Below are positions 1-64,000 of a stretch of DNA of 64,000 nt, piece after piece. Origin of the DNA: Microbacteriaceae bacterium X2B (GTDB taxonomy: Bacteria > Actinomycetota > Actinomycetes > Actinomycetales > Microbacteriaceae); the NCBI GenBank assembly GCA_005502445.1, contig SCPB01000007.1:1-64000 (forward strand), given 5' to 3'. Below the pieces are notes generated by a model that saw only the letters and a program-made list of their open reading frames with translations, made no database searches and was not told the origin of the DNA. Numbering within the stretch: position 1 is the first letter of the stretch; every line of letters starts with the position of its first letter. The position numbers and the translations under genes are program-made.

Positions 1-2
1 CC

Positions 3-92
3 CTCGCCAACGCCATCATCATCGTCCGACGCCTCATCCGCGAAGGATGGACCCGCTACCGCTGGACCGGCCGCCCCCACCGAAAACCATGA
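3..92 (+). pseudogene. C-terminal end of a transposase (partial, runs off left edge)
   Basis: The frame opens at the window edge and encodes 29 residues beginning LANAIIIVRRLIREGWTRY and ending in a basic tail before TGA. The basic tail with paired Trp/Arg resembles the C-terminus of DDE transposases of actinobacterial insertion sequences (IS1380/IS5-like; family assignment is from memory and uncertain). The stop is followed without a gap by an in-frame IclR remnant, which suggests that the right end of an insertion sequence lies just downstream of this stop. The rest of the element is outside the window. Confidence 0.45.
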
Positions 93-452
93 CCTATCCG
101 CGCGACCTCTAAGCAGATCCTCGCCGAACTCAGTCCCTCCCAGCGCGCCGACTACCTCTCGCGCCACCCGCCGGCCGAGCTCACCCCGCACACCATCACG
201 GACCGCCGCACCCTGTTCGGCCTGTTGAACAGTCCCATCGCGGCGACCGTCGACCGCGAGGAGTACGCGATCGGCTACGACTGCATCGCCGTCCCCGTGC
301 GCGCTCCCGGCGTCATCGCCTCGCTCGCCATCTCACTGCCGAGCGACCGGCTGCCGCGCGACCTCAGCACGTCCATCCGGGCGCTCCAGTCGTCCGCCGC
401 AGCTCTGTCGCTCCAGTTCGGAACCATGCGATTCGGCCAGTTCACCATGTGA
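93..452 (+). pseudogene. 3' remnant of an IclR-family regulator, cut by an insertion sequence
   Basis: Reading on in the same frame as the transposase tail, roughly 119 codons follow with no credible native start. The text matches the C-terminal effector domain of IclR regulators: a segment on RADYLSRHP and LTPHTITD, then EEYAIGYDCIAVPVRAPG and a final helix before TGA at 450-452. The N-terminal winged helix is missing, so the gene is decapitated by the element to its left; a short TTG-started form at 225 would have no DNA-binding domain. IclR regulators often sit beside the catabolic genes they control, so this was plausibly the local regulator of the dehydrogenase operon that starts at 543. 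Confidence 0.7.
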
Positions 453-542
453 AATCCCGGTCGTGCCGCGCGCCGCTCGGGGCTCGTATCCTCATGCTCA
501 TCGGGCGCGACACCGTCGTCGCGACCGGCACCCGGAGGAGCG

Positions 543-1556
543 ATGATGACGACCGCACCCGCTGTACTCAGCGACGACACGCGACGCGATCTGCTGCAGA
601 CGATGGTTCTCATCAGGACCTTCGAAGAGGCGATCCGGCGCGAGTACTACGCCGACAAGCTGCCCGCTTTCGACATCGGAGCCGGCCTCGTGCCGGGTGA
701 GATGCATCTGTCGGCGGGCCAGGAGCCCGTCGCCGCGGGGGTCTGCGCGCACCTGACCGCCGATGACGCGCTCACGGCCACGCACCGACCCCATCACCTC
801 GCGATCGCGCACGGAGTCGCGCTGCGGCCGATGACGGCAGAGATCTTCGGCCGCGAGACCGGCCTGGGGCGCGGACGCGGCGGCCACATGCATCTCTTCG
901 ACCCGGCCACGCATTTCTCCTGCTCGGGCATCATCGCCGAGGGGCTCGCCCCGGCGCTCGGCCAGGCCTTCGCCTTCCAGAAGCGGGGCAGCGATCGCAT
1001 CGCCGTCGCCGTGACCGGCGAGGGGGCGGCCAACCAGGGTGCCTTCCACGAGTCGCTCAACCTGGCGGCCCTCTGGAACCTACCCGTCGTCTTCGTGGTG
1101 GAGGACAACGACTGGGGCATCTCGGTGCCGCGAGCCCGGTCGACGGCGGTGCCCTCGAACGCGACGCGAGCAGCGGCATACGGCATTCCGGGCATCCGCG
1201 TCGAAGACAACTCGGTCGAAGCGGTTCACGCGGCAGCCGGTGAAGCGGTCGAACGCGCCCGCGCGGGCGGGGGACCCACGCTCATCGAAGTGCACACCCT
1301 CCGCCTGTGGGGCCATTTCGAGGGGGACGCCGAAGGCTACCGGCCCGAGCTCGCCACGGTCTCGGCGCACGACCCGATCCCCGCCTACCGGCGTCAGCTC
1401 ACCGACGCCGCCGTGCTGACCGACGAGCAGTTCGAGGCGATGCAGACCGCCGCCCTCGAGAAGGTCGACGACGCCATCGCGTTCGCGAAGGACTCCGCCG
1501 CACCCGACCCGCTCGACCGCCTCAGCTACGTGTTCGCCGAAGGAGCCCACTCATGA
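543..1556 (+). CDS. Thiamine-dependent dehydrogenase E1 component, alpha subunit
   Basis: 337 residues, the usual length for the alpha subunit of heterotetrameric 2-oxoacid or acetoin dehydrogenases, which decarboxylate the substrate on thiamine diphosphate. The ThDP/Mg motif GEGAANQG lies at residues 159-166, after a glycine-rich GRGRGGHMHLFD segment at about 109-120 and before VVEDNDWGIS. The start follows a GGAGGAG ribosome site at 534-540. The stop overlaps the next start as ATGA, so the two subunits are translationally coupled. The specific substrate (acetoin, pyruvate or branched-chain oxoacid) cannot be read from the sequence; no E2 catalytic core or E3 is encoded with it. Confidence 0.88.
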   Translation: MMTTAPAVLSDDTRRDLLQTMVLIRTFEEAIRREYYADKLPAFDIGAGLVPGEMHLSAGQEPVAAGVCAHLTADDALTATHRPHHLAIAHGVALRPMTAEIFGRETGLGRGRGGHMHLFDPATHFSCSGIIAEGLAPALGQAFAFQKRGSDRIAVAVTGEGAANQGAFHESLNLAALWNLPVVFVVEDNDWGISVPRARSTAVPSNATRAAAYGIPGIRVEDNSVEAVHAAAGEAVERARAGGGPTLIEVHTLRLWGHFEGDAEGYRPELATVSAHDPIPAYRRQLTDAAVLTDEQFEAMQTAALEKVDDAIAFAKDSAAPDPLDRLSYVFAEGAHS

Positions 1557-2611
1557 CCACGACCGTCCACGACCGTGCGATCCTGCTGCCCGTCGAACCC
1601 GACGCCGGCAAGCGCAAGCTCTCGACCGCGAAGGCGATCCAGGAGGCGATCGGTCAGCGAATGGAGCGCGACGACTCGGTCTTCGTCATGGGCGAGGATG
1701 TCGGACCGTACGGCGGCATCTTCTCCTCCACGACGGGACTGATCGACCGATTCGGCCCCGAGCGCATCCTCGACACCCCCATCTCCGAGACCGCCTTCAT
1801 CGGGCTGGGCATCGGCGCGGCGGTCGAAGGGATGCGCCCCGTCGTCGAACTCATGTTCGCCGACTTCTTCGGGGTCTGCATGGATCAGATCTACAACCAC
1901 ATGGCGAAGATCCACTTCGAGTCGGGCGGCAATGTGCGCGTGCCCATGGTGCTCATGATGGCGGCCGGCGGCGGCTACTCCGATGGCGCGCAGCACTCGC
2001 AGTGCCTGTGGGGCACCTTCGCGCACCTCCCGGGGATGAAGGTCGTCGTGCCGTCGAACCCCTACGACGCGAAGGGCCTGATGGCGGCCGCGATCGACAG
2101 CGACGACCCCGTGATCTACATCTTCCACAAAGGGGTGATGGGCCTCGGCTGGATGGCCAAGAATCCGCGCTCGATCGGCGCGGTCCCCGAGGAGGAGTAC
2201 GCCGTGCCGATCGGCAAGGCTCGGGTCGCGCGCGAGGGGGTCGACGTCACGATCGTGACGATCTCGTTGTCGGTGCACCACAGCCTCGACGTGGCCGAGA
2301 AGCTGGCGGGCGAGGGGATCGACGTCGAGGTGATCGACCTGCGCAGTCTCGTGCCGCTCGATCGCGAGGCGATCGTGCGCTCGGTCGGCAAGACCGGCCG
2401 GCTGATCGTCGTCGATGAGGACTACCAGTCGTTCGGGCTCTCGGGCGAAGTGATCGCGGCGGTCGTCGAGCGCGATCCGGGGCTGCTGAAGCGGGTCTCG
2501 CGCGTCTGCGTGCCCGACGTCCCCATCCCGTACGCGAGAGAGCTCGAGCACGCCGTGCTGCCGACCCCGGCTCGCATCGAGGCGGCAGTGCGCGAGGCCA
2601 TGGCGACGTGA
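1553..2611 (+). CDS. Thiamine-dependent dehydrogenase E1 component, beta subunit
   Basis: 352 residues from the ATG that overlaps the alpha-subunit stop. It shows the transketolase pyrimidine-binding domain (VFVMGEDVGPYGGIF early, then DTPISETAFIGLGIGAA) and the C-terminal transketolase domain (VEVIDLRSLVPLDREAI, then VVDEDYQSFG). It pairs with the upstream subunit to form the alpha2beta2 E1 enzyme in the cytosol. The last bases overlap the GTG of the next gene as GTGA, continuing the tight operon. The extra N-terminal stretch of about 20 residues before STAKAIQEAI is longer than in many homologues. Confidence 0.88.
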   Translation: MTTTVHDRAILLPVEPDAGKRKLSTAKAIQEAIGQRMERDDSVFVMGEDVGPYGGIFSSTTGLIDRFGPERILDTPISETAFIGLGIGAAVEGMRPVVELMFADFFGVCMDQIYNHMAKIHFESGGNVRVPMVLMMAAGGGYSDGAQHSQCLWGTFAHLPGMKVVVPSNPYDAKGLMAAAIDSDDPVIYIFHKGVMGLGWMAKNPRSIGAVPEEEYAVPIGKARVAREGVDVTIVTISLSVHHSLDVAEKLAGEGIDVEVIDLRSLVPLDREAIVRSVGKTGRLIVVDEDYQSFGLSGEVIAAVVERDPGLLKRVSRVCVPDVPIPYARELEHAVLPTPARIEAAVREAMAT

Positions 2612-2841
2612 GCGAAGAGGTTCGGTTCCCGCTCATGTCGACCACCGAGGGCGCGGTCGGCGTGATCGTGACCTGGTTCGTCGACGACGGCGACAAGGTG
2701 ACGCCGCAGACGATGATCGCCGAGGTCGCGATGGACAAGGTCGACGCCGAAGTGCACGCGTCGACGTCCGGCGTCATCACGTTGCTCGCGGCCGAGGGCA
2801 GCGAGGTCGTGCAGGGTTCGGTGATCGCCCGGGTCGAGTGA
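2608..2841 (+). CDS. Free-standing lipoyl (biotinyl-lipoyl) domain protein
   Basis: A 77-residue protein that is only a lipoyl domain. The lipoylation lysine is K44 in the hairpin turn AMDKVDAEV, with the usual flanking glycines. It starts at a GTG overlapping the E1 beta stop. Normally this domain is the N-terminal part of the E2 acyltransferase. Here no subunit-binding domain or catalytic core follows; the next gene is lysC after a 207-base gap. It probably acts as a discrete swinging-arm protein between E1 and an E2 core encoded elsewhere. A second free lipoyl protein with its lysine also at position 44 lies at 34690-34935. Confidence 0.85.
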   Translation: MSEEVRFPLMSTTEGAVGVIVTWFVDDGDKVTPQTMIAEVAMDKVDAEVHASTSGVITLLAAEGSEVVQGSVIARVE

Positions 2842-2893
2842 CGCCGAGCGCGGGGGTGACCGTGCGCATGCCGGGGCGGGCACGTGACCCCGC

Positions 2894-3048
2894 TACAATC
2901 GACGCAAGGCCCGCCGCCGCCGTCGTGCCGCGCGTCCGGCTGACGAGGGCGGCCACACCACGACCTCGGCTGCGAGCACCAGCACCGTCTCCGATCGAGG
3001 CGGCGTCCGGGCGCGACACCCGCCCCACCCAGTCCCAGGAGTTCCGCC
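2894..3048 (+). promoter_or_regulatory. Probable lysC promoter -10 element and long leader
   Basis: A good -10 hexamer TACAAT lies at 2894-2899. No convincing -35 is found 17 bases upstream. Transcription from about 2906 would give a leader of roughly 140 bases before the lysC GTG, enough for regulation by a leader peptide or structure, although no clear attenuator is seen. The gap 2842-2893 holds nothing recognisable. Confidence 0.4.
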
Positions 3049-5381
<2,333 letters not shown>

Positions 5382-5466
5382 GCGCGCCCGGTGTCGGTCC
5401 TCGGCTGCACGTCAGGGCCGGGTTGTGGTCTCGACGGGCAATCGCGCGCCCCGGTAGCGTCGAACA

Positions 5467-6156
5467 GTGCACATGACCCGCCGACGCGCACTGCTCGCGG
5501 CCCTCGCCGCGATCGCGACCCCCGCTCTCGTCGGCTGCGTCGCCTCCGCACCGGCCGGCCCGCCCGCATCCGGTGAGGGGGTCGGCGAGGGCGACGGCCC
5601 GCTCGTCGCCTTCTACGGCGACTCGTACACGCTCGGCACCGGCGCGAGCGACGCGAGCAAGCGGTGGTCGTCGATCATCGCCTCCGACCGCGGCTGGCGC
5701 GAGTTCAACCCGAGCGTCAACGGGCTCGGGTATGTGCGCAACCGTCCGTTCGTCGGGGAAGGCGATCTGCCGTCGTCGATCATCGAGCAGGAGCCAGACA
5801 TCGTCTTCGTCACGATGGGGCTCAACGACAACTTCGACTACGAGCGCGTAGGCGAGGGCATCCGCGAGGCGATGATCGCCGATTTCGACCGACTCATCGC
5901 GGGCCTGCCCGACGCACGGTTCATCGTCGTCGAGCCGTTCTGGTACACCGATGAGCGGCCGGAGTCGGTCGAGGTCATCATCGGCTGGCAGCGCGAGCAG
6001 GCCGAGCGCATCGGCGCCGACTACATCGCCGGCGCCTCGCGCTGGATCGAAGGGCGCCCCGACTGGATGGCGATCGACGGCCTGCACCCCAACGACGCCG
6101 GCTACGCGGCGATGGCCGAGCGCATGGATTCCGTGCTCGAGAGGCTCGGCCTGTGA
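5467..6156 (+). CDS. SGNH/GDSL-type hydrolase, predicted lipoprotein
   Basis: 229 residues with an Arg-rich N-terminus, a short hydrophobic segment and a lipobox LVGC at about residues 21-24, so probably an exported lipoprotein. The SGNH signatures are present: GDSY (nucleophile Ser), MGLND, and the C-terminal DGLHPND with the catalytic Asp-His pair. Substrate unknown (ester or acyl groups). The start may be GTG 5467 or ATG 5473. A TAGCGT -10-like element at 5455-5460 sits six bases before the GTG, pointing to a leaderless mRNA starting there. It overlaps the next SGNH gene by four bases. Confidence 0.8.
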   Translation: MHMTRRRALLAALAAIATPALVGCVASAPAGPPASGEGVGEGDGPLVAFYGDSYTLGTGASDASKRWSSIIASDRGWREFNPSVNGLGYVRNRPFVGEGDLPSSIIEQEPDIVFVTMGLNDNFDYERVGEGIREAMIADFDRLIAGLPDARFIVVEPFWYTDERPESVEVIIGWQREQAERIGADYIAGASRWIEGRPDWMAIDGLHPNDAGYAAMAERMDSVLERLGL

Positions 6157-6968
6157 TCGTTTCCAGTTACGCTGCGATCGGCGACAGCTTCACCGAGGGG
6201 CTCGGCGACGAGCTGCCCGACGGCACGCCGCGTGGCTGGGCCGACTTCGTGGCGCTCGGGCTCGCGGCGGCGTACGCTGCTGCGCGCGGCGGCGCCGGCG
6301 GCGCGACGGGCGTCCCCGCGCAGCCCTTCGGCTACGCCAACTTCGCCATCCGCGGCCGGCTCCTCGGCCCGATCCTCGCCGAACAGCTCGCCCCCGCGAT
6401 CGCCCTCGGCCCCGACCTGCTGACGATCAACGGCGGAGGCAACGACATCATGCGCCCGCGGGTGTCGGTGGCATCGACGGCCGACCGCCTCGTGGCCGCC
6501 GCCGGCGAGGCCGCGGCGGCGGGCATCCGCGTCGCGCTCGTCAGCGGAGCCGACCCGACGCGCCACCTGCCGCTCGGCCCGCTCATCAAGGCGCGCGGCG
6601 ACGAGCTCGCGGTCGCGGTGCGCGCCCGGCTCGCCGGCACCGGCATCGCCTTCGTCGACAACTGGTCGGATGCGGCGCTCACCGACCTGAGGTACTGGTC
6701 GATCGACCGCCTCCACCTCAACGCCTTCGGCCACGCCCGCGTCGCCGGCAATGTGCTCGCGGCCCTCGGCGTCGAGGTGCCGGCGGCCGCGCACGCGCCG
6801 TACGCGGTCGGCGAGCGGCTCGACATCGCGCGCCCGCGCACCGCCGAGTACTGGCGGCAGTACGTGCTGCCGTGGATCGGCCGTCGTCTCACCGGCCGCT
6901 CATCGGGCGACGGGCGCACGGCGAAGCGGCCGACGCTGCTGCCGGTCGAGGTGCTCGGGGAGGGCTGA
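6153..6968 (+). CDS. SGNH/GDSL-type hydrolase, cytoplasmic
   Basis: 271 residues starting at a GTG that overlaps the preceding stop. No signal peptide. It shows IGDSFTEG near the start (Ser nucleophile), NGGGNDIM, and DRLHLNAFGH as the Asp/His box. The family resembles GDSL esterases widespread in actinobacteria. It forms a two-gene unit with the lipoprotein SGNH hydrolase, one exported and one intracellular; the pair may act sequentially on an acylated substrate, but that is inference. The C-terminal ~50 residues are rich in Arg and Gly. Confidence 0.8.
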   Translation: MIVSSYAAIGDSFTEGLGDELPDGTPRGWADFVALGLAAAYAAARGGAGGATGVPAQPFGYANFAIRGRLLGPILAEQLAPAIALGPDLLTINGGGNDIMRPRVSVASTADRLVAAAGEAAAAGIRVALVSGADPTRHLPLGPLIKARGDELAVAVRARLAGTGIAFVDNWSDAALTDLRYWSIDRLHLNAFGHARVAGNVLAALGVEVPAAAHAPYAVGERLDIARPRTAEYWRQYVLPWIGRRLTGRSSGDGRTAKRPTLLPVEVLGEG

Positions 6969-6984
6969 GCGTCTGGCGGGCGAC

Positions 6985-7794
6985 TCAGGCAGGGGCGTCG
7001 GGAATCGGCGCGGTGCCCGGCCCGCCGTCGCGGCGCCCGGCGCGGTGCGCGCGGATCGCCCGCACCGTCAACTGCGCGACGACGAACAGCAGCAGGAGCC
7101 CGAACAGGATGCCCGCCAGCTGGGGCGGGATCACGAACGCGAGCGCGACGCCGCCGAACGAGGCGCACCCCGCCGCGATGCCCACGACGAGCCCGTCGCG
7201 CACGTCCACCATATGCGCGCGCACGTTTGCGACCGTGCCAGACAGGGCCGTCGGGATCATCGCCAGCAGCGATGTCCCCTTCGCGACGAGGTCGCCGAAG
7301 CCGAACAGCGCGATCATTACCGGGACCGCGATGACACCGCCGCCGATGCCGAACATGCCCGAGGCGATGCCCATGCCGAAGCCGAGCACGACGAGCCAGA
7401 CGATCGCCGCTGCGCTGAGGGCGAAGGTGCCGTCGCGCTCCACCTCGACGAGGATCAGCCGGGCCGCGATCAGGAGCAGGAAGACGATGAACAGCCAGCG
7501 CAGCCACCCGAGCGGCAGCGTGCGCAGCAGCCAGGCGCCGATCGGGGCGCCGACGACGGCTCCCGCGGCGATGAGGCCGGCGGCGAGCCAATCGATCTCG
7601 CCCTGGACCCCGTAGCCGATGGTGCCGACGACCGCGCTCGGCACGATCGCGACGAGCGACGTGGCGGATGCCCTCCGCTGATCCATCCCCGCCATGAGCA
7701 TCAGCAGCGGGACCATGACGATGCCGCCGCCGACGCCGAACATCCCCGAAAGAAGTCCCCCGACCACGCCGACGAGAAGAAGGGGCAGAATCAC
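6985..7794 (-). CDS. TauE/SafE-family sulfite/anion exporter-like membrane protein
   Basis: 269 residues with about eight hydrophobic segments in two homologous halves. Each half begins with a glycine-rich loop typical of the family: SGMFGVGGGIVMVP near residue 15 and SGMFGIGGGVIAVP near residue 145. Family members export small anions such as sulfite or sulfoacetate; the substrate here is unknown. It starts at GTG 7794 and is divergent from mqo; the 61 bases between them carry both promoters. Confidence 0.85.
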   Translation of the reverse strand: MILPLLLVGVVGGLLSGMFGVGGGIVMVPLLMLMAGMDQRRASATSLVAIVPSAVVGTIGYGVQGEIDWLAAGLIAAGAVVGAPIGAWLLRTLPLGWLRWLFIVFLLLIAARLILVEVERDGTFALSAAAIVWLVVLGFGMGIASGMFGIGGGVIAVPVMIALFGFGDLVAKGTSLLAMIPTALSGTVANVRAHMVDVRDGLVVGIAAGCASFGGVALAFVIPPQLAGILFGLLLLFVVAQLTVRAIRAHRAGRRDGGPGTAPIPDAPA

Positions 7795-7855
7795 CGGGCC
7801 AGCCTAGGCGACCGGCGGCGGGCATCCGTAAATCGCCTCGGTAGACTCGACGCTC

Positions 7856-9328
7856 GTGAGCGAACGCATCGACGTGGCCCTGATCGGCGGGGGCATCATG
7901 AGCGCGACCCTCGGCACGCTGCTGCAGCAGCTGGAGCCCGAGTGGACGATCCGCATCTACGAGCGTCTGAGCGAGGTCGCTCTCGAGAGCTCGAACCCGT
8001 GGAACAACGCCGGCACCGGCCACGCCGCCCTGTGCGAGCTCAACTACACCCCCGAGCGCCCCGACGGCACGATCGACATCGTCAACGCGGTGAAGGTCAA
8101 CGAGCAGTTCCAGATCTCGCGGCAGTTCTGGTCGTACCTCGTGGGCGAGGGGCTGCTGCCCGAGCCGAAGGCGTTCCTCACCGCCACCCCGCACATGAGC
8201 CTCGTGTGGGGCGAGGCGAACGTCGCCTACCTGCGCAAGCGCTTCGATGCGCTCAAGGACCACCCGCTCTTCGCCGGGATGGAGTACAGCGAGGACGCGG
8301 CGCAGATCCGCCGCTGGGCGCCCCTGGTGATCCCGGGCCGCCCGAAGAGCCAGCCCATCGCGGCGACGTACATGCCTGCTGGCACCGACGTCGACTTCGG
8401 CGCCCTCACGCGACTGCTCGTCGACGGTCTCGTCGCGAACGGCGCCGAGCTCAGGGTCGAGCATCGCGTCACGGGGTTGAAGAAGCTGCCCGATGGCGCC
8501 TGGCGCGTGGCGTTGCGGCACGAGGTCGGCGGCACGCCGCTCGAGGTCGAGGCGCGGTTCGTGTTCGTCGGCGCGGGCGGGCACGCGCTGCCCCTGCTGC
8601 AGAAGAGCGGGATTCCCGAGATCAGGGGCTTCGGCGGGTTCCCGATCAGCGGCGAATGGCTGCGTTGCGACAACCCCGCGGTCGTGTCGAAGCACCTCGC
8701 CAAGGTCTACGGCAAGGCCTCGGTCGGCGCCCCGCCGATGTCGGTGCCGCACCTCGACACGCGCGTGGTCGACGGGCAGGCCTCGCTGCTGTTCGGCCCC
8801 TACGCCGGATTCAGCCCGAAGTTCTTGAAGACCGGGTCGTGGCTCGACCTGTTCGCCTCGATCCGCTGGCACAACATCGTGCCGATGCTGCAGGTGGGTC
8901 TGCGCAACGTCGACCTCGTGAAGTACCTCCTCGGCGAGCTGCTCGCGAACCGCGAGGATCGGCTGCGCTCGCTGCGCGAGTTCTACCCGAAGGCGGACGG
9001 CAAGGACTGGTACAAGATGGTCGCCGGTCAGCGCGTGCAGGTCATCAAGCGCGACCCCGAGAAGGGCGGCGTGCTGCAGTTCGGCACCGAGGTCGTCGCG
9101 TCGGCCGACGGTACGATCGCCGGGCTGCTCGGCGCCTCGCCGGGCGCCTCGACCGCGGCGCCGATCATGCTCGAGCTCATCGAACGCTGCTTCCCCGACC
9201 GCATCGCGGGGTGGAAGCCGACGCTCACGCGCATGATCCCCTCCTACGGCGGCAGCGTCAGCGGCGACGCGAAGAAGGCCGACCGCATCCTCAGCGCGAC
9301 GGCGAAGGCGCTCGCGATCGCCCGGTAG
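7856..9328 (+). CDS. mqo: Malate:quinone oxidoreductase
   Basis: 490 residues, normal length for this membrane-associated FAD enzyme that oxidises malate and passes electrons to quinone. The N-terminal FAD-binding GGGIMSATLG is at about residues 10-19, followed by SSNPWNNAGTGHAALCELNYTP, a hallmark region of Mqo. The C-terminal end has GLLGASPGASTAAPIM and SYGGS. The start is GTG 7856, eight bases after TAGACT (7842-7847), fitting a leaderless transcript. Confidence 0.95.
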   Translation: MSERIDVALIGGGIMSATLGTLLQQLEPEWTIRIYERLSEVALESSNPWNNAGTGHAALCELNYTPERPDGTIDIVNAVKVNEQFQISRQFWSYLVGEGLLPEPKAFLTATPHMSLVWGEANVAYLRKRFDALKDHPLFAGMEYSEDAAQIRRWAPLVIPGRPKSQPIAATYMPAGTDVDFGALTRLLVDGLVANGAELRVEHRVTGLKKLPDGAWRVALRHEVGGTPLEVEARFVFVGAGGHALPLLQKSGIPEIRGFGGFPISGEWLRCDNPAVVSKHLAKVYGKASVGAPPMSVPHLDTRVVDGQASLLFGPYAGFSPKFLKTGSWLDLFASIRWHNIVPMLQVGLRNVDLVKYLLGELLANREDRLRSLREFYPKADGKDWYKMVAGQRVQVIKRDPEKGGVLQFGTEVVASADGTIAGLLGASPGASTAAPIMLELIERCFPDRIAGWKPTLTRMIPSYGGSVSGDAKKADRILSATAKALAIAR

Positions 9329-9350
9329 AGGGGTGAGCGGTCACGCTCCG

Positions 9351-9401
9351 CGCCCCCCGACTCCGCTCTGTCGGCTCGGCGCCCCCCGACTCCGCTCTGT
9401 C
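9351..9401. repeat. 22-bp direct repeat, two copies
   Basis: The 22-base sequence CGCCCCCCGACTCCGCTCTG plus TC occurs at 9351-9372 and again at 9380-9401, a period of 29 bases, just after the mqo stop. It is not part of any credible ORF. The 478-base gap 9329-9806 carries no gene; it holds this repeat, a large hairpin and an iterated GGCCGGCAGGG motif. Confidence 0.85.
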
Positions 9402-9420
9402 CCGGCTCCCCCTCGCTCGT

Positions 9421-9477
9421 CCTTCCACAAGTACGGAGCCGGTGAATGCAGTTCACGCACTCCGTACGTGTGGAAGG
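9421..9477. terminator. Large two-tier hairpin downstream of mqo
   Basis: Arms of 18 bases at 9421-9438 (CCTTCCACAAGTACGGAG) and 9460-9477 match at 17 positions and enclose a 21-base loop that itself contains a GTGAA/TTCAC stem (9442-9446 with 9451-9455). No U-tract follows. It probably ends mqo transcription or is a mobile palindromic element. Confidence 0.6.
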
Positions 9478-9559
9478 CCGGCCGGGGGCGCTTGCAGGAG
9501 AGGCCGGCAGGGGTACTTATGGACGGTCGGCAGGGGCCCGTGTGGAAGGGCCGGCAGGG
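9476..9559. repeat. Four phased copies of GGCCGGCAGGG
   Basis: Near-identical 11-base motifs start at 9476 (GGCCGGCCGGG), 9502 (GGCCGGCAGGG), 9525 (GGTCGGCAGGG) and 9549 (GGCCGGCAGGG), spaced 23-26 bases, i.e. about two helical turns. The remaining 9560-9794 is GC-rich and shows no gene or clear structure. Function unknown; could be a degenerate intergenic repeat. Confidence 0.55.
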
Positions 9560-9806
9560 CAAGGAAAGTCGAGCTGTGAGCGCGTTCCGCGCGTCCGCCC
9601 CCCGGGCGTCGCCCGCGAAGCTCCGCGGCCTGCCCACGAGGCCCAGCGGCCCGCCCGCATGATCCGACCCTCCTGCTGACGAGAAGTGCATCGCCGCCTG
9701 GTGCGACAGGCAGGCTCAGGGCGAGCGTGACGGCAGAGCCGACGGCGGTTGCCGCAGGCGGTCTGCCGGTATTCCGCCGTCGGCTCCGCGGGTCTAGCGT
9801 GAGCGC

Positions 9807-11215
9807 ATGACAGCGTCCGAGCACGACTTCCGTCAGCCACTCGATCGCGCCCACGCCGCGGCCCTCGACTGGCTGCGCTCGCTCGAGTCGCGACCCGTGC
9901 CGTTCAGCGCGACCGCCGACGATATCCTCGCCGAGTTGCCCGCGACGGTGCAGCAGGGGCCTCTCGACCCGACCGCCGTCGTCGACGAACTCGTGCGCGT
10001 CGTCGAACCCGGCCTCATGGCCATTCCCTCCGGCCGCTTCTTCGGATGGGTCATGGGCGGGTCGCTGCCCGCCGCGCTCGCCTCCGACTGGCTCGTGAGC
10101 GCGTGGGACCAGAACACCGGCCTCCGCTTCGCAACCCCGGCGATGGCTGCGATCGAGGAGGCAGCCGGGCGCTGGCTGCTCGACCTGCTCGCTCTGCCCG
10201 CGACCGCCGATGTCGGGTTCACGACCGGTGCGACGATGGCGAACTTCGTCGGCATCGTCGCCGGTCGTGACCGGGTGCTGCAGCGTCAGGGCTGGAGCGT
10301 CGCCGCCGACGGTCTCGCGGGCGCGCCGCGCGTCGCGGTCCTGACGGGTGCGGAGGTGCATTTCTCGGTCGAGCTCGCCCTGCGCAATGCCGGGCTCGGG
10401 GCTCCGATGCGCATCGCCGTCGACGCCGAGGGCCGCATGCGGCCCGACGCGCTCGCGGCTGCGCTCGCGGAGGTCGAGGGGCCCGCGATCGTCTGCCTGC
10501 AGGCGGGCAACATCCACTCAGGAGCGTTCGACCCGATGACCGAGTGCATCGCCGCGGCACGCGAGCACGGAGCGTGGGTGCACGTCGACGGAGCGTTCGG
10601 GCTCTGGGCGGCGGCCAGCCCCGCCCTGCGGGACCACGTCGCGGGCCTCGAGCTCGCCGACTCGTGGGCGACCGACGCGCACAAGACCCTCAATGTGCCC
10701 TACGACTGCGGCATCGCCGTCGTTGCCGACACGGCCGCGCTGCGGGCGGCCTTCGGCGGGCGCACGAGCTATCTCATCCAGCTCGACGACGCGCCGTCCG
10801 ACCCCTTCGAGCGCGTGCCCGAGCTCTCGCGCCGCGCCCGAGGGGTGCCGGTGTTCGCCGCGCTGCGCCAGCTCGGGCGCTCGGGCGTCGTCGCGCTCGT
10901 CGACCGGCTCGCCTCCACAGCCCGTGCCCTGGCCGAGCAGATCGGCGCGCTGCCGGGAGTCGAAGTGCTCAACGAGGTCGTCTTCACCCAGGTCTGCCTC
11001 GCCTTCGGCGACGACGATCGCACGCAGCGCGTGACGCGCGCGCTCATCGCCGATGGCGCGGTGTGGATGTCCGGGTCCCGCTGGCAGGACCGCGACATCC
11101 TGCGCATCTCGGTCAGCAACTGGTCGACCGATGTCGACGACGTGGCGACGGCGGTCGCCGCCGTGCGCCGGGCGATGGCGGCGGCCGACGCCGCGCCCGC
11201 CGCGTCCGTGGCGCC

Positions 11216-11219
<4 letters not shown>
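9807..11219 (+). CDS. PLP-dependent group II decarboxylase/aminotransferase-like protein
   Basis: 470 residues with the fold of aromatic amino acid or glutamate decarboxylases. Visible landmarks: GWVMGGSLPAALASDW early, FTTGATMANFVGI (PLP phosphate site) around residue 138, AGNIHSGAFDP, HVDGAFGLW (PLP-binding Asp) and the Schiff-base lysine in DAHKTLNVPYDCG near residue 295. Substrate specificity is not visible. ATG follows TAGCGT (9795-9800) by six bases, a leaderless arrangement. Its 3' end overlaps the convergent galK by four bases. Confidence 0.82.
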
Positions 11220-12372
<1,153 letters not shown>

Positions 12373-12376
<4 letters not shown>

Positions 12377-13482
12377 TGCTGATCTGCCCTCTCGATACCC
12401 GCGCGGATGAACGCGGCCTGCGCCTCGGGGCTGACGTCGCCGATGAAGGCGCCCATCGCCGCCTCCGAGCCGGCGAGGTACTTCAGTTTGTCAGCCGCGC
12501 GGCGCGGGCTCGTCACCTGCAGCATGAGCCGCACCGAGTCGCGCGCGACGTGCACGGGCGCCTGATGCCAGGCCGCGATGTACGGCGTGGGCGTGCCGTA
12601 GAGCGCGTCGAGCCCGCGCAGCAGGCCGCGGTAGAGGGGAGCGAGCTCGTCCTTCTCCTCGTCGGTGAGGCCCGCGAGGTCGGGCACGTGCCGGTGCGGC
12701 AGGAGGTGGATCTCGAGCGGCCAGCGCGCTGCGAACGGCACGAAGGCGGTGAAGTGCTCGCCGCGCACGAGCACGCGCTCGCTCGCCTGCTCGCTCTGCA
12801 GGATGCGCTCGAACAGCTCGGGCCCGACCGCGTCGACCGAGCGCAGCAGCGAACTCGTTCGGGGCGTGATGAAGGGGTAGGCGTAGATCTGCCCGTGCGG
12901 GTGCGGCAGGGTGACCCCGATCTCCTGCCCCCGGTTCTCGAAGACGAAGACCTGCTGGATGCCCGGCATCGCGCTCAGCGCGGCGGTGCGCTGAGCCCAC
13001 GCCTCGAAGACGGTGCGGGCGCGGCTGATGCTGAGCGAGCCGAACGAGCCCTCGTGCTCGGGCGAGAAGCACACGACCTCGCAGCGTCCGACGCTCGCGC
13101 GCGAGCGCTCGACGCCGATCTCGCGCAGCTCGTCGAGGTCGCGCGGAGCGTTCTCGTGCTCGAGGGCGGGCCCGAAGCTGGGGGAGCGGTTCTCGAACAC
13201 GGCGACGTCGTAGAGGCTGGGGATCTCGCTCGGGTTGGCCTCGGTCTGCGGCGCGAGCGGATCCTGGTCGGCGGGCGGCAGGAAGACGCGATTCTGCCGG
13301 TTGCTCGCGATCGACACCCACTCGCCCGTGAGCACATCCTGCCGCATGGTCGCGGTCTCGGGGCGGGGGTCGAGAACGCGGCGGTCGATCGAGCGCTCCG
13401 GGCCGAGCGTCGTGTCGGCGTCGTCGACGTAGATGAGCTCGCGTCCGTCGGCGAGCGTGGTGGAGCGGAAGGTGATGGGCAC
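12373..13482 (-). CDS. galT: Galactose-1-phosphate uridylyltransferase
   Basis: 369 residues; exchanges galactose 1-phosphate with UDP-glucose. The catalytic HIT-type motif HPHGQIYAYP lies around residue 195, after FENRGQEIGVT. The GTG start at 13482 is chosen because the upstream ATG at 13489 is out of frame. A -10-like TACGAT lies on the minus strand at 13493-13488, five bases before the GTG, so the mRNA is probably leaderless. First gene of galT-galK. Confidence 0.94.
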
Positions 13483-13487
13483 GCTTC

Positions 13488-13553
13488 ATCGTAGGGAGCA
13501 TCCCTTGCGGATTCGCAAGTTGTATGCTTTCGATATCGACGACTTCCGAAAGC
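13488..13553. promoter_or_regulatory. galTK/regulator intergenic control region with two palindromes
   Basis: Between the divergent galT and regulator genes lie two exact inverted repeats: CTTGCG-GATT-CGCAAG at 13504-13519 and GCTTTCG-N14-CGAAAGC at 13526-13553. The first overlaps a -35-like TTGCGA on the minus strand, 19 bases before the galT -10-like TACGAT. Their placement fits operators for the adjacent DeoR-type protein, which would then control galTK and itself. Confidence 0.55.
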
Positions 13554-13577
13554 GCGCCGATCAGAGAGAGGATGCCC

Positions 13578-14375
13578 GTGGCCGACTCCCCGGCCCCCCG
13601 CCGCGATCGTATGGCGGCCTCCGTCGCCCGCCGCGGGTTCGCGCGCGTCGCCGACCTCGCGCGCGAGCTCGGCGTCAGCGAGGTCACCGTGCGCACCGAC
13701 CTCGCCGCGCTCGAGGCCGAGGGCCGCGTCGCGCGCGTGCACGGCGGCGCGATGCCCAGGGGTCTCGTCGCCGAGCGCGAGTCGAGCCTCGAGCAGTCGC
13801 GCGCGCGGCTCACGCGCGCGAAGGAGGCGATCGCCCAGGCGGCCGCCGCTGAGGTGCGCTCGGGCGAGAGCCTGCTGCTCGACGTCGGCTCGACGACGCT
13901 CGCCGTGGCGCACGCGCTCGTCGCGCGCACCGAGCTGACCGAGCTCGTCGTCGTCACCAACGGGCTCGCGGTCGCCCTCGCGCTCGAACCGGCGATCCCG
14001 CGCTTCACGGTCGTCGTCACGGGCGGCACGCTGCGCTCGCTGCAGCACTCCCTCGTCAACCCGCTCGCGACGACCCTGCTCGACGACGTGCGCGCCGACC
14101 TCGCGATCCTCGGCGCGACGGGCGTGCACGCCGAGCACGGGGTCACCAACGTCAACCTGCCCGAGGCCGAGGTCAAGCGGCGCATGGTCGCGGGCGCCGC
14201 GCGGCGCATCCTCGTCGCCGACTCGTCGAAGGTCGGCCAGGCGCACCTCGGGCGCGTGGCGGCGCTCGCCGACATCGACGAGCTCGTCACCGACACCGGC
14301 ATCGCCGACGAGGATGCCACGGCACTCCGCTCGGCGGGGCTGCGAGTGCGCGCGGTCGCGCCCCGCCGCCGCTGA
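13578..14375 (+). CDS. DeoR/GlpR-family transcriptional regulator of the galactose genes
   Basis: About 265 residues. The N-terminal winged helix contains ARELGVSEVTVRTDLAALEAEGRVARVHGGA, the DeoR-family signature. The C-terminal DeoRC sugar-phosphate domain follows (LLLDVGSTTLAVAHAL, VVTNGLAVA, LADSSK-type VADSSKVGQAHLG). GTG 13578 is preferred because the purine-rich AGAGAGAGG (13563-13571) ends about six bases before it; ATG 13572 or 13524 are alternatives. Divergent from galTK and followed by galM, so probably the local repressor, responding to a galactose-derived phosphate (inference). Confidence 0.85.
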   Translation: MADSPAPRRDRMAASVARRGFARVADLARELGVSEVTVRTDLAALEAEGRVARVHGGAMPRGLVAERESSLEQSRARLTRAKEAIAQAAAAEVRSGESLLLDVGSTTLAVAHALVARTELTELVVVTNGLAVALALEPAIPRFTVVVTGGTLRSLQHSLVNPLATTLLDDVRADLAILGATGVHAEHGVTNVNLPEAEVKRRMVAGAARRILVADSSKVGQAHLGRVAALADIDELVTDTGIADEDATALRSAGLRVRAVAPRRR

Positions 14376-14428
14376 GGTCGAGGAGATCGACGACGCGCAT
14401 CCTGCCCGCGCCCGATTAGTCTGGCGAC

Positions 14429-15361
14429 GTGACCCGCATCGCAGCCCCCACCGGTGAGCAGTTCCTCCTGCGCCACGACGGCGCCCACGGCACCGTCGAG
14501 GCGGTCGTGACCGAGGTCGCGGCAGCGCTGCGCGTGCTCACGGTCGACGGGCACGCGCTCGTGCAGTCGTTCCCGCGGGAGTCGACGCCGCCGTTCGGGC
14601 ACGGCATCGTGCTCGTGCCGTGGCCCAACCGCGTGCGCGACGGCCGCTGGATGCACAGGGAGAAGGCGCTGCAGCTCGACATCACCGAGGTCGAGCGGGG
14701 CAACGCGATCCACGGGCTGCTGCGCAGCACCCCGTACCGCGTGGTCGAGAAGTGGGACGACTCGGTGACCCTCGGCGCCGCCGTCGTGCCGCAGCACGGC
14801 TGGCCGTTCCACCTGTGGACGACCGTGCAGTACGCGCTCACCGGCAACGGCGTGCGCGTCACCCACTCGGTGACCAACATCGGCACGGCGGCCGCGCCGT
14901 ACGCGGTGGGCGCCCACCCCTTCCTGCGCGTCGGCGAGCATCCCGTCGACGAGCTCACGATCACCGCCCGCACCCTCGAGCACGTCATCGTCGACGACCG
15001 ACTCAACCCGGAGGGCCTCGAGCCGGTCGCGGGCACGCGCTTCGACCTGAGCGAGGGGGCCCGTGTGGGCGACCTGCAGCTCGACGACGCCTGGCGGGTC
15101 GAGCCCGACGGCGACGGCGTCATCCGCACGGTGCTGTCGGCACCCGACGGCACCGAGACCGAACTGTGGCAGGGGCGGGAGTGGGAGTGGCTGCAGGTGT
15201 TCATCACGCGCGGCTTCCCCGGCGAGCGCGGGCCCGAGACGGCGATCGCCGTCGAGCCCATGACGGCGCCGGCCGACGCGCTCAACAGCGGCGTCGGGCT
15301 GCGGTGGATCCAGCCCGGCGAGTCGTGGTCGGGCAGCTGGGGAATCTGCCGGCCGGCGTGA
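14429..15361 (+). CDS. galM: Aldose 1-epimerase (mutarotase)
   Basis: 310 residues; interconverts alpha and beta anomers of galactose or glucose. Landmarks: VPWPNRVRDGRW, GNAIHGLLR with the His found in the GalM active site, VGAHPFLRVG (second catalytic His) and the late glutamate in AIAVEPMTAPADALN. GTG 14429 lies six bases after TAGTCT (14417-14422), consistent with leaderless transcription. It follows the DeoR regulator and completes the galactose cluster. Confidence 0.85.
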   Translation: MTRIAAPTGEQFLLRHDGAHGTVEAVVTEVAAALRVLTVDGHALVQSFPRESTPPFGHGIVLVPWPNRVRDGRWMHREKALQLDITEVERGNAIHGLLRSTPYRVVEKWDDSVTLGAAVVPQHGWPFHLWTTVQYALTGNGVRVTHSVTNIGTAAAPYAVGAHPFLRVGEHPVDELTITARTLEHVIVDDRLNPEGLEPVAGTRFDLSEGARVGDLQLDDAWRVEPDGDGVIRTVLSAPDGTETELWQGREWEWLQVFITRGFPGERGPETAIAVEPMTAPADALNSGVGLRWIQPGESWSGSWGICRPA

Positions 15362-15367
15362 GCGGGG

Positions 15368-15387
15368 GCCGCGGCCGGGGCCGCGGC
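15368..15387. terminator. GC-only hairpin after galM
   Basis: Nine-base arms GCCGCGGCC and GGCCGCGGC with a GG loop, starting seven bases after the galM stop. No U-tract follows. The rest of the gap to 15546 shows nothing clear except a ribosome site GGAGGCGG at 15531-15538. Confidence 0.55.
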
Positions 15388-15545
15388 ATCCTGACCGCGC
15401 CGTATCGCCTCGCCACCAGCGGAAAGTGAGGCGGCCCCCAGGACTGGGGGGACGCCCGTTCTACCCCGCGATGCTTGGATGTAGGGCAGATCGGGCGCGC
15501 TGACCGCGGGGGGGAGACGCCAGCCGATCGGAGGCGGAGCACCAC

Positions 15546-15947
15546 ATGAGCAGCACGCCGAAGACCATCGGTATCGTCGTGGCGATCGTCGCCGTCGTCG
15601 TCGGAGCGGTTCTGATCGCGCCGTCGATCGGCGACAGCATGTTCGGCACGGGTGGGTCGCAACCGCCGGCGGCCGCGTCGAGCGACGTCGAGCTCTCGGT
15701 CAACGACGCCGGCGAGACCTACGGCAGCGCGAACGGCGGGTCGGTGCCCGACCTGCTCGCGGCACAGACCGACGATGGCGCGATCGGGTACGTGCGCGTG
15801 AGCGAGCTCGACCTGGCCCGCAACGTCGCCGGCTCGGTCGAGTCGGGCGAGTGGCCTGTCGACGTGTATGAGAAGGACGGCGAGACCGTCATCGGGCAAC
15901 TCACCGTGACGAAGGACATGCCCGGGCCGCGCGACGGCCGGAACTGA
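15546..15947 (+). CDS. Small membrane-anchored secreted protein of unknown function
   Basis: 133 residues: a lysine near the N-terminus, one hydrophobic helix at about residues 8-28, then a Ser/Ala linker and an acidic extracytoplasmic part of about 95 residues (SNDVELSVNDAG-like, then EKDGETVIGQLTVTKD). No family recognised. It may be an anchored periplasmic-side protein. It ends just before the A/T-richer patch that holds the AlbA_2 gene. Confidence 0.65.
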   Translation: MSSTPKTIGIVVAIVAVVVGAVLIAPSIGDSMFGTGGSQPPAAASSDVELSVNDAGETYGSANGGSVPDLLAAQTDDGAIGYVRVSELDLARNVAGSVESGEWPVDVYEKDGETVIGQLTVTKDMPGPRDGRN

Positions 15948-15955
15948 GGCCGGTC

Positions 15956-16072
15956 GTCGAACGCACGGCGCACGAGGACCGAGTCGAGCACGGCATCTAT
16001 GCCGGTGTGTACCAGAGCGACTACACGGCCCATCAGGATCGCTTTGACGCAATCGTGTCAGCGGCCGTGTAA
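15956..16072 (+). pseudogene. Open frame tail without a start (possible gene remnant)
   Basis: A frame ending in TAA at 16070 reads VERTAHEDRVEHGIYAGVYQ and continues plausibly to a short C-terminus, with protein-like composition. No start codon with a ribosome site precedes it; upstream it overlaps the previous gene in another frame. It may be the 3' end of a gene lost when the neighbouring A/T-richer segment arrived. 16073-16164 is A/T-rich and shows no gene. Confidence 0.3.
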
Positions 16073-16164
16073 TCCCACCTGCGTGCGGGTTCCTATCAAG
16101 TTTTCGATCAATCTTGAATGATGCGTTCGTAATCCTGACGTAACACGAACTGCAACCATGTCAT

Positions 16165-17802
16165 TCAAATGGCGTAGTAACGTCGACCGCGCGTTTGGCC
16201 TCGAGCAACAACCAGGCCTGCGGCGGTCAGGTCGTTCAGCAGGTGTCGAACGACAGATTGGTCCTCGTCGAGGACAGCCGCCCCCTCAGCTGTCGACAAG
16301 CTGCCTCGCTGCTGGATCTCATCCAACAGCATCTGCCGCTTGCGGGACTGTGCTTCCAACCCGCTCGAGCCCGCGCGCATGACGACCTCCTCAGAGAGCT
16401 CATATCGGGCACCCCCTGCATGTCCAGCGCGCACGAGCAGTCCCTTCACCACCGCGCCGCGAAGAAGTGCTTCTGCGTTCGTGTTCGGCATGAGTTGGAC
16501 CAGCCGGCGACGCGTCACCGATCCCTCCCGCCGCGCGAGCGCGAGGACCCGGCGCTCAGGTCCGGTGAGGTGGAGATGGCCCAGCATCGCGAGCCATGCC
16601 TGATCCTCGACAGACACCAGGAAGCGATTTCGGAGAGTTACGGTGACCGAATCTGGCGTGGGCACGATGAGCGGCGGCTCCATCAGTCGGGCGTCCATGA
16701 ACTCGTACATGCGATCGATCCCCTCGCCGTACTCCTCGACGAGCCCGAGGGCTTTCAGGGCGCGCATCACCCGCCGATTGCGCGAGTAGTGCTCATCTCG
16801 AATGTTCTCGATGGTGATCGGCCCAGGCAGGCCACCAGGACTCCTAATCTCGATTCGGTCCTCCCAGATGGACACGTCGACCGTGGTGCCTCGGCGCCCA
16901 TAGTCGCGATGGGCGAAGGCGTTCAACAGGGCCTCACGAAGGACTTCCTCAGGATACTCGGGCCAGACGGCACGCCGAGAGCCGATGACGACCTGGTACC
17001 GGCGGGTGTGCTCTCCGATGAACGCCATCGAGGAATCCAGCAACGTCGATATCGGTCCCGACAGCTCTTGCCGGGCCTCGGTCGGCCCAGGACCAGGACC
17101 GACGCCGGTACGCCTGACTAGCTGAACTGATGCTCCTGAAACGAAGCGACGTGGGTCTCGACCGAACAGCACGACCGCCGCGATAGTCACCTTCGGATCA
17201 GAAGGGGCAGGCTGCGGGATGGCCACGTCGAGATCGATCAGGGCGCGGTGATATTCGGCCGCCTCGACCGGTGGTCGACCATCGATTGCGAGCGCTTGGT
17301 TGATCAGATCCAAGTCGAAGTCCGTCGCGGAGACCTGGGTGACGGCCTCCTCCTCACCAGGCACGTCTTCCCGTTCACGAACGAACCTGGATAGCTGGTC
17401 CCCAATGAGCGGGTGCACGTCGGATCCGACTCGCCGGAGTAGACGTCCCTCGGTGGTCGTCACGATCCGTCCCCGCACCTCCGGTACCGCTACGACGACC
17501 ACCTTCTCGTCATCGACCTCCAGTTCTCGGAGCTGCACCTCAACGCCGACGTTGCGGGCCGTGCGCGTAACCTCGTCCGCCACCTTCTGCGTCAACTCGC
17601 ATCCATGGAGTGTGCGATCGTCCTTAATGCCGAGAACGATGAGCCCACCGTCCGTCATAGCGAAGGCAGGGATCAGTTCGTTCAGGCGGGCGGGGACCCG
17701 TTTGAAGTCGAGCTGATCGGTTTCGATTCGCCCGAGGACGGCCAGCAACTCTCCCAGCGTCGTAGGGGTTGGAAGCTCTGAGAGACGGGGAAGCGCGGCC
17801 AC
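16165..17802 (-). CDS. AlbA_2 (Schlafen-type) DNA-binding and HATPase-like regulator
   Basis: 545 residues. The N-terminal ~130 residues fit an AlbA_2 domain (TDQLDFKR, FAMTDGGLIVLGIKDDRTLHG). The middle has the degenerate histidine-kinase-like ATPase box LLNAFAHRDYGRRG with a following ENRIEIRSPGGLP-type motif (here DRIEIRSPGGLPGPI), and the last ~100 residues look like winged helices. This architecture occurs in stand-alone transcription regulators and in some phage-defence loci. Base composition is lower in GC than neighbours, suggesting transfer. TAATGT sits six bases before the GTG, so the message is probably leaderless. Confidence 0.75.
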   Translation of the reverse strand: MAALPRLSELPTPTTLGELLAVLGRIETDQLDFKRVPARLNELIPAFAMTDGGLIVLGIKDDRTLHGCELTQKVADEVTRTARNVGVEVQLRELEVDDEKVVVVAVPEVRGRIVTTTEGRLLRRVGSDVHPLIGDQLSRFVREREDVPGEEEAVTQVSATDFDLDLINQALAIDGRPPVEAAEYHRALIDLDVAIPQPAPSDPKVTIAAVVLFGRDPRRFVSGASVQLVRRTGVGPGPGPTEARQELSGPISTLLDSSMAFIGEHTRRYQVVIGSRRAVWPEYPEEVLREALLNAFAHRDYGRRGTTVDVSIWEDRIEIRSPGGLPGPITIENIRDEHYSRNRRVMRALKALGLVEEYGEGIDRMYEFMDARLMEPPLIVPTPDSVTVTLRNRFLVSVEDQAWLAMLGHLHLTGPERRVLALARREGSVTRRRLVQLMPNTNAEALLRGAVVKGLLVRAGHAGGARYELSEEVVMRAGSSGLEAQSRKRQMLLDEIQQRGSLSTAEGAAVLDEDQSVVRHLLNDLTAAGLVVARGQTRGRRYYAI

Positions 17803-17818
17803 GCCTCAACATTACACC

Positions 17819-17864
17819 AACTTGGGCCACAATCACGCATGGTGAGACATTTGTCGCCCAAGTT
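17819..17864. promoter_or_regulatory. 9-bp inverted repeat at the AlbA_2 gene promoter
   Basis: AACTTGGGC at 17819-17827 is exactly mirrored by GCCCAAGTT at 17856-17864, 28 bases apart, directly upstream of the minus-strand gene. It also lies at the broken end of the adjacent nuclease-like gene. It is a reasonable autoregulatory operator. Confidence 0.5.
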
Positions 17865-17867
17865 TTT

Positions 17868-18194
17868 CTAATAGAAGAGACCCCGGATGACAGCGCCTTC
17901 CGTGCGCGCACCTTCGGCGCGCACCACCGCCCGGGATACGTGTGAATAGCCTTGGCCCACGTCGAACGGCTGCCCGAACTTTTTCGTGTGAGGCTTGGAG
18001 CCACCCTCGCTCTTGGCCTCGACGATCAGCCGTTCACTGCCGCGGATGGCAACGACGTCGTCGCCATGCTGGTGGCTCAGCGCGTAGGACTCAATGGCCA
18101 AGCCCTTGGACTGCAGGTGCGCCATGGCCGCCCGCACAACATCGTCCTCGTAAGGGGACACCGGCGGCTGGAGGGGTTCTGGAGGGGTTGGCAC
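17868..18194 (-). pseudogene. Truncated PD-(D/E)xK nuclease-like protein
   Basis: 108 residues. The segment GDDVVAIRGSERLIVEAKSE has the order Asp...Glu-x-Lys of the restriction-endonuclease-like fold, with KFGQPFDVGQGYSHVSRAV after it. Homologous small proteins usually continue with another helix-strand unit, while this one ends soon after the AVVRA helix with GLFY and TAG, and the sequence beyond reads as unrelated. I infer that the 3' end was replaced by the inverted-repeat/AlbA_2 segment. It lies next to tRNA-Lys, a common integration site, but no integrase or att repeat was found. Confidence 0.5.
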
Positions 18195-18242
18195 TCTGCA
18201 GTTCGTCCGCAGGTCGCGCGCGACTTCTCCATGATTACCTCG

Positions 18243-18315
18243 TGGGCCCCGTGGGGCTCGAACCCACGACCCGCGGATTAAAAGTCCGCTGCTCTACCGA
18301 CTGAGCTAGAGGCCC
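18243..18315 (-). tRNA. tRNA-Lys (UUU anticodon)
   Basis: The minus strand folds into a complete cloverleaf: acceptor GGGCCTC with GGGGCCC, D arm GCTC/GAGC, anticodon stem GCGGA/TCCGC with loop CTTTTAA (anticodon TTT), and a T arm with GTTCGAGCC. 73 bases; the 3' CCA is not encoded. Its 3' end faces the A/T-richer segment at 15950-18240. Confidence 0.97.
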
Positions 18316-18378
18316 GCGGCTCACATGTTACTTGTCCCGCCCGGCGCCCACCCGCGCGGCGCGCGCCGATCCGAACCA

Positions 18379-19326
18379 TCACGTGATGTTGTAGAGCGCT
18401 CTCGCCTCCTCGTGCGTGGCGATCGGCCGGCCGACCTCGCGCGCGATCTCCTGCGCCTGCTGGAGGAGCTCCAGGTTGGTGGGGTTGCGGGCCGGGTCGT
18501 AGAACAGCTCGAGGCCGGTCTTGATGTGACCGCCGAGTTCGATGGCCCGGCGCAGGATGCCGGTGTCGTCGAGAGCCCCCTGTCCCCAGATCGAGATGTA
18601 CCAGGGGTGCGTGACCTTCGCCTCCTCGATCATCGTGAGGTAGTAGTACAGGCTCTCCAGACACGGCTTCATGCCGTTGGTCCCGATGGGCTCGGTGGCG
18701 GTCAGGCCGTAGTCGCCGATCAGGTAGAAGTCCCACATCGAGCCCTGGGTGGACATCCCGCGGTTGACGTAGTGCATCGCGTGCCGCAGGTGTCCGGGCT
18801 CGTAGACGCCGAACACCATCGCCAGGTCGCGCTCCCGGAACATCTGCACCTGGCTCGCCACCCGCTGGTAGTTGAACCCGAACTCGGGCCCCGAGAGGTA
18901 TCCCTCCTGGTCGACCTCGGTGGCGAAGAGCGTGAGCCCGGTGTCGACGCACCCGATGCGCACGTTGCCCCCCTCGTACAGATAGGGGACGTGCTCGAGC
19001 CCGTTCTCGTGGGGGAGCAGGCGCAGATTGTTGCACGTGGTGGGGTACCACGTGATGTCCGGGTGCCGCTCCAGGACGCGCTCCCAGGTGCGCATGTAGT
19101 CCTTGTAGGCGTTCTCTCCCAGCAGGTCGAAGCTGCTGTTGTGGGCGTGGATCGCGCCCGCGCCGGCCTCCCAGCATCGGATGGCGTCCTCCGCGATCTC
19201 CTCGTACGAGATGGGCGTGTTGGGGTTCATCTCCTTGGTCCGGATGCCGTTGATGTGCGATTCGATAACGACCGGGTAGTCCCAGGTCGGCTCCATGTCC
19301 GCGTACTTGTCCAGGGCAGTGGCCAC
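18379..19326 (-). CDS. Beta-keto acid cleavage enzyme (BKACE, DUF849 family)
   Basis: 315 residues from GTG 19326, chosen because AAAGGA at 19338-19333 is six bases upstream; GTG 19329 is an alternative. The family condenses a beta-keto acid with acetyl-CoA to give an acetoacetyl-CoA plus a new acyl-CoA, using a zinc site. The HxH pair in AGAGAIHAHN and the later HATHEEAR-type segment (PIATHEEARAL) match the metal site. 3-Keto-5-aminohexanoate cleavage is the founding activity, but BKACE members act on many substrates, so this one is undefined. Divergent from an epoxide hydrolase-like gene. Confidence 0.85.
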   Translation of the reverse strand: MATALDKYADMEPTWDYPVVIESHINGIRTKEMNPNTPISYEEIAEDAIRCWEAGAGAIHAHNSSFDLLGENAYKDYMRTWERVLERHPDITWYPTTCNNLRLLPHENGLEHVPYLYEGGNVRIGCVDTGLTLFATEVDQEGYLSGPEFGFNYQRVASQVQMFRERDLAMVFGVYEPGHLRHAMHYVNRGMSTQGSMWDFYLIGDYGLTATEPIGTNGMKPCLESLYYYLTMIEEAKVTHPWYISIWGQGALDDTGILRRAIELGGHIKTGLELFYDPARNPTNLELLQQAQEIAREVGRPIATHEEARALYNIT

Positions 19327-19375
19327 CACAGGTCCTTTCTCTGCAAAGTTATTCGTAAGGTGAGAATCCATGCAC

Positions 19376-19466
19376 AGAATGGCTCGCCCACCAGGGCGTG
19401 TCAAGGGGCCTCGATGCCGGCGGTGCCCGATCCTCGTTGACACGGGACTCCGTCGTGCCTTATCGT
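19376..19466. promoter_or_regulatory. Divergent promoters for BKACE and epoxide hydrolase genes
   Basis: Plus strand: TTGACA 19437-19442, an 18-base spacer and TATCGT 19461-19466, giving a ~60-base leader to the ATG at 19535. Minus strand: TTGACA at 19404-19399, a 17-base spacer and CATTCT at 19381-19376, giving a ~43-base leader to 19326. The two -35 boxes are 32 bases apart, so a regulator bound between them could control both genes. Confidence 0.65.
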
Positions 19467-19534
19467 GCATAAACACGCAGGTCTTGAATAGAGACTACGT
19501 GGACTCTCACGGCAGCGAACAAGGAGGTTCCCCC

Positions 19535-20770
19535 ATGTCGGCATCTTTCGAGGTGCGTCCCTTCCAGATCGGCATCCCGGAGGCCGATCTCCAGGACATG
19601 ATCGAGCGGCTCAAGCGCACGCGGTTCCCCGAGGACTTCGCCAACGACGACTGGCGGTACGGCTACAACACGGCCTACCACCGCACGCTCGTCGACTACT
19701 GGATCAACGAGTACGACTGGCGCGCCGTCGAACGCCGCATGAACGAGCTGCCGCACTTCACAGTCGACCTCATGGGCGTGCCGCTGCACTTCATCCACGT
19801 CAAGGGCAAGGGCAAGAACCCCATGCCGCTGCTGCTCCACCACGGCTGGCCGTGGACCTTCTGGGACGTGCGCAAGGTCATCGAGCCGCTCACCGATCCC
19901 GTGAAGTTCGGCGGGTCGGAGGAGGACGCCTTCGACGTCGTGCTCATCTCGCTTCCCGGCTACGGGTTCTCGTCTCCCCTGCGCGAGACCGGCTGGAACT
20001 TCTGGCACACGGCCGACCTCGAGAACACGCTCATGAAGGACGTCCTCGGTTACGAGAGGTACGCGACCGCGGGCGGCGACTGGGGCGCGCTCATCGCGCA
20101 GCAGCACGGGCACAAGTACGAGAACGACGTCATCGGCCTCTACACGCACTTCCCGGCCCAGATGTCGCACTACCTGCCCGAGCACCCCGACCAGCCGGCC
20201 GGCGTCGAGTTCGACCCGTTCCTCGGCCTGCCCGCCGAGAGCGAGTACACCGAGGAGGAGGCGGGCTGGTTCGAGCGCGGCAAGCTGTTCGTCGAGCGCG
20301 AGAGCGGCTACGGCGAGATCCAGCTGACCAAGCCGCAGACGCTCGCCGCTCTCGTCGCCGACTCGCCAGCGGCCCAGCTCGCCTGGATCACCGAGAAGCG
20401 CTACTTCTGGGGGCTCGCCGAGCGCGGCGTGGGCACCGAGGCCTTCGAGAAGGTGTGGCCCAAGGAGGACCTCATCACGACGGCCGCTGTCTACTTCCTC
20501 ACCAACACCGGCGGCACTTCCTCGCGCTTCTACTGGGAGTGCCGCGGCAACCCCTGGTCGCCCAGCCACGACCGCTTCCCCGTCGTCGGCGTGCCGACCG
20601 CGGTCTCGATCTACCCGGGCGAGATCTACAAGCCTCCGATGACCTGGACGTCGAAGTACTTCAACCTCCAGCAGTACCGCGTGCACTCCACCGGCGGGCA
20701 CTTCGCGCCGCTGGAGGAGCCGGAGATCTACGTGGACGACGTCCGCACGTTCTTCCGGGGTCTGCGCTGA
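19535..20770 (+). CDS. Epoxide hydrolase-like alpha/beta hydrolase
   Basis: 411 residues with an N-terminal EHN lid domain and the alpha/beta-hydrolase core. HHGWPW at 102-107 is the oxyanion-hole motif, the nucleophile is D182 in GGDWG, and the catalytic His is in GGHFAPLEEP near the end. ATG 19535 follows a strong ribosome site AAGGAGG (19521-19527). Soluble cytoplasmic enzyme; it opens epoxides to diols. The natural substrate is unknown, and the divergent pairing with a BKACE gene is unusual. Confidence 0.87.
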   Translation: MSASFEVRPFQIGIPEADLQDMIERLKRTRFPEDFANDDWRYGYNTAYHRTLVDYWINEYDWRAVERRMNELPHFTVDLMGVPLHFIHVKGKGKNPMPLLLHHGWPWTFWDVRKVIEPLTDPVKFGGSEEDAFDVVLISLPGYGFSSPLRETGWNFWHTADLENTLMKDVLGYERYATAGGDWGALIAQQHGHKYENDVIGLYTHFPAQMSHYLPEHPDQPAGVEFDPFLGLPAESEYTEEEAGWFERGKLFVERESGYGEIQLTKPQTLAALVADSPAAQLAWITEKRYFWGLAERGVGTEAFEKVWPKEDLITTAAVYFLTNTGGTSSRFYWECRGNPWSPSHDRFPVVGVPTAVSIYPGEIYKPPMTWTSKYFNLQQYRVHSTGGHFAPLEEPEIYVDDVRTFFRGLR

Positions 20771-20845
20771 CCCGGCGCGACCCCGTCGCCGTGATGACCA
20801 TCCGATAACGAAAGAGTCACGAGCGAGGCATTCGCCCGCTGCATC

Positions 20846-20932
20846 TTGCAGGCGGAGGCCGCCCCGCTTACCATTCAAGTGAATGGCAAGCCATTTAATG
20901 AATAAAAATGCATCACACTCGACGTCGAGTGT
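20846..20932 (+). promoter_or_regulatory. Promoter and two palindromic operators of the first ABC operon
   Basis: TTGCAG 20846-20851, a 17-base spacer and TACCAT 20869-20874 form a promoter with start near 20881. CCATTCA-AG-TGAATGG (20871-20886) overlaps the -10 and the start site, as a repressor operator would. A perfect 18-base palindrome ACACTCGACGTCGAGTGT follows at 20915-20932 in the leader, ahead of the AAGGAG ribosome site. Confidence 0.65.
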
Positions 20933-20955
20933 CACACCACACCAAGGAGTCAAAG

Positions 20956-22107
20956 ATGTCTCTTACCCCCCAGCGCAGCCGGGCCGGCCGATTCGCCGCC
21001 CTCGCCGCGGTCGCATCGCTGGCCCTCGTGGGCTGCACCACGACCGCGGGCGAATCGACCGGCGAGGACGCCGGGCCGATCGCCAAGGAGGACATCGTCC
21101 TCGTGGCCTCGGTCATCAACACCACCAACCCGTACTTCATCGCCAACATCGAGGGCGCCGAGGCGCTCGCCGAAGAGCTCGACCTGCCGCTCGAGATCGT
21201 CGACTCGGAGGGCTCGTCGCAGACCGAGATCTCGAAGATCCAGGCGATCCTCGCCCAGGGTAAGAAGGTCGTCATGTTCGTGAACACGGTCGCGAGCTCC
21301 GACACCCCGACGATCGTCGACGCCGTCAAGCGCGCCGGCGGCTACGTCTCGATCTGGTGGAACAAGCCCGACGAGTTCGAGCCGTGGGACCAGGGCGACA
21401 ACTTCGTCGCGTTCCAGAAGCACCCCGGCATCGAGTCGGGCCGGTGCAACGCTCAGGCCATCGGCGACGCGCTCGGCGGCAAGGGCAACGTCGTGATGTT
21501 CCCCGGCGTCGCCGACAGCACCACGAGCCAGACCCGCGTCGTCGGCTTCAAGGCCGAGATGGAAGAGAACTACCCCGACATCAAGATCCTCGAAGAGCAG
21601 CCCTCGAACTGGGACCCGGTGCTCGCGAACCAGAACGCCCGCGACCTCATCGCGAAGTACGGCGACGAGATCGACGGCGTGTGGAGTGCTGACGACGGCA
21701 TGCAGCTCGGCGCCCTCCAGGCGTTCGAAGACGCCGGCCTGCTCGAGCAGGTCAAGTTCGCCTCCGACGGTCTCTACCCCGACACCGTGAAGCTCATGCA
21801 AGAGGGCTACGGCGACGACGCGATCGTCGGCGAGACCTTCCACCGCGGCTACATGGCCTCGGCGATCGGCCTCTACACCGCCTACCTCGCGGCCACGGGA
21901 GAGATCGACCCGTCGGAGCTGCCGAAGGAGAAGCGCACGAGCTTCTTCGACATCAAGTGCGTCACGCCCGACACTCTCGACGAGTACGCCCAGTACGACG
22001 AGCCCGGTGCCCCCGCGGCCTTCGTCAAGCAGCTCATCGAGAACGGACCGTGGGACACCGAACCCGCCACCCTCGTCGGCGGCGGCGGACCCGAGGTGCT
22101 CGACTAG
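20956..22107 (+). CDS. ABC transporter substrate-binding lipoprotein (ribose/CUT2 type)
   Basis: 383 residues with a signal peptide and lipobox LVGC at about residues 22-25. The type I periplasmic-binding fold is visible (INTTNPYFIANIEGAEALAEE, then the hinge regions and VWSADDGMQLGALQAFEDAG). CUT2 transporters import pentoses, ribose-like sugars, polyols or AI-2. ATG 20956 follows AAGGAG at 20944-20949. First gene of an operon with permease, ATPase, second permease and pepD; a long hairpin sits directly behind it. Confidence 0.88.
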   Translation: MSLTPQRSRAGRFAALAAVASLALVGCTTTAGESTGEDAGPIAKEDIVLVASVINTTNPYFIANIEGAEALAEELDLPLEIVDSEGSSQTEISKIQAILAQGKKVVMFVNTVASSDTPTIVDAVKRAGGYVSIWWNKPDEFEPWDQGDNFVAFQKHPGIESGRCNAQAIGDALGGKGNVVMFPGVADSTTSQTRVVGFKAEMEENYPDIKILEEQPSNWDPVLANQNARDLIAKYGDEIDGVWSADDGMQLGALQAFEDAGLLEQVKFASDGLYPDTVKLMQEGYGDDAIVGETFHRGYMASAIGLYTAYLAATGEIDPSELPKEKRTSFFDIKCVTPDTLDEYAQYDEPGAPAAFVKQLIENGPWDTEPATLVGGGGPEVLD

Positions 22108-22117
22108 CAGCGCACCT

Positions 22118-22158
22118 GTCGCTCCCGCCATCCTCAGGAGGAGGATGGCGGGAGCGAC
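22118..22158 (+). terminator. Perfect 18-bp hairpin between binding protein and permease genes
   Basis: Arms 22118-22135 (GTCGCTCCCGCCATCCTC) and 22141-22158 are perfectly complementary, with an AGGAG loop and no U-tract. Inside an operon this would protect or partly terminate the upstream message so that the binding protein is made in excess. Confidence 0.75.
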
Positions 22159-22202
22159 ACCCCTCACCATCGACACCGTCGTCCCTCGTCAGGAGAACCA
22201 CC

Positions 22203-23252
22203 ATGGCTCAGAGGAATCAGACCCTCGATCGGCCGGTCGGCATCGACACGACCGCGATCAGGGTGCGTGAGCACAGCATCGAGCGCAGGGCTCGCTTCCG
22301 CTCCGCATCCGAACCACTCGGGCTGCTCATCGCCCTCGTGATCCTCCTCATCGTCTTCTCGTTGCTGAACGACCGGTTCCTGACCGTCGGCAACGCGCAG
22401 AACATCCTCACTCAGGCGTCCATCCCCCTCATCGTCGCGGTCGGCGCCACCCTTGTGATCCTGCTCGGGTCGATCGACCTCTCGGTCGAGGGCGTCATGG
22501 GCGCGGCGGGGATGACCTGGATCCTCCTGACCGCGAACTCGCGCGGCGGCGAGGGCATCGGGCTCTGGGCCTGGGTGATCGCGCTCGGCGTCGCCCTCGT
22601 GCTCGGCCTCGTGAACGGTCTCATCTTCACGGCGCTCAAGGTCCCCTCCTTCATCGTCACTCTCGGCATGTGGTACGTCGGCCTGGGCTTCGCGACGATC
22701 CTGTACGGTCGCGATCTCTTCCCGCGCCTGACCGACCCCGCTCTCACCGGCTGGACCTCGAAGCTCACGCTCGGGCTGCCGAACGCCTTCTGGGTCGCGC
22801 TGCTCGTGATCGCTCTCGGCATCGCCGTGGTGCGCTACACCCGCGTCGGCCGGGTAGCCCTAGCGGTCGGCAACAGCGAGACCATCGCCCGCTCGGCCGG
22901 TCTCCCGGCATTCCGGGTCAAGGTCGCCGTCTTCGCGATCGCGGCCGTCCTCAGCGGGCTCGGCGGCATCCTCGCCACGATTCAGCTCGACATCGGCTCG
23001 CCGAACGTGGGCTCGGGACTGCTGTTCGTCGTCATCCCCGCCGTCGTCATCGGCGGCACGAATCTCGGCGGCGGCAAGGGAGGCATCCTGCGCACCGTGC
23101 TCGGCGTCTTCCTCCTGACCGTGCTCAACAACGGCCTTATCCTCTCGGGCGTCGACACGAGCTGGCAGTCGGCCGTCTCAGGCGCGATCCTCGTCACGGC
23201 GATCGTCTTCGCCGCATGGTCGCAGCGCGACCGCCTGGGGGTGGCGAAGTGA
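22203..23252 (+). CDS. CUT2-type sugar ABC transporter permease 1
   Basis: 349 residues, about nine to ten membrane helices, with the CUT2 features GSIDLSVEGVMG and GRVALAVGNSETIARSAG near the EAA-like loop. ATG 22203 follows CAGGAG at 22190-22195. Its GTGA junction with the ATPase gene implies coupled translation. Together with the other permease in this operon it likely makes a heterodimeric pore, as in the AI-2 (LsrC/LsrD) and rhamnose importers. Confidence 0.87.
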   Translation: MAQRNQTLDRPVGIDTTAIRVREHSIERRARFRSASEPLGLLIALVILLIVFSLLNDRFLTVGNAQNILTQASIPLIVAVGATLVILLGSIDLSVEGVMGAAGMTWILLTANSRGGEGIGLWAWVIALGVALVLGLVNGLIFTALKVPSFIVTLGMWYVGLGFATILYGRDLFPRLTDPALTGWTSKLTLGLPNAFWVALLVIALGIAVVRYTRVGRVALAVGNSETIARSAGLPAFRVKVAVFAIAAVLSGLGGILATIQLDIGSPNVGSGLLFVVIPAVVIGGTNLGGGKGGILRTVLGVFLLTVLNNGLILSGVDTSWQSAVSGAILVTAIVFAAWSQRDRLGVAK

Positions 23253-23296
23253 CCGCCGGCGCCTCCATCGACACCACCGAGAACGAGGTGACCGCC

Positions 23297-24823
23297 ATGA
23301 CCGATCAGACTCCCGTGCTCCGCCTCGCTTCGATCTCGAAGACGTTCGGCACGAACAAGGCCGTCGACTCCGTGTCGTTCGAGATCCGCCCCGGCGAGGT
23401 CATCGGCCTCATCGGGGAGAACGGCGCGGGCAAGTCGACCCTGCTCAAGATGCTCTCGGGCAACTACCGGCCCGACCAGGGCGTCATCGAGGTCAACGGC
23501 AAGCCTCAGCAGTTCCGGGGCCCCGCCGACGCGCTCCGCGCCGGCATCGGGGTCGTGCACCAGGAGCAGTCGCTCTTCACCAACCTGACCGTCGCCGAGA
23601 ACATCGAGGTCAACACGCCCGCGGGTCGCGGAGGCGTCAGCCGGCTCGGCCTCTACAACTGGCGCCGCCTGAACGCCGACGCGGCACGCGCGCTCGACCT
23701 CATCGGCTCGCACTTGAACCCGAACACCCACGTGAGCGATCTGTCGTTCATCGACCGTCAGATGGTCGAGATCGCGCGAGCGATCCGCGTGAGCGCCTCG
23801 AGCCACACCCCGCCCCTCGTGATCCTCGATGAGCCGACTTCCATCCTCGAGCGCACCGAGACCGCGATTCTGGAGCGCGAGATCAGCAAGCTGCGCGACA
23901 TCGGCTCGGTGATCTTCGTCTCGCACCGCCTCGACGAGGTGCTGCGCATCTGCGATCGAGTGCTCGTCATGAGCAACGGCCGGCTCATCGCCGACCGGCC
24001 GTCACGAGAGACGAACGAGGCTGAGCTGTTCCGACTCATGGTGGGTCGCGAGACCCATGCCGCCGTGCGCAACCGCACGAGCGTGCAGCCCGGCACCGTT
24101 CCCGTGATCGCGGTGAAGAATCTCAGTCGTCAGGGCGAGTTCAGCGACGTCACGTTCGACGCCTTCCCCGGGCGCGTCGTCGCTGTGCTCGGCACGAGCG
24201 GATCGGGTCGCGAGTCGCTCGTGCGCACGATCTTCGGCGCCGAGGCCCCCAGCGCGGGCATCGTGACCATCGCCGGCGACGAGTCGCACCGCCCGTCGAT
24301 CGGCCACTCGGTGAAGAAGGGCATCGGCTACCTGCCTGCCGAGCGCAAGACCGAGGGCATGTTCGGCGAGATGCCCGCCGATGAGAACCTCACGCTCACG
24401 CACCCGGCGGGCGCGGCTGTCGGCCCGTTCGAGCTGCCCCGCCGACGTCGCGCCATCGCGACCGAGTGGTTCGAGCGACTCGACATCCGCCCGCGCACGC
24501 CTGAGCGCATGCTCGGCGACTTCTCGGGCGGCAACCAGCAGAAGGTCGTCCTCGCGAAGTGGCTGAACTCGCCCGAGTTGAGCGCTCTGCTGCTCGACCA
24601 CCCGCTGCGAGGACTCGACCCGGGGGCAGCCGAGACGGTGAACGAGCAGGTGAGAGCGATCTGCGACGCCGGAACCGCGGTCGTGCTCATTCCCGACACG
24701 ATCGAGGAGGCGCTCGAGATCGCCGACGACATCGTCGTGATGCGCGACGGCCGCATCTCGGGCACGTACGACCTCGGTCACGACGACCCCACCACTCTCG
24801 ACCTGCTCGAAAGGATGCTGTGA
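23297..24823 (+). CDS. CUT2-type ABC transporter ATPase (two nucleotide-binding domains)
   Basis: 508 residues with two fused ATPase domains. Domain 1 has Walker A GENGAGKST and an intact Walker B ILDEPT, but its signature loop reads LSFIDRQ. Domain 2 has a loosened Walker A (GTSGSGRES), an intact FSGGNQQ signature and LLDHPLRG where Glu is expected in Walker B. Degenerate second Walker A sites are usual in this family; the Glu-to-His change is noteworthy. ATG 23297 has GAGGTG upstream; a GTG at 23249 overlapping the permease stop would add 16 residues. Confidence 0.86.
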   Translation: MTDQTPVLRLASISKTFGTNKAVDSVSFEIRPGEVIGLIGENGAGKSTLLKMLSGNYRPDQGVIEVNGKPQQFRGPADALRAGIGVVHQEQSLFTNLTVAENIEVNTPAGRGGVSRLGLYNWRRLNADAARALDLIGSHLNPNTHVSDLSFIDRQMVEIARAIRVSASSHTPPLVILDEPTSILERTETAILEREISKLRDIGSVIFVSHRLDEVLRICDRVLVMSNGRLIADRPSRETNEAELFRLMVGRETHAAVRNRTSVQPGTVPVIAVKNLSRQGEFSDVTFDAFPGRVVAVLGTSGSGRESLVRTIFGAEAPSAGIVTIAGDESHRPSIGHSVKKGIGYLPAERKTEGMFGEMPADENLTLTHPAGAAVGPFELPRRRRAIATEWFERLDIRPRTPERMLGDFSGGNQQKVVLAKWLNSPELSALLLDHPLRGLDPGAAETVNEQVRAICDAGTAVVLIPDTIEEALEIADDIVVMRDGRISGTYDLGHDDPTTLDLLERML

Positions 24824-25830
24824 TGAGCGCCACGGTCACCGAGGCCTCGCCCGAGACGGGCGCTGCGCCTCGCGCACGGAGGGCGGTGATCGGCCGCCAC
24901 GCATGGCAGGCCATCGGCCCCATCGTCATCTTCATCGCGATGCTCGTCGTCGTGGCGATCCTGACCCCTGCCTTCATCGGCGGGGGAGGGCTCGCGATCA
25001 TCGCGGCCTCGTCTGCCCCGATCCTCCTGCTCGCGCTCGGCCAGTCGATGGTGCTCAACGTCGGTTCGATCGACCTGTCGAACGCAGCGATCGCCCTCCT
25101 CGGGGCGATCCTTCTCGCTCTCGCCCTCGGGCCGCTCGCGGCCGGCGCACCGATCGTGATCCTGCTTGTCACGACGCTTTTCGGCGCGGTCAACGGACTC
25201 CTGGTGGCCTACTTCCAGGTGCCGTCCTTCGCCCTCACACTCGGCACGCTCGGTATCTTCCAGGCCGCCTCGCTGGTCACGAGCGGTCGTACGACCGTGT
25301 ACGTCTCGAACAACGGCCAGATCGTCTCGACGCTCTATCAGTCGGGCATTGCGAACGTGCCGATCACCTTCTGGATCGCGGTCGTCTTCGCGGTGCTGCT
25401 CTGGATACTGATGCGCTACACGCGCATCGGACGAGGCCTTACCGCGATCGGCAAGAACGAGTCGGCCGCGATCTTCTCGGCGGTGCGCACGCGCGCCCTC
25501 AAGGTGCTCGCCTTCGCCCTCTCAGGCTTCGCCGCGGGCATCGCGGGCATCGTGATCATCGCGCAAGCGGGTTCGGCGTCGCCGACCGGGCTCGGCAGCG
25601 ACCTGCTGCTCCCGGCGATCGCGGCGGCGCTCATCGGCGGCACGTCGATCTCGGGCGGTGTGGTGAACCCGCTCACCGTGATCTTCGGGGCGCTCACCGT
25701 CGCGCTCGTGCCCATCGCCTCGTCTGCGATCGGAATCCCCACGCAGGCGCAGAGTCTCGTCTACGGCGTCGTCATCATCGCGATCGTCGCGCTCACGATG
25801 TCGCGCAACAAGTCCAGCATCGTCAAGTAA
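24823..25830 (+). CDS. CUT2-type sugar ABC transporter permease 2
   Basis: 335 residues with about nine hydrophobic helices. The CUT2 pattern GSIDLSNAAIALLGA and IGRGLTAIGKNESAAIFSAV is present. It differs clearly from the first permease in this operon, so the pore is probably heterodimeric. The ATG overlaps the last base of the ATPase stop (TGATG), so the gene is translationally coupled. pepD follows after 19 bases. Confidence 0.87.
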   Translation: MSATVTEASPETGAAPRARRAVIGRHAWQAIGPIVIFIAMLVVVAILTPAFIGGGGLAIIAASSAPILLLALGQSMVLNVGSIDLSNAAIALLGAILLALALGPLAAGAPIVILLVTTLFGAVNGLLVAYFQVPSFALTLGTLGIFQAASLVTSGRTTVYVSNNGQIVSTLYQSGIANVPITFWIAVVFAVLLWILMRYTRIGRGLTAIGKNESAAIFSAVRTRALKVLAFALSGFAAGIAGIVIIAQAGSASPTGLGSDLLLPAIAAALIGGTSISGGVVNPLTVIFGALTVALVPIASSAIGIPTQAQSLVYGVVIIAIVALTMSRNKSSIVK

Positions 25831-25849
25831 TCACCGAGAGGAATCCTCT

Positions 25850-27343
25850 ATGACCACGACGCAACTCATGGAAGCGACGAACACCGGCGTTCTCGGCCAC
25901 CTCGAGCCGCGCGAAGTGTTGCAGTACTTCGAAGTGCTGACGAGCATCCCGCGCGGCTCGGGCAATGAAGAGCGCGTGGCGAATTGGGTTCTGCGCTTCG
26001 CCGAGGCCCACGGACTCGAGGCCGTCAAGGACGACGCCCACTGCGTGCTCGTGCGCAAGCCCGGCCAGGGCGGCCTCGAGAACGCCGAGCCGCTGATCCT
26101 GCACGGCCACCTCGACATGGTCTGCGAGAAGGCCGAGGGAGTCGACTTCGACTTCGCCACCGAGTCGCTGCGCCTCGTGGTCGACGACGAGTTCATCTCG
26201 GCCGACGGCACGTCGCTCGGGGCCGACAACGGCATCGGGGTCTCGTACATCCTCGCCCTGCTCGCCTCGACCGACCTCGCCCACCCGCCCCTCGAGGCCG
26301 TGCTCACGGCGATGGAGGAGAAGGGCAAGGTCGGCGCAGGGCAGTTCGACGTCAGCAAGCTCTCGGGCAAGCGGATGATCGACTTCAACTGGATCACCGA
26401 CGAAGAGATCCTTGCCGGCTGCAGCGGCGACGTGACTTTCACGGTCGACGTTCCCGGCGAGTTCGAGCCGGCGCCCGCGCACCTCGACGCCGTGCGCTCG
26501 CTCGATGTGCGCGGACTCAACGGCGGTCACTGCGAGTTCGACATCCAGCTCGAGCGGGCGAACGCGCTGCAGGTGCTCGCGCGCGCCGTGCGACGGCTGG
26601 CCGTCGCGCACGACGTGCGCATCGCCCAGCCCTACGGCGGCGCGCAGAACAACGCGATCCCCGCCGACGCGACTGCGGTGATCCTGTTCGCCTCCACCGA
26701 CGCCGCCGCCATCGAGGCCGCGATCACCGAGCTGGACGTCGAACTGAAGAAGGAGTACGAGCTCGCCGATCCGACGATCCGCGTCGAGCTCTCGAGCGCC
26801 AAGCGACCCGAGACGGTGTTCTCGACCGCCGCGGCCGCACGACTGATGTCGCTGCTGAGGCTGATTCCGCACGGCGTCGTGAGCTGGAATCTGCACGTGC
26901 CCGGTCGCGTCGAGACCTCGAACAACATCGGCACCGTGCGCCCGACCGAGAACGGCGCCCGCATCATGTCGACCATCACCTCGGCCCTCACATCGCGCAA
27001 GCACGAGCTGTACGACCGCGTGCTCGCGGCCGTCGACCTCGCCGGCGGCGGCACGACCGCGGCGCTCTACGGCCTCGACGCCCCCGAGTTCCCGTACCGG
27101 CCCGACTCAGAACTGCTTGCGACCGCCTCGCAGGCCTACCGCGAGGTGCTCGGAACAGAGCCGAACGTCGAGGTCTCGCAGTGCTCGCTCGAACTGGGCA
27201 TGTTCAGCCGCCGAGTGCCCGTGGCCGACATCATCTCGATCGGCACCGAGCTGCACGCGCTGCACTCGCCCGCCGAGAAGGTCAACCACCGCTCGGTCGA
27301 GCGCGTGTGGCCGCTCATCAAGCAGGTCGTGTCGCGCCTCTAG
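25850..27343 (+). CDS. pepD: Aminoacyl-histidine (Xaa-His) dipeptidase
   Basis: 497 residues, the standard length of the M20 family PepD metallopeptidase. The zinc motif LHGHLDMVCEK (His, then bridging Asp in SLGADNGIG) lies at about residues 83-130, and the catalytic Glu pair is in TAMEEKGKVG. It hydrolyses small His-containing dipeptides in the cytoplasm. It starts 19 bases after the permease gene with GAGAGGA upstream, so it is a fifth gene of the transporter operon. Its presence in a sugar-type importer operon is unexpected. Confidence 0.9.
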   Translation: MTTTQLMEATNTGVLGHLEPREVLQYFEVLTSIPRGSGNEERVANWVLRFAEAHGLEAVKDDAHCVLVRKPGQGGLENAEPLILHGHLDMVCEKAEGVDFDFATESLRLVVDDEFISADGTSLGADNGIGVSYILALLASTDLAHPPLEAVLTAMEEKGKVGAGQFDVSKLSGKRMIDFNWITDEEILAGCSGDVTFTVDVPGEFEPAPAHLDAVRSLDVRGLNGGHCEFDIQLERANALQVLARAVRRLAVAHDVRIAQPYGGAQNNAIPADATAVILFASTDAAAIEAAITELDVELKKEYELADPTIRVELSSAKRPETVFSTAAAARLMSLLRLIPHGVVSWNLHVPGRVETSNNIGTVRPTENGARIMSTITSALTSRKHELYDRVLAAVDLAGGGTTAALYGLDAPEFPYRPDSELLATASQAYREVLGTEPNVEVSQCSLELGMFSRRVPVADIISIGTELHALHSPAEKVNHRSVERVWPLIKQVVSRL

Positions 27344-27353
27344 GCGAACCCGC

Positions 27354-28337
27354 TCAGGCGGGGGCTGGACCGTTCGCGAGGAGGAACTCGGCGGACTCCT
27401 CATCCGTGATGAGCACGGTGATCCAGCCCCCGCGGACGGCGGCGAGCAGAGCGCGGTGCTTGCTCTCGCCGCCGGAGACGGCGATGCGCTGATCGGCGCG
27501 TTGCAACTGCTCGAGCGTCACCCCGACGACGTGGGGGTCGAGGTCGCAGTCGATCGGCTGACCGTTCTCATCCATGAAGCGGAGGTTGATCTCTCCGACC
27601 GCGCCCAGGGATCGCGCTCGGGCGAACTCCTCGTCCGAGAAGAAGTTGTCGCCTGCGACGAGGGGCGCGACGACGGTGGCGTTGCCGATACCGACGAGCG
27701 CGATGTCGAGCTCATCGAGCACGTTCAGCGCCTGACGTGCAAAGGGGTCGTTGGCGAGGATGGCGTCGCGCACCTCGACGGATGGCGTCACGCCGGGAAC
27801 GCGCAGGAAGATCGGGTCGGCGCTCGTGAGCCGGGCGAGTCGCTCCGTCGCCGTCGTCGCTTCGTGCTGGGTCGTGGGCTGGCCGACGCCGCCGAGCATC
27901 TCGACGACGCGCTTCGCCTTGCCGTGCGAGAAGCGCGGCAGGTTGTCGACGAAGCGCCTCATCGAGCGGCTCCACGACGTGAAGCCGATGGTCCTGCCGT
28001 CGATGGGGTAGGAGCGGAAGACGCTCGCGAGGGCGCGACCGAGCGTCTCGGTGCGCTGCGACTCGGACTCGCCGGATGCGTCGACGACGTGCACCTCGCG
28101 AAGACCGAACATCGTCTCGACGCGGTCCTCGAGGTCGGCGTTGAGCCCCGGTGGCGTGACGACGACCGTGCGGACGATTCCCGCGTCCTCGGCCGCCGAG
28201 AGAAGACGGGAGACGCGGGCCTGCGAGACGCCGAGCGTGCGGGCGATCTCCGTCTGGACGAGGCCCCTCGTGTGATAGAGGTGCGACACCTTCGTCATCA
28301 TCCGGAGTTGGTCGAGGTCCCGGTTGTCCACGGGCAT
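27354..28337 (-). CDS. SorC/LsrR-family sugar-binding transcriptional regulator
   Basis: 327 residues from ATG 28337, which has GAGGAGG upstream and lies about 90 bases after a TATAGT -10; a longer form from 28475 would begin before that promoter. The N-terminal helix-turn-helix reads QTEIARTLGVSQARVSRLL, followed by the large C-terminal effector domain (LGRALASVF, GKAKRVVEMLGGVG, LVGIGNA). Family members bind phosphorylated sugars, polyols or AI-2 and are usually repressors released by ligand. It is divergent from the kinase/aldolase operon and follows the transporter operon, so it is the natural candidate to control both. Confidence 0.88.
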   Translation of the reverse strand: MPVDNRDLDQLRMMTKVSHLYHTRGLVQTEIARTLGVSQARVSRLLSAAEDAGIVRTVVVTPPGLNADLEDRVETMFGLREVHVVDASGESESQRTETLGRALASVFRSYPIDGRTIGFTSWSRSMRRFVDNLPRFSHGKAKRVVEMLGGVGQPTTQHEATTATERLARLTSADPIFLRVPGVTPSVEVRDAILANDPFARQALNVLDELDIALVGIGNATVVAPLVAGDNFFSDEEFARARSLGAVGEINLRFMDENGQPIDCDLDPHVVGVTLEQLQRADQRIAVSGGESKHRALLAAVRGGWITVLITDEESAEFLLANGPAPA

Positions 28338-28434
28338 CGCGGCCTCCTCCTCTTCGTCGTCGATTCCTGCGGGAACGGGGTCTGGCTGGATCCCGCCGAC
28401 AGGGGCCCGTCCAGGATGGCATCGATCCCCGCTC

Positions 28435-28474
28435 ACTATACGAAATCCCCAGTCTTCTCGTGACTGAAAATTCA
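28435..28474 (-). promoter_or_regulatory. Promoter of the SorC-type regulator
   Basis: On the minus strand TATAGT (28440-28435) lies 17 bases after a weak -35, TCACGA (28463-28458). TGAAAATTCA, a short inverted repeat, sits immediately upstream at 28465-28474. Similar TGAA/TTCA half-sites occur in the controls of the two adjacent operons, but the match is too short to be decisive. The gap 28475-28615 is otherwise GC-rich with small stems and no gene. Confidence 0.5.
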
Positions 28475-28615
28475 TTGTTCTTCGACCGCGGCCGCCGGGC
28501 GGGCCGGTCTCAATGACGAGACGGCCCGGCGCACGGCACTGCGTTCGATCCGGGACCCCCTTCGGCGCTGCGGCCGGGCGTTTCAGGAGGGGCGCGCCCT
28601 GGGCGCGTATTCGCC

Positions 28616-28669
28616 TTGACAGACCGCCGCGGGTTCCCTACTGTCGATACCATGCGAATGAGAATTCGC
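28616..28669 (+). promoter_or_regulatory. Promoter and operator of the kinase/aldolase/dehydrogenase operon
   Basis: TTGACA 28616-28621, a 17-base spacer and TACTGT 28639-28644 form a near-consensus promoter with start near 28651. A perfect inverted repeat GCGAAT-GAGA-ATTCGC (28654-28669) lies at the start site, the right place for a repressor. The ~80-base leader supports ATG 28733 as the first start codon. Confidence 0.7.
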
Positions 28670-28732
28670 GTACTGAATAGATTTTCAAATGGTCACCGAC
28701 GACCGACTGACATCCAGGAGCGGACCACGGCT

Positions 28733-30187
28733 ATGAGCCTCTTCGCCAGCATCAGCGATCCGACCGACCTCGATGCCGTGCGCCGGGTCGTCGCGGAGTC
28801 GCCGCGCGCAGGAGACCTTGTTCCGCTCGGCATCGATCGCCTGGAGATCGGTCCCTCTGCAGCTCTCGCGGTCGCGGACGAGTTGCGTCGGCAGATCGAG
28901 CGCCACGGGGTCCGCACCACCCGGCCGCGTGTGCTGCTGATCATCGATTCGACGCTCATCCGCCGCGGTGAGGCCGACCTCAAGGCGCTCGTGCGCAACC
29001 TGCTCGACGACGGCGGGTTCGATGTCGAGACCCTCGTGCTCGGTGACGCTGCCCATTCCCTGCACGCCGACGACGCCGCTCTCGACGCGGCCGCCGAAGC
29101 GGCCTCGCGCGCCGACGCCGTCGTCTCCGTCGGCTCGGGCACCATCAGCGACATCGCCAAGGTGGCGACCGACCGTGCCGGGGGCATCCCGTTCGTCCTC
29201 GTCCAGACCGCCGCCTCGGTCGACGGCTACACCGACAACGTCTCCGTGATCCTGCGTGCGGGCGCCAAGCGCACCATCCCCTCGCGCTGGCCCGACGCCG
29301 TGCTCGCCGACACGACGACGATCGCCACAGCCCCCGCCGAGCTCAACACCTCCGGATTCGGCGAGCTCCTCTCGCTCTACACGGCGCCCGCCGACTGGTG
29401 GCTCGCCGCGCGCGTCGGACTCGACGCGACCTTCCACGAGACCCCGCGCGACCTGCTGCTGACCTTCGCCGGATCCCCTCGGGAGTGGGGGGCCGGGCTC
29501 GCCGAGGGGGCGACGGAAGCCGTCGAGCAGCTCACGCGCGTCCTCGCGATCCGCGGCATCGGAACGGGCATCGCGGGCACGACCGCATGCCTCTCCGGCG
29601 TCGAGCACCTCGTGAGCCACCTGCTCGACATGCATGCCGCGGCCACCGGGAACCAGACGGGCCTGCACGGTGCTCAGGTCGGCGTCGCATCGCTCGTCGC
29701 GGCATCGGCCTGGGAGCATCTCGCCTCCCGCCTCGCCGCCGCCTCGCCCGTGCGCCGCACCGTCGACCGGGTCGCCGCGCGCGACGCCGTCCTGGGGGCC
29801 TTCGCCCATCTCGACCCGAGCGGAGCACTCGGAGGTGAGTGCTGGGCCGACTGCGAGCGCAAGCTCGAGGCGATCGCCGCATCCGCCGACGCGGTCGACG
29901 CCGTGCTCGCAGAGCTCCCCGGGCTGCTCGCGCAGGGTCAGCCCGCCATCATGCCGGTCGACGATCTCGCCGCAGCGCTGCGCGTCGCCGGCGCGGCCGC
30001 GTCGCCGGCCGAGCTCGAGCCCTGGCTCGACGACGACATCTGGCAGTGGGCCGTCGCCAACTGCCACCGCATGCGCAACCGGTTCACCGTGGTCGACCTG
30101 CTCGACCTCGTGGGCTGGTGGGAGCCCGCCGACGTGGACGCCGTCCTGCGCCGGGCCCGACAGGCCGGCGAGGGGGTGCGCACGTGA
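28733..30187 (+). CDS. sn-Glycerol-1-phosphate dehydrogenase-like protein (AraM/EgsA family)
   Basis: 484 residues. The NAD-binding region SVGSGTISDIAKVATD near residue 138 and TAASVDGYTDNVSV are characteristic of the AraM/EgsA branch of the iron-type alcohol dehydrogenase/dehydroquinate synthase superfamily, which interconverts dihydroxyacetone phosphate and glycerol 1-phosphate with NAD(P). The metal-site region continues through HGAQVGVASL. Inside a sugar operon it more likely oxidises a polyol phosphate or reduces DHAP than makes archaeal-type lipids. The start follows CAGGAG (28715-28720). The stop overlaps the kinase GTG by four bases. Confidence 0.82.
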   Translation: MSLFASISDPTDLDAVRRVVAESPRAGDLVPLGIDRLEIGPSAALAVADELRRQIERHGVRTTRPRVLLIIDSTLIRRGEADLKALVRNLLDDGGFDVETLVLGDAAHSLHADDAALDAAAEAASRADAVVSVGSGTISDIAKVATDRAGGIPFVLVQTAASVDGYTDNVSVILRAGAKRTIPSRWPDAVLADTTTIATAPAELNTSGFGELLSLYTAPADWWLAARVGLDATFHETPRDLLLTFAGSPREWGAGLAEGATEAVEQLTRVLAIRGIGTGIAGTTACLSGVEHLVSHLLDMHAAATGNQTGLHGAQVGVASLVAASAWEHLASRLAAASPVRRTVDRVAARDAVLGAFAHLDPSGALGGECWADCERKLEAIAASADAVDAVLAELPGLLAQGQPAIMPVDDLAAALRVAGAAASPAELEPWLDDDIWQWAVANCHRMRNRFTVVDLLDLVGWWEPADVDAVLRRARQAGEGVRT

Positions 30188-31725
30188 CGGCGACTGCGGT
30201 TCCAGTCCGCACTCACGCCGACCCCCTCGTCGTGGCCGTGGACTGCTCGACGACGAGCGCCAAGGCCATCGTGTGGGATGCCTCGGGCGCCCGCGTCTCG
30301 AGCGGCCAGGCGCCGCTCCCGCTCAGCATCCCGCACCCCGGCTACGGCGAGCAGGATCCGCGCGACTGGTGGAGCGCCACGGCGATCGCGATCCGCGCCG
30401 CCGTCTCGGGCATCGACCCCGACCGCATCGTGGCCCTGAGCGTCACTCACCAGCGCGAGTCCTTCGCCTGCCTCGACGAGCACGGCGAGCCGGTGCGCCC
30501 GGCGATGCTGTGGCTCGACGTGCGCGCGGGAGCGCAGGTCGACGAGTTCGGCACCGAGCGCGTGCACGCCCTCACGGGCAAGCCCGCCAATCCGACGCCC
30601 GCGTGGTACAAGATCCTGTGGCTCGCCGAGCACGAGCCCGGCGCGCTCGCGGCCACGAGCCGCATCGTCGACGTCCACGGCTTTCTCGTGCAGCGCATGA
30701 CCGGCCGCTGGGCCACGTCGCTCGCGAGTGCGGATCCGCTCGGCCTCGTCGACCTGGCGGCGGGGGACTACTCCGACGAGCTCCTCGATGCTGCGGGAAT
30801 CCGGCGCTCGCAGCTCAGCGAGCTGCTGCTGCCCGGCGAACCCGTCGGCCCGCTCAGCGACGTCGCCGCCGCCGAGCTGGGACTGCCCGCCGGCACGATC
30901 GTCATCACGGGAGCGGGCGACGGCCAGAGCGCGGGCCTCGGGGCGGGCATCACGAGACCGGGCCGCGCCTACCTCAATCTCGGAACGGGGCTCATCTCGG
31001 GCAGTGTGAGCGAGAGCTACGCCCCGAGCACCGCCTACCGGGCGCTCTCGGGCGCCGTGCCGGGCACCTTCGACTACGAACTCTTCATCGGCGCCGGAAC
31101 CTACATGGTCAGCTGGTTCGTCGACACATTCCTCGAGCCGTCGGGCGTGGGTGGTAGCACGCCCGACGGCGTCGAGCAGTACTGGGAGCAGCAGGCCTCC
31201 CGTATCGCTCCCGGCAGCGACGGCCTCGTCGTCGTGCCCTACTGGAACGGCGCCCTCACGCCGTACTGGGACAACCGGGCCCGCGGCGTCATGGTCGGGC
31301 TCACGGGAGCCCACGGTCGCGCCCACGTCTACCGCGCCATCCTCGAGGGCATCGCCTTCGAGCTGCGACTGTGCGTCGAGCACGCCGAGCGCGCCCTAGA
31401 CGTGCCGATCACCGAGTTCGTCGCGATGGGCGGCGGCGCGCGCAGCCCGCTCTGGTGCCAGCTGCTCGCCGACGTGCTGCAGCGGCCGGTGGTGCTCGCC
31501 GCCGAGGACGAGGCGACCTGCCTCGGAGCGGCGATGCTCGCCGCGGCCGGGGCGGGCATCCACGCGAGCATCGAGCAAGCCTCCGCCGCCATGAGCGGGC
31601 TCGGGCGCCGCTTCGAGCCCGACCCCGGCGCTGCGGCGGTCTACGATCCGCTCTACGCGGGCTACCGTGCGGTGTACCCGGCGCTCGCCCCTGTTTTCCC
31701 GCAGCTGGGCGGGGCCGACGCATGA
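30184..31725 (+). CDS. FGGY-family carbohydrate kinase (xylulokinase-like)
   Basis: 513 residues, GTG start overlapping the previous stop. The N-terminal phosphate loop is VVAVDCSTTSAKAIVWD, the substrate region has SVTHQRESF and MLWLDVRAG, the second domain has GAGDGQSAGLGAG, and the C-terminal adenosine motif is MGGGARSPLWCQLLADVL. FGGY kinases phosphorylate pentuloses, hexuloses, polyols or AI-2. The Thr/Ser-rich first loop resembles xylulokinases and LsrK more than glycerol kinase. Substrate not determined by sequence. Confidence 0.86.
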   Translation: MTATAVPVRTHADPLVVAVDCSTTSAKAIVWDASGARVSSGQAPLPLSIPHPGYGEQDPRDWWSATAIAIRAAVSGIDPDRIVALSVTHQRESFACLDEHGEPVRPAMLWLDVRAGAQVDEFGTERVHALTGKPANPTPAWYKILWLAEHEPGALAATSRIVDVHGFLVQRMTGRWATSLASADPLGLVDLAAGDYSDELLDAAGIRRSQLSELLLPGEPVGPLSDVAAAELGLPAGTIVITGAGDGQSAGLGAGITRPGRAYLNLGTGLISGSVSESYAPSTAYRALSGAVPGTFDYELFIGAGTYMVSWFVDTFLEPSGVGGSTPDGVEQYWEQQASRIAPGSDGLVVVPYWNGALTPYWDNRARGVMVGLTGAHGRAHVYRAILEGIAFELRLCVEHAERALDVPITEFVAMGGGARSPLWCQLLADVLQRPVVLAAEDEATCLGAAMLAAAGAGIHASIEQASAAMSGLGRRFEPDPGAAAVYDPLYAGYRAVYPALAPVFPQLGGADA

Positions 31726-32585
31726 GCGCCGTCGCCGATCCGGATGCGGCGGTCCGCATGACGTCGCCGTCGCGCTTCTACAGCGCCTATCTCTTCGATC
31801 TCGACGGCACGATCTACCTGGGCGACGAGCTTCTCCCGGGCGCCCGCGAGCTGCTCGCGGCGCTACGAGATCGCGGCGCTCGAACCGTGTTCCTGTCGAA
31901 CAACCCGACCAAGGATCCGGCGATGTACCTCGAGAAGCTCCGGCGCCTCGGAATCGAGGTCGAGCTCGGCGACATCGTCAACACGGTCGTCAGCACGATC
32001 GGCTGGCTCACGCGGTATCACCCGGGGGCGACCGTGTTCCCGATCGCAGAGGAGCCGCTCGTCCGCGCTCTGCACGAGGCGGGCATCCGCGTCTCGGAGG
32101 ACCCGGCCGAGATCGACATCGTGATCGCGAGCTACGACCGGTCGTTCGACTACCGCAAGCTCCAGATCGCCTTCGACGCGATCTGGCAGCACAAGCGCGC
32201 CATGCTCGTCACCACCAACCCCGATCGCTACTGCCCGTTCCCGGGCGGCCGCGGCGAGCCGGACGCCGCCGCCGTCGTCGCGGCGATCGAGGCCTCGACG
32301 GGCACGCGGTGCACGGTCAACCTGGGCAAGCCCGACCGCATCATGATCGACACCGTGCTCGCCGCGCTCGGCATTCCGCTCGACGACGCGATCATGGTCG
32401 GCGACCGGCTGGGCACCGACATCCGCATGGCCGTGAACGCCGGAATGAGTTCAGCGCTCGTGCTCACCGGCGACAGCACGCTCGCCGACGTCGAGGCGTG
32501 CGACCCGGCCGAGCGGCCGACCTTCGTGCTCGACCGCATCGATCTGCTCCTTCCCGAGAGGAGCGGCTCATGCGGCAACGACTGA
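31722..32585 (+). CDS. HAD-IIA family phosphatase (NagD/phosphoglycolate type)
   Basis: 287 residues. Motif I LFDLDGTIYLGDELLPGA near residue 24 carries the nucleophilic Asp; VFLSNNPTKD is motif II, and MVGDRLGTDIRMAVNAGM is motif IV. Class IIA capped HAD enzymes dephosphorylate sugar phosphates, 2-phosphoglycolate or glycerol phosphate. The ATG overlaps the kinase stop. In this pathway it may remove a toxic side product such as phosphoglycolate or release a dephosphorylated intermediate (inference). Confidence 0.85.
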   Translation: MSAVADPDAAVRMTSPSRFYSAYLFDLDGTIYLGDELLPGARELLAALRDRGARTVFLSNNPTKDPAMYLEKLRRLGIEVELGDIVNTVVSTIGWLTRYHPGATVFPIAEEPLVRALHEAGIRVSEDPAEIDIVIASYDRSFDYRKLQIAFDAIWQHKRAMLVTTNPDRYCPFPGGRGEPDAAAVVAAIEASTGTRCTVNLGKPDRIMIDTVLAALGIPLDDAIMVGDRLGTDIRMAVNAGMSSALVLTGDSTLADVEACDPAERPTFVLDRIDLLLPERSGSCGND

Positions 32586-32637
32586 CCACCATCCACCTGT
32601 TCCAGACCGGCGCGACCGTCGGAGAAAGGGGGCTCCC

Positions 32638-33621
32638 GTGGGAACCCTGACGAACGAGACGCTGCTCGAGATGCAGCGGCGCATGCTGCGCATCCGCGCC
32701 TTCGACGAGCGCGCATCGAAGATGGTCAAGCGCGGCCACATCCCCGGCACGGTCCACACGAGCATCGGCCAGGAGGCCCAGGTCGTCGGAGCGACGATGG
32801 CCCTGCGCGACGGCGACTACATGAGCGGCAACCACCGCAGCCACGGCCACCCCATCGGCAAGGGCTCGCCCCTCGGACCGCTCATGGCGGAGCTCGTCGG
32901 CAAGGCCACGGGCGTCTGCAAGGGCAAGGGCGGCTCGCTGCACCTCGCCGACTTCGCGGTCGGCAGCCTCGGCGAGTCGGGCATCGTCGGCTCGAGCATC
33001 CCGATCGCGATGGGCGCGGCGCTCAGCGCGAGCGTGCGAGGCACCGACCAGGTGGCCCTCGCGTTCTTCGGAGACGGCGCCGCGAACCAGGGCGTGCTCT
33101 ACGAGTCGATGAACCTCTCGGGCGTGTGGAAGCTGCCGGTGATCTTCCTCTGCGAGAACAACCAGTACGCGCTCAGCACCCCGGCGCACACCGTGACCTC
33201 GGGTGTCATCGCCGATCGCGCCGCCGGCTTCGGGATGCCCGGCGTGCGCGTCGAGGAGGGTCAGGACGTCCTCGCTGTCCACGACGCCGTCTCCGAAGCC
33301 GTGGCGCGGGCCCGTGCGGGCGAGGGCCCGACCCTTATCGAGGTCGTGACGTACCGCTACAACGAGCACTCCGAAGGACTGCGTCTGGGCACCGACTACC
33401 GCCCGGCCGACGAGCGCGAGGCGTGGCTCAAGAAGGATCCGATCCAGCTGTTCCGCGAGCACCTCCAGGGCATCGGCATCGCCCCGGCCGAACTCGACGC
33501 GCTCGAGGCCGAGGTCCTCGCCGAGGTCGACGACGCCGTCGCGTTCACCGACGCGAGCCCCTACCCCGAGCCCTCGGTCGCCTTCGACGACCTCTACACC
33601 GACACGGAGTACGCAGCATGA
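32638..33621 (+). CDS. Thiamine-dependent dehydrogenase E1 alpha subunit (acetoin/pyruvate type)
   Basis: 327 residues from GTG 32638 after a GAGAAAGGGGG ribosome site. The ThDP motif GDGAANQG lies at 145-152; GNHRSHGHPIGKG and GKGGSLHLAD are the conserved loops of AcoA/PdhA proteins. Clearly different from the first E1 alpha of the window (543-1556). It overlaps its beta subunit by four bases. It lies 52 bases after the phosphatase gene, within the same operon. Confidence 0.88.
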   Translation: MGTLTNETLLEMQRRMLRIRAFDERASKMVKRGHIPGTVHTSIGQEAQVVGATMALRDGDYMSGNHRSHGHPIGKGSPLGPLMAELVGKATGVCKGKGGSLHLADFAVGSLGESGIVGSSIPIAMGAALSASVRGTDQVALAFFGDGAANQGVLYESMNLSGVWKLPVIFLCENNQYALSTPAHTVTSGVIADRAAGFGMPGVRVEEGQDVLAVHDAVSEAVARARAGEGPTLIEVVTYRYNEHSEGLRLGTDYRPADEREAWLKKDPIQLFREHLQGIGIAPAELDALEAEVLAEVDDAVAFTDASPYPEPSVAFDDLYTDTEYAA

Positions 33622-34661
33622 CCGTCATGAGCTTCCTCGGCGCGATCGGCGCCGCCCAGCGCGAGGCGATGGACGCCGACGAGCGCGTCATCATCTTCGG
33701 CGAGGACGTCGAGGCCAACGTCTACGGCACGACCGGCGGCGGCAAGACCCGCTCCGACAAGGGCGACTTCGTGCAGATGTACGGCCGCAACCGCATCCGC
33801 AACACTCCCATTTCGGAAGAGAGCATGGTCGGCGCGGCGGCGGGCGCGGCGATGACGGGCCTGCGCCCGATCGTCGACCTCTCGTACTCGTCGTTCCTCT
33901 ACATGGCGATGGACCAGTTCGTGAACCAGGTCGCCAAGAACCGCTACATGTTCGGTGGGCAGGCCTCGATGCCCGTGGTCTTCCGCTCCGCGATGTTCTA
34001 CGGCCTCAACACGGGCGCCCACCACTCCGACCGGCCGTACCCGATGTTCATGAACGTGCCGGGTCTGAAGATCATCGTGCCCTCCACGCCGACCGACGCC
34101 AAGGGGCTGCTGCGCACGGCGATCGACTCCGACGACCCCGTGCTCACCTTCGAGGCGTGCATCCTGTGGGGCGCCAAGGAGGACGTGCCCGACGAGGAGT
34201 TCTGGATCCCGCTCGGCGAAGCGCGCACCGCCCGCGAGGGGACGGACGTCACGGTCGTCGCGATCTCGAGCTCCGTCCCCGAGGCGCTCGCCGCCGCGGA
34301 GGCGCTCGCCGCGTCCGAGGGCGTCTCGGTCGAGGTCATCGACCCCCGCACGCTCGTGCCGCTCGACCGCGACGCGATCCTGCGCTCGGTGCACAAGACC
34401 GGTCGTCTGGTCGTCGCCGAACCGGCTCACCGCACCTGCGGCGCCGCGGCGGAGATCAGCGCGCACATCGCCGAGGAGGCCTTCGGCGTGCTGAAGGCGC
34501 CGATCGTGCGCGTCACGGCGCCCGACATGCAGATCCCGTTCAGCCCGTCGCTCGAGAAGCAGATGTATCCCACGCGGCACACCATCGAGGCCGCGATCCG
34601 TCGCGTGCTCGACCTCCCGGCCTCGAGCGAGGCCTCCCAGCACGCCGCGGCCACCGCCTAG
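33618..34661 (+). CDS. Thiamine-dependent dehydrogenase E1 beta subunit (acetoin/pyruvate type)
   Basis: 347 residues beginning at the ATG inside the alpha-subunit stop overlap. Landmarks are VIIFGEDVEANVYGTTGGG, NTPISEESMVGAAAG, HHSDRPYPMFMNVPGLK and the C-terminal VEVIDPRTLVPLDRDAI and PAHRTCGAAAEI. It completes the E1 heterotetramer. The sequence resembles AcoB-type subunits, consistent with cleavage of an acetoin-like hydroxyketone or a 2-oxoacid to an acyl group on lipoate. Confidence 0.88.
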   Translation: MTVMSFLGAIGAAQREAMDADERVIIFGEDVEANVYGTTGGGKTRSDKGDFVQMYGRNRIRNTPISEESMVGAAAGAAMTGLRPIVDLSYSSFLYMAMDQFVNQVAKNRYMFGGQASMPVVFRSAMFYGLNTGAHHSDRPYPMFMNVPGLKIIVPSTPTDAKGLLRTAIDSDDPVLTFEACILWGAKEDVPDEEFWIPLGEARTAREGTDVTVVAISSSVPEALAAAEALAASEGVSVEVIDPRTLVPLDRDAILRSVHKTGRLVVAEPAHRTCGAAAEISAHIAEEAFGVLKAPIVRVTAPDMQIPFSPSLEKQMYPTRHTIEAAIRRVLDLPASSEASQHAAATA

Positions 34662-34689
34662 GCGCACGACGCACGAAAGGAACAGAACC

Positions 34690-34935
34690 ATGGCACGAGT
34701 TGAGGTGCTGCTGCCCCAGTGGGGCATGGGCATGAGCGAGGGCGCGATCATCGAGTGGCTCAAGAACGTCGGCGACCGCGTCGTCGAGGACGAGCCCCTG
34801 GCCGAGGTCGAGGCGGAGAAGGTCGAGGAGACCCTCGAGTCCCCCGCGACCGGCACGCTCGTCGAGATCCTCGTCCCGGCCGGCGGCGACCCCGTCGAGG
34901 TCCGCACGGTCGTCGCCGTGATCGAGACCGACTGA
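34690..34935 (+). CDS. Free-standing lipoyl domain protein
   Basis: 81 residues, a lone lipoyl domain with the acceptor K44 in EAEKVEETLES and the N-terminal LLPQWGMGMSEGAI segment typical of E2 lipoyl domains. ATG 34690 follows AAAGGAAC. The matching acyltransferase core is a separate gene at 35869-36546, so what is normally one E2 polypeptide is split into two genes with an aldolase gene between them. It needs lipoylation, for which a ligase gene follows in the operon. Confidence 0.88.
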   Translation: MARVEVLLPQWGMGMSEGAIIEWLKNVGDRVVEDEPLAEVEAEKVEETLESPATGTLVEILVPAGGDPVEVRTVVAVIETD

Positions 34936-34947
34936 TTTCACCACCGC

Positions 34948-34972
34948 GCCCGCCGGCGTTCTGCCGGCGGGC
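34948..34972 (+). terminator. 10-bp hairpin between lipoyl and aldolase genes
   Basis: GCCCGCCGGC and GCCGGCGGGC pair perfectly around a GTTCT loop, 13 bases after the lipoyl gene stop. No U-tract. Probably sets relative mRNA levels within the operon. The ribosome site GGAAGGAGG (34989-34997) of the next gene follows. Confidence 0.55.
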
Positions 34973-35002
34973 ATCCCCCTCGTAGACGGAAGGAGGCCCG
35001 CA

Positions 35003-35872
35003 ATGGCTGCGGTCCACCCCCGCGACATCGTGTTCGCCGCCCAGTCGGGCGGCTATGCGGTGGGCGCGTTCAACATGCACAACCCCGAGACCACCCAGGC
35101 GCTCATCCAGGCGGCCCAGCTCGCCGACGCGCCCGTCTTCCTGCAGATCGGCCGCGCGATCGTGCCTCACCTCGGTCTCGCCGAGGCGTACCGCATGGTG
35201 CGCCACGAACTCGACCGCTCGGGCCTGCAGGCCCCCATCCACCTCGACCACGGCACCTACGACGAGGTGTTCGAGGCGATCCGCCTCGGCTTCGACTCGA
35301 TCATGTTCGACGGCTCGCACATGCCCTTGGAGCAGAACATCAAGGCCGCCAAGCATGTCGTCACGGTCGCGCACTCCTTCGGCATCCCGGTCGAGGCGGA
35401 ACTCGGCAGCATTCCCGACGCGAGCGACTCGATCGAGTGGGAGGCCCATTACACGAAGGTCGACGAGGCCGAGCGCTTCGTCGCCGAGACGGGCGTGGAC
35501 TTCCTCGCGATCTCTGCGGGCGTCATGCACGGCGTGCCCGATCTCGAGCCGCAGCCACTCGCGATCGACCTCATCGAGCGCATCCGCGCGGTCACGGGCG
35601 TGCCGCTCGTGCTGCACGGCGCCTCGGGCGTGCCCACGGCTGAGATCCACGCGGCGATCGCCGCGGGCGTGCACAAGTTCAACGCCGACACCGACCTTCG
35701 TCACGCCTTCCGCAGGGGGCTCGAGCAGGTCTTCGCCGAGGGCGACCGCCAGCTCGAGACGGCGATGGCCGAGGGCCGCCGTCAGATGATCGAGGCGACG
35801 ATCGCCAAGATGCAGGAGTACGGCTGCGCGGGCAAGGCGAGCGCGTCGGCGCCCTCGCTGGTACCCGCGTGA
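35003..35872 (+). CDS. Class II (zinc) ketose-bisphosphate aldolase
   Basis: 289 residues, the length of tagatose/fructose-bisphosphate aldolases of the GatY/KbaY/FbaA group. Catalytic D82 and zinc ligands H83 (HLDHGT), H176 (SAGVMHG) and H205 (VLHGASG) are all present, with E132 in EAELGSI. These enzymes cleave ketose 1-phosphates or 1,6-bisphosphates into DHAP and an aldehyde. Because the operon has its own kinase, a ketose 1-phosphate or bisphosphate made by that kinase is the likely substrate. It overlaps the E2 core gene by four bases. Confidence 0.88.
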   Translation: MAAVHPRDIVFAAQSGGYAVGAFNMHNPETTQALIQAAQLADAPVFLQIGRAIVPHLGLAEAYRMVRHELDRSGLQAPIHLDHGTYDEVFEAIRLGFDSIMFDGSHMPLEQNIKAAKHVVTVAHSFGIPVEAELGSIPDASDSIEWEAHYTKVDEAERFVAETGVDFLAISAGVMHGVPDLEPQPLAIDLIERIRAVTGVPLVLHGASGVPTAEIHAAIAAGVHKFNADTDLRHAFRRGLEQVFAEGDRQLETAMAEGRRQMIEATIAKMQEYGCAGKASASAPSLVPA

Positions 35873-36546
35873 GCACCCCGGCCGAGCTCGAGGAGGGCGT
35901 GACCACGCCGCTCACGGGCATCCGTCGCACCGCCGCGCGCCACATGGTCAAGGCGTGGGCGGCGCCCGTGTTCCACCTCACGGTCGAGGTCGACATGGGC
36001 GAGGCCGCTCGCGTCAAGGAGGTGGCCCCGAAGGCCACCGTCACCGACGTTCTCGTGCGCGCCTCGGCCCGCGCGCTCGTCGCCGTTCCCGAGGTGAACG
36101 TGCACGTCGGCGAGGATGCCGTGGTCGCCTTCCAGCGCGCCAACGTCGGCATCGCGGTCGCGACCGAGAAGGGGCTCACGGTGCCCGTCATCCACGGCGC
36201 CGACGCCCTGTCGATCGAGCAGATCGCGGCTCGACGCGGCGAGATCGTGCAGCGCGCCCGCGAGGGAGCCCTCACGCGAGACGACATCACCGGCGGAACC
36301 TTCACGATCTCGAACCTCGGCATGATGGGCATCGCGCGATTCGACGCGATCCTCAACGTTCCGCAGGCCGCCATCCTCGCGGTCGGCGCGACGACCGAGC
36401 GGTTCGTCCAGGGCGAGGGCGGCCCGGTGTGGCGGCCGATCGCGGACGTGACCCTCACGTGCGATCACCGGGCGCTCGACGGAGCCGCGGGGGCCCGCTT
36501 CCTCGCCGTCCTCGCCGCGGAGCTCTCGGCGCCCCTCGCGAGCTGA
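35869..36546 (+). CDS. Stand-alone 2-oxoacid dehydrogenase E2 catalytic domain
   Basis: 225 residues containing only the acyltransferase core. The catalytic motif DHRALDG carries H200 and D204; IRRTAARHMV near residue 18 and GGTFTISNLGMMG are family hallmarks. A normal E2 has a lipoyl domain and a peripheral-subunit-binding domain ahead of this core; both are absent here. The lipoyl domain is encoded separately at 34690-34935. How E1 and E3 dock to a core lacking the subunit-binding domain is unclear. Start GTG 35869 overlaps the aldolase stop. Confidence 0.88.
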   Translation: MSTPAELEEGVTTPLTGIRRTAARHMVKAWAAPVFHLTVEVDMGEAARVKEVAPKATVTDVLVRASARALVAVPEVNVHVGEDAVVAFQRANVGIAVATEKGLTVPVIHGADALSIEQIAARRGEIVQRAREGALTRDDITGGTFTISNLGMMGIARFDAILNVPQAAILAVGATTERFVQGEGGPVWRPIADVTLTCDHRALDGAAGARFLAVLAAELSAPLAS

Positions 36547-36560
36547 CGCCGCTCGTGCCG

Positions 36561-37340
36561 ATGCGCACCGCCGCCCTACGGCGGAACAGTCGCCCGGCCG
36601 TCCCTCCGGTGGCCGGGGGGCGGCCGGGTCCGTCGACGACTCTGCTGCTGCGCGACGAGTCCTCCCGCGGCGCCGTCGGCGATCTCGCCGACTCGGTGCA
36701 GCTGCTGGGCGCGATCGCGCGGTCGGAGTCGATCGACCGCGTCGTGCGCGTCTACCACCCCTGGCCGACGGTCGCCATGACCCGGCGCGAGAGCCTCATG
36801 CCCGGTTTCGACGCCGCGTGCGCAGCGGCCCGCGCGCGCGGTTTCGAGCCCGTCGTGCGCCCCACGGGCGGCCGGGCCGTCGCGTACGACCCCAGCTGCC
36901 TCGTCATCGACATCGTCGAGGCCGAGCGCGGGGGTCGTGGCGACAATGCGGTCGCTTTCGTCGAGGTGGGGGAGCGCTTCGTGCGCGGACTCCGCCACGC
37001 CGGCGTCGACGCACGACTCGGCCCGGTTCCCGGCGAGTACTGCCCGGGCGACTACAGCGTCAACGCGCGCGGGTCGGTCAAGCTCGTCGGCACCGCACAG
37101 CGCGTCGTGCGCGGCGCGCGGCTCGTGAGCGCATCCCTGCCGCTCGGGCCCGTGGACGCGATCGCCGACGTGCTCACGGCCGTCAACGCCGCGCTCGACT
37201 TCGCGTGGGACAGGCGCACGGTCGGCTCGGTCGGTATCGAGAACCCCTCCGCCTCGTCGTCGCTCGTCGAGAGCGCGCTCGTCGACAGCATCGCCGGCGC
37301 CACGATGCCGGGCACGCTCGCCGAGTTGCTGCGCCCCTGA
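36561..37340 (+). CDS. Lipoate-protein ligase A-like protein
   Basis: 259 residues with the LplA/LipB biotinyl-lipoyl ligase fold: RRESLMPGFDAA, PVVRPTGGRAVAYDP (lipoyl-AMP binding) and the lysine in GSVKLVGTAQRVVRGA. It lies 14 bases after the E2 core gene and is last in the operon, so it likely attaches lipoate (or transfers octanoyl groups) to the free lipoyl protein of the same operon. GTG 36555 is an alternative start. Its stop is 13 bases from the convergent GlpK-like gene. Confidence 0.83.
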   Translation: MRTAALRRNSRPAVPPVAGGRPGPSTTLLLRDESSRGAVGDLADSVQLLGAIARSESIDRVVRVYHPWPTVAMTRRESLMPGFDAACAAARARGFEPVVRPTGGRAVAYDPSCLVIDIVEAERGGRGDNAVAFVEVGERFVRGLRHAGVDARLGPVPGEYCPGDYSVNARGSVKLVGTAQRVVRGARLVSASLPLGPVDAIADVLTAVNAALDFAWDRRTVGSVGIENPSASSSLVESALVDSIAGATMPGTLAELLRP

Positions 37341-37353
37341 CCGTCGGGCCCGC

Positions 37354-38859
37354 TCAGCGGCGACGCGCCGGGATCGACCGCGCCGCGGTGACGGCGTCGC
37401 GCCATCCCTCGTAGAGCCACTCCCGCTCGTCGGCGCTCATGCGCGGCTCGAAGACGCGCTGGCACGACCAGCGCTCGGCGATGCTCTCGATGCTCCAGAG
37501 CCCGGCCCCGGCGCCGGCGAGGTGCGCGACACCGAGCGCCGTGCGCTCCAGACCGTGCGGTCGCTCGACCGGGATGCCGAGGATGTCGGCCTGGAACTGG
37601 CAGAGGACGTCGTTGACGACCGCGCCGCCGTCGACGCGCAGGGCGGGGATGCTCACGCCGCCCCGCGCGAGGGCGTCGATGTTGTCGCGGGTCTGATACG
37701 CCATCGCCTCGACCGCCGCGCGCACGACGTGGGCCGCGGTCGACTCGAGCGTGAGGCCGACGATCGTAGCGCGCGCATCCCGATCCCAATGCGGGTCGCA
37801 CAGGCCCGCGAAGGCGGGCACCATGTACACGCCGCCGTTGTCGGGAACGCTCGCGGCCAGCGACTCGGTCTGCGCGGCGTACGAGAACAGCCCGAGCTGA
37901 TCTCTCAGCCACTGGATGGTCTGCCCGCTGTGGAAGACGACGCCCTCGGCCTCGTACACGATCCGATCGTCGATCCCCCACGCCACGCTGCTCGACATCC
38001 CGTCGAGGATGCGCGGTCGGTCGCCGACATTGACCGTGAGCACCCCGGCGGTGCCGAAGGTGTTCTTCGCCATTCCCGTCTCGAGGCACGCCTGGCCGAA
38101 GAGGCCCGCCTGCTGGTCGCCGAGGATCGCGTGCACGGGCACCGGCACGGGCGAGTCCCCCGGCAGGACGCCGTCGGCGAGGTCGCCGAACCACGCGTTC
38201 GACGGCCGCACCTCGGGCAGGAGGGCGAGCGGGATGCCGAGCATGCCGCACAGCTCCTCGTCCCACGTCGCCGTGGCGATGTCGAGCAGCGCCGTGCGCG
38301 AGGCGGAGCTCGGGTCGGTCGCGTGCGAGGAGCCTCCCGTGAGGTTCCAGAGCAGCCACGTGTCGACCGTGCCGACCGCGAGAAGGCCGCGTTCGGCATC
38401 CTCGCGGACGCCCGGGACGTTCTCGAGCAGCCAGGCGATCTTTCCCGCGGAGAAGTACGAGTCGTTGCGCACGCCCGTGCGGCGCCGGAACTCGCCGTCG
38501 AGACCCTCGCGCGACCAGCGGCGCACGATGTCGTCGGTCTGCTTCGACATCCACATGATCGCGTTGTGCACGGGCCGCCCGGTGGCGCGGTTCCAGATCA
38601 CGCACGACTCCCGATGGGTCGTGAGCCCCACGGCGGCCACGTCGGCGGCGGTCGCGCCCGCGCGCGCCATGGTCGTGCCGATCGCCGACTCGAGCGAGCC
38701 CCACAGCTCGGCCGGGTCGAGCTCGACCCACTCCGGGCGGGGGAACAGCGGTGTGATCGGCACCGACGATTCGGCGACCGTGTCTCCCGTCTCGTCGACG
38801 AGAACGGCGCGGGCGGAGCTCGAGCCCTCGTCGAGGGCGAGCACGTAGCGGCGGCTCAT
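37354..38859 (-). CDS. Glycerol kinase-like FGGY kinase (possibly polyol kinase)
   Basis: 501 residues, glycerol kinase length. Compared with E. coli GlpK, most landmarks align: ALDEGSSSARAV (GlpK ALDQGTTSSRAV), LTTHRESCVIW (ITNQRETTIVW), DSYFSAGK, GDQQAGLFGQ, NTFGTAG, and RVDGGAV. Several substrate-pocket neighbours differ (Gln to His in THRE; PAFAGLCDPHWD for PAFTGLGAPYWD), so a larger polyol such as erythritol is possible. Last gene of the minus-strand operon, 26 bases after the GlpD-like gene. ATG 38859 is the first codon of the homologous region. Confidence 0.82.
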   Translation of the reverse strand: MSRRYVLALDEGSSSARAVLVDETGDTVAESSVPITPLFPRPEWVELDPAELWGSLESAIGTTMARAGATAADVAAVGLTTHRESCVIWNRATGRPVHNAIMWMSKQTDDIVRRWSREGLDGEFRRRTGVRNDSYFSAGKIAWLLENVPGVREDAERGLLAVGTVDTWLLWNLTGGSSHATDPSSASRTALLDIATATWDEELCGMLGIPLALLPEVRPSNAWFGDLADGVLPGDSPVPVPVHAILGDQQAGLFGQACLETGMAKNTFGTAGVLTVNVGDRPRILDGMSSSVAWGIDDRIVYEAEGVVFHSGQTIQWLRDQLGLFSYAAQTESLAASVPDNGGVYMVPAFAGLCDPHWDRDARATIVGLTLESTAAHVVRAAVEAMAYQTRDNIDALARGGVSIPALRVDGGAVVNDVLCQFQADILGIPVERPHGLERTALGVAHLAGAGAGLWSIESIAERWSCQRVFEPRMSADEREWLYEGWRDAVTAARSIPARRR

Positions 38860-38885
38860 GCCGTGATCCTCTCGCAGTCTCGCCG

Positions 38886-40514
<1,629 letters not shown>

Positions 40515-40589
40515 GCGAGTGGCTCCTGGTCGGATCGGGTGGCGGTTATGACGAGTATCGGGGAGGTGGGGGCGCGAGGCCCGCGGCGG

Positions 40590-41615
40590 CTAGTGCCCGC
40601 CCTGCGCTCTGCTCGCACGGCGGTCGGTCATGACCGCAGCGACGATGACGGCGCCGAGGACGACGGGCTGGAGGTTGGGCGAGACGTTGAGCAGCGACAT
40701 GCCGTTGTTGAGCACGCCGATGATGAGCAGGCCCACGAAGGTGCCCAGCAGACTGCCCGAGCCTCCCGCGAGGCTCGCGCCGCCGATCACGACGACGGCG
40801 ATGACGTTGAGCAGGTCGGAGCCGCCCGCTGTCGGCTGGGCCGAGTCGAGGCGCGAGGTCACGAGCAGCCCCGCGACGGCCGCGAGGAGGCCGGCGATCG
40901 TGTACACGGCGAGCTTCGTGCGACGGATGGGGATGCCGCTCAATCGCGCGACCTCCTCGTTGCCGCCGATCGCGTAGAGCGCGCGCCCGCTCGGGCGGAA
41001 GCGCAACCAGAACGCGGCGACGAGGAACACGAGCACGAGGATGATGCCCTGAAGCGGGATTCCCGCGAAACTCGTGGTGGTGAGGGCGAGGAACCAGTCG
41101 GGGAAGCCGTTGACGGGGTTGCCGCCCGTCACGAACACGGCCAGGCCCGCGGCGGCCGACATCGTGGCGAGCGTCGCGATGAAGGGCTGGAGCTTGCCGT
41201 AGGTCGCGAGCACGCCGTTGAGGAGGCCGATGAGCGCCCCCACGAGCAGGCCCACGGGCAGCGCGAGCTCGAAGGGCCAGCCGGCGTATCCGTACAGCCA
41301 GCCCATGCTCATCATGCTCAGGGCGAGCACAGCGCCGACCGAGAGGTCGATGCCGCCGATGATGATGACGAGAAGGGCGCCGACCGACATGATGCCGATG
41401 GCCGAGATCTGGGTGAGGATGTTGAGCAGGTTGCGCGGCGTCAGGAAGTAGGGCGACATGAACGACAGCGCGACGAAGATCACGACGAGGCCCACGAGCG
41501 GTCCCGGGATCCGTGAGGCGATCGCGGCGACCGTCGTGGAGGTCGAGCGCGACTTCTGAGTCGTCGCGGCGGCGTCGTCGAGTCGTGGCGCCGGCGCCTC
41601 GTTCGTGCTGGTCAT
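40590..41615 (-). CDS. CUT2-type sugar/polyol ABC transporter permease
   Basis: 341 residues, about nine helices; GGIDLSVGAVLALSMM and FRPSGRALYAIGGNEEVARLSGIP are the CUT2 hallmarks (RbsC-like). ATG 41615 follows GAAGGAG. A single permease gene in this operon implies a homodimeric pore, unlike the first transporter of the window. Spacing to the ATPase gene is 44 bases. Confidence 0.89.
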   Translation of the reverse strand: MTSTNEAPAPRLDDAAATTQKSRSTSTTVAAIASRIPGPLVGLVVIFVALSFMSPYFLTPRNLLNILTQISAIGIMSVGALLVIIIGGIDLSVGAVLALSMMSMGWLYGYAGWPFELALPVGLLVGALIGLLNGVLATYGKLQPFIATLATMSAAAGLAVFVTGGNPVNGFPDWFLALTTTSFAGIPLQGIILVLVFLVAAFWLRFRPSGRALYAIGGNEEVARLSGIPIRRTKLAVYTIAGLLAAVAGLLVTSRLDSAQPTAGGSDLLNVIAVVVIGGASLAGGSGSLLGTFVGLLIIGVLNNGMSLLNVSPNLQPVVLGAVIVAAVMTDRRASRAQGGH

Positions 41616-41659
41616 TGCTTCTGCTCCTTCGGGCGCCTCTTCGCGTTGGATGCTGGTGG

Positions 41660-43219
41660 TCAGTTCTCTGCGTCGATCTCTGCGTCGGCGTGGCCGCGCA
41701 GGGCGAGTCGCATGACGGCTTCGGGAGTGGCCTGATCCCGATCGAGGATGCCCTGCTGCCGTCCCGCTGCCATGACGAGCACGCGGTGCGAGAGGCCGAG
41801 CACCTCCTCGAGCTCGGACGAGACGACGATGACCGCGACGCCCTCTGCCGCGAGGCGGCGGATGGTGTCGTAGATGGTCATCTTGGCGCCGACATCGACC
41901 CCGCGCGTGGGTTCGTCGAGGATGAGCACGTCGGGGCGCTTGATGAGCCACTTGCCGAGCAGCACCTTCTGCTGGTTGCCGCCGGACAGGTGCCGCACCG
42001 GGATATCGGTGCGCCCGCGGATGTCGAGGAACTCGCGCTGCTTGCGCGCGACACGTTCGAGCACGCCCCTCGTGACGAGGCCCCGGCGGGCGAGATGCTT
42101 CTCCCACGGCAAGGTCATGTTGTCCGCGCCCGGGCGGTCGAGGTTGAGCCCCTGGTTCTTCCGGTCCTCCGGCACCATGGCGATGCCCGCCCGGATCGAG
42201 GCGGCCGGGTTCGCGATCGTCGTCGGCGTTCCGCCGACGAGGATCTCGCCGGCGGTCGCGCGGTCGGAGCCGGCGATCGTACGCACCATCTCAGTGCGGC
42301 CTGCGCCGATGAGGCCCGCGACTCCGAGGATCTCGCCCTTGTTGACCGTGAAGGAGACGCCCTCGAACGCACCGGCGCGCGCGAGGTCGCGGACTTCGAT
42401 CGCGACCTCGGCGCCGCGCTCGGGCGGAGCCGAGTGGCCGTAGGTGAAATCGCGACCGACCATCGCGCGCACGATCTCGCTCTTCGCGACCGCTCCGGTC
42501 GACCATGCTGCGACGCGACGCCCGTCGCGCAGGCACACGATCGAGTCGGCGACGCGGGTGATCTCGTCGAGCTTGTGCGAGATGTAGACGATTCCGACGC
42601 CGTCGGCGCGCAGCAGGTCGATCTGGTCGAAGACGCGAGCCGTCTCCGATTCGCCCAGAGACGCGGATGGCTCGTCGAAGATGACGAAGCGGGGCGAGCG
42701 CGTGAGGGCCCGCGCGATCTCGATCTCCTGCTGAGCGGCGATCGACAGCCCGCGTACGGCTCGTCGGGGGTCGATGTGCGAGCCGAGCAGTCGCAGCACT
42801 CGGCGCGACTCCTCTTCGATCTGCGCGCGATCGACGACGCCGCGACGCCGGGGGAGGCGGCCGAGGAAGATGTTCTCGGAGACCGACAGATCCGGGATCA
42901 TCCGGATCTCCTGATGGATGAGGGCCACCCCGGCGCGCAACGCGTCGCCGGGGGAGCGGGGCTCGTAGGCCTCGCCGTCGATCGTCATGGTGCCCGCGTC
43001 GGGCTGGACCATTCCCGCGATCATCGCTGAGGTCGTGGACTTGCCCGCGCCGTTCTCTCCTACGAGCCCGACGACGCTGCCGGGGGTGAGCGCGATGTCG
43101 ACGCCGTCGACGACGGTCACGCCACCGTAGGTCTTGGTGAGGCCGCTGCACACGAGTCCGCTGCCGGGGGTGGCCGCGGTGGCCGCCTCGGCGAGGAGTG
43201 CGGGGGTCTGAGGGTTCAT
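41660..43219 (-). CDS. CUT2-type ABC transporter ATPase (two domains)
   Basis: 519 residues. Domain 1: Walker A GENGAGKST, Walker B VIFDEPSASL, signature replaced by LSIAAQQ. Domain 2: Walker A weakened (GLIGAGRTE, typical of the family), LSGGNQQ intact and Walker B LILDEPTRGVD intact. It powers the importer made with the flanking permease and binding protein. Start ATG 43219. Compare the other ATPase of the window, whose second Walker B is altered. Confidence 0.9.
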   Translation of the reverse strand: MNPQTPALLAEAATAATPGSGLVCSGLTKTYGGVTVVDGVDIALTPGSVVGLVGENGAGKSTTSAMIAGMVQPDAGTMTIDGEAYEPRSPGDALRAGVALIHQEIRMIPDLSVSENIFLGRLPRRRGVVDRAQIEEESRRVLRLLGSHIDPRRAVRGLSIAAQQEIEIARALTRSPRFVIFDEPSASLGESETARVFDQIDLLRADGVGIVYISHKLDEITRVADSIVCLRDGRRVAAWSTGAVAKSEIVRAMVGRDFTYGHSAPPERGAEVAIEVRDLARAGAFEGVSFTVNKGEILGVAGLIGAGRTEMVRTIAGSDRATAGEILVGGTPTTIANPAASIRAGIAMVPEDRKNQGLNLDRPGADNMTLPWEKHLARRGLVTRGVLERVARKQREFLDIRGRTDIPVRHLSGGNQQKVLLGKWLIKRPDVLILDEPTRGVDVGAKMTIYDTIRRLAAEGVAVIVVSSELEEVLGLSHRVLVMAAGRQQGILDRDQATPEAVMRLALRGHADAEIDAEN

Positions 43220-43258
43220 CGCCGCGTCCTTCGTGAGTCGTGTGTCGATGGAGATTGA

Positions 43259-43296
43259 GCCTGCGGGGCCGTGGCGAGAGCCGCGACCCCGCAGGC
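43259..43296 (-). terminator. 10-bp hairpin behind the second binding-protein gene
   Basis: GCCTGCGGGG (43259-43268) pairs perfectly with CCCCGCAGGC (43287-43296) and the loop holds a smaller stem with a GAGA turn. It starts eight bases after the binding-protein stop on the minus strand and precedes the ATPase gene, so it probably limits read-through. Confidence 0.65.
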
Positions 43297-43303
43297 GGGT
43301 CGA

Positions 43304-44302
43304 CTACTTGAAGTCGGGGCCGTAGAACTTCGCCGGGTCGTTGTCGGCGACGTTCTCCTTCGTCACGAGCACCGTGTCCTGGTACTGGAGCTCGGGGACC
43401 GAGTCCCCGTCGCCCTCGAGGATCGAGATGGCGTTCTGCACGGCGATCTGACCCATGAGGTACGGCTGCTGGGCCATCGTGGCCTGCACGAGACCCTCGT
43501 CGATCGCGTCGAACATCGTCGGGAAGCCGTCGATGCCCCCGAAGGTGAGCCCGTCGCGACCCGCTTGCTTCGCCGCCTTGGCAGCGCCGAGCGCCATCGC
43601 GTCGCTCTCGCCGAAGATCGCCTTGAGGTTCGGGTTCGCGGTCAGGATGTTCTGGCTCGCCTCGAACGCCTGCGTCTCGTCCCAGCCCGCCGACTCCCAG
43701 GCGACGACCGTCACGTCGGGGTTCTCATCGAGAGCCTTCTTGCAGCCCTCGGTGCGCTGCAGCTCGGCGGTCGCGCCGAGCGGGCCCTGGAGGACGGCGA
43801 TGTCGCCGGCGTTGCCGATCTGGTCGAACATCCACGTGCAGAGCTCGTAGGCCGCCTTGACGCTGTCGGTGGCGATGTACGTGGCGAGCTTCCCGTCGCC
43901 CGATTCGGGCTTCTGGTCGACGGCGACGACTGGAACCCCCGCGTCGTTCGCGAGCTTCACGCCCGCGGCTGCGGCGGTCGCGTCCTGGGGGGTGTAGATG
44001 AGCACGCCGACGTTCTGCGTGATGAGGTCCTGGACCTGGTTGACCTGCTTGGTGGCGTCGTTGTCGGCCGACAGCACGACGAGCTCGTAGCCGGCTTCCT
44101 CCGCTGCCTGCTCCATGCCGTCGACGGCGGCGACGTAGAAGAGCGACTTCTGGTCGGCGATCGAGACGCCGATGACCTTGCTGCCGCTCGCCTCGCCCTC
44201 GGCGGGCGCCGGGACGGTCGAGCTGCAGGCAGCGAGGGCGATTGCTCCGACAGAGGCCATCGCCAGGGCGGTGAGGCCTCGGTGCAGGGTGCGCTTGTTC
44301 AT
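43304..44302 (-). CDS. ABC transporter substrate-binding lipoprotein (CUT2 type)
   Basis: 332 residues with signal peptide and lipobox LAAC at about residues 22-25. The ribose-binding-like fold shows GVSIADQKSLFYVAAVDGMEQAAEEAGYEL, NVGVLIYTPQDATAAAAGV and VPVVAVDQKPESGDGK. First gene of the five-gene importer/oxidation operon. ATG 44302 is preferred over 44350 because the latter lies before the lipoprotein signal and the Lys-Arg n-region begins at MNKRTLHRG. Confidence 0.88.
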   Translation of the reverse strand: MNKRTLHRGLTALAMASVGAIALAACSSTVPAPAEGEASGSKVIGVSIADQKSLFYVAAVDGMEQAAEEAGYELVVLSADNDATKQVNQVQDLITQNVGVLIYTPQDATAAAAGVKLANDAGVPVVAVDQKPESGDGKLATYIATDSVKAAYELCTWMFDQIGNAGDIAVLQGPLGATAELQRTEGCKKALDENPDVTVVAWESAGWDETQAFEASQNILTANPNLKAIFGESDAMALGAAKAAKQAGRDGLTFGGIDGFPTMFDAIDEGLVQATMAQQPYLMGQIAVQNAISILEGDGDSVPELQYQDTVLVTKENVADNDPAKFYGPDFK

Positions 44303-44378
44303 TTCAGTTTCTCCCTTGAAACGTCCGATGTGTGATTCGTGCTGTGGCACCGGGCTGTGGTGGCGACGGTTCCGGATA

Positions 44379-44444
44379 ATTATGCATTTTACGCATGACC
44401 ATGCATAATGAGTAGAGCGTACGGTCGGCGGAAACGCCTGTCAA
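44379..44444 (-). promoter_or_regulatory. Promoter and operator of the importer/GlpD/GlpK-like operon
   Basis: On the minus strand TTGACA (44444-44439), 17 bases, TACGCT (44421-44416) form a strong promoter with start near 44410. Exactly there begins an inverted repeat ATTATGCAT-N13-ATGCATAAT (44379-44409). A/T-rich and symmetric at the start site, it is a clear repressor operator. No obvious cognate regulator lies beside it; the SorC-type protein is the only candidate nearby. Confidence 0.72.
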
Positions 44445-44525
44445 GAGCGACGACCCGTCGCTCCCCTCGTCGAGCGCCTGATCACTGCCCGCCGCCTTCT
44501 GCCGCCGCCGAGTAGCGTGGAACGC

Positions 44526-45158
44526 ATGGCCGACCGACACCACCGACCCGTGCGGGTGCCGACCGCCCACTTCGAGGCTTACGAGGGGGGCCTGGACCCG
44601 GCGGTGACGCTGCGCATCGCGCACGACAGCGCGCGGGCGCTCATGCATCGAGTGCGCGGCAGCGACGACCCCGACCTCGTCGAGCGCACGGTCGCCTACA
44701 CCGACGAGCACGGTCTCGAGACGCTCGCCGAGCTGTGGTCGCGCGCCGCCGCCCGATCGCTGCCCGGCGCCCTCTGGCGGCTCTCGCTGCTGCGCGCTCT
44801 CATCCGCGCCGATCCGCTGGGTACGTCGCTGCTGTTCCAGCGCGGCAGCGAGGTGCTGCCGACGGTGGATGTCGTGGTCGCCGGAGCGGAAGCACCCACC
44901 GGCCCCGATCAGATCCGCGATCTCGCCGACCAGGTTCTGCGCGGTGCCTACCTCGGAGACTTCGCGATCGCGCTCGAGCGCGCTGCCGCGTTCTGCCGCA
45001 CGGCGGCGGCTGGTGCCGCGGATCTCGCCGACGACGCCGACGCCGCGGTCGACGATCCCCGCGCGGCCGAGCTCACCGACCGCGCCGCACGCCTCGCCTC
45101 GTCGGCCCGCGACTTCGCCGCGTGCGCGCGCCTGGAGCGCGCCGGCGACCTCGACTGA
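44526..45158 (+). CDS. Conserved actinobacterial protein of unknown function
   Basis: 210 residues, mostly helical and acidic, beginning with HHRPVRVPTAHFEAYEGG and with LAELWSRAAARSLPGALWRLSLLRALI in the middle. I recall similar proteins in Microbacteriaceae, sometimes mislabelled as an RNA polymerase subunit, but no domain supports that. No signal peptide or membrane helix. ATG 44526 lies seven bases after TAGCGT (44513-44518), so transcription is probably leaderless. Confidence 0.7.
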   Translation: MADRHHRPVRVPTAHFEAYEGGLDPAVTLRIAHDSARALMHRVRGSDDPDLVERTVAYTDEHGLETLAELWSRAAARSLPGALWRLSLLRALIRADPLGTSLLFQRGSEVLPTVDVVVAGAEAPTGPDQIRDLADQVLRGAYLGDFAIALERAAAFCRTAAAGAADLADDADAAVDDPRAAELTDRAARLASSARDFAACARLERAGDLD

Positions 45159-45221
45159 CCCGCGTGCGATCGCCCGCGGTCGGCCGCGAGCCACGCCCGG
45201 GCGCCCATGCTGGCAGTTGCC

Positions 45222-45247
45222 GGAATAGCGCCCGACCGGCCGCCGTT
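45222..45247 (+). promoter_or_regulatory. ECF-sigma-type promoter (GGAAT-N18-GTT)
   Basis: GGAAT at 45222-45226 is followed after exactly 18 bases by GTT at 45245-45247, the consensus and spacing of SigR/SigH-type redox-stress promoters in actinobacteria. Transcription would start near 45256, at the foot of the structured leader. TTACACT overlapping the GTT could also serve a housekeeping sigma factor but lacks a -35. Confidence 0.5.
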
Positions 45248-45256
45248 ACACTCGAC

Positions 45257-45438
45257 AGTGCCGGTCCGCAGTAACCCCGGGCTCCAACTTCAGCCGCTTC
45301 GAGCGGCCACGCGCCGAGAGGCGTTCTGCGGGCCGGCACTTCTGCGCCCGGCCCTCTCCGGTTCTCCTCGAACCTGAGAGTCCGCCGGGCTCTCCCCGTC
45401 AGTGCAAACCACCGGAGCGAGGGTGCCGAACCCCTTGC
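45257..45438 (+). ncRNA. Structured leader RNA ahead of the cupredoxin gene
   Basis: A 15-base outer stem (45257-45271 with 45326-45340, one G.U-type mismatch) encloses two small hairpins: GCCGCT-TCG-AGCGGC and CGCC-GAGA-GGCG, i.e. a three-way junction. Downstream are GGTTC-TCCTC-GAACC and a CTGAGAG...CTCT...TCAG stem before the gene. It does not match a riboswitch class I can recognise. Could be a riboswitch, thermosensor or stabilising leader. Confidence 0.5.
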
Positions 45439-45918
45439 ATGTCAACCGCACCTCGGAACCTCCGCTTCGGCACGACGACCATCGCCGGCCTGCTGATGCT
45501 CCCTGCCGCCCTCCTCGTACTCGCGGGCTGCGCCGACTCGGCGCCCTCCGCGAGTGCTCCGGGGCAGCAGAGCGAATCAGCGCCGGCCGACGAGTCGCTC
45601 ATGCCGGGCGAGAACGAGGTGATCACGATCGGGCTGAAGTTCATGCCCGAGACGATCACCGTTCCCGTCGGCACCACGGTGACGTGGCGCAACGGCGAGA
45701 CCATCGGGCACACGATCACGTCGGGTGCCTGGGGCGACGTCAACGAGAGCACGGGCATCCGCGGTTCGCAGTCGGCTGACGGCCTGTTCGATCACGCGCT
45801 CGCGCCGATGGGGCAGGACGGCGACACGTTCACCTTCACCTTCGACGAGCCGGGGGAGTACCCGTACTTCTGCCAGCCGCACCTGGCCATGAACGCCAAG
45901 GTCATCGTCGAGGGTTAG
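45439..45918 (+). CDS. Plastocyanin/azurin-like cupredoxin lipoprotein
   Basis: 159 residues: signal peptide, lipobox LAGC near residues 28-31, a Ser/Pro/Ala linker, then a blue-copper fold. The copper ligands are visible: His in GETIGHTITSG, Cys and His in YPYFCQPHLAMNAK, and the following Met. It is an extracytoplasmic electron carrier or copper protein. There is no good ribosome site directly before ATG 45439, so the structured leader may control translation. Confidence 0.88.
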   Translation: MSTAPRNLRFGTTTIAGLLMLPAALLVLAGCADSAPSASAPGQQSESAPADESLMPGENEVITIGLKFMPETITVPVGTTVTWRNGETIGHTITSGAWGDVNESTGIRGSQSADGLFDHALAPMGQDGDTFTFTFDEPGEYPYFCQPHLAMNAKVIVEG

Positions 45919-45971
45919 CGTCCGAACATTCCGCACTCGCATCACACACCATTCACACAAGGAGTCTCACC

Positions 45972-46652
45972 ATGCGCAAGATCACCGCTTTCGCCGGCCT
46001 CGGCCTCGCCGCGGCCCTCGTCCTCACCGGCTGCTCGGCTCCCGCCGAAGAGGCCGCCGAGGAGCCGCAGACCACCGAAGAGGCAGAGGCACCCGCCATC
46101 GACACCGTCAACAGCGACGGATCGAACCTCCGCGCTCAGCTGACGGCGATCCTCACCGACCACGTCTACCTCGCCGGGGCCGCGATCAACCAGGCGCTCG
46201 CCGACGGCGGGAACCTGACCACCGAGAAGGTCGGCGCCGCCGTGGCCGCGCTCGACGCGAACTCGGTCGAGATCGCCGCCCTCGTCGGCTCCGCCTATCC
46301 CGACGCCGAGCAGCCGTTCCTCGACTCGTGGCGCTCGCACATCCCGTTCTTCGTCAACTACACGGTTGCGAAGGCCACGGGCGACCAGGCCGGCGTCGAC
46401 CAGGCGGTCTCCGACCTCGGCGGCTACGCCGTCTCGTTCGGTCAGCTCATCAACTCGGTCGTGCCCGAGCTGCCCGCTGAGGCTGTCCAGAGCGCGCTCG
46501 AGATGCACGCAGAGTCGCTGCTCGCGGCGATCGACGCCAACATCGCGGGTGACCCGGCCTACTTCGACCTCCTCAAGACGGCCGCGAGCCACATGCCGAT
46601 GACCGCAGCGGCGCTCGCCGGTGGCATCGCCACCAACCTCGAGCTGCAGTAG
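45972..46652 (+). CDS. Secreted helical lipoprotein of unknown function
   Basis: 226 residues with lipobox LTGC near residues 18-21 and an acidic Glu/Pro linker, then an all-alpha domain. Histidines sit at similar helix positions in the two halves (LTDHVYLAGAAI and, later, EMHAESLLAAI and ASHMPMTAAAL), suggesting an internal duplication and possible metal binding. Family not recognised. It follows the cupredoxin gene by 53 bases with AAGGAG at 45959-45964, so the two may act together in copper or redox metabolism. Confidence 0.72.
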   Translation: MRKITAFAGLGLAAALVLTGCSAPAEEAAEEPQTTEEAEAPAIDTVNSDGSNLRAQLTAILTDHVYLAGAAINQALADGGNLTTEKVGAAVAALDANSVEIAALVGSAYPDAEQPFLDSWRSHIPFFVNYTVAKATGDQAGVDQAVSDLGGYAVSFGQLINSVVPELPAEAVQSALEMHAESLLAAIDANIAGDPAYFDLLKTAASHMPMTAAALAGGIATNLELQ

Positions 46653-46668
46653 AACCACCTGTTCCGCC

Positions 46669-46706
46669 GGCCGGCGGAGAGGACGAGACCGTCCTCTCCG
46701 CCGGCC
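46669..46706 (+). terminator. 17-bp hairpin terminator after the helical lipoprotein gene
   Basis: Perfect arms 46669-46685 (GGCCGGCGGAGAGGACG) and 46690-46706 with an AGAC loop, followed by TCTTCC. It starts 16 bases after the stop codon. Strong stem, weak U-tract. Confidence 0.75.
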
Positions 46707-46733
46707 TCTTCCGTATCGAGAAAGGTCAGCATC

Positions 46734-47195
46734 ATGCGCGCTCTCCGCATCGCCGCACTGGCGATCCTCGCCGCGTCGCTCCTCCTCAACGCCGTGATCC
46801 ACTTCCGCCTCGCCGCCGCCTTCGACGGGGTTCCCGGAACGATCGCGAGTCAGGGCGACCTGTTCCGCGTGCAGGCCGCGCTGAACATCCTCGTCATCCC
46901 GGTCGTGGCCTTCGCGCGCCGCATCTGGGCCGACGCCGCGGCCATCGCGATCGCGCTCGGCGGTGCCGCCCTCATCGTCACCACCGCTCTCGTGCCGCTC
47001 GACCTCACCTGGGTCGGGCTCCCCTATCTCTTCGAGCCCGCCTACTACCCCGACAAGACGACCGCGCTCCTGGCGCAGCTCGTGGCGGCCGTCGCCGGCG
47101 GCGCGCTGCTCGTGCTCCGACGCCGTTCCGCGGGCGCACCATCGCGCGCGGTCGGCGCGCGCGGCGCCGCGCCGACGGCGGACGGGTCGGCGTGA
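46734..47195 (+). CDS. Small four-helix membrane protein, unknown function
   Basis: 153 residues with four predicted membrane helices and a polar Arg/Ala-rich tail. VIHFRLAAAFDGVPG after helix 1 and LPYLFEPAYYPDKTTA before helix 4 stand out. No family recognised. ATG 46734 follows GAAAGG. It sits between the lipoprotein terminator and the sigma factor gene. Confidence 0.7.
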   Translation: MRALRIAALAILAASLLLNAVIHFRLAAAFDGVPGTIASQGDLFRVQAALNILVIPVVAFARRIWADAAAIAIALGGAALIVTTALVPLDLTWVGLPYLFEPAYYPDKTTALLAQLVAAVAGGALLVLRRRSAGAPSRAVGARGAAPTADGSA

Positions 47196-47302
47196 TGACC
47201 GCCCTCCCGACGCTCGCTCCCGGCCGTCCCGAGCACGGCACGCGGGCCCGCGCGCGGCGAACTGCGCGTCACCATCAGCGACGACCTGGGATGCTGGTAG
47301 CC

Positions 47303-47890
47303 GTGAGTACCGATTCCGAGGCCGAGCGCGACGTGCCCGCCTCCCCCGACGTGGCGAACGCGCTCCTGCAGCGCGTGGCGGCCGGCGACCAGCGGGCATT
47401 CAGCGACCTCTATGACATCATCGCCGCGCGCATGCTCGGCCTCGTCCGTCATGTCCTGAAAGACCACTCCCAGTCGGAGGAGGTCGTGCAGGAGGTCATG
47501 CTCGAGGTGTGGCAAACCGCGGCGCGCTTCGATCCGAATAAGGGGAAGGCGGTGACGTGGATGCTCACGATGGCTCACCGCAGAGCGATCGATCGGGTGC
47601 GCAGTGCGCAGTCGAGCCGCGATCGCGACACGAAGGTGGGCATCCGCGATCTCGACCGGGAATTCGACTCGGTCTCCGAGAGCGTCGAGATCCGAGTGGA
47701 GCACGAGCGAGTGGAGAAAGCCTTGTCCCGATTGACCGACCTGCAGCGTCAGGCGGTCGAGCTGGCGTACTACGGCGGTTACTCCCACAGCGAGGTCGCC
47801 GACATGCTGAGCGTGCCGATCGGCACGGTCAAGACACGATTGCGCGACGGCATGATCCGCTTGCGCGAAGAGATGGGGGTGGCATCATGA
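47303..47890 (+). CDS. ECF-type RNA polymerase sigma factor (SigK-like)
   Basis: 195 residues from GTG 47303 (ATG 47291 would add four). Region 2 spans about residues 16-90 (RAFSDLYDIIAARMLGLV, then EEVVQEVMLEVWQTAARFDP and AVTWMLTMAHRRAIDRVR); region 4 is LQRQAVELAYYGGYSHSEVADMLSVPIGTVKTRL. Its gene overlaps that of a membrane anti-sigma factor by four bases, the usual design for stress-controlled sigma factors. Target promoters are unknown; the ECF-like promoter at 45222 is one candidate. Confidence 0.88.
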   Translation: MSTDSEAERDVPASPDVANALLQRVAAGDQRAFSDLYDIIAARMLGLVRHVLKDHSQSEEVVQEVMLEVWQTAARFDPNKGKAVTWMLTMAHRRAIDRVRSAQSSRDRDTKVGIRDLDREFDSVSESVEIRVEHERVEKALSRLTDLQRQAVELAYYGGYSHSEVADMLSVPIGTVKTRLRDGMIRLREEMGVAS

Positions 47891-48672
47891 GCCGCTCTGA
47901 GCGCCCTGACGCTGACGAGTTCGACTACGACCGGTTCGGCGACGTCGCCGCCGAACTCGCTCTCGCCCTGCCTCCCGTCGAGCCCTCGGCCGAACTGAAG
48001 GCGCGGCTCATGGCCCGCGTCGCCGTGACGCCGCAGTTGCCGGCCGATCCCGTTCCGGGCGCGCCCGGAGCCGACGACGCCGCCCGATCCGAGATTGCGC
48101 CTGTGGGCCCGCTGTCGGTGGGTCCTGTGCCGGTGGCCGCCGCCCCCTCGGCTTCCGGGCAGGATGCTCGCGCCGACTCGTCCGCCGAGAATCGAGCTCG
48201 TGCGCGCTGGTTCGCCCGCCCCGCGGTGACGCTCACGGCGGCGGCCGCCGCGATCGCTCTGTTCTTCGGCGGCGTCGCGACGGCGAACCTCCTCGCCCCC
48301 CAGGATGACGCGGCGCAGCAGCTCGCCGCGATCGTCGCCGCGCCCGACGTGCAGACGGCCGCCGCGCCGGTCGCCGAGGGCGGCAGCGCGACGCTCGTGA
48401 GCTCGGCATCGCTCGGCCTCTCGGCGATGGTGTTCGAGGGTCTGCCCGAGCTCTCCGACGACGAGGCCTACGCCCTGTGGTACATCACCGACGGGACCCC
48501 GATCCCGGCCGGGCTGTTCTCGGTCGGCGGCGGCGACGACGACGGCCGTGTCGTGCAGGTGCTCGAGGGCGCCTTCCATGCCGGAACGATCGTCGGCGTC
48601 ACGATCGAGCCCCGCACGGGCAGCGCCACTCCGACGACGGCGCCGATCGTCGCGATTCCGACCGAGGCGTAG
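47887..48672 (+). CDS. Membrane anti-sigma factor (RskA-like)
   Basis: 261 residues. A cytoplasmic N-terminal segment of about 100 residues (LALALPPVEPSAELKARLMARV resembles anti-sigma helices, without a zinc HxxxCxxC motif), one membrane helix at about 118-138, and an extracytoplasmic C-terminal domain (LGLSAMVFEGLPELSDDEAYALWYI) typical of RskA. It holds the adjacent sigma factor inactive at the membrane. The ATG overlaps the sigma stop. The gene ends eight bases from the convergent pstB stop. Confidence 0.84.
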   Translation: MSRSERPDADEFDYDRFGDVAAELALALPPVEPSAELKARLMARVAVTPQLPADPVPGAPGADDAARSEIAPVGPLSVGPVPVAAAPSASGQDARADSSAENRARARWFARPAVTLTAAAAAIALFFGGVATANLLAPQDDAAQQLAAIVAAPDVQTAAAPVAEGGSATLVSSASLGLSAMVFEGLPELSDDEAYALWYITDGTPIPAGLFSVGGGDDDGRVVQVLEGAFHAGTIVGVTIEPRTGSATPTTAPIVAIPTEA

Positions 48673-48680
48673 CGGAGGAC

Positions 48681-49460
48681 CTATCCGAACTTGCCCGAGA
48701 CGTAGTCCTCGGTGGCCTGGACGCTCGGGTTCGAGAAGATGATGCGGGTGTCGTCGTACTCGATGAGCTTGCCCGGGTGGCCGGTGCCGGCGATGTTGAA
48801 GAAGGCCGTCTTGTCGCTCACGCGCGAGGCCTGCTGCATGTTGTGCGTGACGATCACGATCGTGTAGTCGCGCTTGAGCTCTTCGATGAGGTCTTCGATC
48901 GCGAGCGTCGAGATGGGGTCGAGGGCCGAGCACGGCTCGTCCATGAGGATGACCTCGGGCTCGACGGCGATCGCACGGGCGATGCAGAGCCTCTGCTGCT
49001 GACCGCCCGAGAGCCCGGAGCCGGGTCGGTCGAGGCGATCCTTGACCTCGTTCCACAGGTTCGCACCCTGCAGCGACTGCTCGACGAGATCGTCGGCATC
49101 GCTCTTGGAGATGCGGCGGTTGTTGAGCTTCACGCCTGCGAGCACGTTGTCCCGGATCGACATCGTCGGGAAGGGGTTGGGCCGCTGGAAGACCATGCCG
49201 ACCTGTCGTCGCACGAGCACGGGGTCGACGCCGGGGCCGTAGAGGTCGTTGCCGTCGACGAGAACCTCGCCTTCGACGTAGGCGCCGGGGATCACCTCGT
49301 GCATGCGATTGAGCGTGCGGATGAACGTGGACTTGCCGCAGCCCGATGGGCCGATGAAGGCGGTCACGCTGCGGGGCTCGATGACCATGCTGACGCCCTC
49401 GACGGCCTTGAACTTGCCGTAGTAGACGTTGAGGTCGTTGACTTCGATGCGCTTGGACAC
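48681..49460 (-). CDS. pstB: Phosphate ABC transporter ATPase
   Basis: 259 residues; Walker [10 protein letters not shown] near residue 36, signature LSGGQQQR, Walker [15 protein letters not shown]-loop [10 protein letters not shown]. All features of PstB. GTG start at 49460, 31 bases after pstA. Last gene of pstSCAB; no phoU gene is present here. Confidence 0.96.
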
Positions 49461-49491
49461 GGTGTGCGGGTTTCCTATCCGGTGGTGCGGC

Positions 49492-50586
49492 TCAGCGGCC
49501 GAGCTTCGGGGCGAACTGGCGGGCGACGAGGCGGGCGATGAGGTTGAGCAGCATGACGATGAGGATCAGCGTGAGCGCGCCGGCCCAGGCGCGGTCGAGG
49601 TAGGACTGCGCATCGGTGCCCTGCGCCACGTAGGAGCTGTAGACGAAGACGGGCAGGCTCTGCATGCGACCTTCGGTGAGGTCGTAGTTCAGGTTCTGGG
49701 TGAAGCCTGCTGCGACGAGCAGTGGGGCTGTCTCGCCGATGACGCGAGCGATGGCGAGCATGACTCCCGTCGTGATGCCCGCGATCGAGGTCGGCAGTAC
49801 CACGTTCACGATCGTGAGCCACTTGGGTACGCCGAGCGCTAGAGAGGCCTCGCGCAGCTCGTTGGGCACGAGTCGGAGCATCTCTTCGCTCGAGCGGACG
49901 ACGACGGGCACCATGAGCACGGTGAGCGCGATCGCCCCCGCGATCCCGAGGCGCTCACCGGGTCCGAACAAGGCAGTGAAGACCGCGTAGGCGAACAGGC
50001 CGGCAACGATGGAGGGGATGCCGGTCATGACGTCGACGAAGAACGTGATCGCCCGAGCGAGCCGACCGGTGCCGTATTCGACGAGGTAGATCGCGGCGAG
50101 CAGACCGATCGGCACCGAGATGACTGTCGCGGTGCCCGTCATCAGCAGGGTTCCGACGATCGCGTGGATGGCGCCGCCGCCCTCGCCCACGACGTTGCGC
50201 ATCGAGTAGGTGAAGAACTCGATGTCGAATCTGTTGGTGCCGTTCGAGACGACCGTGAATACGAGCGAGATGAGAGGGAGGAGCGCGATCACGAACGCCA
50301 GGACGACCAGACTCGTGACGAGTCTGTTGGTGGCCTGGCGAGAGCCCTCCACGAGCCGCGAGATGAGCACGATGACGATGGTCGAGGCCAGAAAACCGAA
50401 GAACACCGTGCCGATGATGCTGAACGTCTCGCCCGTCGCGGCCGCGATGAGGCCGAAGACCGCCGCCACCGCACCGAGCGATGCGCCGAGGATGACCCAG
50501 GGCGACCACGCCGGCAGACTGCCGCTGGCGAAGGCGTTGGTGGTATCCCGCGATGTCGCCGCGCGGCGGTCGGTCGCAGCGGTCAT
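49492..50586 (-). CDS. pstA: Phosphate ABC transporter permease
   Basis: 364 residues, longer than the E. coli protein because of an N-terminal extension and about eight hydrophobic segments in total. PstA landmarks: [58 protein letters not shown] and [11 protein letters not shown]. The ATG shares one base with the pstC stop (TGATG). Confidence 0.94.
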
Positions 50587-51533
50587 CAGTTGGCTCCCGA
50601 GAAGTCTTTGCGGCGATTGATGATGAACCGCGCGAGCATGTTCACGAGCAGGGTGATGACGAAGAGCATGAGGCCGGTCGCGATGAGGACGTTCACATTG
50701 AGCCCGTAGGCCTCGGGGAAGCTCAGTGCGATGTTCGCCGCGATCGTCGACGGGTTCTGCGAGCTGATGAGGTTGAAGGTCACGGCGCCCGAGGCCGACA
50801 GCACCATGGCCACGGCCATCGTCTCGCCGAGCGCTCGGCCCAGGCCGAGCATCGCACCCGAGATGATGCCGGCCCGGCCGAAGGGCAGCACGGCGACCCG
50901 GATCATCTCCCAGCGCGTCGCCCCGAGTGCGAGGGCCGCCTCCTCGTGCAGAACGGGCGTCTGCAGGAAGACCTCACGGCAGATCGCGGTGATGATCGGG
51001 AGGATCATGACGGCGAGCACGACGCCCGCGGTGAGGATGGTGCGCCCGGTTCCGGAGGCAGGCCCCTCGAAGAGCGGAATCCAGGAGAGGTTCTTCTCGA
51101 GCCAGGAGTAGGCGGGTTGCACCGCAGGGGCGAGCACGTTTCCGCCCCACAGGCCGAAGACGACGCTGGGGACGGCGGCGAGCAGGTCGATGATGTAGCC
51201 GAGCCCTGCGGCGACTCGACGCGGGGCGTAGTGCGAGATGAACAGCGCGATGCCGATCGCGAGGGGTGTCGCGAGCACGAGGGCGATCACGGCGGCCCAC
51301 AGCGTTCCGAAGACGAGCGGGAAGGCGTAGCTGAAGAAGTCGGTCCCGCGCAGGATCGTGATGTCTTCAGCGGGGGTCGTGATCGCCGGGATCGACTGGA
51401 TGATCAGGAATGCGGCGATCGCGGCGAGCGCGATGAGGATGAGGGTGCCGGCCGAGAGCGCGCTTCCCGAGAAGATGCGGTCGCCCGGTCGCAGTTTCGG
51501 CTTCGGGATCGATTGCACGGTCTCAGTGCTCAT
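50586..51533 (-). CDS. pstC: Phosphate ABC transporter permease
   Basis: 315 residues, six or more helices. Landmarks: VFGTLWAAVIALVLATPLAIGIALFIS, AAVPSVVFGLWGG, HEEAALALGATRWEMIR and GRALGETMAVAMVL. Start ATG 51533, about 104 bases after the pstS stop, with a hairpin between the two. Confidence 0.94.
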   Translation of the reverse strand: MSTETVQSIPKPKLRPGDRIFSGSALSAGTLILIALAAIAAFLIIQSIPAITTPAEDITILRGTDFFSYAFPLVFGTLWAAVIALVLATPLAIGIALFISHYAPRRVAAGLGYIIDLLAAVPSVVFGLWGGNVLAPAVQPAYSWLEKNLSWIPLFEGPASGTGRTILTAGVVLAVMILPIITAICREVFLQTPVLHEEAALALGATRWEMIRVAVLPFGRAGIISGAMLGLGRALGETMAVAMVLSASGAVTFNLISSQNPSTIAANIALSFPEAYGLNVNVLIATGLMLFVITLLVNMLARFIINRRKDFSGAN

Positions 51534-51577
51534 CGGGAAGGGTCCTCGTCTCGGGTTCGGCGATACTGCCACATGCA

Positions 51578-51626
51578 GTCTGCCCGGTGCCCCCCCTGCC
51601 GACAAAGCGGGGCGCACCGGGCAGAC
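51578..51626 (-). terminator. 13-bp hairpin between pstS and pstC
   Basis: GTCTGCCCGGTGC (51578-51590) pairs perfectly with 51614-51626; four more G-C pairs can form inside beyond a one-base bulge. Eleven bases behind the pstS stop. Fits an attenuator that makes PstS more abundant than the membrane parts. Confidence 0.75.
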
Positions 51627-51636
51627 GGTGGATCAA

Positions 51637-52728
51637 CTACTTGATGGCCTCGATGGCGGCCGAAGCCTTCTCGAAGAGGTCGTTCGAGATCGGCGCAGAG
51701 CCGGCGGCCTCAGCCGCGACCTGCTGGCCCTCCTCGCTGATGATGTACGAGAGGTACGCCTTGACGAGCTCGACGCTGTCGGACTCGGCGTACTCGTTGC
51801 ACGCGATCAGGTAGCTGACGAGCACGATCGGGTAGGCCGCCGAATCGGGGGTGCGGTCGAGCTCGATCGCGAGGTCACCCTCGCCACGGCCCTCCACGAG
51901 GGGCGAGGCGTCGACGATCGCCGCAGCGGCCTCGGGCGAGAACGGGATGAACTCGTCGCCGACCTGCACCGCGACCGTGCCGAACTCGGCCGAGCGCGAG
52001 GCGTCCACGTAGCCGATGGTGCCGGTGCCGTTGGCCACGGCGTCGACGACGCCCGAGGTCTGCGCAGCAGCTTCGCCGCCGTCGACCGGCCAGTCACCCG
52101 AGACCTCGTAGGTCCACACCTCGGGTGCAGCGGCAGCGAGGTAGTCGACGAAGTTCTCGGTCGTGCCCGACTCATCCGAGCGGTGCACCGCGGTGATCGG
52201 CAGGTCGGGAAGCTCCACGCCCTCGTTCGTCGCTGCGATGGCCGGGTCGTTCCAGTTGGTGATCTGGCCCGCGAAGATGCCCGCGATCGTGGCGGCGTCC
52301 ATGTTCAGCGTGTCGATGCCCTCGAGGTTGAAGACGACCGCGATGGGCGAGATGTAGGCGGGGATCTCGACGATGCCCGTGCCGGGAACACAGGCCCCGA
52401 AGGCGTCTTCTGCGATCTCCTCGTCCTTGAACGCGCGGTCGGACCCGGCGAACTGGCTGCCGCCGGCGATGAAGGTGTCGCGGCCGCCGCCCGAGCCGAT
52501 CGGGTCGTACTCGACGGTCACACCGGGGTTGGCGCTCTGGAAGCCGGCGACCCAGGCCTCCTGGGCCGACTGCTGCGACGACGCACCGGCGCCGACGAGG
52601 GTGCCCTCGAGCGTCGAGGTGGTCTCGTCCGGTGCCTCGCCGGTCGGCTCGTTGGCGGCGCAGCCGCTCAGCACGATGGCGCCGGCGGCGATGATGGCGG
52701 CGAAGCCGCTTGCACGCGTGATGTTCAC
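51637..52728 (-). CDS. pstS: Phosphate-binding lipoprotein
   Basis: 363 residues with lipobox LSGC near residues 20-23. Phosphate-binding signatures: GAGASSQQSAQ (TGAGAS-type loop), GSGGGRDTFIAG, FAGSDRAF, and HRSDESGTTENFVDYL. It captures phosphate outside the membrane. ATG 52728; the PHO box lies about 100 bases upstream. Confidence 0.95.
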   Translation of the reverse strand: MNITRASGFAAIIAAGAIVLSGCAANEPTGEAPDETTSTLEGTLVGAGASSQQSAQEAWVAGFQSANPGVTVEYDPIGSGGGRDTFIAGGSQFAGSDRAFKDEEIAEDAFGACVPGTGIVEIPAYISPIAVVFNLEGIDTLNMDAATIAGIFAGQITNWNDPAIAATNEGVELPDLPITAVHRSDESGTTENFVDYLAAAAPEVWTYEVSGDWPVDGGEAAAQTSGVVDAVANGTGTIGYVDASRSAEFGTVAVQVGDEFIPFSPEAAAAIVDASPLVEGRGEGDLAIELDRTPDSAAYPIVLVSYLIACNEYAESDSVELVKAYLSYIISEEGQQVAAEAAGSAPISNDLFEKASAAIEAIK

Positions 52729-52828
52729 TGTGTTCCCTTCGGGGATCGGTGACAGGGGTGTGCGCGGCGCAAGGGGGCCGCACGGTATCCGACGCTACGA
52801 AGCGCGAGTGTCCACCTCGGCCCGTAAT

Positions 52829-52857
52829 GGTGAACGCGAGATTAACGAGAGGCGAAC
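52829..52857 (-). promoter_or_regulatory. PHO box of three 11-bp direct repeats upstream of pstS
   Basis: On the minus strand: GTTCGCC-TCTC-GTTAATC-TCGC-GTTCACC, three heptamers spaced by exactly four bases. This is the architecture of PhoP (Streptomyces) and RegX3 (mycobacteria) operators. A -10-like TAGCGT lies at 52798-52793, giving a ~60-base leader to pstS. Confidence 0.8.
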
Positions 52858-52876
52858 GTCGACGGCCGCCGACCTC

Positions 52877-53836
52877 TCAGACGGCCGGCCGATGCGTCTC
52901 GACGGCGACGAGCCACGGCCTCTCGCTCTCGAGCGCGAAGTGCAGCACCGAGTACTCGCCGGTGCCGAGCGCCGCGCTGCGGCGCAGGCTCGCGTCGGCG
53001 GTCGCGCCGCCGAGCGAGGCAGCGGCGCCGATGATCTGGGGGATGACCGGGCCGTGCGAGCACAGCACGACCGACTGGCGCCGAGCGACGCGCTTGGCGA
53101 CGGCCGCTCGCACACGCTCGCCGCTGCCGTCGTAGGCATCTTGACTGAGTGTCGTGGATGCCTTGACGTCGAGCCCGGTGAGGGCCGCGGTCGGGCCGAT
53201 CGTCGACAGGCAGCGCACCGCCGTCGACGACACGAGCCGTTCGGGGCCGTAGGCGGCGATGCCCCCCGCGACCGAGAGGGCCTGCTCGATGCCGCGGTGC
53301 AGCAGCGGTCGCGTGTGGTCGGGGCCGTCCCACTGCTCGTAGGCCATGGCCTTGCCGTGACGCAGCACGATCACCGCGAAGGTGCGGGCGTGGCCGGCTT
53401 CCACCTGCGCGGCGAAGCGGTCGAGCACGTCGGCGTCGTGCTCGTAGGTCAATCGCTTGACGGCCTTGGCGATCGGCACCCACTCGAGGGCGAAGATCTC
53501 GCCGTTGGCCTCGTAGGTGTGGCGCTCGGCGGCGCCGGGGTCCACTTCGGCCGACCAGTAGTGCACGACCTTCTCGCGACCGTTCGGCAGCGCGTACTCG
53601 ACGGTGCCGAGCGGGGCGCCGAGCTCGACGTCGAATCCGGTCTCCTCCGCGATCTCGCGCACGGCGGTGTGCGGCAGCGTCTCACCGGGGTCGACCTTGC
53701 CCTTCGGGATCGTCACGTCCCTGTGCTGCGTGCGGTGCACGAGCAGCACGCGCACTCGGCCGTCGACGAGCTTCCAGACCACGGCGCCGGCCGCGACGAC
53801 GGCCGACTGCTCCGTGCCCGTCATCCCCGACGTCAT
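52877..53836 (-). CDS. NUDIX hydrolase fused to histidine phosphatase (MutT1-like)
   Basis: 319 residues with two domains. The NUDIX box [22 protein letters not shown] lies near residues 47-70 (listed in parts: GKVDPGETL, then REIAEETG). The C-terminal half from about residue 165 is a phosphohistidine phosphatase ([13 protein letters not shown] with the RHG catalytic motif, later [10 protein letters not shown]). Mycobacterial MutT1 has this layout and hydrolyses 8-oxo-dGTP and diadenosine polyphosphates. The ATG overlaps the ppk stop by four bases, tying it to polyphosphate metabolism. Confidence 0.9.
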
Positions 53837-56034
53837 CGCGGGCCGCTTGTTCGTCGGCGGGTCGAGATGGTGGTCATGACGACATTCTGCATGTCGGCGA
53901 GCGCGCGGCCGGTGCTGTCGCGGTGCCGGCGCTGCCATTCGCCGTCGGGCTGCAGCTGCCACGCGCTCGTCGACTCGCTCATCGACAGCTCGAAGAGCGC
54001 CTCGACCTGGGCGAGGTGCTGGGGCTCGGTGAGGCGCACGAGCACTTCGATGCGCCGGTCGAGGTTGCGGTGCATCATGTCGGCGCTGCCGATGTGCACC
54101 TGCGGGTCGCCGCCGTTGCGGAAGCAGAAGATGCGCGAATGCTCGAGGTATCGCCCGAGCACGCTGCGCACGCGGATGTTCTCGCTCAGGCCCTCGCGCC
54201 CGGGCACGAGGGCGCAGATGCCGCGCACGACGATGTCGACGGGAACCCCCGCGGCGCTCGCCCGGTACAGGGCGTCGATGATGGCCTCGTCGACGAGCGA
54301 GTTGACCTTGATCCGGATGCCCGACTCGCGCCCCTCCTTGGCGGCGCGGATCTCGCCGCTGATGCCGCGCAGCAGGCCGCGCCGCAGGTAGCGCGGCGCG
54401 ACGAGCAGGCGCTTGTACTTCTTCTCGATGGCGTAGCCCGAGAGTTCGTTGAACAGTCTCGTGAGGTCTTTGCCGACCTGCTGGTCGGCGGTGAAGAGCC
54501 CGAGGTCTTCGTAGATGCGGCTGGTCTTGGGGTTGTAGTTGCCCGTGCCGACGTGCGAGTAGTACTTCAGCTCGCCGTTCTTCTCCTGACGCACGACGAG
54601 CGCGAGCTTGCAGTGCGTCTTGAGCCCGACGAGACCGTAGACGACGTGCACGCCGGCCTTCTCGAGCTTGCGCGCCCACTCGATGTTGTTCTGCTCGTCG
54701 AAACGCGCCTTGATCTCGACGAGCGCGAGTACGGCCTTGCCTGCTTCGGCGGCGTCGATGAGCGCCTCGACGATGGGGCTGTCACCGCTCGTGCGATAGA
54801 GCGTCTGCTTGATCGCGAGCACGTCGGGGTCGTGAGCGGCCTGCTCGAGGAAGGCCTGCACGCTCGTCGCGAACGACTCGTAGGGGTGGTGCACGAGCAC
54901 GTCGCCGCGGCCGATCGCGCGGAACAGATCGGGTGTGCCGTTGGGCTCGCTCGGCTGCAGCTGCGCCGAGGTCACCGGCACGTGCTTGGGGTACTTCAGG
55001 TTCGGTCGATCGAGCTTCGAGATCTCGAAGAGCCCGCCGAGGTCGAGCGGTGCGGGCAGCCGGTAGACCTCCTGCTCGGTGATGCCGAGCTCGCGCACGA
55101 GGAGGCCGAGGGTCACCGGGTCCATGTCGTCGGTGATCTCGAGGCGGATCGGCGGACCGAACCGTCGCCGCAGCAGCTCGCGCTCGAGCGCCTGGATGAG
55201 GTTCTCGGTCTCGTCCTCGTCGACCTCGACGTCTTCGTTGCGGGTGACCCGGAACTCGTGGTGCTCGAGGATCTCCATGCCGGGGAACAGCTCGCCGAGG
55301 TGATTCGAGATGAGGTCTTCGAGGGTCAGGAACCGCACGCGGCCCGAGCCGTCGTCGGGCAGCGGCACGAAGCGCGGCAGCACCTGTGGCACCTTCAACC
55401 GCGCGAACTCGACCTTGCCGCTCTGCGGGTTGCGCACGCGCACCGAGAGGTTGAGCGACAGCCCGGAGATGTACGGGAAGGGGTGGGCCGGGTCGACGGC
55501 GAGCGGCATGAGCACGGGGAAGATCTGCCGCGAGAAGGTCTGATCGACCTGAGCGCGGTCCTCCTCGTCGAGGTCGGCCCACGACTCGATGTGGATGCCG
55601 GCGTCGTCGAGCTCGGGCTTGACCAGATCGTCGAAGGCGATCGCATGCCGGTGCTGCAGGTCGAGAGCGACGCGATTGATGTCGGCCAGGACATCCCCCG
55701 GGGCCCGCCCGGTGTTCGTCGGCACCGCGAGGCCCGTCACGATGCGGCGCTTGAGGCCGGCGACGCGCACCATGAAGAACTCGTCGAGGTTCGAGGCGAA
55801 GATGGCGAGGAAGTTCACGCGCTCCAGCAGCGGCACCGCCGGATCTTCGGCGAGCTCGAGCACGCGCTGATTGAAACGCAGCCAGCTGAGCTCGCGGTCG
55901 AGGTAGCGATCGGCAGGGAGGCTGCCGTCGTCGACGCTCGTCGTCTCATCCCAGTCGTCGAGGAAGTCGCCTCCGACGCCCCCGTCGACCTGGTAGCTCG
56001 AATCGGTGCGGTACTCCTCGTCCTGCATCCGCAC
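53833..56034 (-). CDS. ppk: Polyphosphate kinase 1
   Basis: 733 residues, normal for PPK1, which polymerises the gamma phosphate of ATP. N-terminal [38 protein letters not shown], and the catalytic histidine in [20 protein letters not shown] near residue 490. C-terminal [23 protein letters not shown]-type segment ([15 protein letters not shown]) is also conserved. First gene of the ppk-NUDIX unit, followed by pst. Confidence 0.96.
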
Positions 56035-56100
56035 ATTCTGGCATCGGCGGGTCGCCGGCGCGCCAGAGTTCGATGAACGATTCGGGATGCCCTCCGCCGG

Positions 56101-56817
56101 TCAGGCGGACGCCGTCGGTCGCGCGGCAGGGGCGAGCGCGGCTGCCGCGGCGACGGCGACCGCCGCTCCGACCAGCTGCGCGGCGATGAACGGGGCGACG
56201 CTCGCCGGCTCGATGCCCGCGAACGTGTCGCTCGCCATGCGCCCGATGGTGATCGCGGGGTTGGCGAAGCTCGTCGAGCTCGTGAAGAAGTACGCGGCAC
56301 CGATGTGCGCCGCGACCGCGGGCGCGATGAGGGCGTCGCGGCCGTGGCGCTGCAGGAGCAGGATGACCGCCACGAGCCCCGCGGTCGCGACGACCTCGGC
56401 GAGCAGCGTCGCGGGCTCGGCGCGCGCGGTGGTGCTGACGGCCACGGCCGGCAGCGCGAACATGAGGTTGGCGATCACCGCGCCGACGAGGCAGCCGACG
56501 ATCTGGGCGACGACGTAGACGCCCGCCTCGCGAGGGCCGCTGCGGCGCAGAGCGAGCATGACGAGCGTGACGGCCGGGTTGAGGTGGGCGCCGCTCACGG
56601 GGCCGAGGGCGGTGATGAGAACGGCGAGGCCGAAGACCGTCGCCAGGGCGTTGATGACGAGCTGCACGCCGACGTCGTCGCTCAGCCGGGTCGCCATGAC
56701 GCCCGAGCCGATGACGATCGCCGCGAGGGCGGCGCTGCCGATCGCCTCCGCGCTCGCGCGCCGCAGCAGCTCGCGCTGCGTCGAGGGGCGGACGGCGAAC
56801 GGGGCAGGGGCGGTCAT
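56101..56817 (-). CDS. Aquaglyceroporin-type channel of the arsenic cassette
   Basis: 238 residues, six helices with the two half-helix NPA motifs: GAHLNPAVTL near residue 78 and FANPAITIG near residue 190. Divergent from an ArsR-ArsC fusion. In Sinorhizobium an aquaglyceroporin (AqpS) in the ars operon lets arsenite made by ArsC leave the cell; the same job is likely here, since no ArsB or Acr3 gene is present in the window. ATG 56817 preferred; GTG 56823 is possible. Confidence 0.85.
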   Translation of the reverse strand: MTAPAPFAVRPSTQRELLRRASAEAIGSAALAAIVIGSGVMATRLSDDVGVQLVINALATVFGLAVLITALGPVSGAHLNPAVTLVMLALRRSGPREAGVYVVAQIVGCLVGAVIANLMFALPAVAVSTTARAEPATLLAEVVATAGLVAVILLLQRHGRDALIAPAVAAHIGAAYFFTSSTSFANPAITIGRMASDTFAGIEPASVAPFIAAQLVGAAVAVAAAAALAPAARPTASA

Positions 56818-56854
56818 GGACACAGCCTAGAGGAACGGATAGATTGTGGTCTAT
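56817..56854 (+). promoter_or_regulatory. Leaderless promoter and operator of the arsR-arsC fusion gene
   Basis: TGGACA 56817-56822, 17 bases, TAGATT 56840-56845, then ATG at 56853, seven bases on, so transcription starts at the start codon. The inverted repeat ATAGA-N6-TCTAT (56839-56854) overlaps the -10 and the ATG. It matches the element before the second arsC. Confidence 0.68.
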
Positions 56855-57746
56855 GAGTGAGGGGAGCGCTGCCGATCGATCGCTTCGTGCGCTCGCCGAC
56901 CCGACGCGCGCGGCGATCCTCCGCCGCTTGCTCGCCGCCCCCGACGGTCGCGCGACCGTCGGCGCGCTCGCCGCCGAGCTCGAGCTGCGGCAGCCGACGG
57001 TCTCGCACCACATGAAGCTCCTGCGCGAAATCGGGCTCGTCGACGGCGACGCCGAAGGGCGCCGCGTCTGGTACTCGGTCTCGGCCGGCGAGCGCGAGCG
57101 CGTCGCCGAGATCCTCGACGCGCACCCGGTCGCGCGCATGACCGGCCATGTGCTGCAGCGCATCATCGCCGACCTCTCGACGCGGTTCGCCGGCACCTTC
57201 TCGCCCGGCACGATCGAGCGCTACGTGCTCGAGAGCTACGACCTGCTCGCGGACGGCGCGACCATCACGCGCTACCTGCCCTCGCTCACCGCGCGATTCG
57301 CGGCAGACCGGCTCTCCGCTCTCGCGGCGATCGAGCGCCCCGCGGGTCACGACGGCGTTCCGGAGGTGCTCTTCGTGTGCGTGCAGAACGCGGGCCGCTC
57401 GCAGCTGGCCGCGGCCATCCTGCGCCACCTCGCGGGCGACCGCGTACATGTGCGCACGGCCGGATCCGCACCCGCCGACGCCGTGCGCACCTCGGTCGTC
57501 GCGGCGCTCGACGAGATCGGCGTGCCCCTCGGCGGCGAGTTCCCGAAGCCGCTGACCGACGAGGTCGTCCGCGCCGCCGATGTCGTCGTCACGATGGGCT
57601 GCGGCGACGCCTGCCCGATCTACCCGGGCCGGCGCTATCTCGACTGGCCTGTCGAGGATCCGGTGGGGCTGCCGATCGAGCAGGTGCGGCGCATCCGCGA
57701 CGACATCGACACCCGGGTGCGCGATCTGCTCGGCTCGCTGTCGTGA
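56853..57746 (+). CDS. ArsR-type regulator fused to ArsC arsenate reductase
   Basis: 297 residues. Residues 1-85 are an ArsR winged helix (LADPTRAAILRRLL, RQPTVSHHMKLLREIGLV); about 90-165 is a helical linker; 171-297 is a low-molecular-weight-phosphatase-fold ArsC with CX5R at C176-R182 (CVQNAGR) and a CX3C pair at C250/C254. The only cysteines in the protein are these three: the regulator half has none, so the usual ArsR thiol site for arsenite is missing. It presumably represses the divergent channel gene and the following arsC. Confidence 0.87.
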   Translation: MSEGSAADRSLRALADPTRAAILRRLLAAPDGRATVGALAAELELRQPTVSHHMKLLREIGLVDGDAEGRRVWYSVSAGERERVAEILDAHPVARMTGHVLQRIIADLSTRFAGTFSPGTIERYVLESYDLLADGATITRYLPSLTARFAADRLSALAAIERPAGHDGVPEVLFVCVQNAGRSQLAAAILRHLAGDRVHVRTAGSAPADAVRTSVVAALDEIGVPLGGEFPKPLTDEVVRAADVVVTMGCGDACPIYPGRRYLDWPVEDPVGLPIEQVRRIRDDIDTRVRDLLGSLS

Positions 57747-57778
57747 ACCGTCGGTGAACTCTCTTCAGCGACTGGAAA

Positions 57779-57798
57779 TAATATAGACGGATGTCTAT
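57779..57798 (+). promoter_or_regulatory. Operator and -10 region of the second arsC
   Basis: ATAGAC-GGAT-GTCTAT is a perfect inverted repeat at 57783-57798, overlapping a TAATAT -10 (57779-57784) and sharing the ATAGA/TCTAT core of the operator at 56839. A/T-rich against the surrounding DNA. ATG 57809 follows. Confidence 0.68.
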
Positions 57799-57808
57799 GC
57801 TTGCGTGC

Positions 57809-58219
57809 ATGAGCGAGAACAGCATCCCCACCGTCCTCTTCGTCTGCGTGCACAACGCGGGCCGGTCGCAGATGGCGGCCGGCTACCTGCAGCACCTCGC
57901 GGGCGACCGCGTGCAGGTGCTCTCGGCCGGCTCGGCGCCGAAGGACGAGATCAACCCCGTCGCGATCGCTGCGATGGCCGAGGAGGGCATCGACATCGCC
58001 GACAACGTGCCCAAGGTGCTCACGACCGAGGCCGTGCGCGAGAGCGACGTCGTCATCACGATGGGCTGCGGCGACGTGTGCCCGGTCTTCCCCGGCAAGC
58101 GCTACGAAGACTGGCAGCTCGACGACCCGGCCGGCCAGGGTATCGAGGCCGTGCGGCCGATCCGCGACGAGATCAAGCGACGTATCGAGGGGCTCCTCGG
58201 CGAGCTGCTGCCCGCCTGA
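57809..58219 (+). CDS. arsC: Arsenate reductase (LMW phosphatase fold)
   Basis: 136 residues. CX5R is C13-R19 (CVHNAGRS), and a CX3C pair is C87/C91 in MGCGDVCPVFPG; DP near residue 105 completes the phosphatase-like active site. Actinobacterial ArsC enzymes of this kind reduce arsenate with mycothiol/mycoredoxin or thioredoxin. It resembles the C-terminal half of the fusion protein next door, suggesting duplication. ATG 57809 is chosen because the longer TTG/ATG forms would begin before the operator. Confidence 0.9.
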   Translation: MSENSIPTVLFVCVHNAGRSQMAAGYLQHLAGDRVQVLSAGSAPKDEINPVAIAAMAEEGIDIADNVPKVLTTEAVRESDVVITMGCGDVCPVFPGKRYEDWQLDDPAGQGIEAVRPIRDEIKRRIEGLLGELLPA

Positions 58220-58262
58220 GGCTGCCCGCCTGAAGCTGCCCGCCTGAGGCTGCCCGCCCGAC
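58207..58262. repeat. 14-bp tandem repeat, four copies, from the arsC 3' end
   Basis: GCTGCCCGCCTGAG at 58207-58220 is followed by copies at 58221-58234, 58235-58248 and 58249-58262 (the last with two differences). The unit contains the last codons and stop of arsC (Leu-Pro-Ala-stop), so the array repeats the gene end. 58263-58481 holds a hairpin and no gene. Confidence 0.9.
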
Positions 58263-58320
58263 GGCCGAACCGCGGCCTGCCCGGCGGCCGGGCTCGCCGA
58301 TCCCCGCGCCCCGCGCTCGC

Positions 58321-58363
58321 TTCACACGCTTTCGCGTATTTCGCACGCATTCAGTCGTGTGAA
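58321..58363. terminator. Hairpin between convergent arsC and glnR
   Basis: TTCACACG (58321-58328) pairs with CGTGTGAA (58356-58363) around a 27-base loop. Located between converging genes, it may be a bidirectional terminator. Confidence 0.45.
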
Positions 58364-58481
58364 ACCCACCGAAGTGTGTGAGTTGACGCCGGTACGACCA
58401 GGGCGCCCGCGGGGGCGCCGATGCGCGGCCCGACGCGCCGGCGACAGCTCGCCCGCACGACGCGAGCGCGGCGCGCGGCCG

Positions 58482-59162
58482 CTAGGCCTCGACCCGCCGG
58501 CCCTCGTCCTCGTGCAGGGTGAAGCGGTAGCCGACGTTGCGCACGGTGCCGATGAGCGACTCCATGTCGCCGAGCTTCGCGCGCAGTCGCCGCACGTGCA
58601 CGTCGACCGTGCGGGTGCCGCCGAAGTAGTCGTAGCCCCACACCTCGCTCAGCAGCTGCTCGCGCGTGAACACCCGGCTCGGGTGCGCGGCGAGGAATCG
58701 CAGCAGCTCGAACTCCTTGAACGTCAGATCGAGCGTGCGCCCGTGCACCTTGGCCGAATAGCTCGCCTCGTCGATCACGACGCCCGAGGCCTTGATCATC
58801 TGCGAGCCGGAGTCTCGCGACTGGCGGCCGATCGCGATCCGCAGCCGGGCATCCACCTCGGCCGGTCCGGCGGTCTCGAGGATCACGTCGTCGATGCCCC
58901 ACTCGGCGGTGACCGCCGTGAGCCCGCCCTCGGTGATGACGAGCAGCAGCGGCGAGCCCGCACCGGTCGCCGTGAGGATCTTGCACAGCCCCTTCGCGGC
59001 GGCGAGGTCGCCGCGCCCGTCGACGATGATCGCGTCCGCCGAGGGCGCACCGACGAGAGCCGCCGGCTCCGCGGGGATCACGCGGACCCGGTGGCTGAGC
59101 AGTCCTAGCGCGGGCAGAACGTCGCTGTTCACCTGCGAGGTCAGGATCAACAGCTGAGCCAC
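58482..59162 (-). CDS. glnR: OmpR-type orphan response regulator GlnR
   Basis: 226 residues. The receiver-like N-terminus has [18 protein letters not shown] and D48 in IIVDGRGDL, then [19 protein letters not shown], which matches the actinobacterial nitrogen regulator GlnR; the C-terminal winged helix has [18 protein letters not shown] and [16 protein letters not shown]. GlnR has no paired kinase and controls glutamine synthetase and ammonium genes. In mycobacteria it also lies near phosphate uptake genes. Start ATG 59162. Confidence 0.88.
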
Positions 59163-59211
59163 ACGTCCTCCAGGGGTCGGGCACAGTCTACAAGCGCCCT
59201 AGCATGGGGGG

Positions 59212-59469
59212 ATGCGTCGGACACTCGCGACCGCGACGCCCGTCTGGGCGGCCGTCATCGCGGGGCTCGCGATCCTCCTGCTCGTCGGGCGCCCCGCCGT
59301 CTGGCTGCCGTCGATCCCCGTCATCGGGGCGGGGGCGATGCTGCTCACCTTCGTCATCCAGGTGAGCCTGCAGTCGAAGGACGGTCTCGTGCACCGCATG
59401 CTCGTGAGCGTGAGCGGGATCGTGCTCCTGCTCGCCGCGGCGTCGATCGTCATCCTGCTGGTGCTCTGA
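59212..59469 (+). CDS. Small three-helix membrane protein
   Basis: 85 residues with three predicted helices and a short loop SLQSKDGLVHR. Family not recognised. Start ATG 59212 is six bases after TAGCAT (59200-59205); the run of G between could also act as a ribosome site. Divergent from glnR. Confidence 0.65.
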   Translation: MRRTLATATPVWAAVIAGLAILLLVGRPAVWLPSIPVIGAGAMLLTFVIQVSLQSKDGLVHRMLVSVSGIVLLLAAASIVILLVL

Positions 59470-59521
59470 TTCCCGCCGCGCTGAGCCGGAACCCAGCCGA
59501 CCCCGGCGTAGACTTGCGCTC

Positions 59522-59632
59522 ATGCTGCTCGCGCTTGAGATCTTCTTCCTCGGCCTCCTCGCCCTCGCGTCGCTCTCGATCGCGGGCGTCTCGATCGTCG
59601 TGCTGCGCAACCTCTACCGCGGCCAGCGCTGA
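59522..59632 (+). CDS. 36-residue single-helix membrane microprotein
   Basis: ATG at 59522 opens a 36-codon frame (MLLALEIFFLGLLALASLSI, then a basic end LRNLYRGQR) ending with TGA at 59632. It has one membrane helix with a positive C-terminus. TAGACT at 59509-59514 lies seven bases before the ATG, the leaderless arrangement seen elsewhere here. It ends 13 bases before the nitrobindin gene. Function unknown. Confidence 0.55.
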   Translation: MLLALEIFFLGLLALASLSIAGVSIVVLRNLYRGQR

Positions 59633-59645
59633 CCCGGGCGGCATC

Positions 59646-60242
59646 GTGTTCACCTTCGACACGAGCCTCGCCGCCGAGCTCGCTCCGCTCTCGTGGCTCA
59701 TCGGGGTCTGGGAGGGCACAGGGGTGGTGCACTACGACGACGCCGGCACGGTGCGCGAGCACGAGTTCGGCCAGCGCGTGAGCTTCAGCCACGACGGCCT
59801 GCACTACCTCAACTACTCCTCGTCGACCTGGCTGCTCGACGAGCGGCTCACGCCCCTCAACGCCGAAGCCGGCTACTGGCGCCTGCACCGGCCCTCCCAG
59901 CCGGGCGATCCCGGGCCCGGGATGCTCCCCGGCGTCGGCGAGCGGCCGTACGACACCGCGGAGTCGGTCGAGTCGCTGCGCACGCCGCACGGCGACTTCG
60001 AGATCGAGGTCGCGGTCATCCACCCCGGCGGCGTGAGCGAGCTCTACCTCGGCACCGTGAGCGGGCCCCGCATCGACCTGCAGACCGACGCCGTCATGCG
60101 CTCCGCGAGCGCCAAGGAGTACGCGGCCGCGACCCGCCTCTACGGCCTCGTCGACGGCCGCCTGCTGTGGGCCTGGGACATCGCCGCGCTCGGCAACGAC
60201 CTGCGCACCCACGCCTCGGGAACCCTGAGCCGTGTCGACTGA
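59646..60242 (+). CDS. Nitrobindin-family heme-binding protein
   Basis: 198 residues from GTG 59646. The beta-barrel signature GVWEGTG is at residues 20-26 after LSWLI, and the late histidine in LRTHASGTLSRV fits the axial heme ligand. Nitrobindins hold ferric heme and handle NO or peroxynitrite. It overlaps the following gene by 11 bases. Confidence 0.85.
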   Translation: MFTFDTSLAAELAPLSWLIGVWEGTGVVHYDDAGTVREHEFGQRVSFSHDGLHYLNYSSSTWLLDERLTPLNAEAGYWRLHRPSQPGDPGPGMLPGVGERPYDTAESVESLRTPHGDFEIEVAVIHPGGVSELYLGTVSGPRIDLQTDAVMRSASAKEYAAATRLYGLVDGRLLWAWDIAALGNDLRTHASGTLSRVD

Positions 60243-61374
60243 CTCGCCCTTCCTCTCCCTCCCCGGCGCGGTCGCCTCGGGCGGCTCCGTCGCGCACTAC
60301 GGTGACCCGGTCGCCGAGCAGCGGATGCTCGCCGCGGGCCGCGCGATCGTCGACCTCGGCGACCACGGCGTCGTGACCGTCACGGGCGAGGACCGCTTGA
60401 GCTGGCTCGACTCGCTCACCTCGCAGTCGATCGCGCAGCTCGCACCGGGCGGCAGCGCCGAGACGCTGCTGCTCGACCCGCAGGGGCGGCTGGAGAACAG
60501 CATCCGCCTCATCGATGACGGGGCGACGGCGTGGCTGCTCGTCGACGGCGAGCAGGCAGGGCCGCTCGCCGCGTGGCTCGACCGCATGCGCTTCATGATG
60601 CGCGTCGAGGTCGCCGACGTCTCGGCCGAGTGGGCGACGCTCGCGCAGCTGCAGCCCGCGGGCGCCGCGGTGCTCGTCGAGCCGGCCGCGCCGAGTGGCG
60701 TGCCGCTGATCTGGCGTGATCCCTGGGTCGAGGTGCAGACCGGCGGCTGGCAGTACTCGGCCGCCGAGCAGCACCCGGGCGGGGCCTTCCCGGCGGTGGA
60801 ACTGCTCGTGGCGCGGGCGAACCTGCCGGCCGTGGTCGAGAGCGTGCGCGCGGGGTCGCCGCTCGTCGCCGGCGCGCTCGCCCTCGAGGCGCTGCGCATC
60901 GCCGCCTGGAGGCCGAACCGGCGCGACGCCGACGAGCGCACCATCCCGCACGAGCTCGACTGGCTGCGCTCGGCCGTGCACCTGTCGAAGGGCTGCTACC
61001 GCGGGCAAGAGACCGTGGCGAAGGTGCACAACCTCGGCCACCCGCCGCGCCGCCTCGTCATGCTGCACCTCGACGGCACGCTCTCGCTGCTCCCCGAGCC
61101 GGGGGCGCCCGTGCTGCACGGCGAGGCCGAGGTCGGGCACGTGACCGCGAGCGCGCGGCACCACGAGCTCGGGCCCATCGCGCTCGCGGTCGTCAAGCGC
61201 TCGCTCGACGTCGACGCCGAGCTCGCCGTGCCCGTCGACCTGCCCGCCGCGGGCGGCCAGCCGACGGGCGAGACCGCGCTCATCGCCGCCGCGCAGGAGG
61301 TCGTCGTGCCGCCCGAGGCGGGCGCGACGGCCGGCGTGCCGCGCATCCCGCGCCTCGGCGCCGTCCGCCGCTAG
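60232..61374 (+). CDS. YgfZ/GcvT-like folate-binding iron-sulfur assembly protein
   Basis: 380 residues. The signature KGCYRGQETVAKVHNLG lies around residue 257; the GcvT-like N-terminus has DRLSWLDSLTSQSI. YgfZ helps make or repair Fe-S clusters with tetrahydrofolate. GTG 60232 lies inside the end of the nitrobindin gene, so the two are coupled. Confidence 0.87.
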   Translation: MSTDSPFLSLPGAVASGGSVAHYGDPVAEQRMLAAGRAIVDLGDHGVVTVTGEDRLSWLDSLTSQSIAQLAPGGSAETLLLDPQGRLENSIRLIDDGATAWLLVDGEQAGPLAAWLDRMRFMMRVEVADVSAEWATLAQLQPAGAAVLVEPAAPSGVPLIWRDPWVEVQTGGWQYSAAEQHPGGAFPAVELLVARANLPAVVESVRAGSPLVAGALALEALRIAAWRPNRRDADERTIPHELDWLRSAVHLSKGCYRGQETVAKVHNLGHPPRRLVMLHLDGTLSLLPEPGAPVLHGEAEVGHVTASARHHELGPIALAVVKRSLDVDAELAVPVDLPAAGGQPTGETALIAAAQEVVVPPEAGATAGVPRIPRLGAVRR

Positions 61375-61383
61375 CGTCGAGCC

Positions 61384-61428
61384 GTGACGGTTCGCGCGCG
61401 CACGGGTTCGGAGGCGGCTCGTGGCTGA
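61384..61428 (+). CDS. Possible 14-codon leaderless upstream ORF
   Basis: TAGCGT at 61372-61377 sits six bases before GTG 61384, the same geometry as at other gene starts in this window. The frame runs 14 codons (MTVRARTGSEAARG) to TGA at 61426-61428, overlapping GTG 61421 of the membrane protein gene. Ribosomes ending here would be placed at the next start. It may instead simply be leader sequence. Confidence 0.35.
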   Translation: MTVRARTGSEAARG

Positions 61429-62530
61429 GTCGCGCGACGCCCTCGCGCGGCTCGAGCGCCGCATCCGGCGCCGCATGGATGCCCGCATCGCCGCCCAGCG
61501 CGTGCTCCGTTCGCTGCCGGCCATCGTTCAGATCGTCGTCGCCGTCGTCTCGGCTTACGCCATCGCGGCGTTCCTGCTCGGGCACGAGTTGCCGCTGGTG
61601 GCGGTGACGGTGACGATCGCGGCGCTCGGGCTCTCGCGCGACGCGCGTCCGCGGCGCGTGCTCGAGACCGTCGTCGGCATCACGGTCGGCATCGCGGTCG
61701 CCGCCGTGCTCGTGCTGATGCTCGGGCAGGGGGTGTGGCAGATCGCGGTGATCCTCGCGCTGACCCTCGTCGTCGCGCGCGCGGTGTCTCCCTCGGCCGG
61801 GTTCGCGATCGCCGCCGCCGTGCAGTCGATGCTCGTCGCCGTGCTGCCGCCGCCCGAGGGCGGGGTGTTCGTCCGCGTGCTCGACGGCATCGTCGGGGCG
61901 GTCGTCGCGCTCGCGGTCACGGCACTCATCCCGCGCCTCGACGTGCTGCGCTCGCGAGGGGAGTCGCGCGCGCTCTTCTCGGTGCTCGAGCAGTCGCTCT
62001 CGGGGCTCGCCGAGGCGCTGCGCCGCGGAGACGAGCCCGCCGCCGACCTTGCCCTCGCGCGGAGTCGCCGCACTCAGCCGCTCATCGACGAGTGGACGCA
62101 GACCCTCGACTCGGCGCGCGCCGTCGTCGCCTACTCGCCCTGGCTCCGGAGGGGGCGCGTTCGGCTCGCCGCCGAGGCCGAGCAGCTCGCCGCCGCCGAC
62201 CTCGTCACGCGCCACGTGCGGTCGATCGCGCGCCGTGTCGACATCCTCGTGCGCGACGGCCTCGAGAGGCCGGGCCTCGCCGGGCTCATCGACGAGACCG
62301 TCGTCGTCGTGCGGGCGCTCGGCCGCAGCGTCGACGACCCCGCGGAGCGCGATCGCGCGCGACTGCTCGGCCTCGCGCTCGCGGGCGAGCTCGCCCCCGA
62401 CCGCGTACCCGGGGCCGTGACGGTGCCCGACCAGGTGATCGTCGTGCTGCTGCGCTCGCTCGTATTCGACGTGCTCGTCACCGTGGGCCTCACCCCCGAC
62501 CAGGCCCGGCAGGCCCTCCCGCCGCTGTAG
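61421..62530 (+). CDS. FUSC/ArAE-like membrane protein
   Basis: 369 residues: a basic N-terminus, about six hydrophobic helices within residues 25-170, then a long soluble helical domain. This is one half of the aromatic acid exporter (FUSC) architecture. VEIGRAVSPSAG-like text (VVARAVSPSAGFAIAAA) and RVLDGIVGAVVAL fit that family. Substrate unknown. GTG 61421 has GGAGG upstream and overlaps a possible upstream ORF. Confidence 0.68.
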   Translation: MAESRDALARLERRIRRRMDARIAAQRVLRSLPAIVQIVVAVVSAYAIAAFLLGHELPLVAVTVTIAALGLSRDARPRRVLETVVGITVGIAVAAVLVLMLGQGVWQIAVILALTLVVARAVSPSAGFAIAAAVQSMLVAVLPPPEGGVFVRVLDGIVGAVVALAVTALIPRLDVLRSRGESRALFSVLEQSLSGLAEALRRGDEPAADLALARSRRTQPLIDEWTQTLDSARAVVAYSPWLRRGRVRLAAEAEQLAAADLVTRHVRSIARRVDILVRDGLERPGLAGLIDETVVVVRALGRSVDDPAERDRARLLGLALAGELAPDRVPGAVTVPDQVIVVLLRSLVFDVLVTVGLTPDQARQALPPL

Positions 62531-62560
62531 CCCGCCCGCCCCGCAGAGCCGCACCGATGA

Positions 62561-62614
62561 GCCGGAAAGTTGCGCGTGCGCTCGAACCTTCGGGCACACT
62601 CGCAACGTTCCGGC
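62561..62614. terminator. Bidirectional terminator hairpin
   Basis: GCCGGAAAGTTGCG (62561-62574) pairs with CGCAACGTTCCGGC (62601-62614) at 13 of 14 positions; the loop contains a GTGC/GCAC and a CGAA/TTCG stem. It lies between converging genes. Confidence 0.7.
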
Positions 62615-62647
62615 CCACGTGCGGCCGTGGATGCTTCGGCGGCTCGC

Positions 62648-63469
62648 CTACCGGGCGAGGGCGCCGTCGCGGGGCGCGACGGTCGACCACGGCAGGGTGA
62701 GCTCGCCGAGGCGCCAGCGCGCCACCCCGTCACGCACCGGCCAGCCGTCGGCGCGCAGGCCCTGCACGGCGGCGATCCAGCGCTGGCGTGCCGAGAAGGT
62801 CGACAGCGCGGCCTGCCGAGCCCACTGCGCGTCGAGGGCGCGCAGCAGCTCGTGCACGCGCTCACCCGGCACGTTGCGGTGGATCAGCGCCTTCGGCAGG
62901 CGCTCGGCCACGACCGAGGGCCCGCCGACCGAGTCGAGCGAGTCGAGGTGCAGCGCGATCGTGAAGCTCTCGGGTGCCGTGTCGACAGCGCGCACCCCCG
63001 CCCAGCTAGCCACGCGACCGACCTCGTTGCTCGTCCCCTCGAGCAGCAGCCCGCCCGGCTGCAGCCGCGCGGCCATGCGCCGCCACGCCGCGCCGACCTC
63101 GGCCTCGTCGTACTGGCGCAGCACGTTCGCCGCACGGATGACGGCGGGCCGTTCCCCGCCGTCGAGCGGCACCTCGAACCCCCCGACTCGGAACGACAGC
63201 CCCTCGCGCTCGTGAAGCCGGGCCGCCCGGACGCGCTCCGGATCGATCTCGATGCCGACGACCCGGGCATCCGGGCGCACGCGGCGCAGCCGCTGCAGAA
63301 GCTCGAGCGCCGTCCAGGGGGCGGCGCCGAAGCCGAGGTCGACGACGAGCGGTGCGGTGGCGGTTCGGAAGGCGGGGTGCGAGGCGATCCAGCGGTCCAT
63401 GCGGCGGAGCCGGTTGACCCCGGTGGTGCCGCGGGTGATGCGCCCGTGCGCTGCGCGGCCTGCCGTCAT
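62648..63469 (-). CDS. Class I SAM-dependent methyltransferase
   Basis: 273 residues. The SAM-binding glycine motif is LVVDLGFGAAPWTALELL near residue 41, the acidic residue is in VVGIEIDPERV, and motif IV-like LLLEGTSNEVGR follows. The C-terminal ~80 residues are Arg/Trp-rich. Substrate unknown. Near gpmA and divergent from it. Start ATG 63469. Confidence 0.8.
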   Translation of the reverse strand: MTAGRAAHGRITRGTTGVNRLRRMDRWIASHPAFRTATAPLVVDLGFGAAPWTALELLQRLRRVRPDARVVGIEIDPERVRAARLHEREGLSFRVGGFEVPLDGGERPAVIRAANVLRQYDEAEVGAAWRRMAARLQPGGLLLEGTSNEVGRVASWAGVRAVDTAPESFTIALHLDSLDSVGGPSVVAERLPKALIHRNVPGERVHELLRALDAQWARQAALSTFSARQRWIAAVQGLRADGWPVRDGVARWRLGELTLPWSTVAPRDGALAR

Positions 63470-63543
63470 GCCCCCATTCTCGCGCCCGTCGCGACCGGGC
63501 CGCGTTTCGGTGAGGATGCCCGGCGCTGGTTAGGCTGGACCTC

Positions 63544-64000
63544 ATGTCGAACACGCTCATCCTGCTCCGCCACGGCCACTCCGTCTGGAACGAGAAGAAC
63601 ATCTTCACCGGCTGGGTGGACGTCGAGCTGACCGAGCAGGGCCGCGCCGAGGCGCGCCGAGCCGGCGAGCTCATCAAGGAGTCGGGTCTCGCCCCCCGCG
63701 TGCTCTACACGAGCCTGCTCAAGCGCGCGATCCACACCGCGAACATCGCGCTCGAGGTCGCCGACCTCGACTGGCTGCCGGTGAAGCGCAGCTGGCGGCT
63801 CAACGAGCGCCACTACGGCGCGCTGCAGGGCCTCAACAAGGCCGAGACCCTCGAGCGGCACGGCGAGGAGCTCTTCATGACCTGGCGCCGCAGCTTCGAC
63901 ACCCCGCCGCCGCCGCTCGACGACGACGCCGAGTACAGCCAGGTGCACGACCCCCGCTACGCCGGCATCGACGGCGAGGTGCCCCGCACCGAGAGCCTCG
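63544..64000 (+). CDS. gpmA: 2,3-bisphosphoglycerate-dependent phosphoglycerate mutase (partial, runs off right edge)
   Basis: The first 152 residues are present. The phosphohistidine motif [18 protein letters not shown] begins near residue 7, and [20 protein letters not shown] is the second GpmA hallmark. A glycolytic enzyme converting 3- to 2-phosphoglycerate. ATG 63544 lies seven bases after TAGGCT (63531-63536), again fitting a leaderless transcript. Confidence 0.94.

Follow-up and report, generated by a model that had tools for sequence, protein, structure and literature searches.

The ars locus and the fusion gene

The window (the whole stretch of 64,000 nucleotides of DNA that was analysed) carries an ars locus with a gene for an ArsR-ArsC fusion protein (ArsRC), a divergent aquaporin gene and, after the fusion gene, a stand-alone arsC (Table 1). 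The open reading frame, its length and the positions of its three cysteines were exactly as given in a sequence-only reading of this DNA, and an in-frame TTG at 56844, upstream of the ArsRC start, contributes no extra cysteine. The same reading had called the product an ArsR-ArsC fusion. Both domains scored above the Pfam cut-off (HTH_20/HTH_5 for the head and LMWPc for the reductase part), and between them lies a domain that had been missed, PF21234 (Phosphatase-like_N, 89.3 bits). The NCBIfam models placed the head in the ArsR/SmtB metalloregulator subfamily (NF033788, 76.7 bits against a cut-off of 55) and identified the part between head and reductase as a three-helix bundle dimerization domain. 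ArsRC is an ArsR/SmtB winged-helix protein and an ArsRC fusion, with head and ArsC in one open reading frame.

Table 1 Features of the ars locus (positions in the window)
Feature	Position	Strand	Basis or remark
ArsR-PF21234-ArsC fusion gene (ArsRC)	56853..57746	+	297 aa, with C176, C250 and C254 as sole cysteines
ArsR winged helix, residues 14-64	56892..57044	+	Pfam, invariant columns, AF2 secondary structure
Residues 35-37 (T-V-G), cysteine-free counterpart of the canonical CVC arsenite site	56955..56963	+	HTH aligned to fused and stand-alone ArsRs of the CVC type
PF21234 three-helix dimerisation domain, residues 101-158	57153..57326	+	Pfam, NCBIfam, AF2 helices
LMW-PTP-type arsenate reductase domain, residues 172-293	57366..57731	+	Pfam LMWPc; 3t38 match
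C176 codon, nucleophile of the CX5R P-loop; aligns with Cg_ArsC1' C88	57378..57380	+	Alignment; numbering from an excerpt of PMC6514093
C250 codon; aligns with Cg_ArsC1' C162	57600..57602	+	Alignment; numbering from an excerpt of PMC6514093
C254 codon; aligns with Cg_ArsC1' C166	57612..57614	+	Alignment; numbering from an excerpt of PMC6514093
Palindromic operator-like site ATAGATTGTGGTCTAT	56839..56854		Shares its final two bases with the beginning of the ArsRC ATG
TAGATT, -10-like hexamer within the palindrome	56840..56845	+	7 bases before ATG; putative leaderless promoter
Second operator-like site ATAGACGGATGTCTAT, upstream of the stand-alone arsC	57783..57798		Same arrangement in relatives
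Divergent MIP aquaporin, candidate arsenite channel	56101..56823	-	PF00230
Stand-alone LMW-type arsC	57809..58219	+	In-frame ATGs also at 57791, 57797

Relatives of the fusion were collected by a search of genome contigs, and the best 80 of 560 confirmed loci were used, a sample in which distant fusions are under-represented. Most of the 80 are named as Microbacteriaceae genera and some only as Actinomycetota MAGs; with the window they make an alignment of 81 rows. Across these rows (best 80 of 560 plus the window), Q47, P48, T49, S51 and H53 are invariant in the predicted DNA-contact helix (residues 47-59). An AF2 model of the monomer built from an alignment (pLDDT 90.5, pTM 0.74) was used for the fold only and not for the relative placement of the domains; an AF2 model from the single sequence was set aside (mean pLDDT 42). 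The former predicts helices at residues 98-111, 118-135 and 142-161 in the middle domain and, after the wing, only a helix of residues 81-88 before the three-helix domain. Because the structure listing of VIA-align was filled by the reductase domain, the fold of the head was judged by sequence.

Residues 97-295 of ArsRC matched Cg_ArsC1' (PDB 3t38) in sequence and fold, with 49-50% identity over 195-199 residues. The three Cg_ArsC1' residues with which C176, C250 and C254 align are named as catalytic in an excerpt of PMC6514093. Like ArsRC, Cg_ArsC1' joins the three-helix domain to a reductase with the same three cysteines, but it has no DNA-binding head. The alignment shows ArsRC to be of the Cg_ArsC1' kind, with the three-helix domain and the three catalytic cysteines, and its enzyme half has the cysteines needed by a thioredoxin-type arsenate reductase, an activity that is predicted. 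ArsRC scored below the curated ArsC equivalog cut-offs (64.2 against 157.6 bits for TIGR02689 and 48.5 against 174.3 bits for TIGR02691), and the stand-alone arsC of the window was also short of them (100.3 and 88).

The head lacks the cysteine sites of known ArsR proteins and the reductase keeps its own

Arsenic repressors are understood as arsenite binders. Besides the CVC type, there are an AfArsR type, with CC..C after the wing, and a CgArsR type, with an N-terminal CC. The bare absence of cysteine from the first 175 residues of ArsRC was rejected as evidence: nine other open reading frames of the window taken as genes contain only 10 cysteines in 3291 residues, and 175 cysteine-free residues are expected by chance (p ~0.59). 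The bare count being unremarkable, only a position-specific, family-wide absence counts as evidence. When other fusions were surveyed for the absence that the sequence-only reading had noticed, 77 of the 81 (best 80 of 560 plus the window) had no cysteine before residue 170, and the remaining four had a single scattered one (at position 60, at 124 in two cases, and in an N-terminal extension). None of the 81 had a cysteine at position 35 or 37, the places of the CVC arsenite-site cysteines; residue 36 was V in all 81, and residue 37 was G in 60, T in 18 and S in three. C176, C250 and C254 were each kept in 81 of 81.

The window protein has T35 and G37 in place of the CVCDL pair of the canonical ArsR1-type arsenite site, and the AfArsR-type and CgArsR-type cysteine triads are absent, there being no cysteine before residue 176. 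Other ligand residues were looked for among residues 1-165 of the same 81 rows (best 80 of 560 plus the window). The only His or Asp columns conserved in at least 70% of the rows were D16, H52, H53 and D107, with H52 and H53 within the predicted DNA-contact helix, and the sole Glu column at that level was position 119 (E in 69 of 81), where the window has G. As far as the alignment goes, the ArsRC head is without any cysteine site of known ArsRs and, D16 and D107 apart, without a conserved His/Asp set beyond the DNA helix.

A palindrome at the start codon of the fusion gene

The two palindromes of the window were rejected as evidence when taken alone, as 16 of 100 shuffles gave two matches at up to two mismatches. 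Being within chance there, the palindrome has to be judged by comparison. Among the best 80 of 560 loci, ATAGA-N6-TCTAT occurred exactly within -150 to +60 of the fusion start in 64 (reversed control, 1 of 80) and with at most one mismatch in 73 (reversed control, 3 of 80); it was missing or had two or more mismatches in seven. These 80 loci, 540,130 bases in all, contained 134 exact sites against one control match. Starts of arsC lay near 63 of these sites, fusion starts near 50, MIP starts near 16 and pstS2 starts near three, some sites being counted twice; 19 had no assignable gene start. The 2.57-Mb genome to which the window belongs has five exact sites (control, one), all at ars or pst genes: three of them at the start of a pst operon on contig C21, where two of these three lie at or inside the over-long open reading frame as listed.

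Exact sites near fusion starts numbered 65 in the best 80 of 560 loci, and 63 of them terminate at an ATG that shares the reading frame of the fusion. All 63 have TANNNT seven bases before the ATG. Since the palindrome pattern itself fixes TA, only the final T is informative; it is present in 63 of 63 start-codon sites against 48% of all 134 sites, and so distinguishes fusion starts from arsC starts. The second site of the window (TAGACG) does not fit TANNNT. None of the 63 start-codon sites had TTGAC, TTGTC or TTGCC at -35 spacing. A repressor bound to the palindrome would cover the start codon as well as the -10-like hexamer.

Stand-alone ArsRs within about 3 kb of the fusions were also compared, counting open reading frames shorter than 650 bases that matched best to the CVC or the cysteine-less ArsR query. 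Among the best 80 of 560 loci, a site lay at most 200 bases from the start of only one of 24 cysteine-bearing ArsRs (CxCDL), and the start of that one (L035) faces the fusion. The sole cysteine-less stand-alone ArsR in this list (L084) also has a site near its start. The comparison favours an operator that belongs to the fusion over one that serves the cysteine-bearing ArsRs close by, and the palindrome at the ArsRC start is likely to be the binding site of the repressor.

Neighbouring genes and the rest of the genome

The MIP protein of the window shares 51% identity over 201 positions with the MIP of a Phyllobacterium plasmid ars cluster, and a MIP relative was found within about 3 kb of the fusion at 46 of the best 80 of 560 loci. 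A separate arsC was found within that distance at 71 of the 80. With a second arsC usually near, the fused reductase seems superfluous for bulk reduction, yet every catalytic cysteine is kept. No match to ArsB (PF02040) or SBF/Acr3 (PF01758) was found in the genome of the window, while 6 and 12 of 14 control genomes matched, respectively, and an Acr3 protein of Cellulosimicrobium used as query also gave no match in the genome of the window. The aquaporin would therefore be the best candidate for arsenite exit.

The ars genes are preceded at 49492-56034 by pstA- and pstC-like open reading frames, pstS, a NUDIX hydrolase and histidine phosphatase-like open reading frame and a polyphosphate kinase gene. 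Of these, pstS and ppk, just upstream of the ars genes, were identified with Pfam, and the pstC- and pstA-like frames and the NUDIX/phosphatase frame by eye. At the best 80 of 560 loci, a ppk relative lay within about 3 kb of the fusion in seven and a PstS2 relative in eight. After arsC, on the opposite strand at 58482-59162, is a gene for a GlnR-type regulator (PF21695 and Trans_reg_C).

A second ars/pst island lies on contig C21 (16299-23321, locus L112), with the three palindromes at its pst start. It encodes a three-helix ArsC, PstS, two permeases, PstB, a winged-helix regulator and a cysteine-less stand-alone ArsR (L095), directly after which comes a reductase with a degenerate HTH, below the Pfam cut-off. 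Contig C37 carries at 15868-16242 a canonical cysteine-bearing ArsR (L087, CC..CIC), followed by a GNAT-like open reading frame recognised by eye; this ArsR is on another contig than the ars genes of the window.

Two types of fusion in Microbacteriaceae

A second sample consisted of 249 Microbacteriaceae genomes and overlaps the first; 64 of them had matches at E <= 1e-75, a threshold that makes the prevalence a lower bound. The class counts left out open reading frames without a head match or with a reductase score below 100. L178, L179, L180, L201 and L209 (which repeats L178) have weak heads and fall in neither class, and L181 gave no head match. Full-length open reading frames comprised 38 of the window type, one per genome, including the window itself and possibly sharing species with the 80 relatives, and 20 that keep the CVC site, in 16 genomes. 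Of the 38 window-type fusions, 36 had no cysteine before the reductase and all 38 had the catalytic trio; the two with a cysteine in that part have one cysteine at the first CVC position (L115) and one in the linker (L177). Both CVC cysteines and the catalytic trio were present in 20 of 20 CVC-type fusions. The exact palindrome was found in none of these 20, nor in six larger CVC-type stretches, and it was not found in 11 of the 38 window-type fusions.

In a tree of the HTH (130 rows, only 92 columns), the window type formed one side of a branch (98/90) and the CVC fusions another (99/96); the latter grouped with CVC stand-alone ArsRs (100/98). CVC-type actinobacterial ArsRC resembles the window type in its three domains (seen with Pfam in L143), in its catalytic trio and in occurring in the same bacterial family, but differs from it in keeping the CVC cysteines, in having no exact ATAGA-N6-TCTAT and in its separate HTH-tree group. 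The six larger CVC-type stretches had ACR3 nearby in four, TrxA and TrxB in four, all three in three and arsC in six; on a Cellulosimicrobium plasmid (L143), a CVC-type ArsRC was found with TrxA/TrxB, ACR3 and arsC. ArsRC2 of Microbacterium sp. A33 is reportedly a negative regulator of an operon of this trx/ACR3/arsC type. In a phylum-wide draw, 147 of 396 genomes matched at E <= 1e-40, mostly in the reductase part; among the matches listed, a full-length match was present in five of the 396, and the three of the window type were all from Microbacteriaceae.

Cysteine-less ArsRs of the window kind also occur unfused, on C21 of the same genome, on the Cellulosimicrobium plasmid (L143) and at L179-L181, where the gene that follows encodes a reductase whose HTH is degenerate or undetected. 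Pairs of an ArsR and an adjoining reductase like that on C21 were seen on the Cellulosimicrobium plasmid and in other Microbacteriaceae (L178-L181); the L178 open reading frame has one cysteine, in an apparently over-long N terminus. Six unfused cysteine-less ArsRs did not form one group in the HTH tree. Covalent fusion is thus not obligatory for such a head, and the pairs cut both ways: they show that the head can be unfused, but also that the reductase is then encoded beside it.

A proposed mechanism and its alternatives

These comparisons make it fairly probable, in our judgement, that ArsRC is a leaderless autorepressor whose inducing signal arises in its own reductase domain. The ArsR winged helix would dimerise via the PF21234 three-helix domain, and the dimer would bind the palindrome that covers the -10-like hexamer and its own start codon. 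This binding would also shut the divergent aquaporin gene and the arsC that follows, and further sites in the genome would extend the repression to the pst phosphate-uptake operon. Arsenate, or its product arsenite, would engage C176, C250 and C254 and change the state of the reductase domain, either through a C176-C250 and then a C250-C254 disulfide formed during turnover or through arsenite bound to the three thiols. The altered reductase domain would cause release of the DNA, thioredoxin would reset ArsRC, and arsenite would leave through the aquaporin. We infer the DNA binding, the repression, the identity of the signal, its transmission from ArsC to the HTH, the leaderless start and the aquaporin exit from the arrangement of the locus and its relatives.

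The signal is placed in the reductase because the head is without a known arsenite site and the reductase cysteines are kept in 81 of 81 fusions (best 80 of 560 plus the window) despite a nearby arsC. The sequence-only reading had already suggested the enzyme domain as the sensor, and this would be the best fit to the anatomy, with the arsenite site absent family-wide, the cysteine trio invariant and an operator that appears tied to the fusion. Its further idea, that arsenate reduction is linked to derepression, had been put forward earlier for a Paracoccus ArsRC, as an excerpt of PMC9479143 indicates. A narrower form of the proposal, which we hold only tentatively and would not bet on, is that the repressor reads enzyme turnover and not a ligand, the active-site disulfide (C176-C250, then C250-C254) freeing the DNA and thioredoxin re-arming the protein. 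If so, such a turnover switch would gauge arsenate flux relative to reducing power, in a protein whose head is without the arsenite site of its family.

The sequence-only reading had allowed for a separate ArsR controlling the site, and the genome does hold two candidates, the cysteine-bearing protein of C37 and the cysteine-less one of C21, beside which the fused head would be a weak or co-binding partner. The C21 ArsR lies about 6 kb from the three palindromes at pstS, its recognition helix (TQPTVTHH) resembles that of the fusion (RQPTVSHH), and L084 is a case of a cysteine-less stand-alone ArsR with a site near its own start. However, the 10-kb stretch around the C37 ArsR contains no exact operator, and in the best 80 of 560 loci the site stands at the fusion start in 64 of 80 but near only 1 of 24 cysteine-bearing ArsRs. 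As five recognition-helix residues are also invariant in the fusion (best 80 of 560 plus the window), control by another ArsR seems rather unlikely. It would likewise be unlikely, to a similar extent, that the head answers phosphate status, a general redox signal or nothing at all, with the fusion merely co-expressing and co-locating two activities. The association with pst genes speaks for a phosphate signal: the PstS2 relatives near eight of 80 fusions and the three palindromes at pstS2 starts (best 80 of 560), the three palindromes at the pst operon of the same genome, and pstS and ppk just upstream of the ars genes in the window. Yet a link to pst does not imply such a signal, because Agrobacterium has pst genes under ArsR control, according to an excerpt of PMC7965956; also against this reading, the catalytic trio is kept in 81 of 81 (best 80 of 560 plus the window) although a second arsC is usually present.

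It would be surprising if arsenite were instead held by non-cysteine ligands in the head, or by reductase cysteines of the partner chain reaching the HTH, which would make ArsRC a normal ArsR with an unusual site. SmtB-type sensors do use His/Asp/Glu ligands, at alpha-5. The columns that would be needed are scarce here, however, D16, H52, H53 and D107 being the only conserved His/Asp positions and the Glu 119 column being G in the window (>=70% of 81 rows, best 80 of 560 plus the window); moreover, H52 and H53 belong to the helix predicted to contact DNA, and the model has only a short helix (residues 81-88) following the wing. The preferred reading, with the signal in the reductase domain, would provide a natural case of an enzyme used as sensor, in a group without an arsenite site but with a complete reductase that is present in at least 38 of 249 Microbacteriaceae genomes. 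ArsRC could then respond directly to arsenate, with a possible use in arsenate biosensors. The CVC-type fusion of Microbacteriaceae offers a ready natural control for the window type, and the palindrome is defined well enough for testing both fusion types in one reporter.

Relation to known fusions and ars clusters

ArsR-ArsC fusions are already known, being reviewed in PMC6205960 and grouped in PMC6514093, as excerpts of both show; in the latter, clusters C4 and C7 of an actinobacterial ArsC network contain such fusions from several actinobacterial genera, and section 14 and the other passages covered do not discuss head cysteines or operators of the fusions. The Paracoccus sp. ArsRC resembles the window protein in having ArsR and ArsC in one protein, and the proposal that couples arsenate reduction to derepression is credited to Chen et al. 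2022, Environ Microbiol 24:1977, in an excerpt of PMC9479143. A fusion of Paracoccus seriniphilus (277 aa), which may be other than the protein of Chen et al., has C90, C91 and C98 in the repressor half, whereas the head of the window protein has no cysteine; its gene precedes GAPDH-arsJ. Arsenite could therefore pass to a normal ArsR site in that fusion, while the window protein is without such a site. An Aliiroseovarius relative of the Paracoccus fusion gave no match to the profile of the three-helix domain, and the Paracoccus/Aliiroseovarius type keeps CC..C in the head.

Rhizobial ars clusters with an aquaporin (AqpS; excerpt of PMC6205960) are like the window in that the aquaporin gene adjoins ars genes; in the window, unlike those clusters, the channel gene and ArsRC diverge, and the palindrome lies between their starts. 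Cryobacterium ars operons are named in an excerpt of PMC12113805 that makes no mention of a fusion. The titles and abstract openings covered, with most subscription papers outside them, describe no cysteine-less ArsRC, start-codon palindrome or unfused pairs. Fusions and the reduction-sensing coupling are already published, and the cysteine-free head class and the start-codon palindrome are what differs here.

Other fusion types

In a different fusion from other Actinomycetota (L129 and L136-L141, also L130 and L131), an LMW phosphatase/ArsC-like domain directly follows a weak ArsR-like HTH. The three-helix profile gave no match in the fusions of the L129/L136-L141 type, and a separate three-helix arsC is present in the same stretch. 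Seven of these nine fusions (L130 and L131 included) have no cysteine in the 100 residues before the catalytic cysteine, suggesting that a cysteine-less head on an ArsC-like domain may have arisen repeatedly. A further type, at L120 and L126, has a head too divergent to align, as do some other fusions. It keeps only the first CVC cysteine (QLCVAHL) and has the three-helix domain and the reductase; its other head cysteines are scattered.
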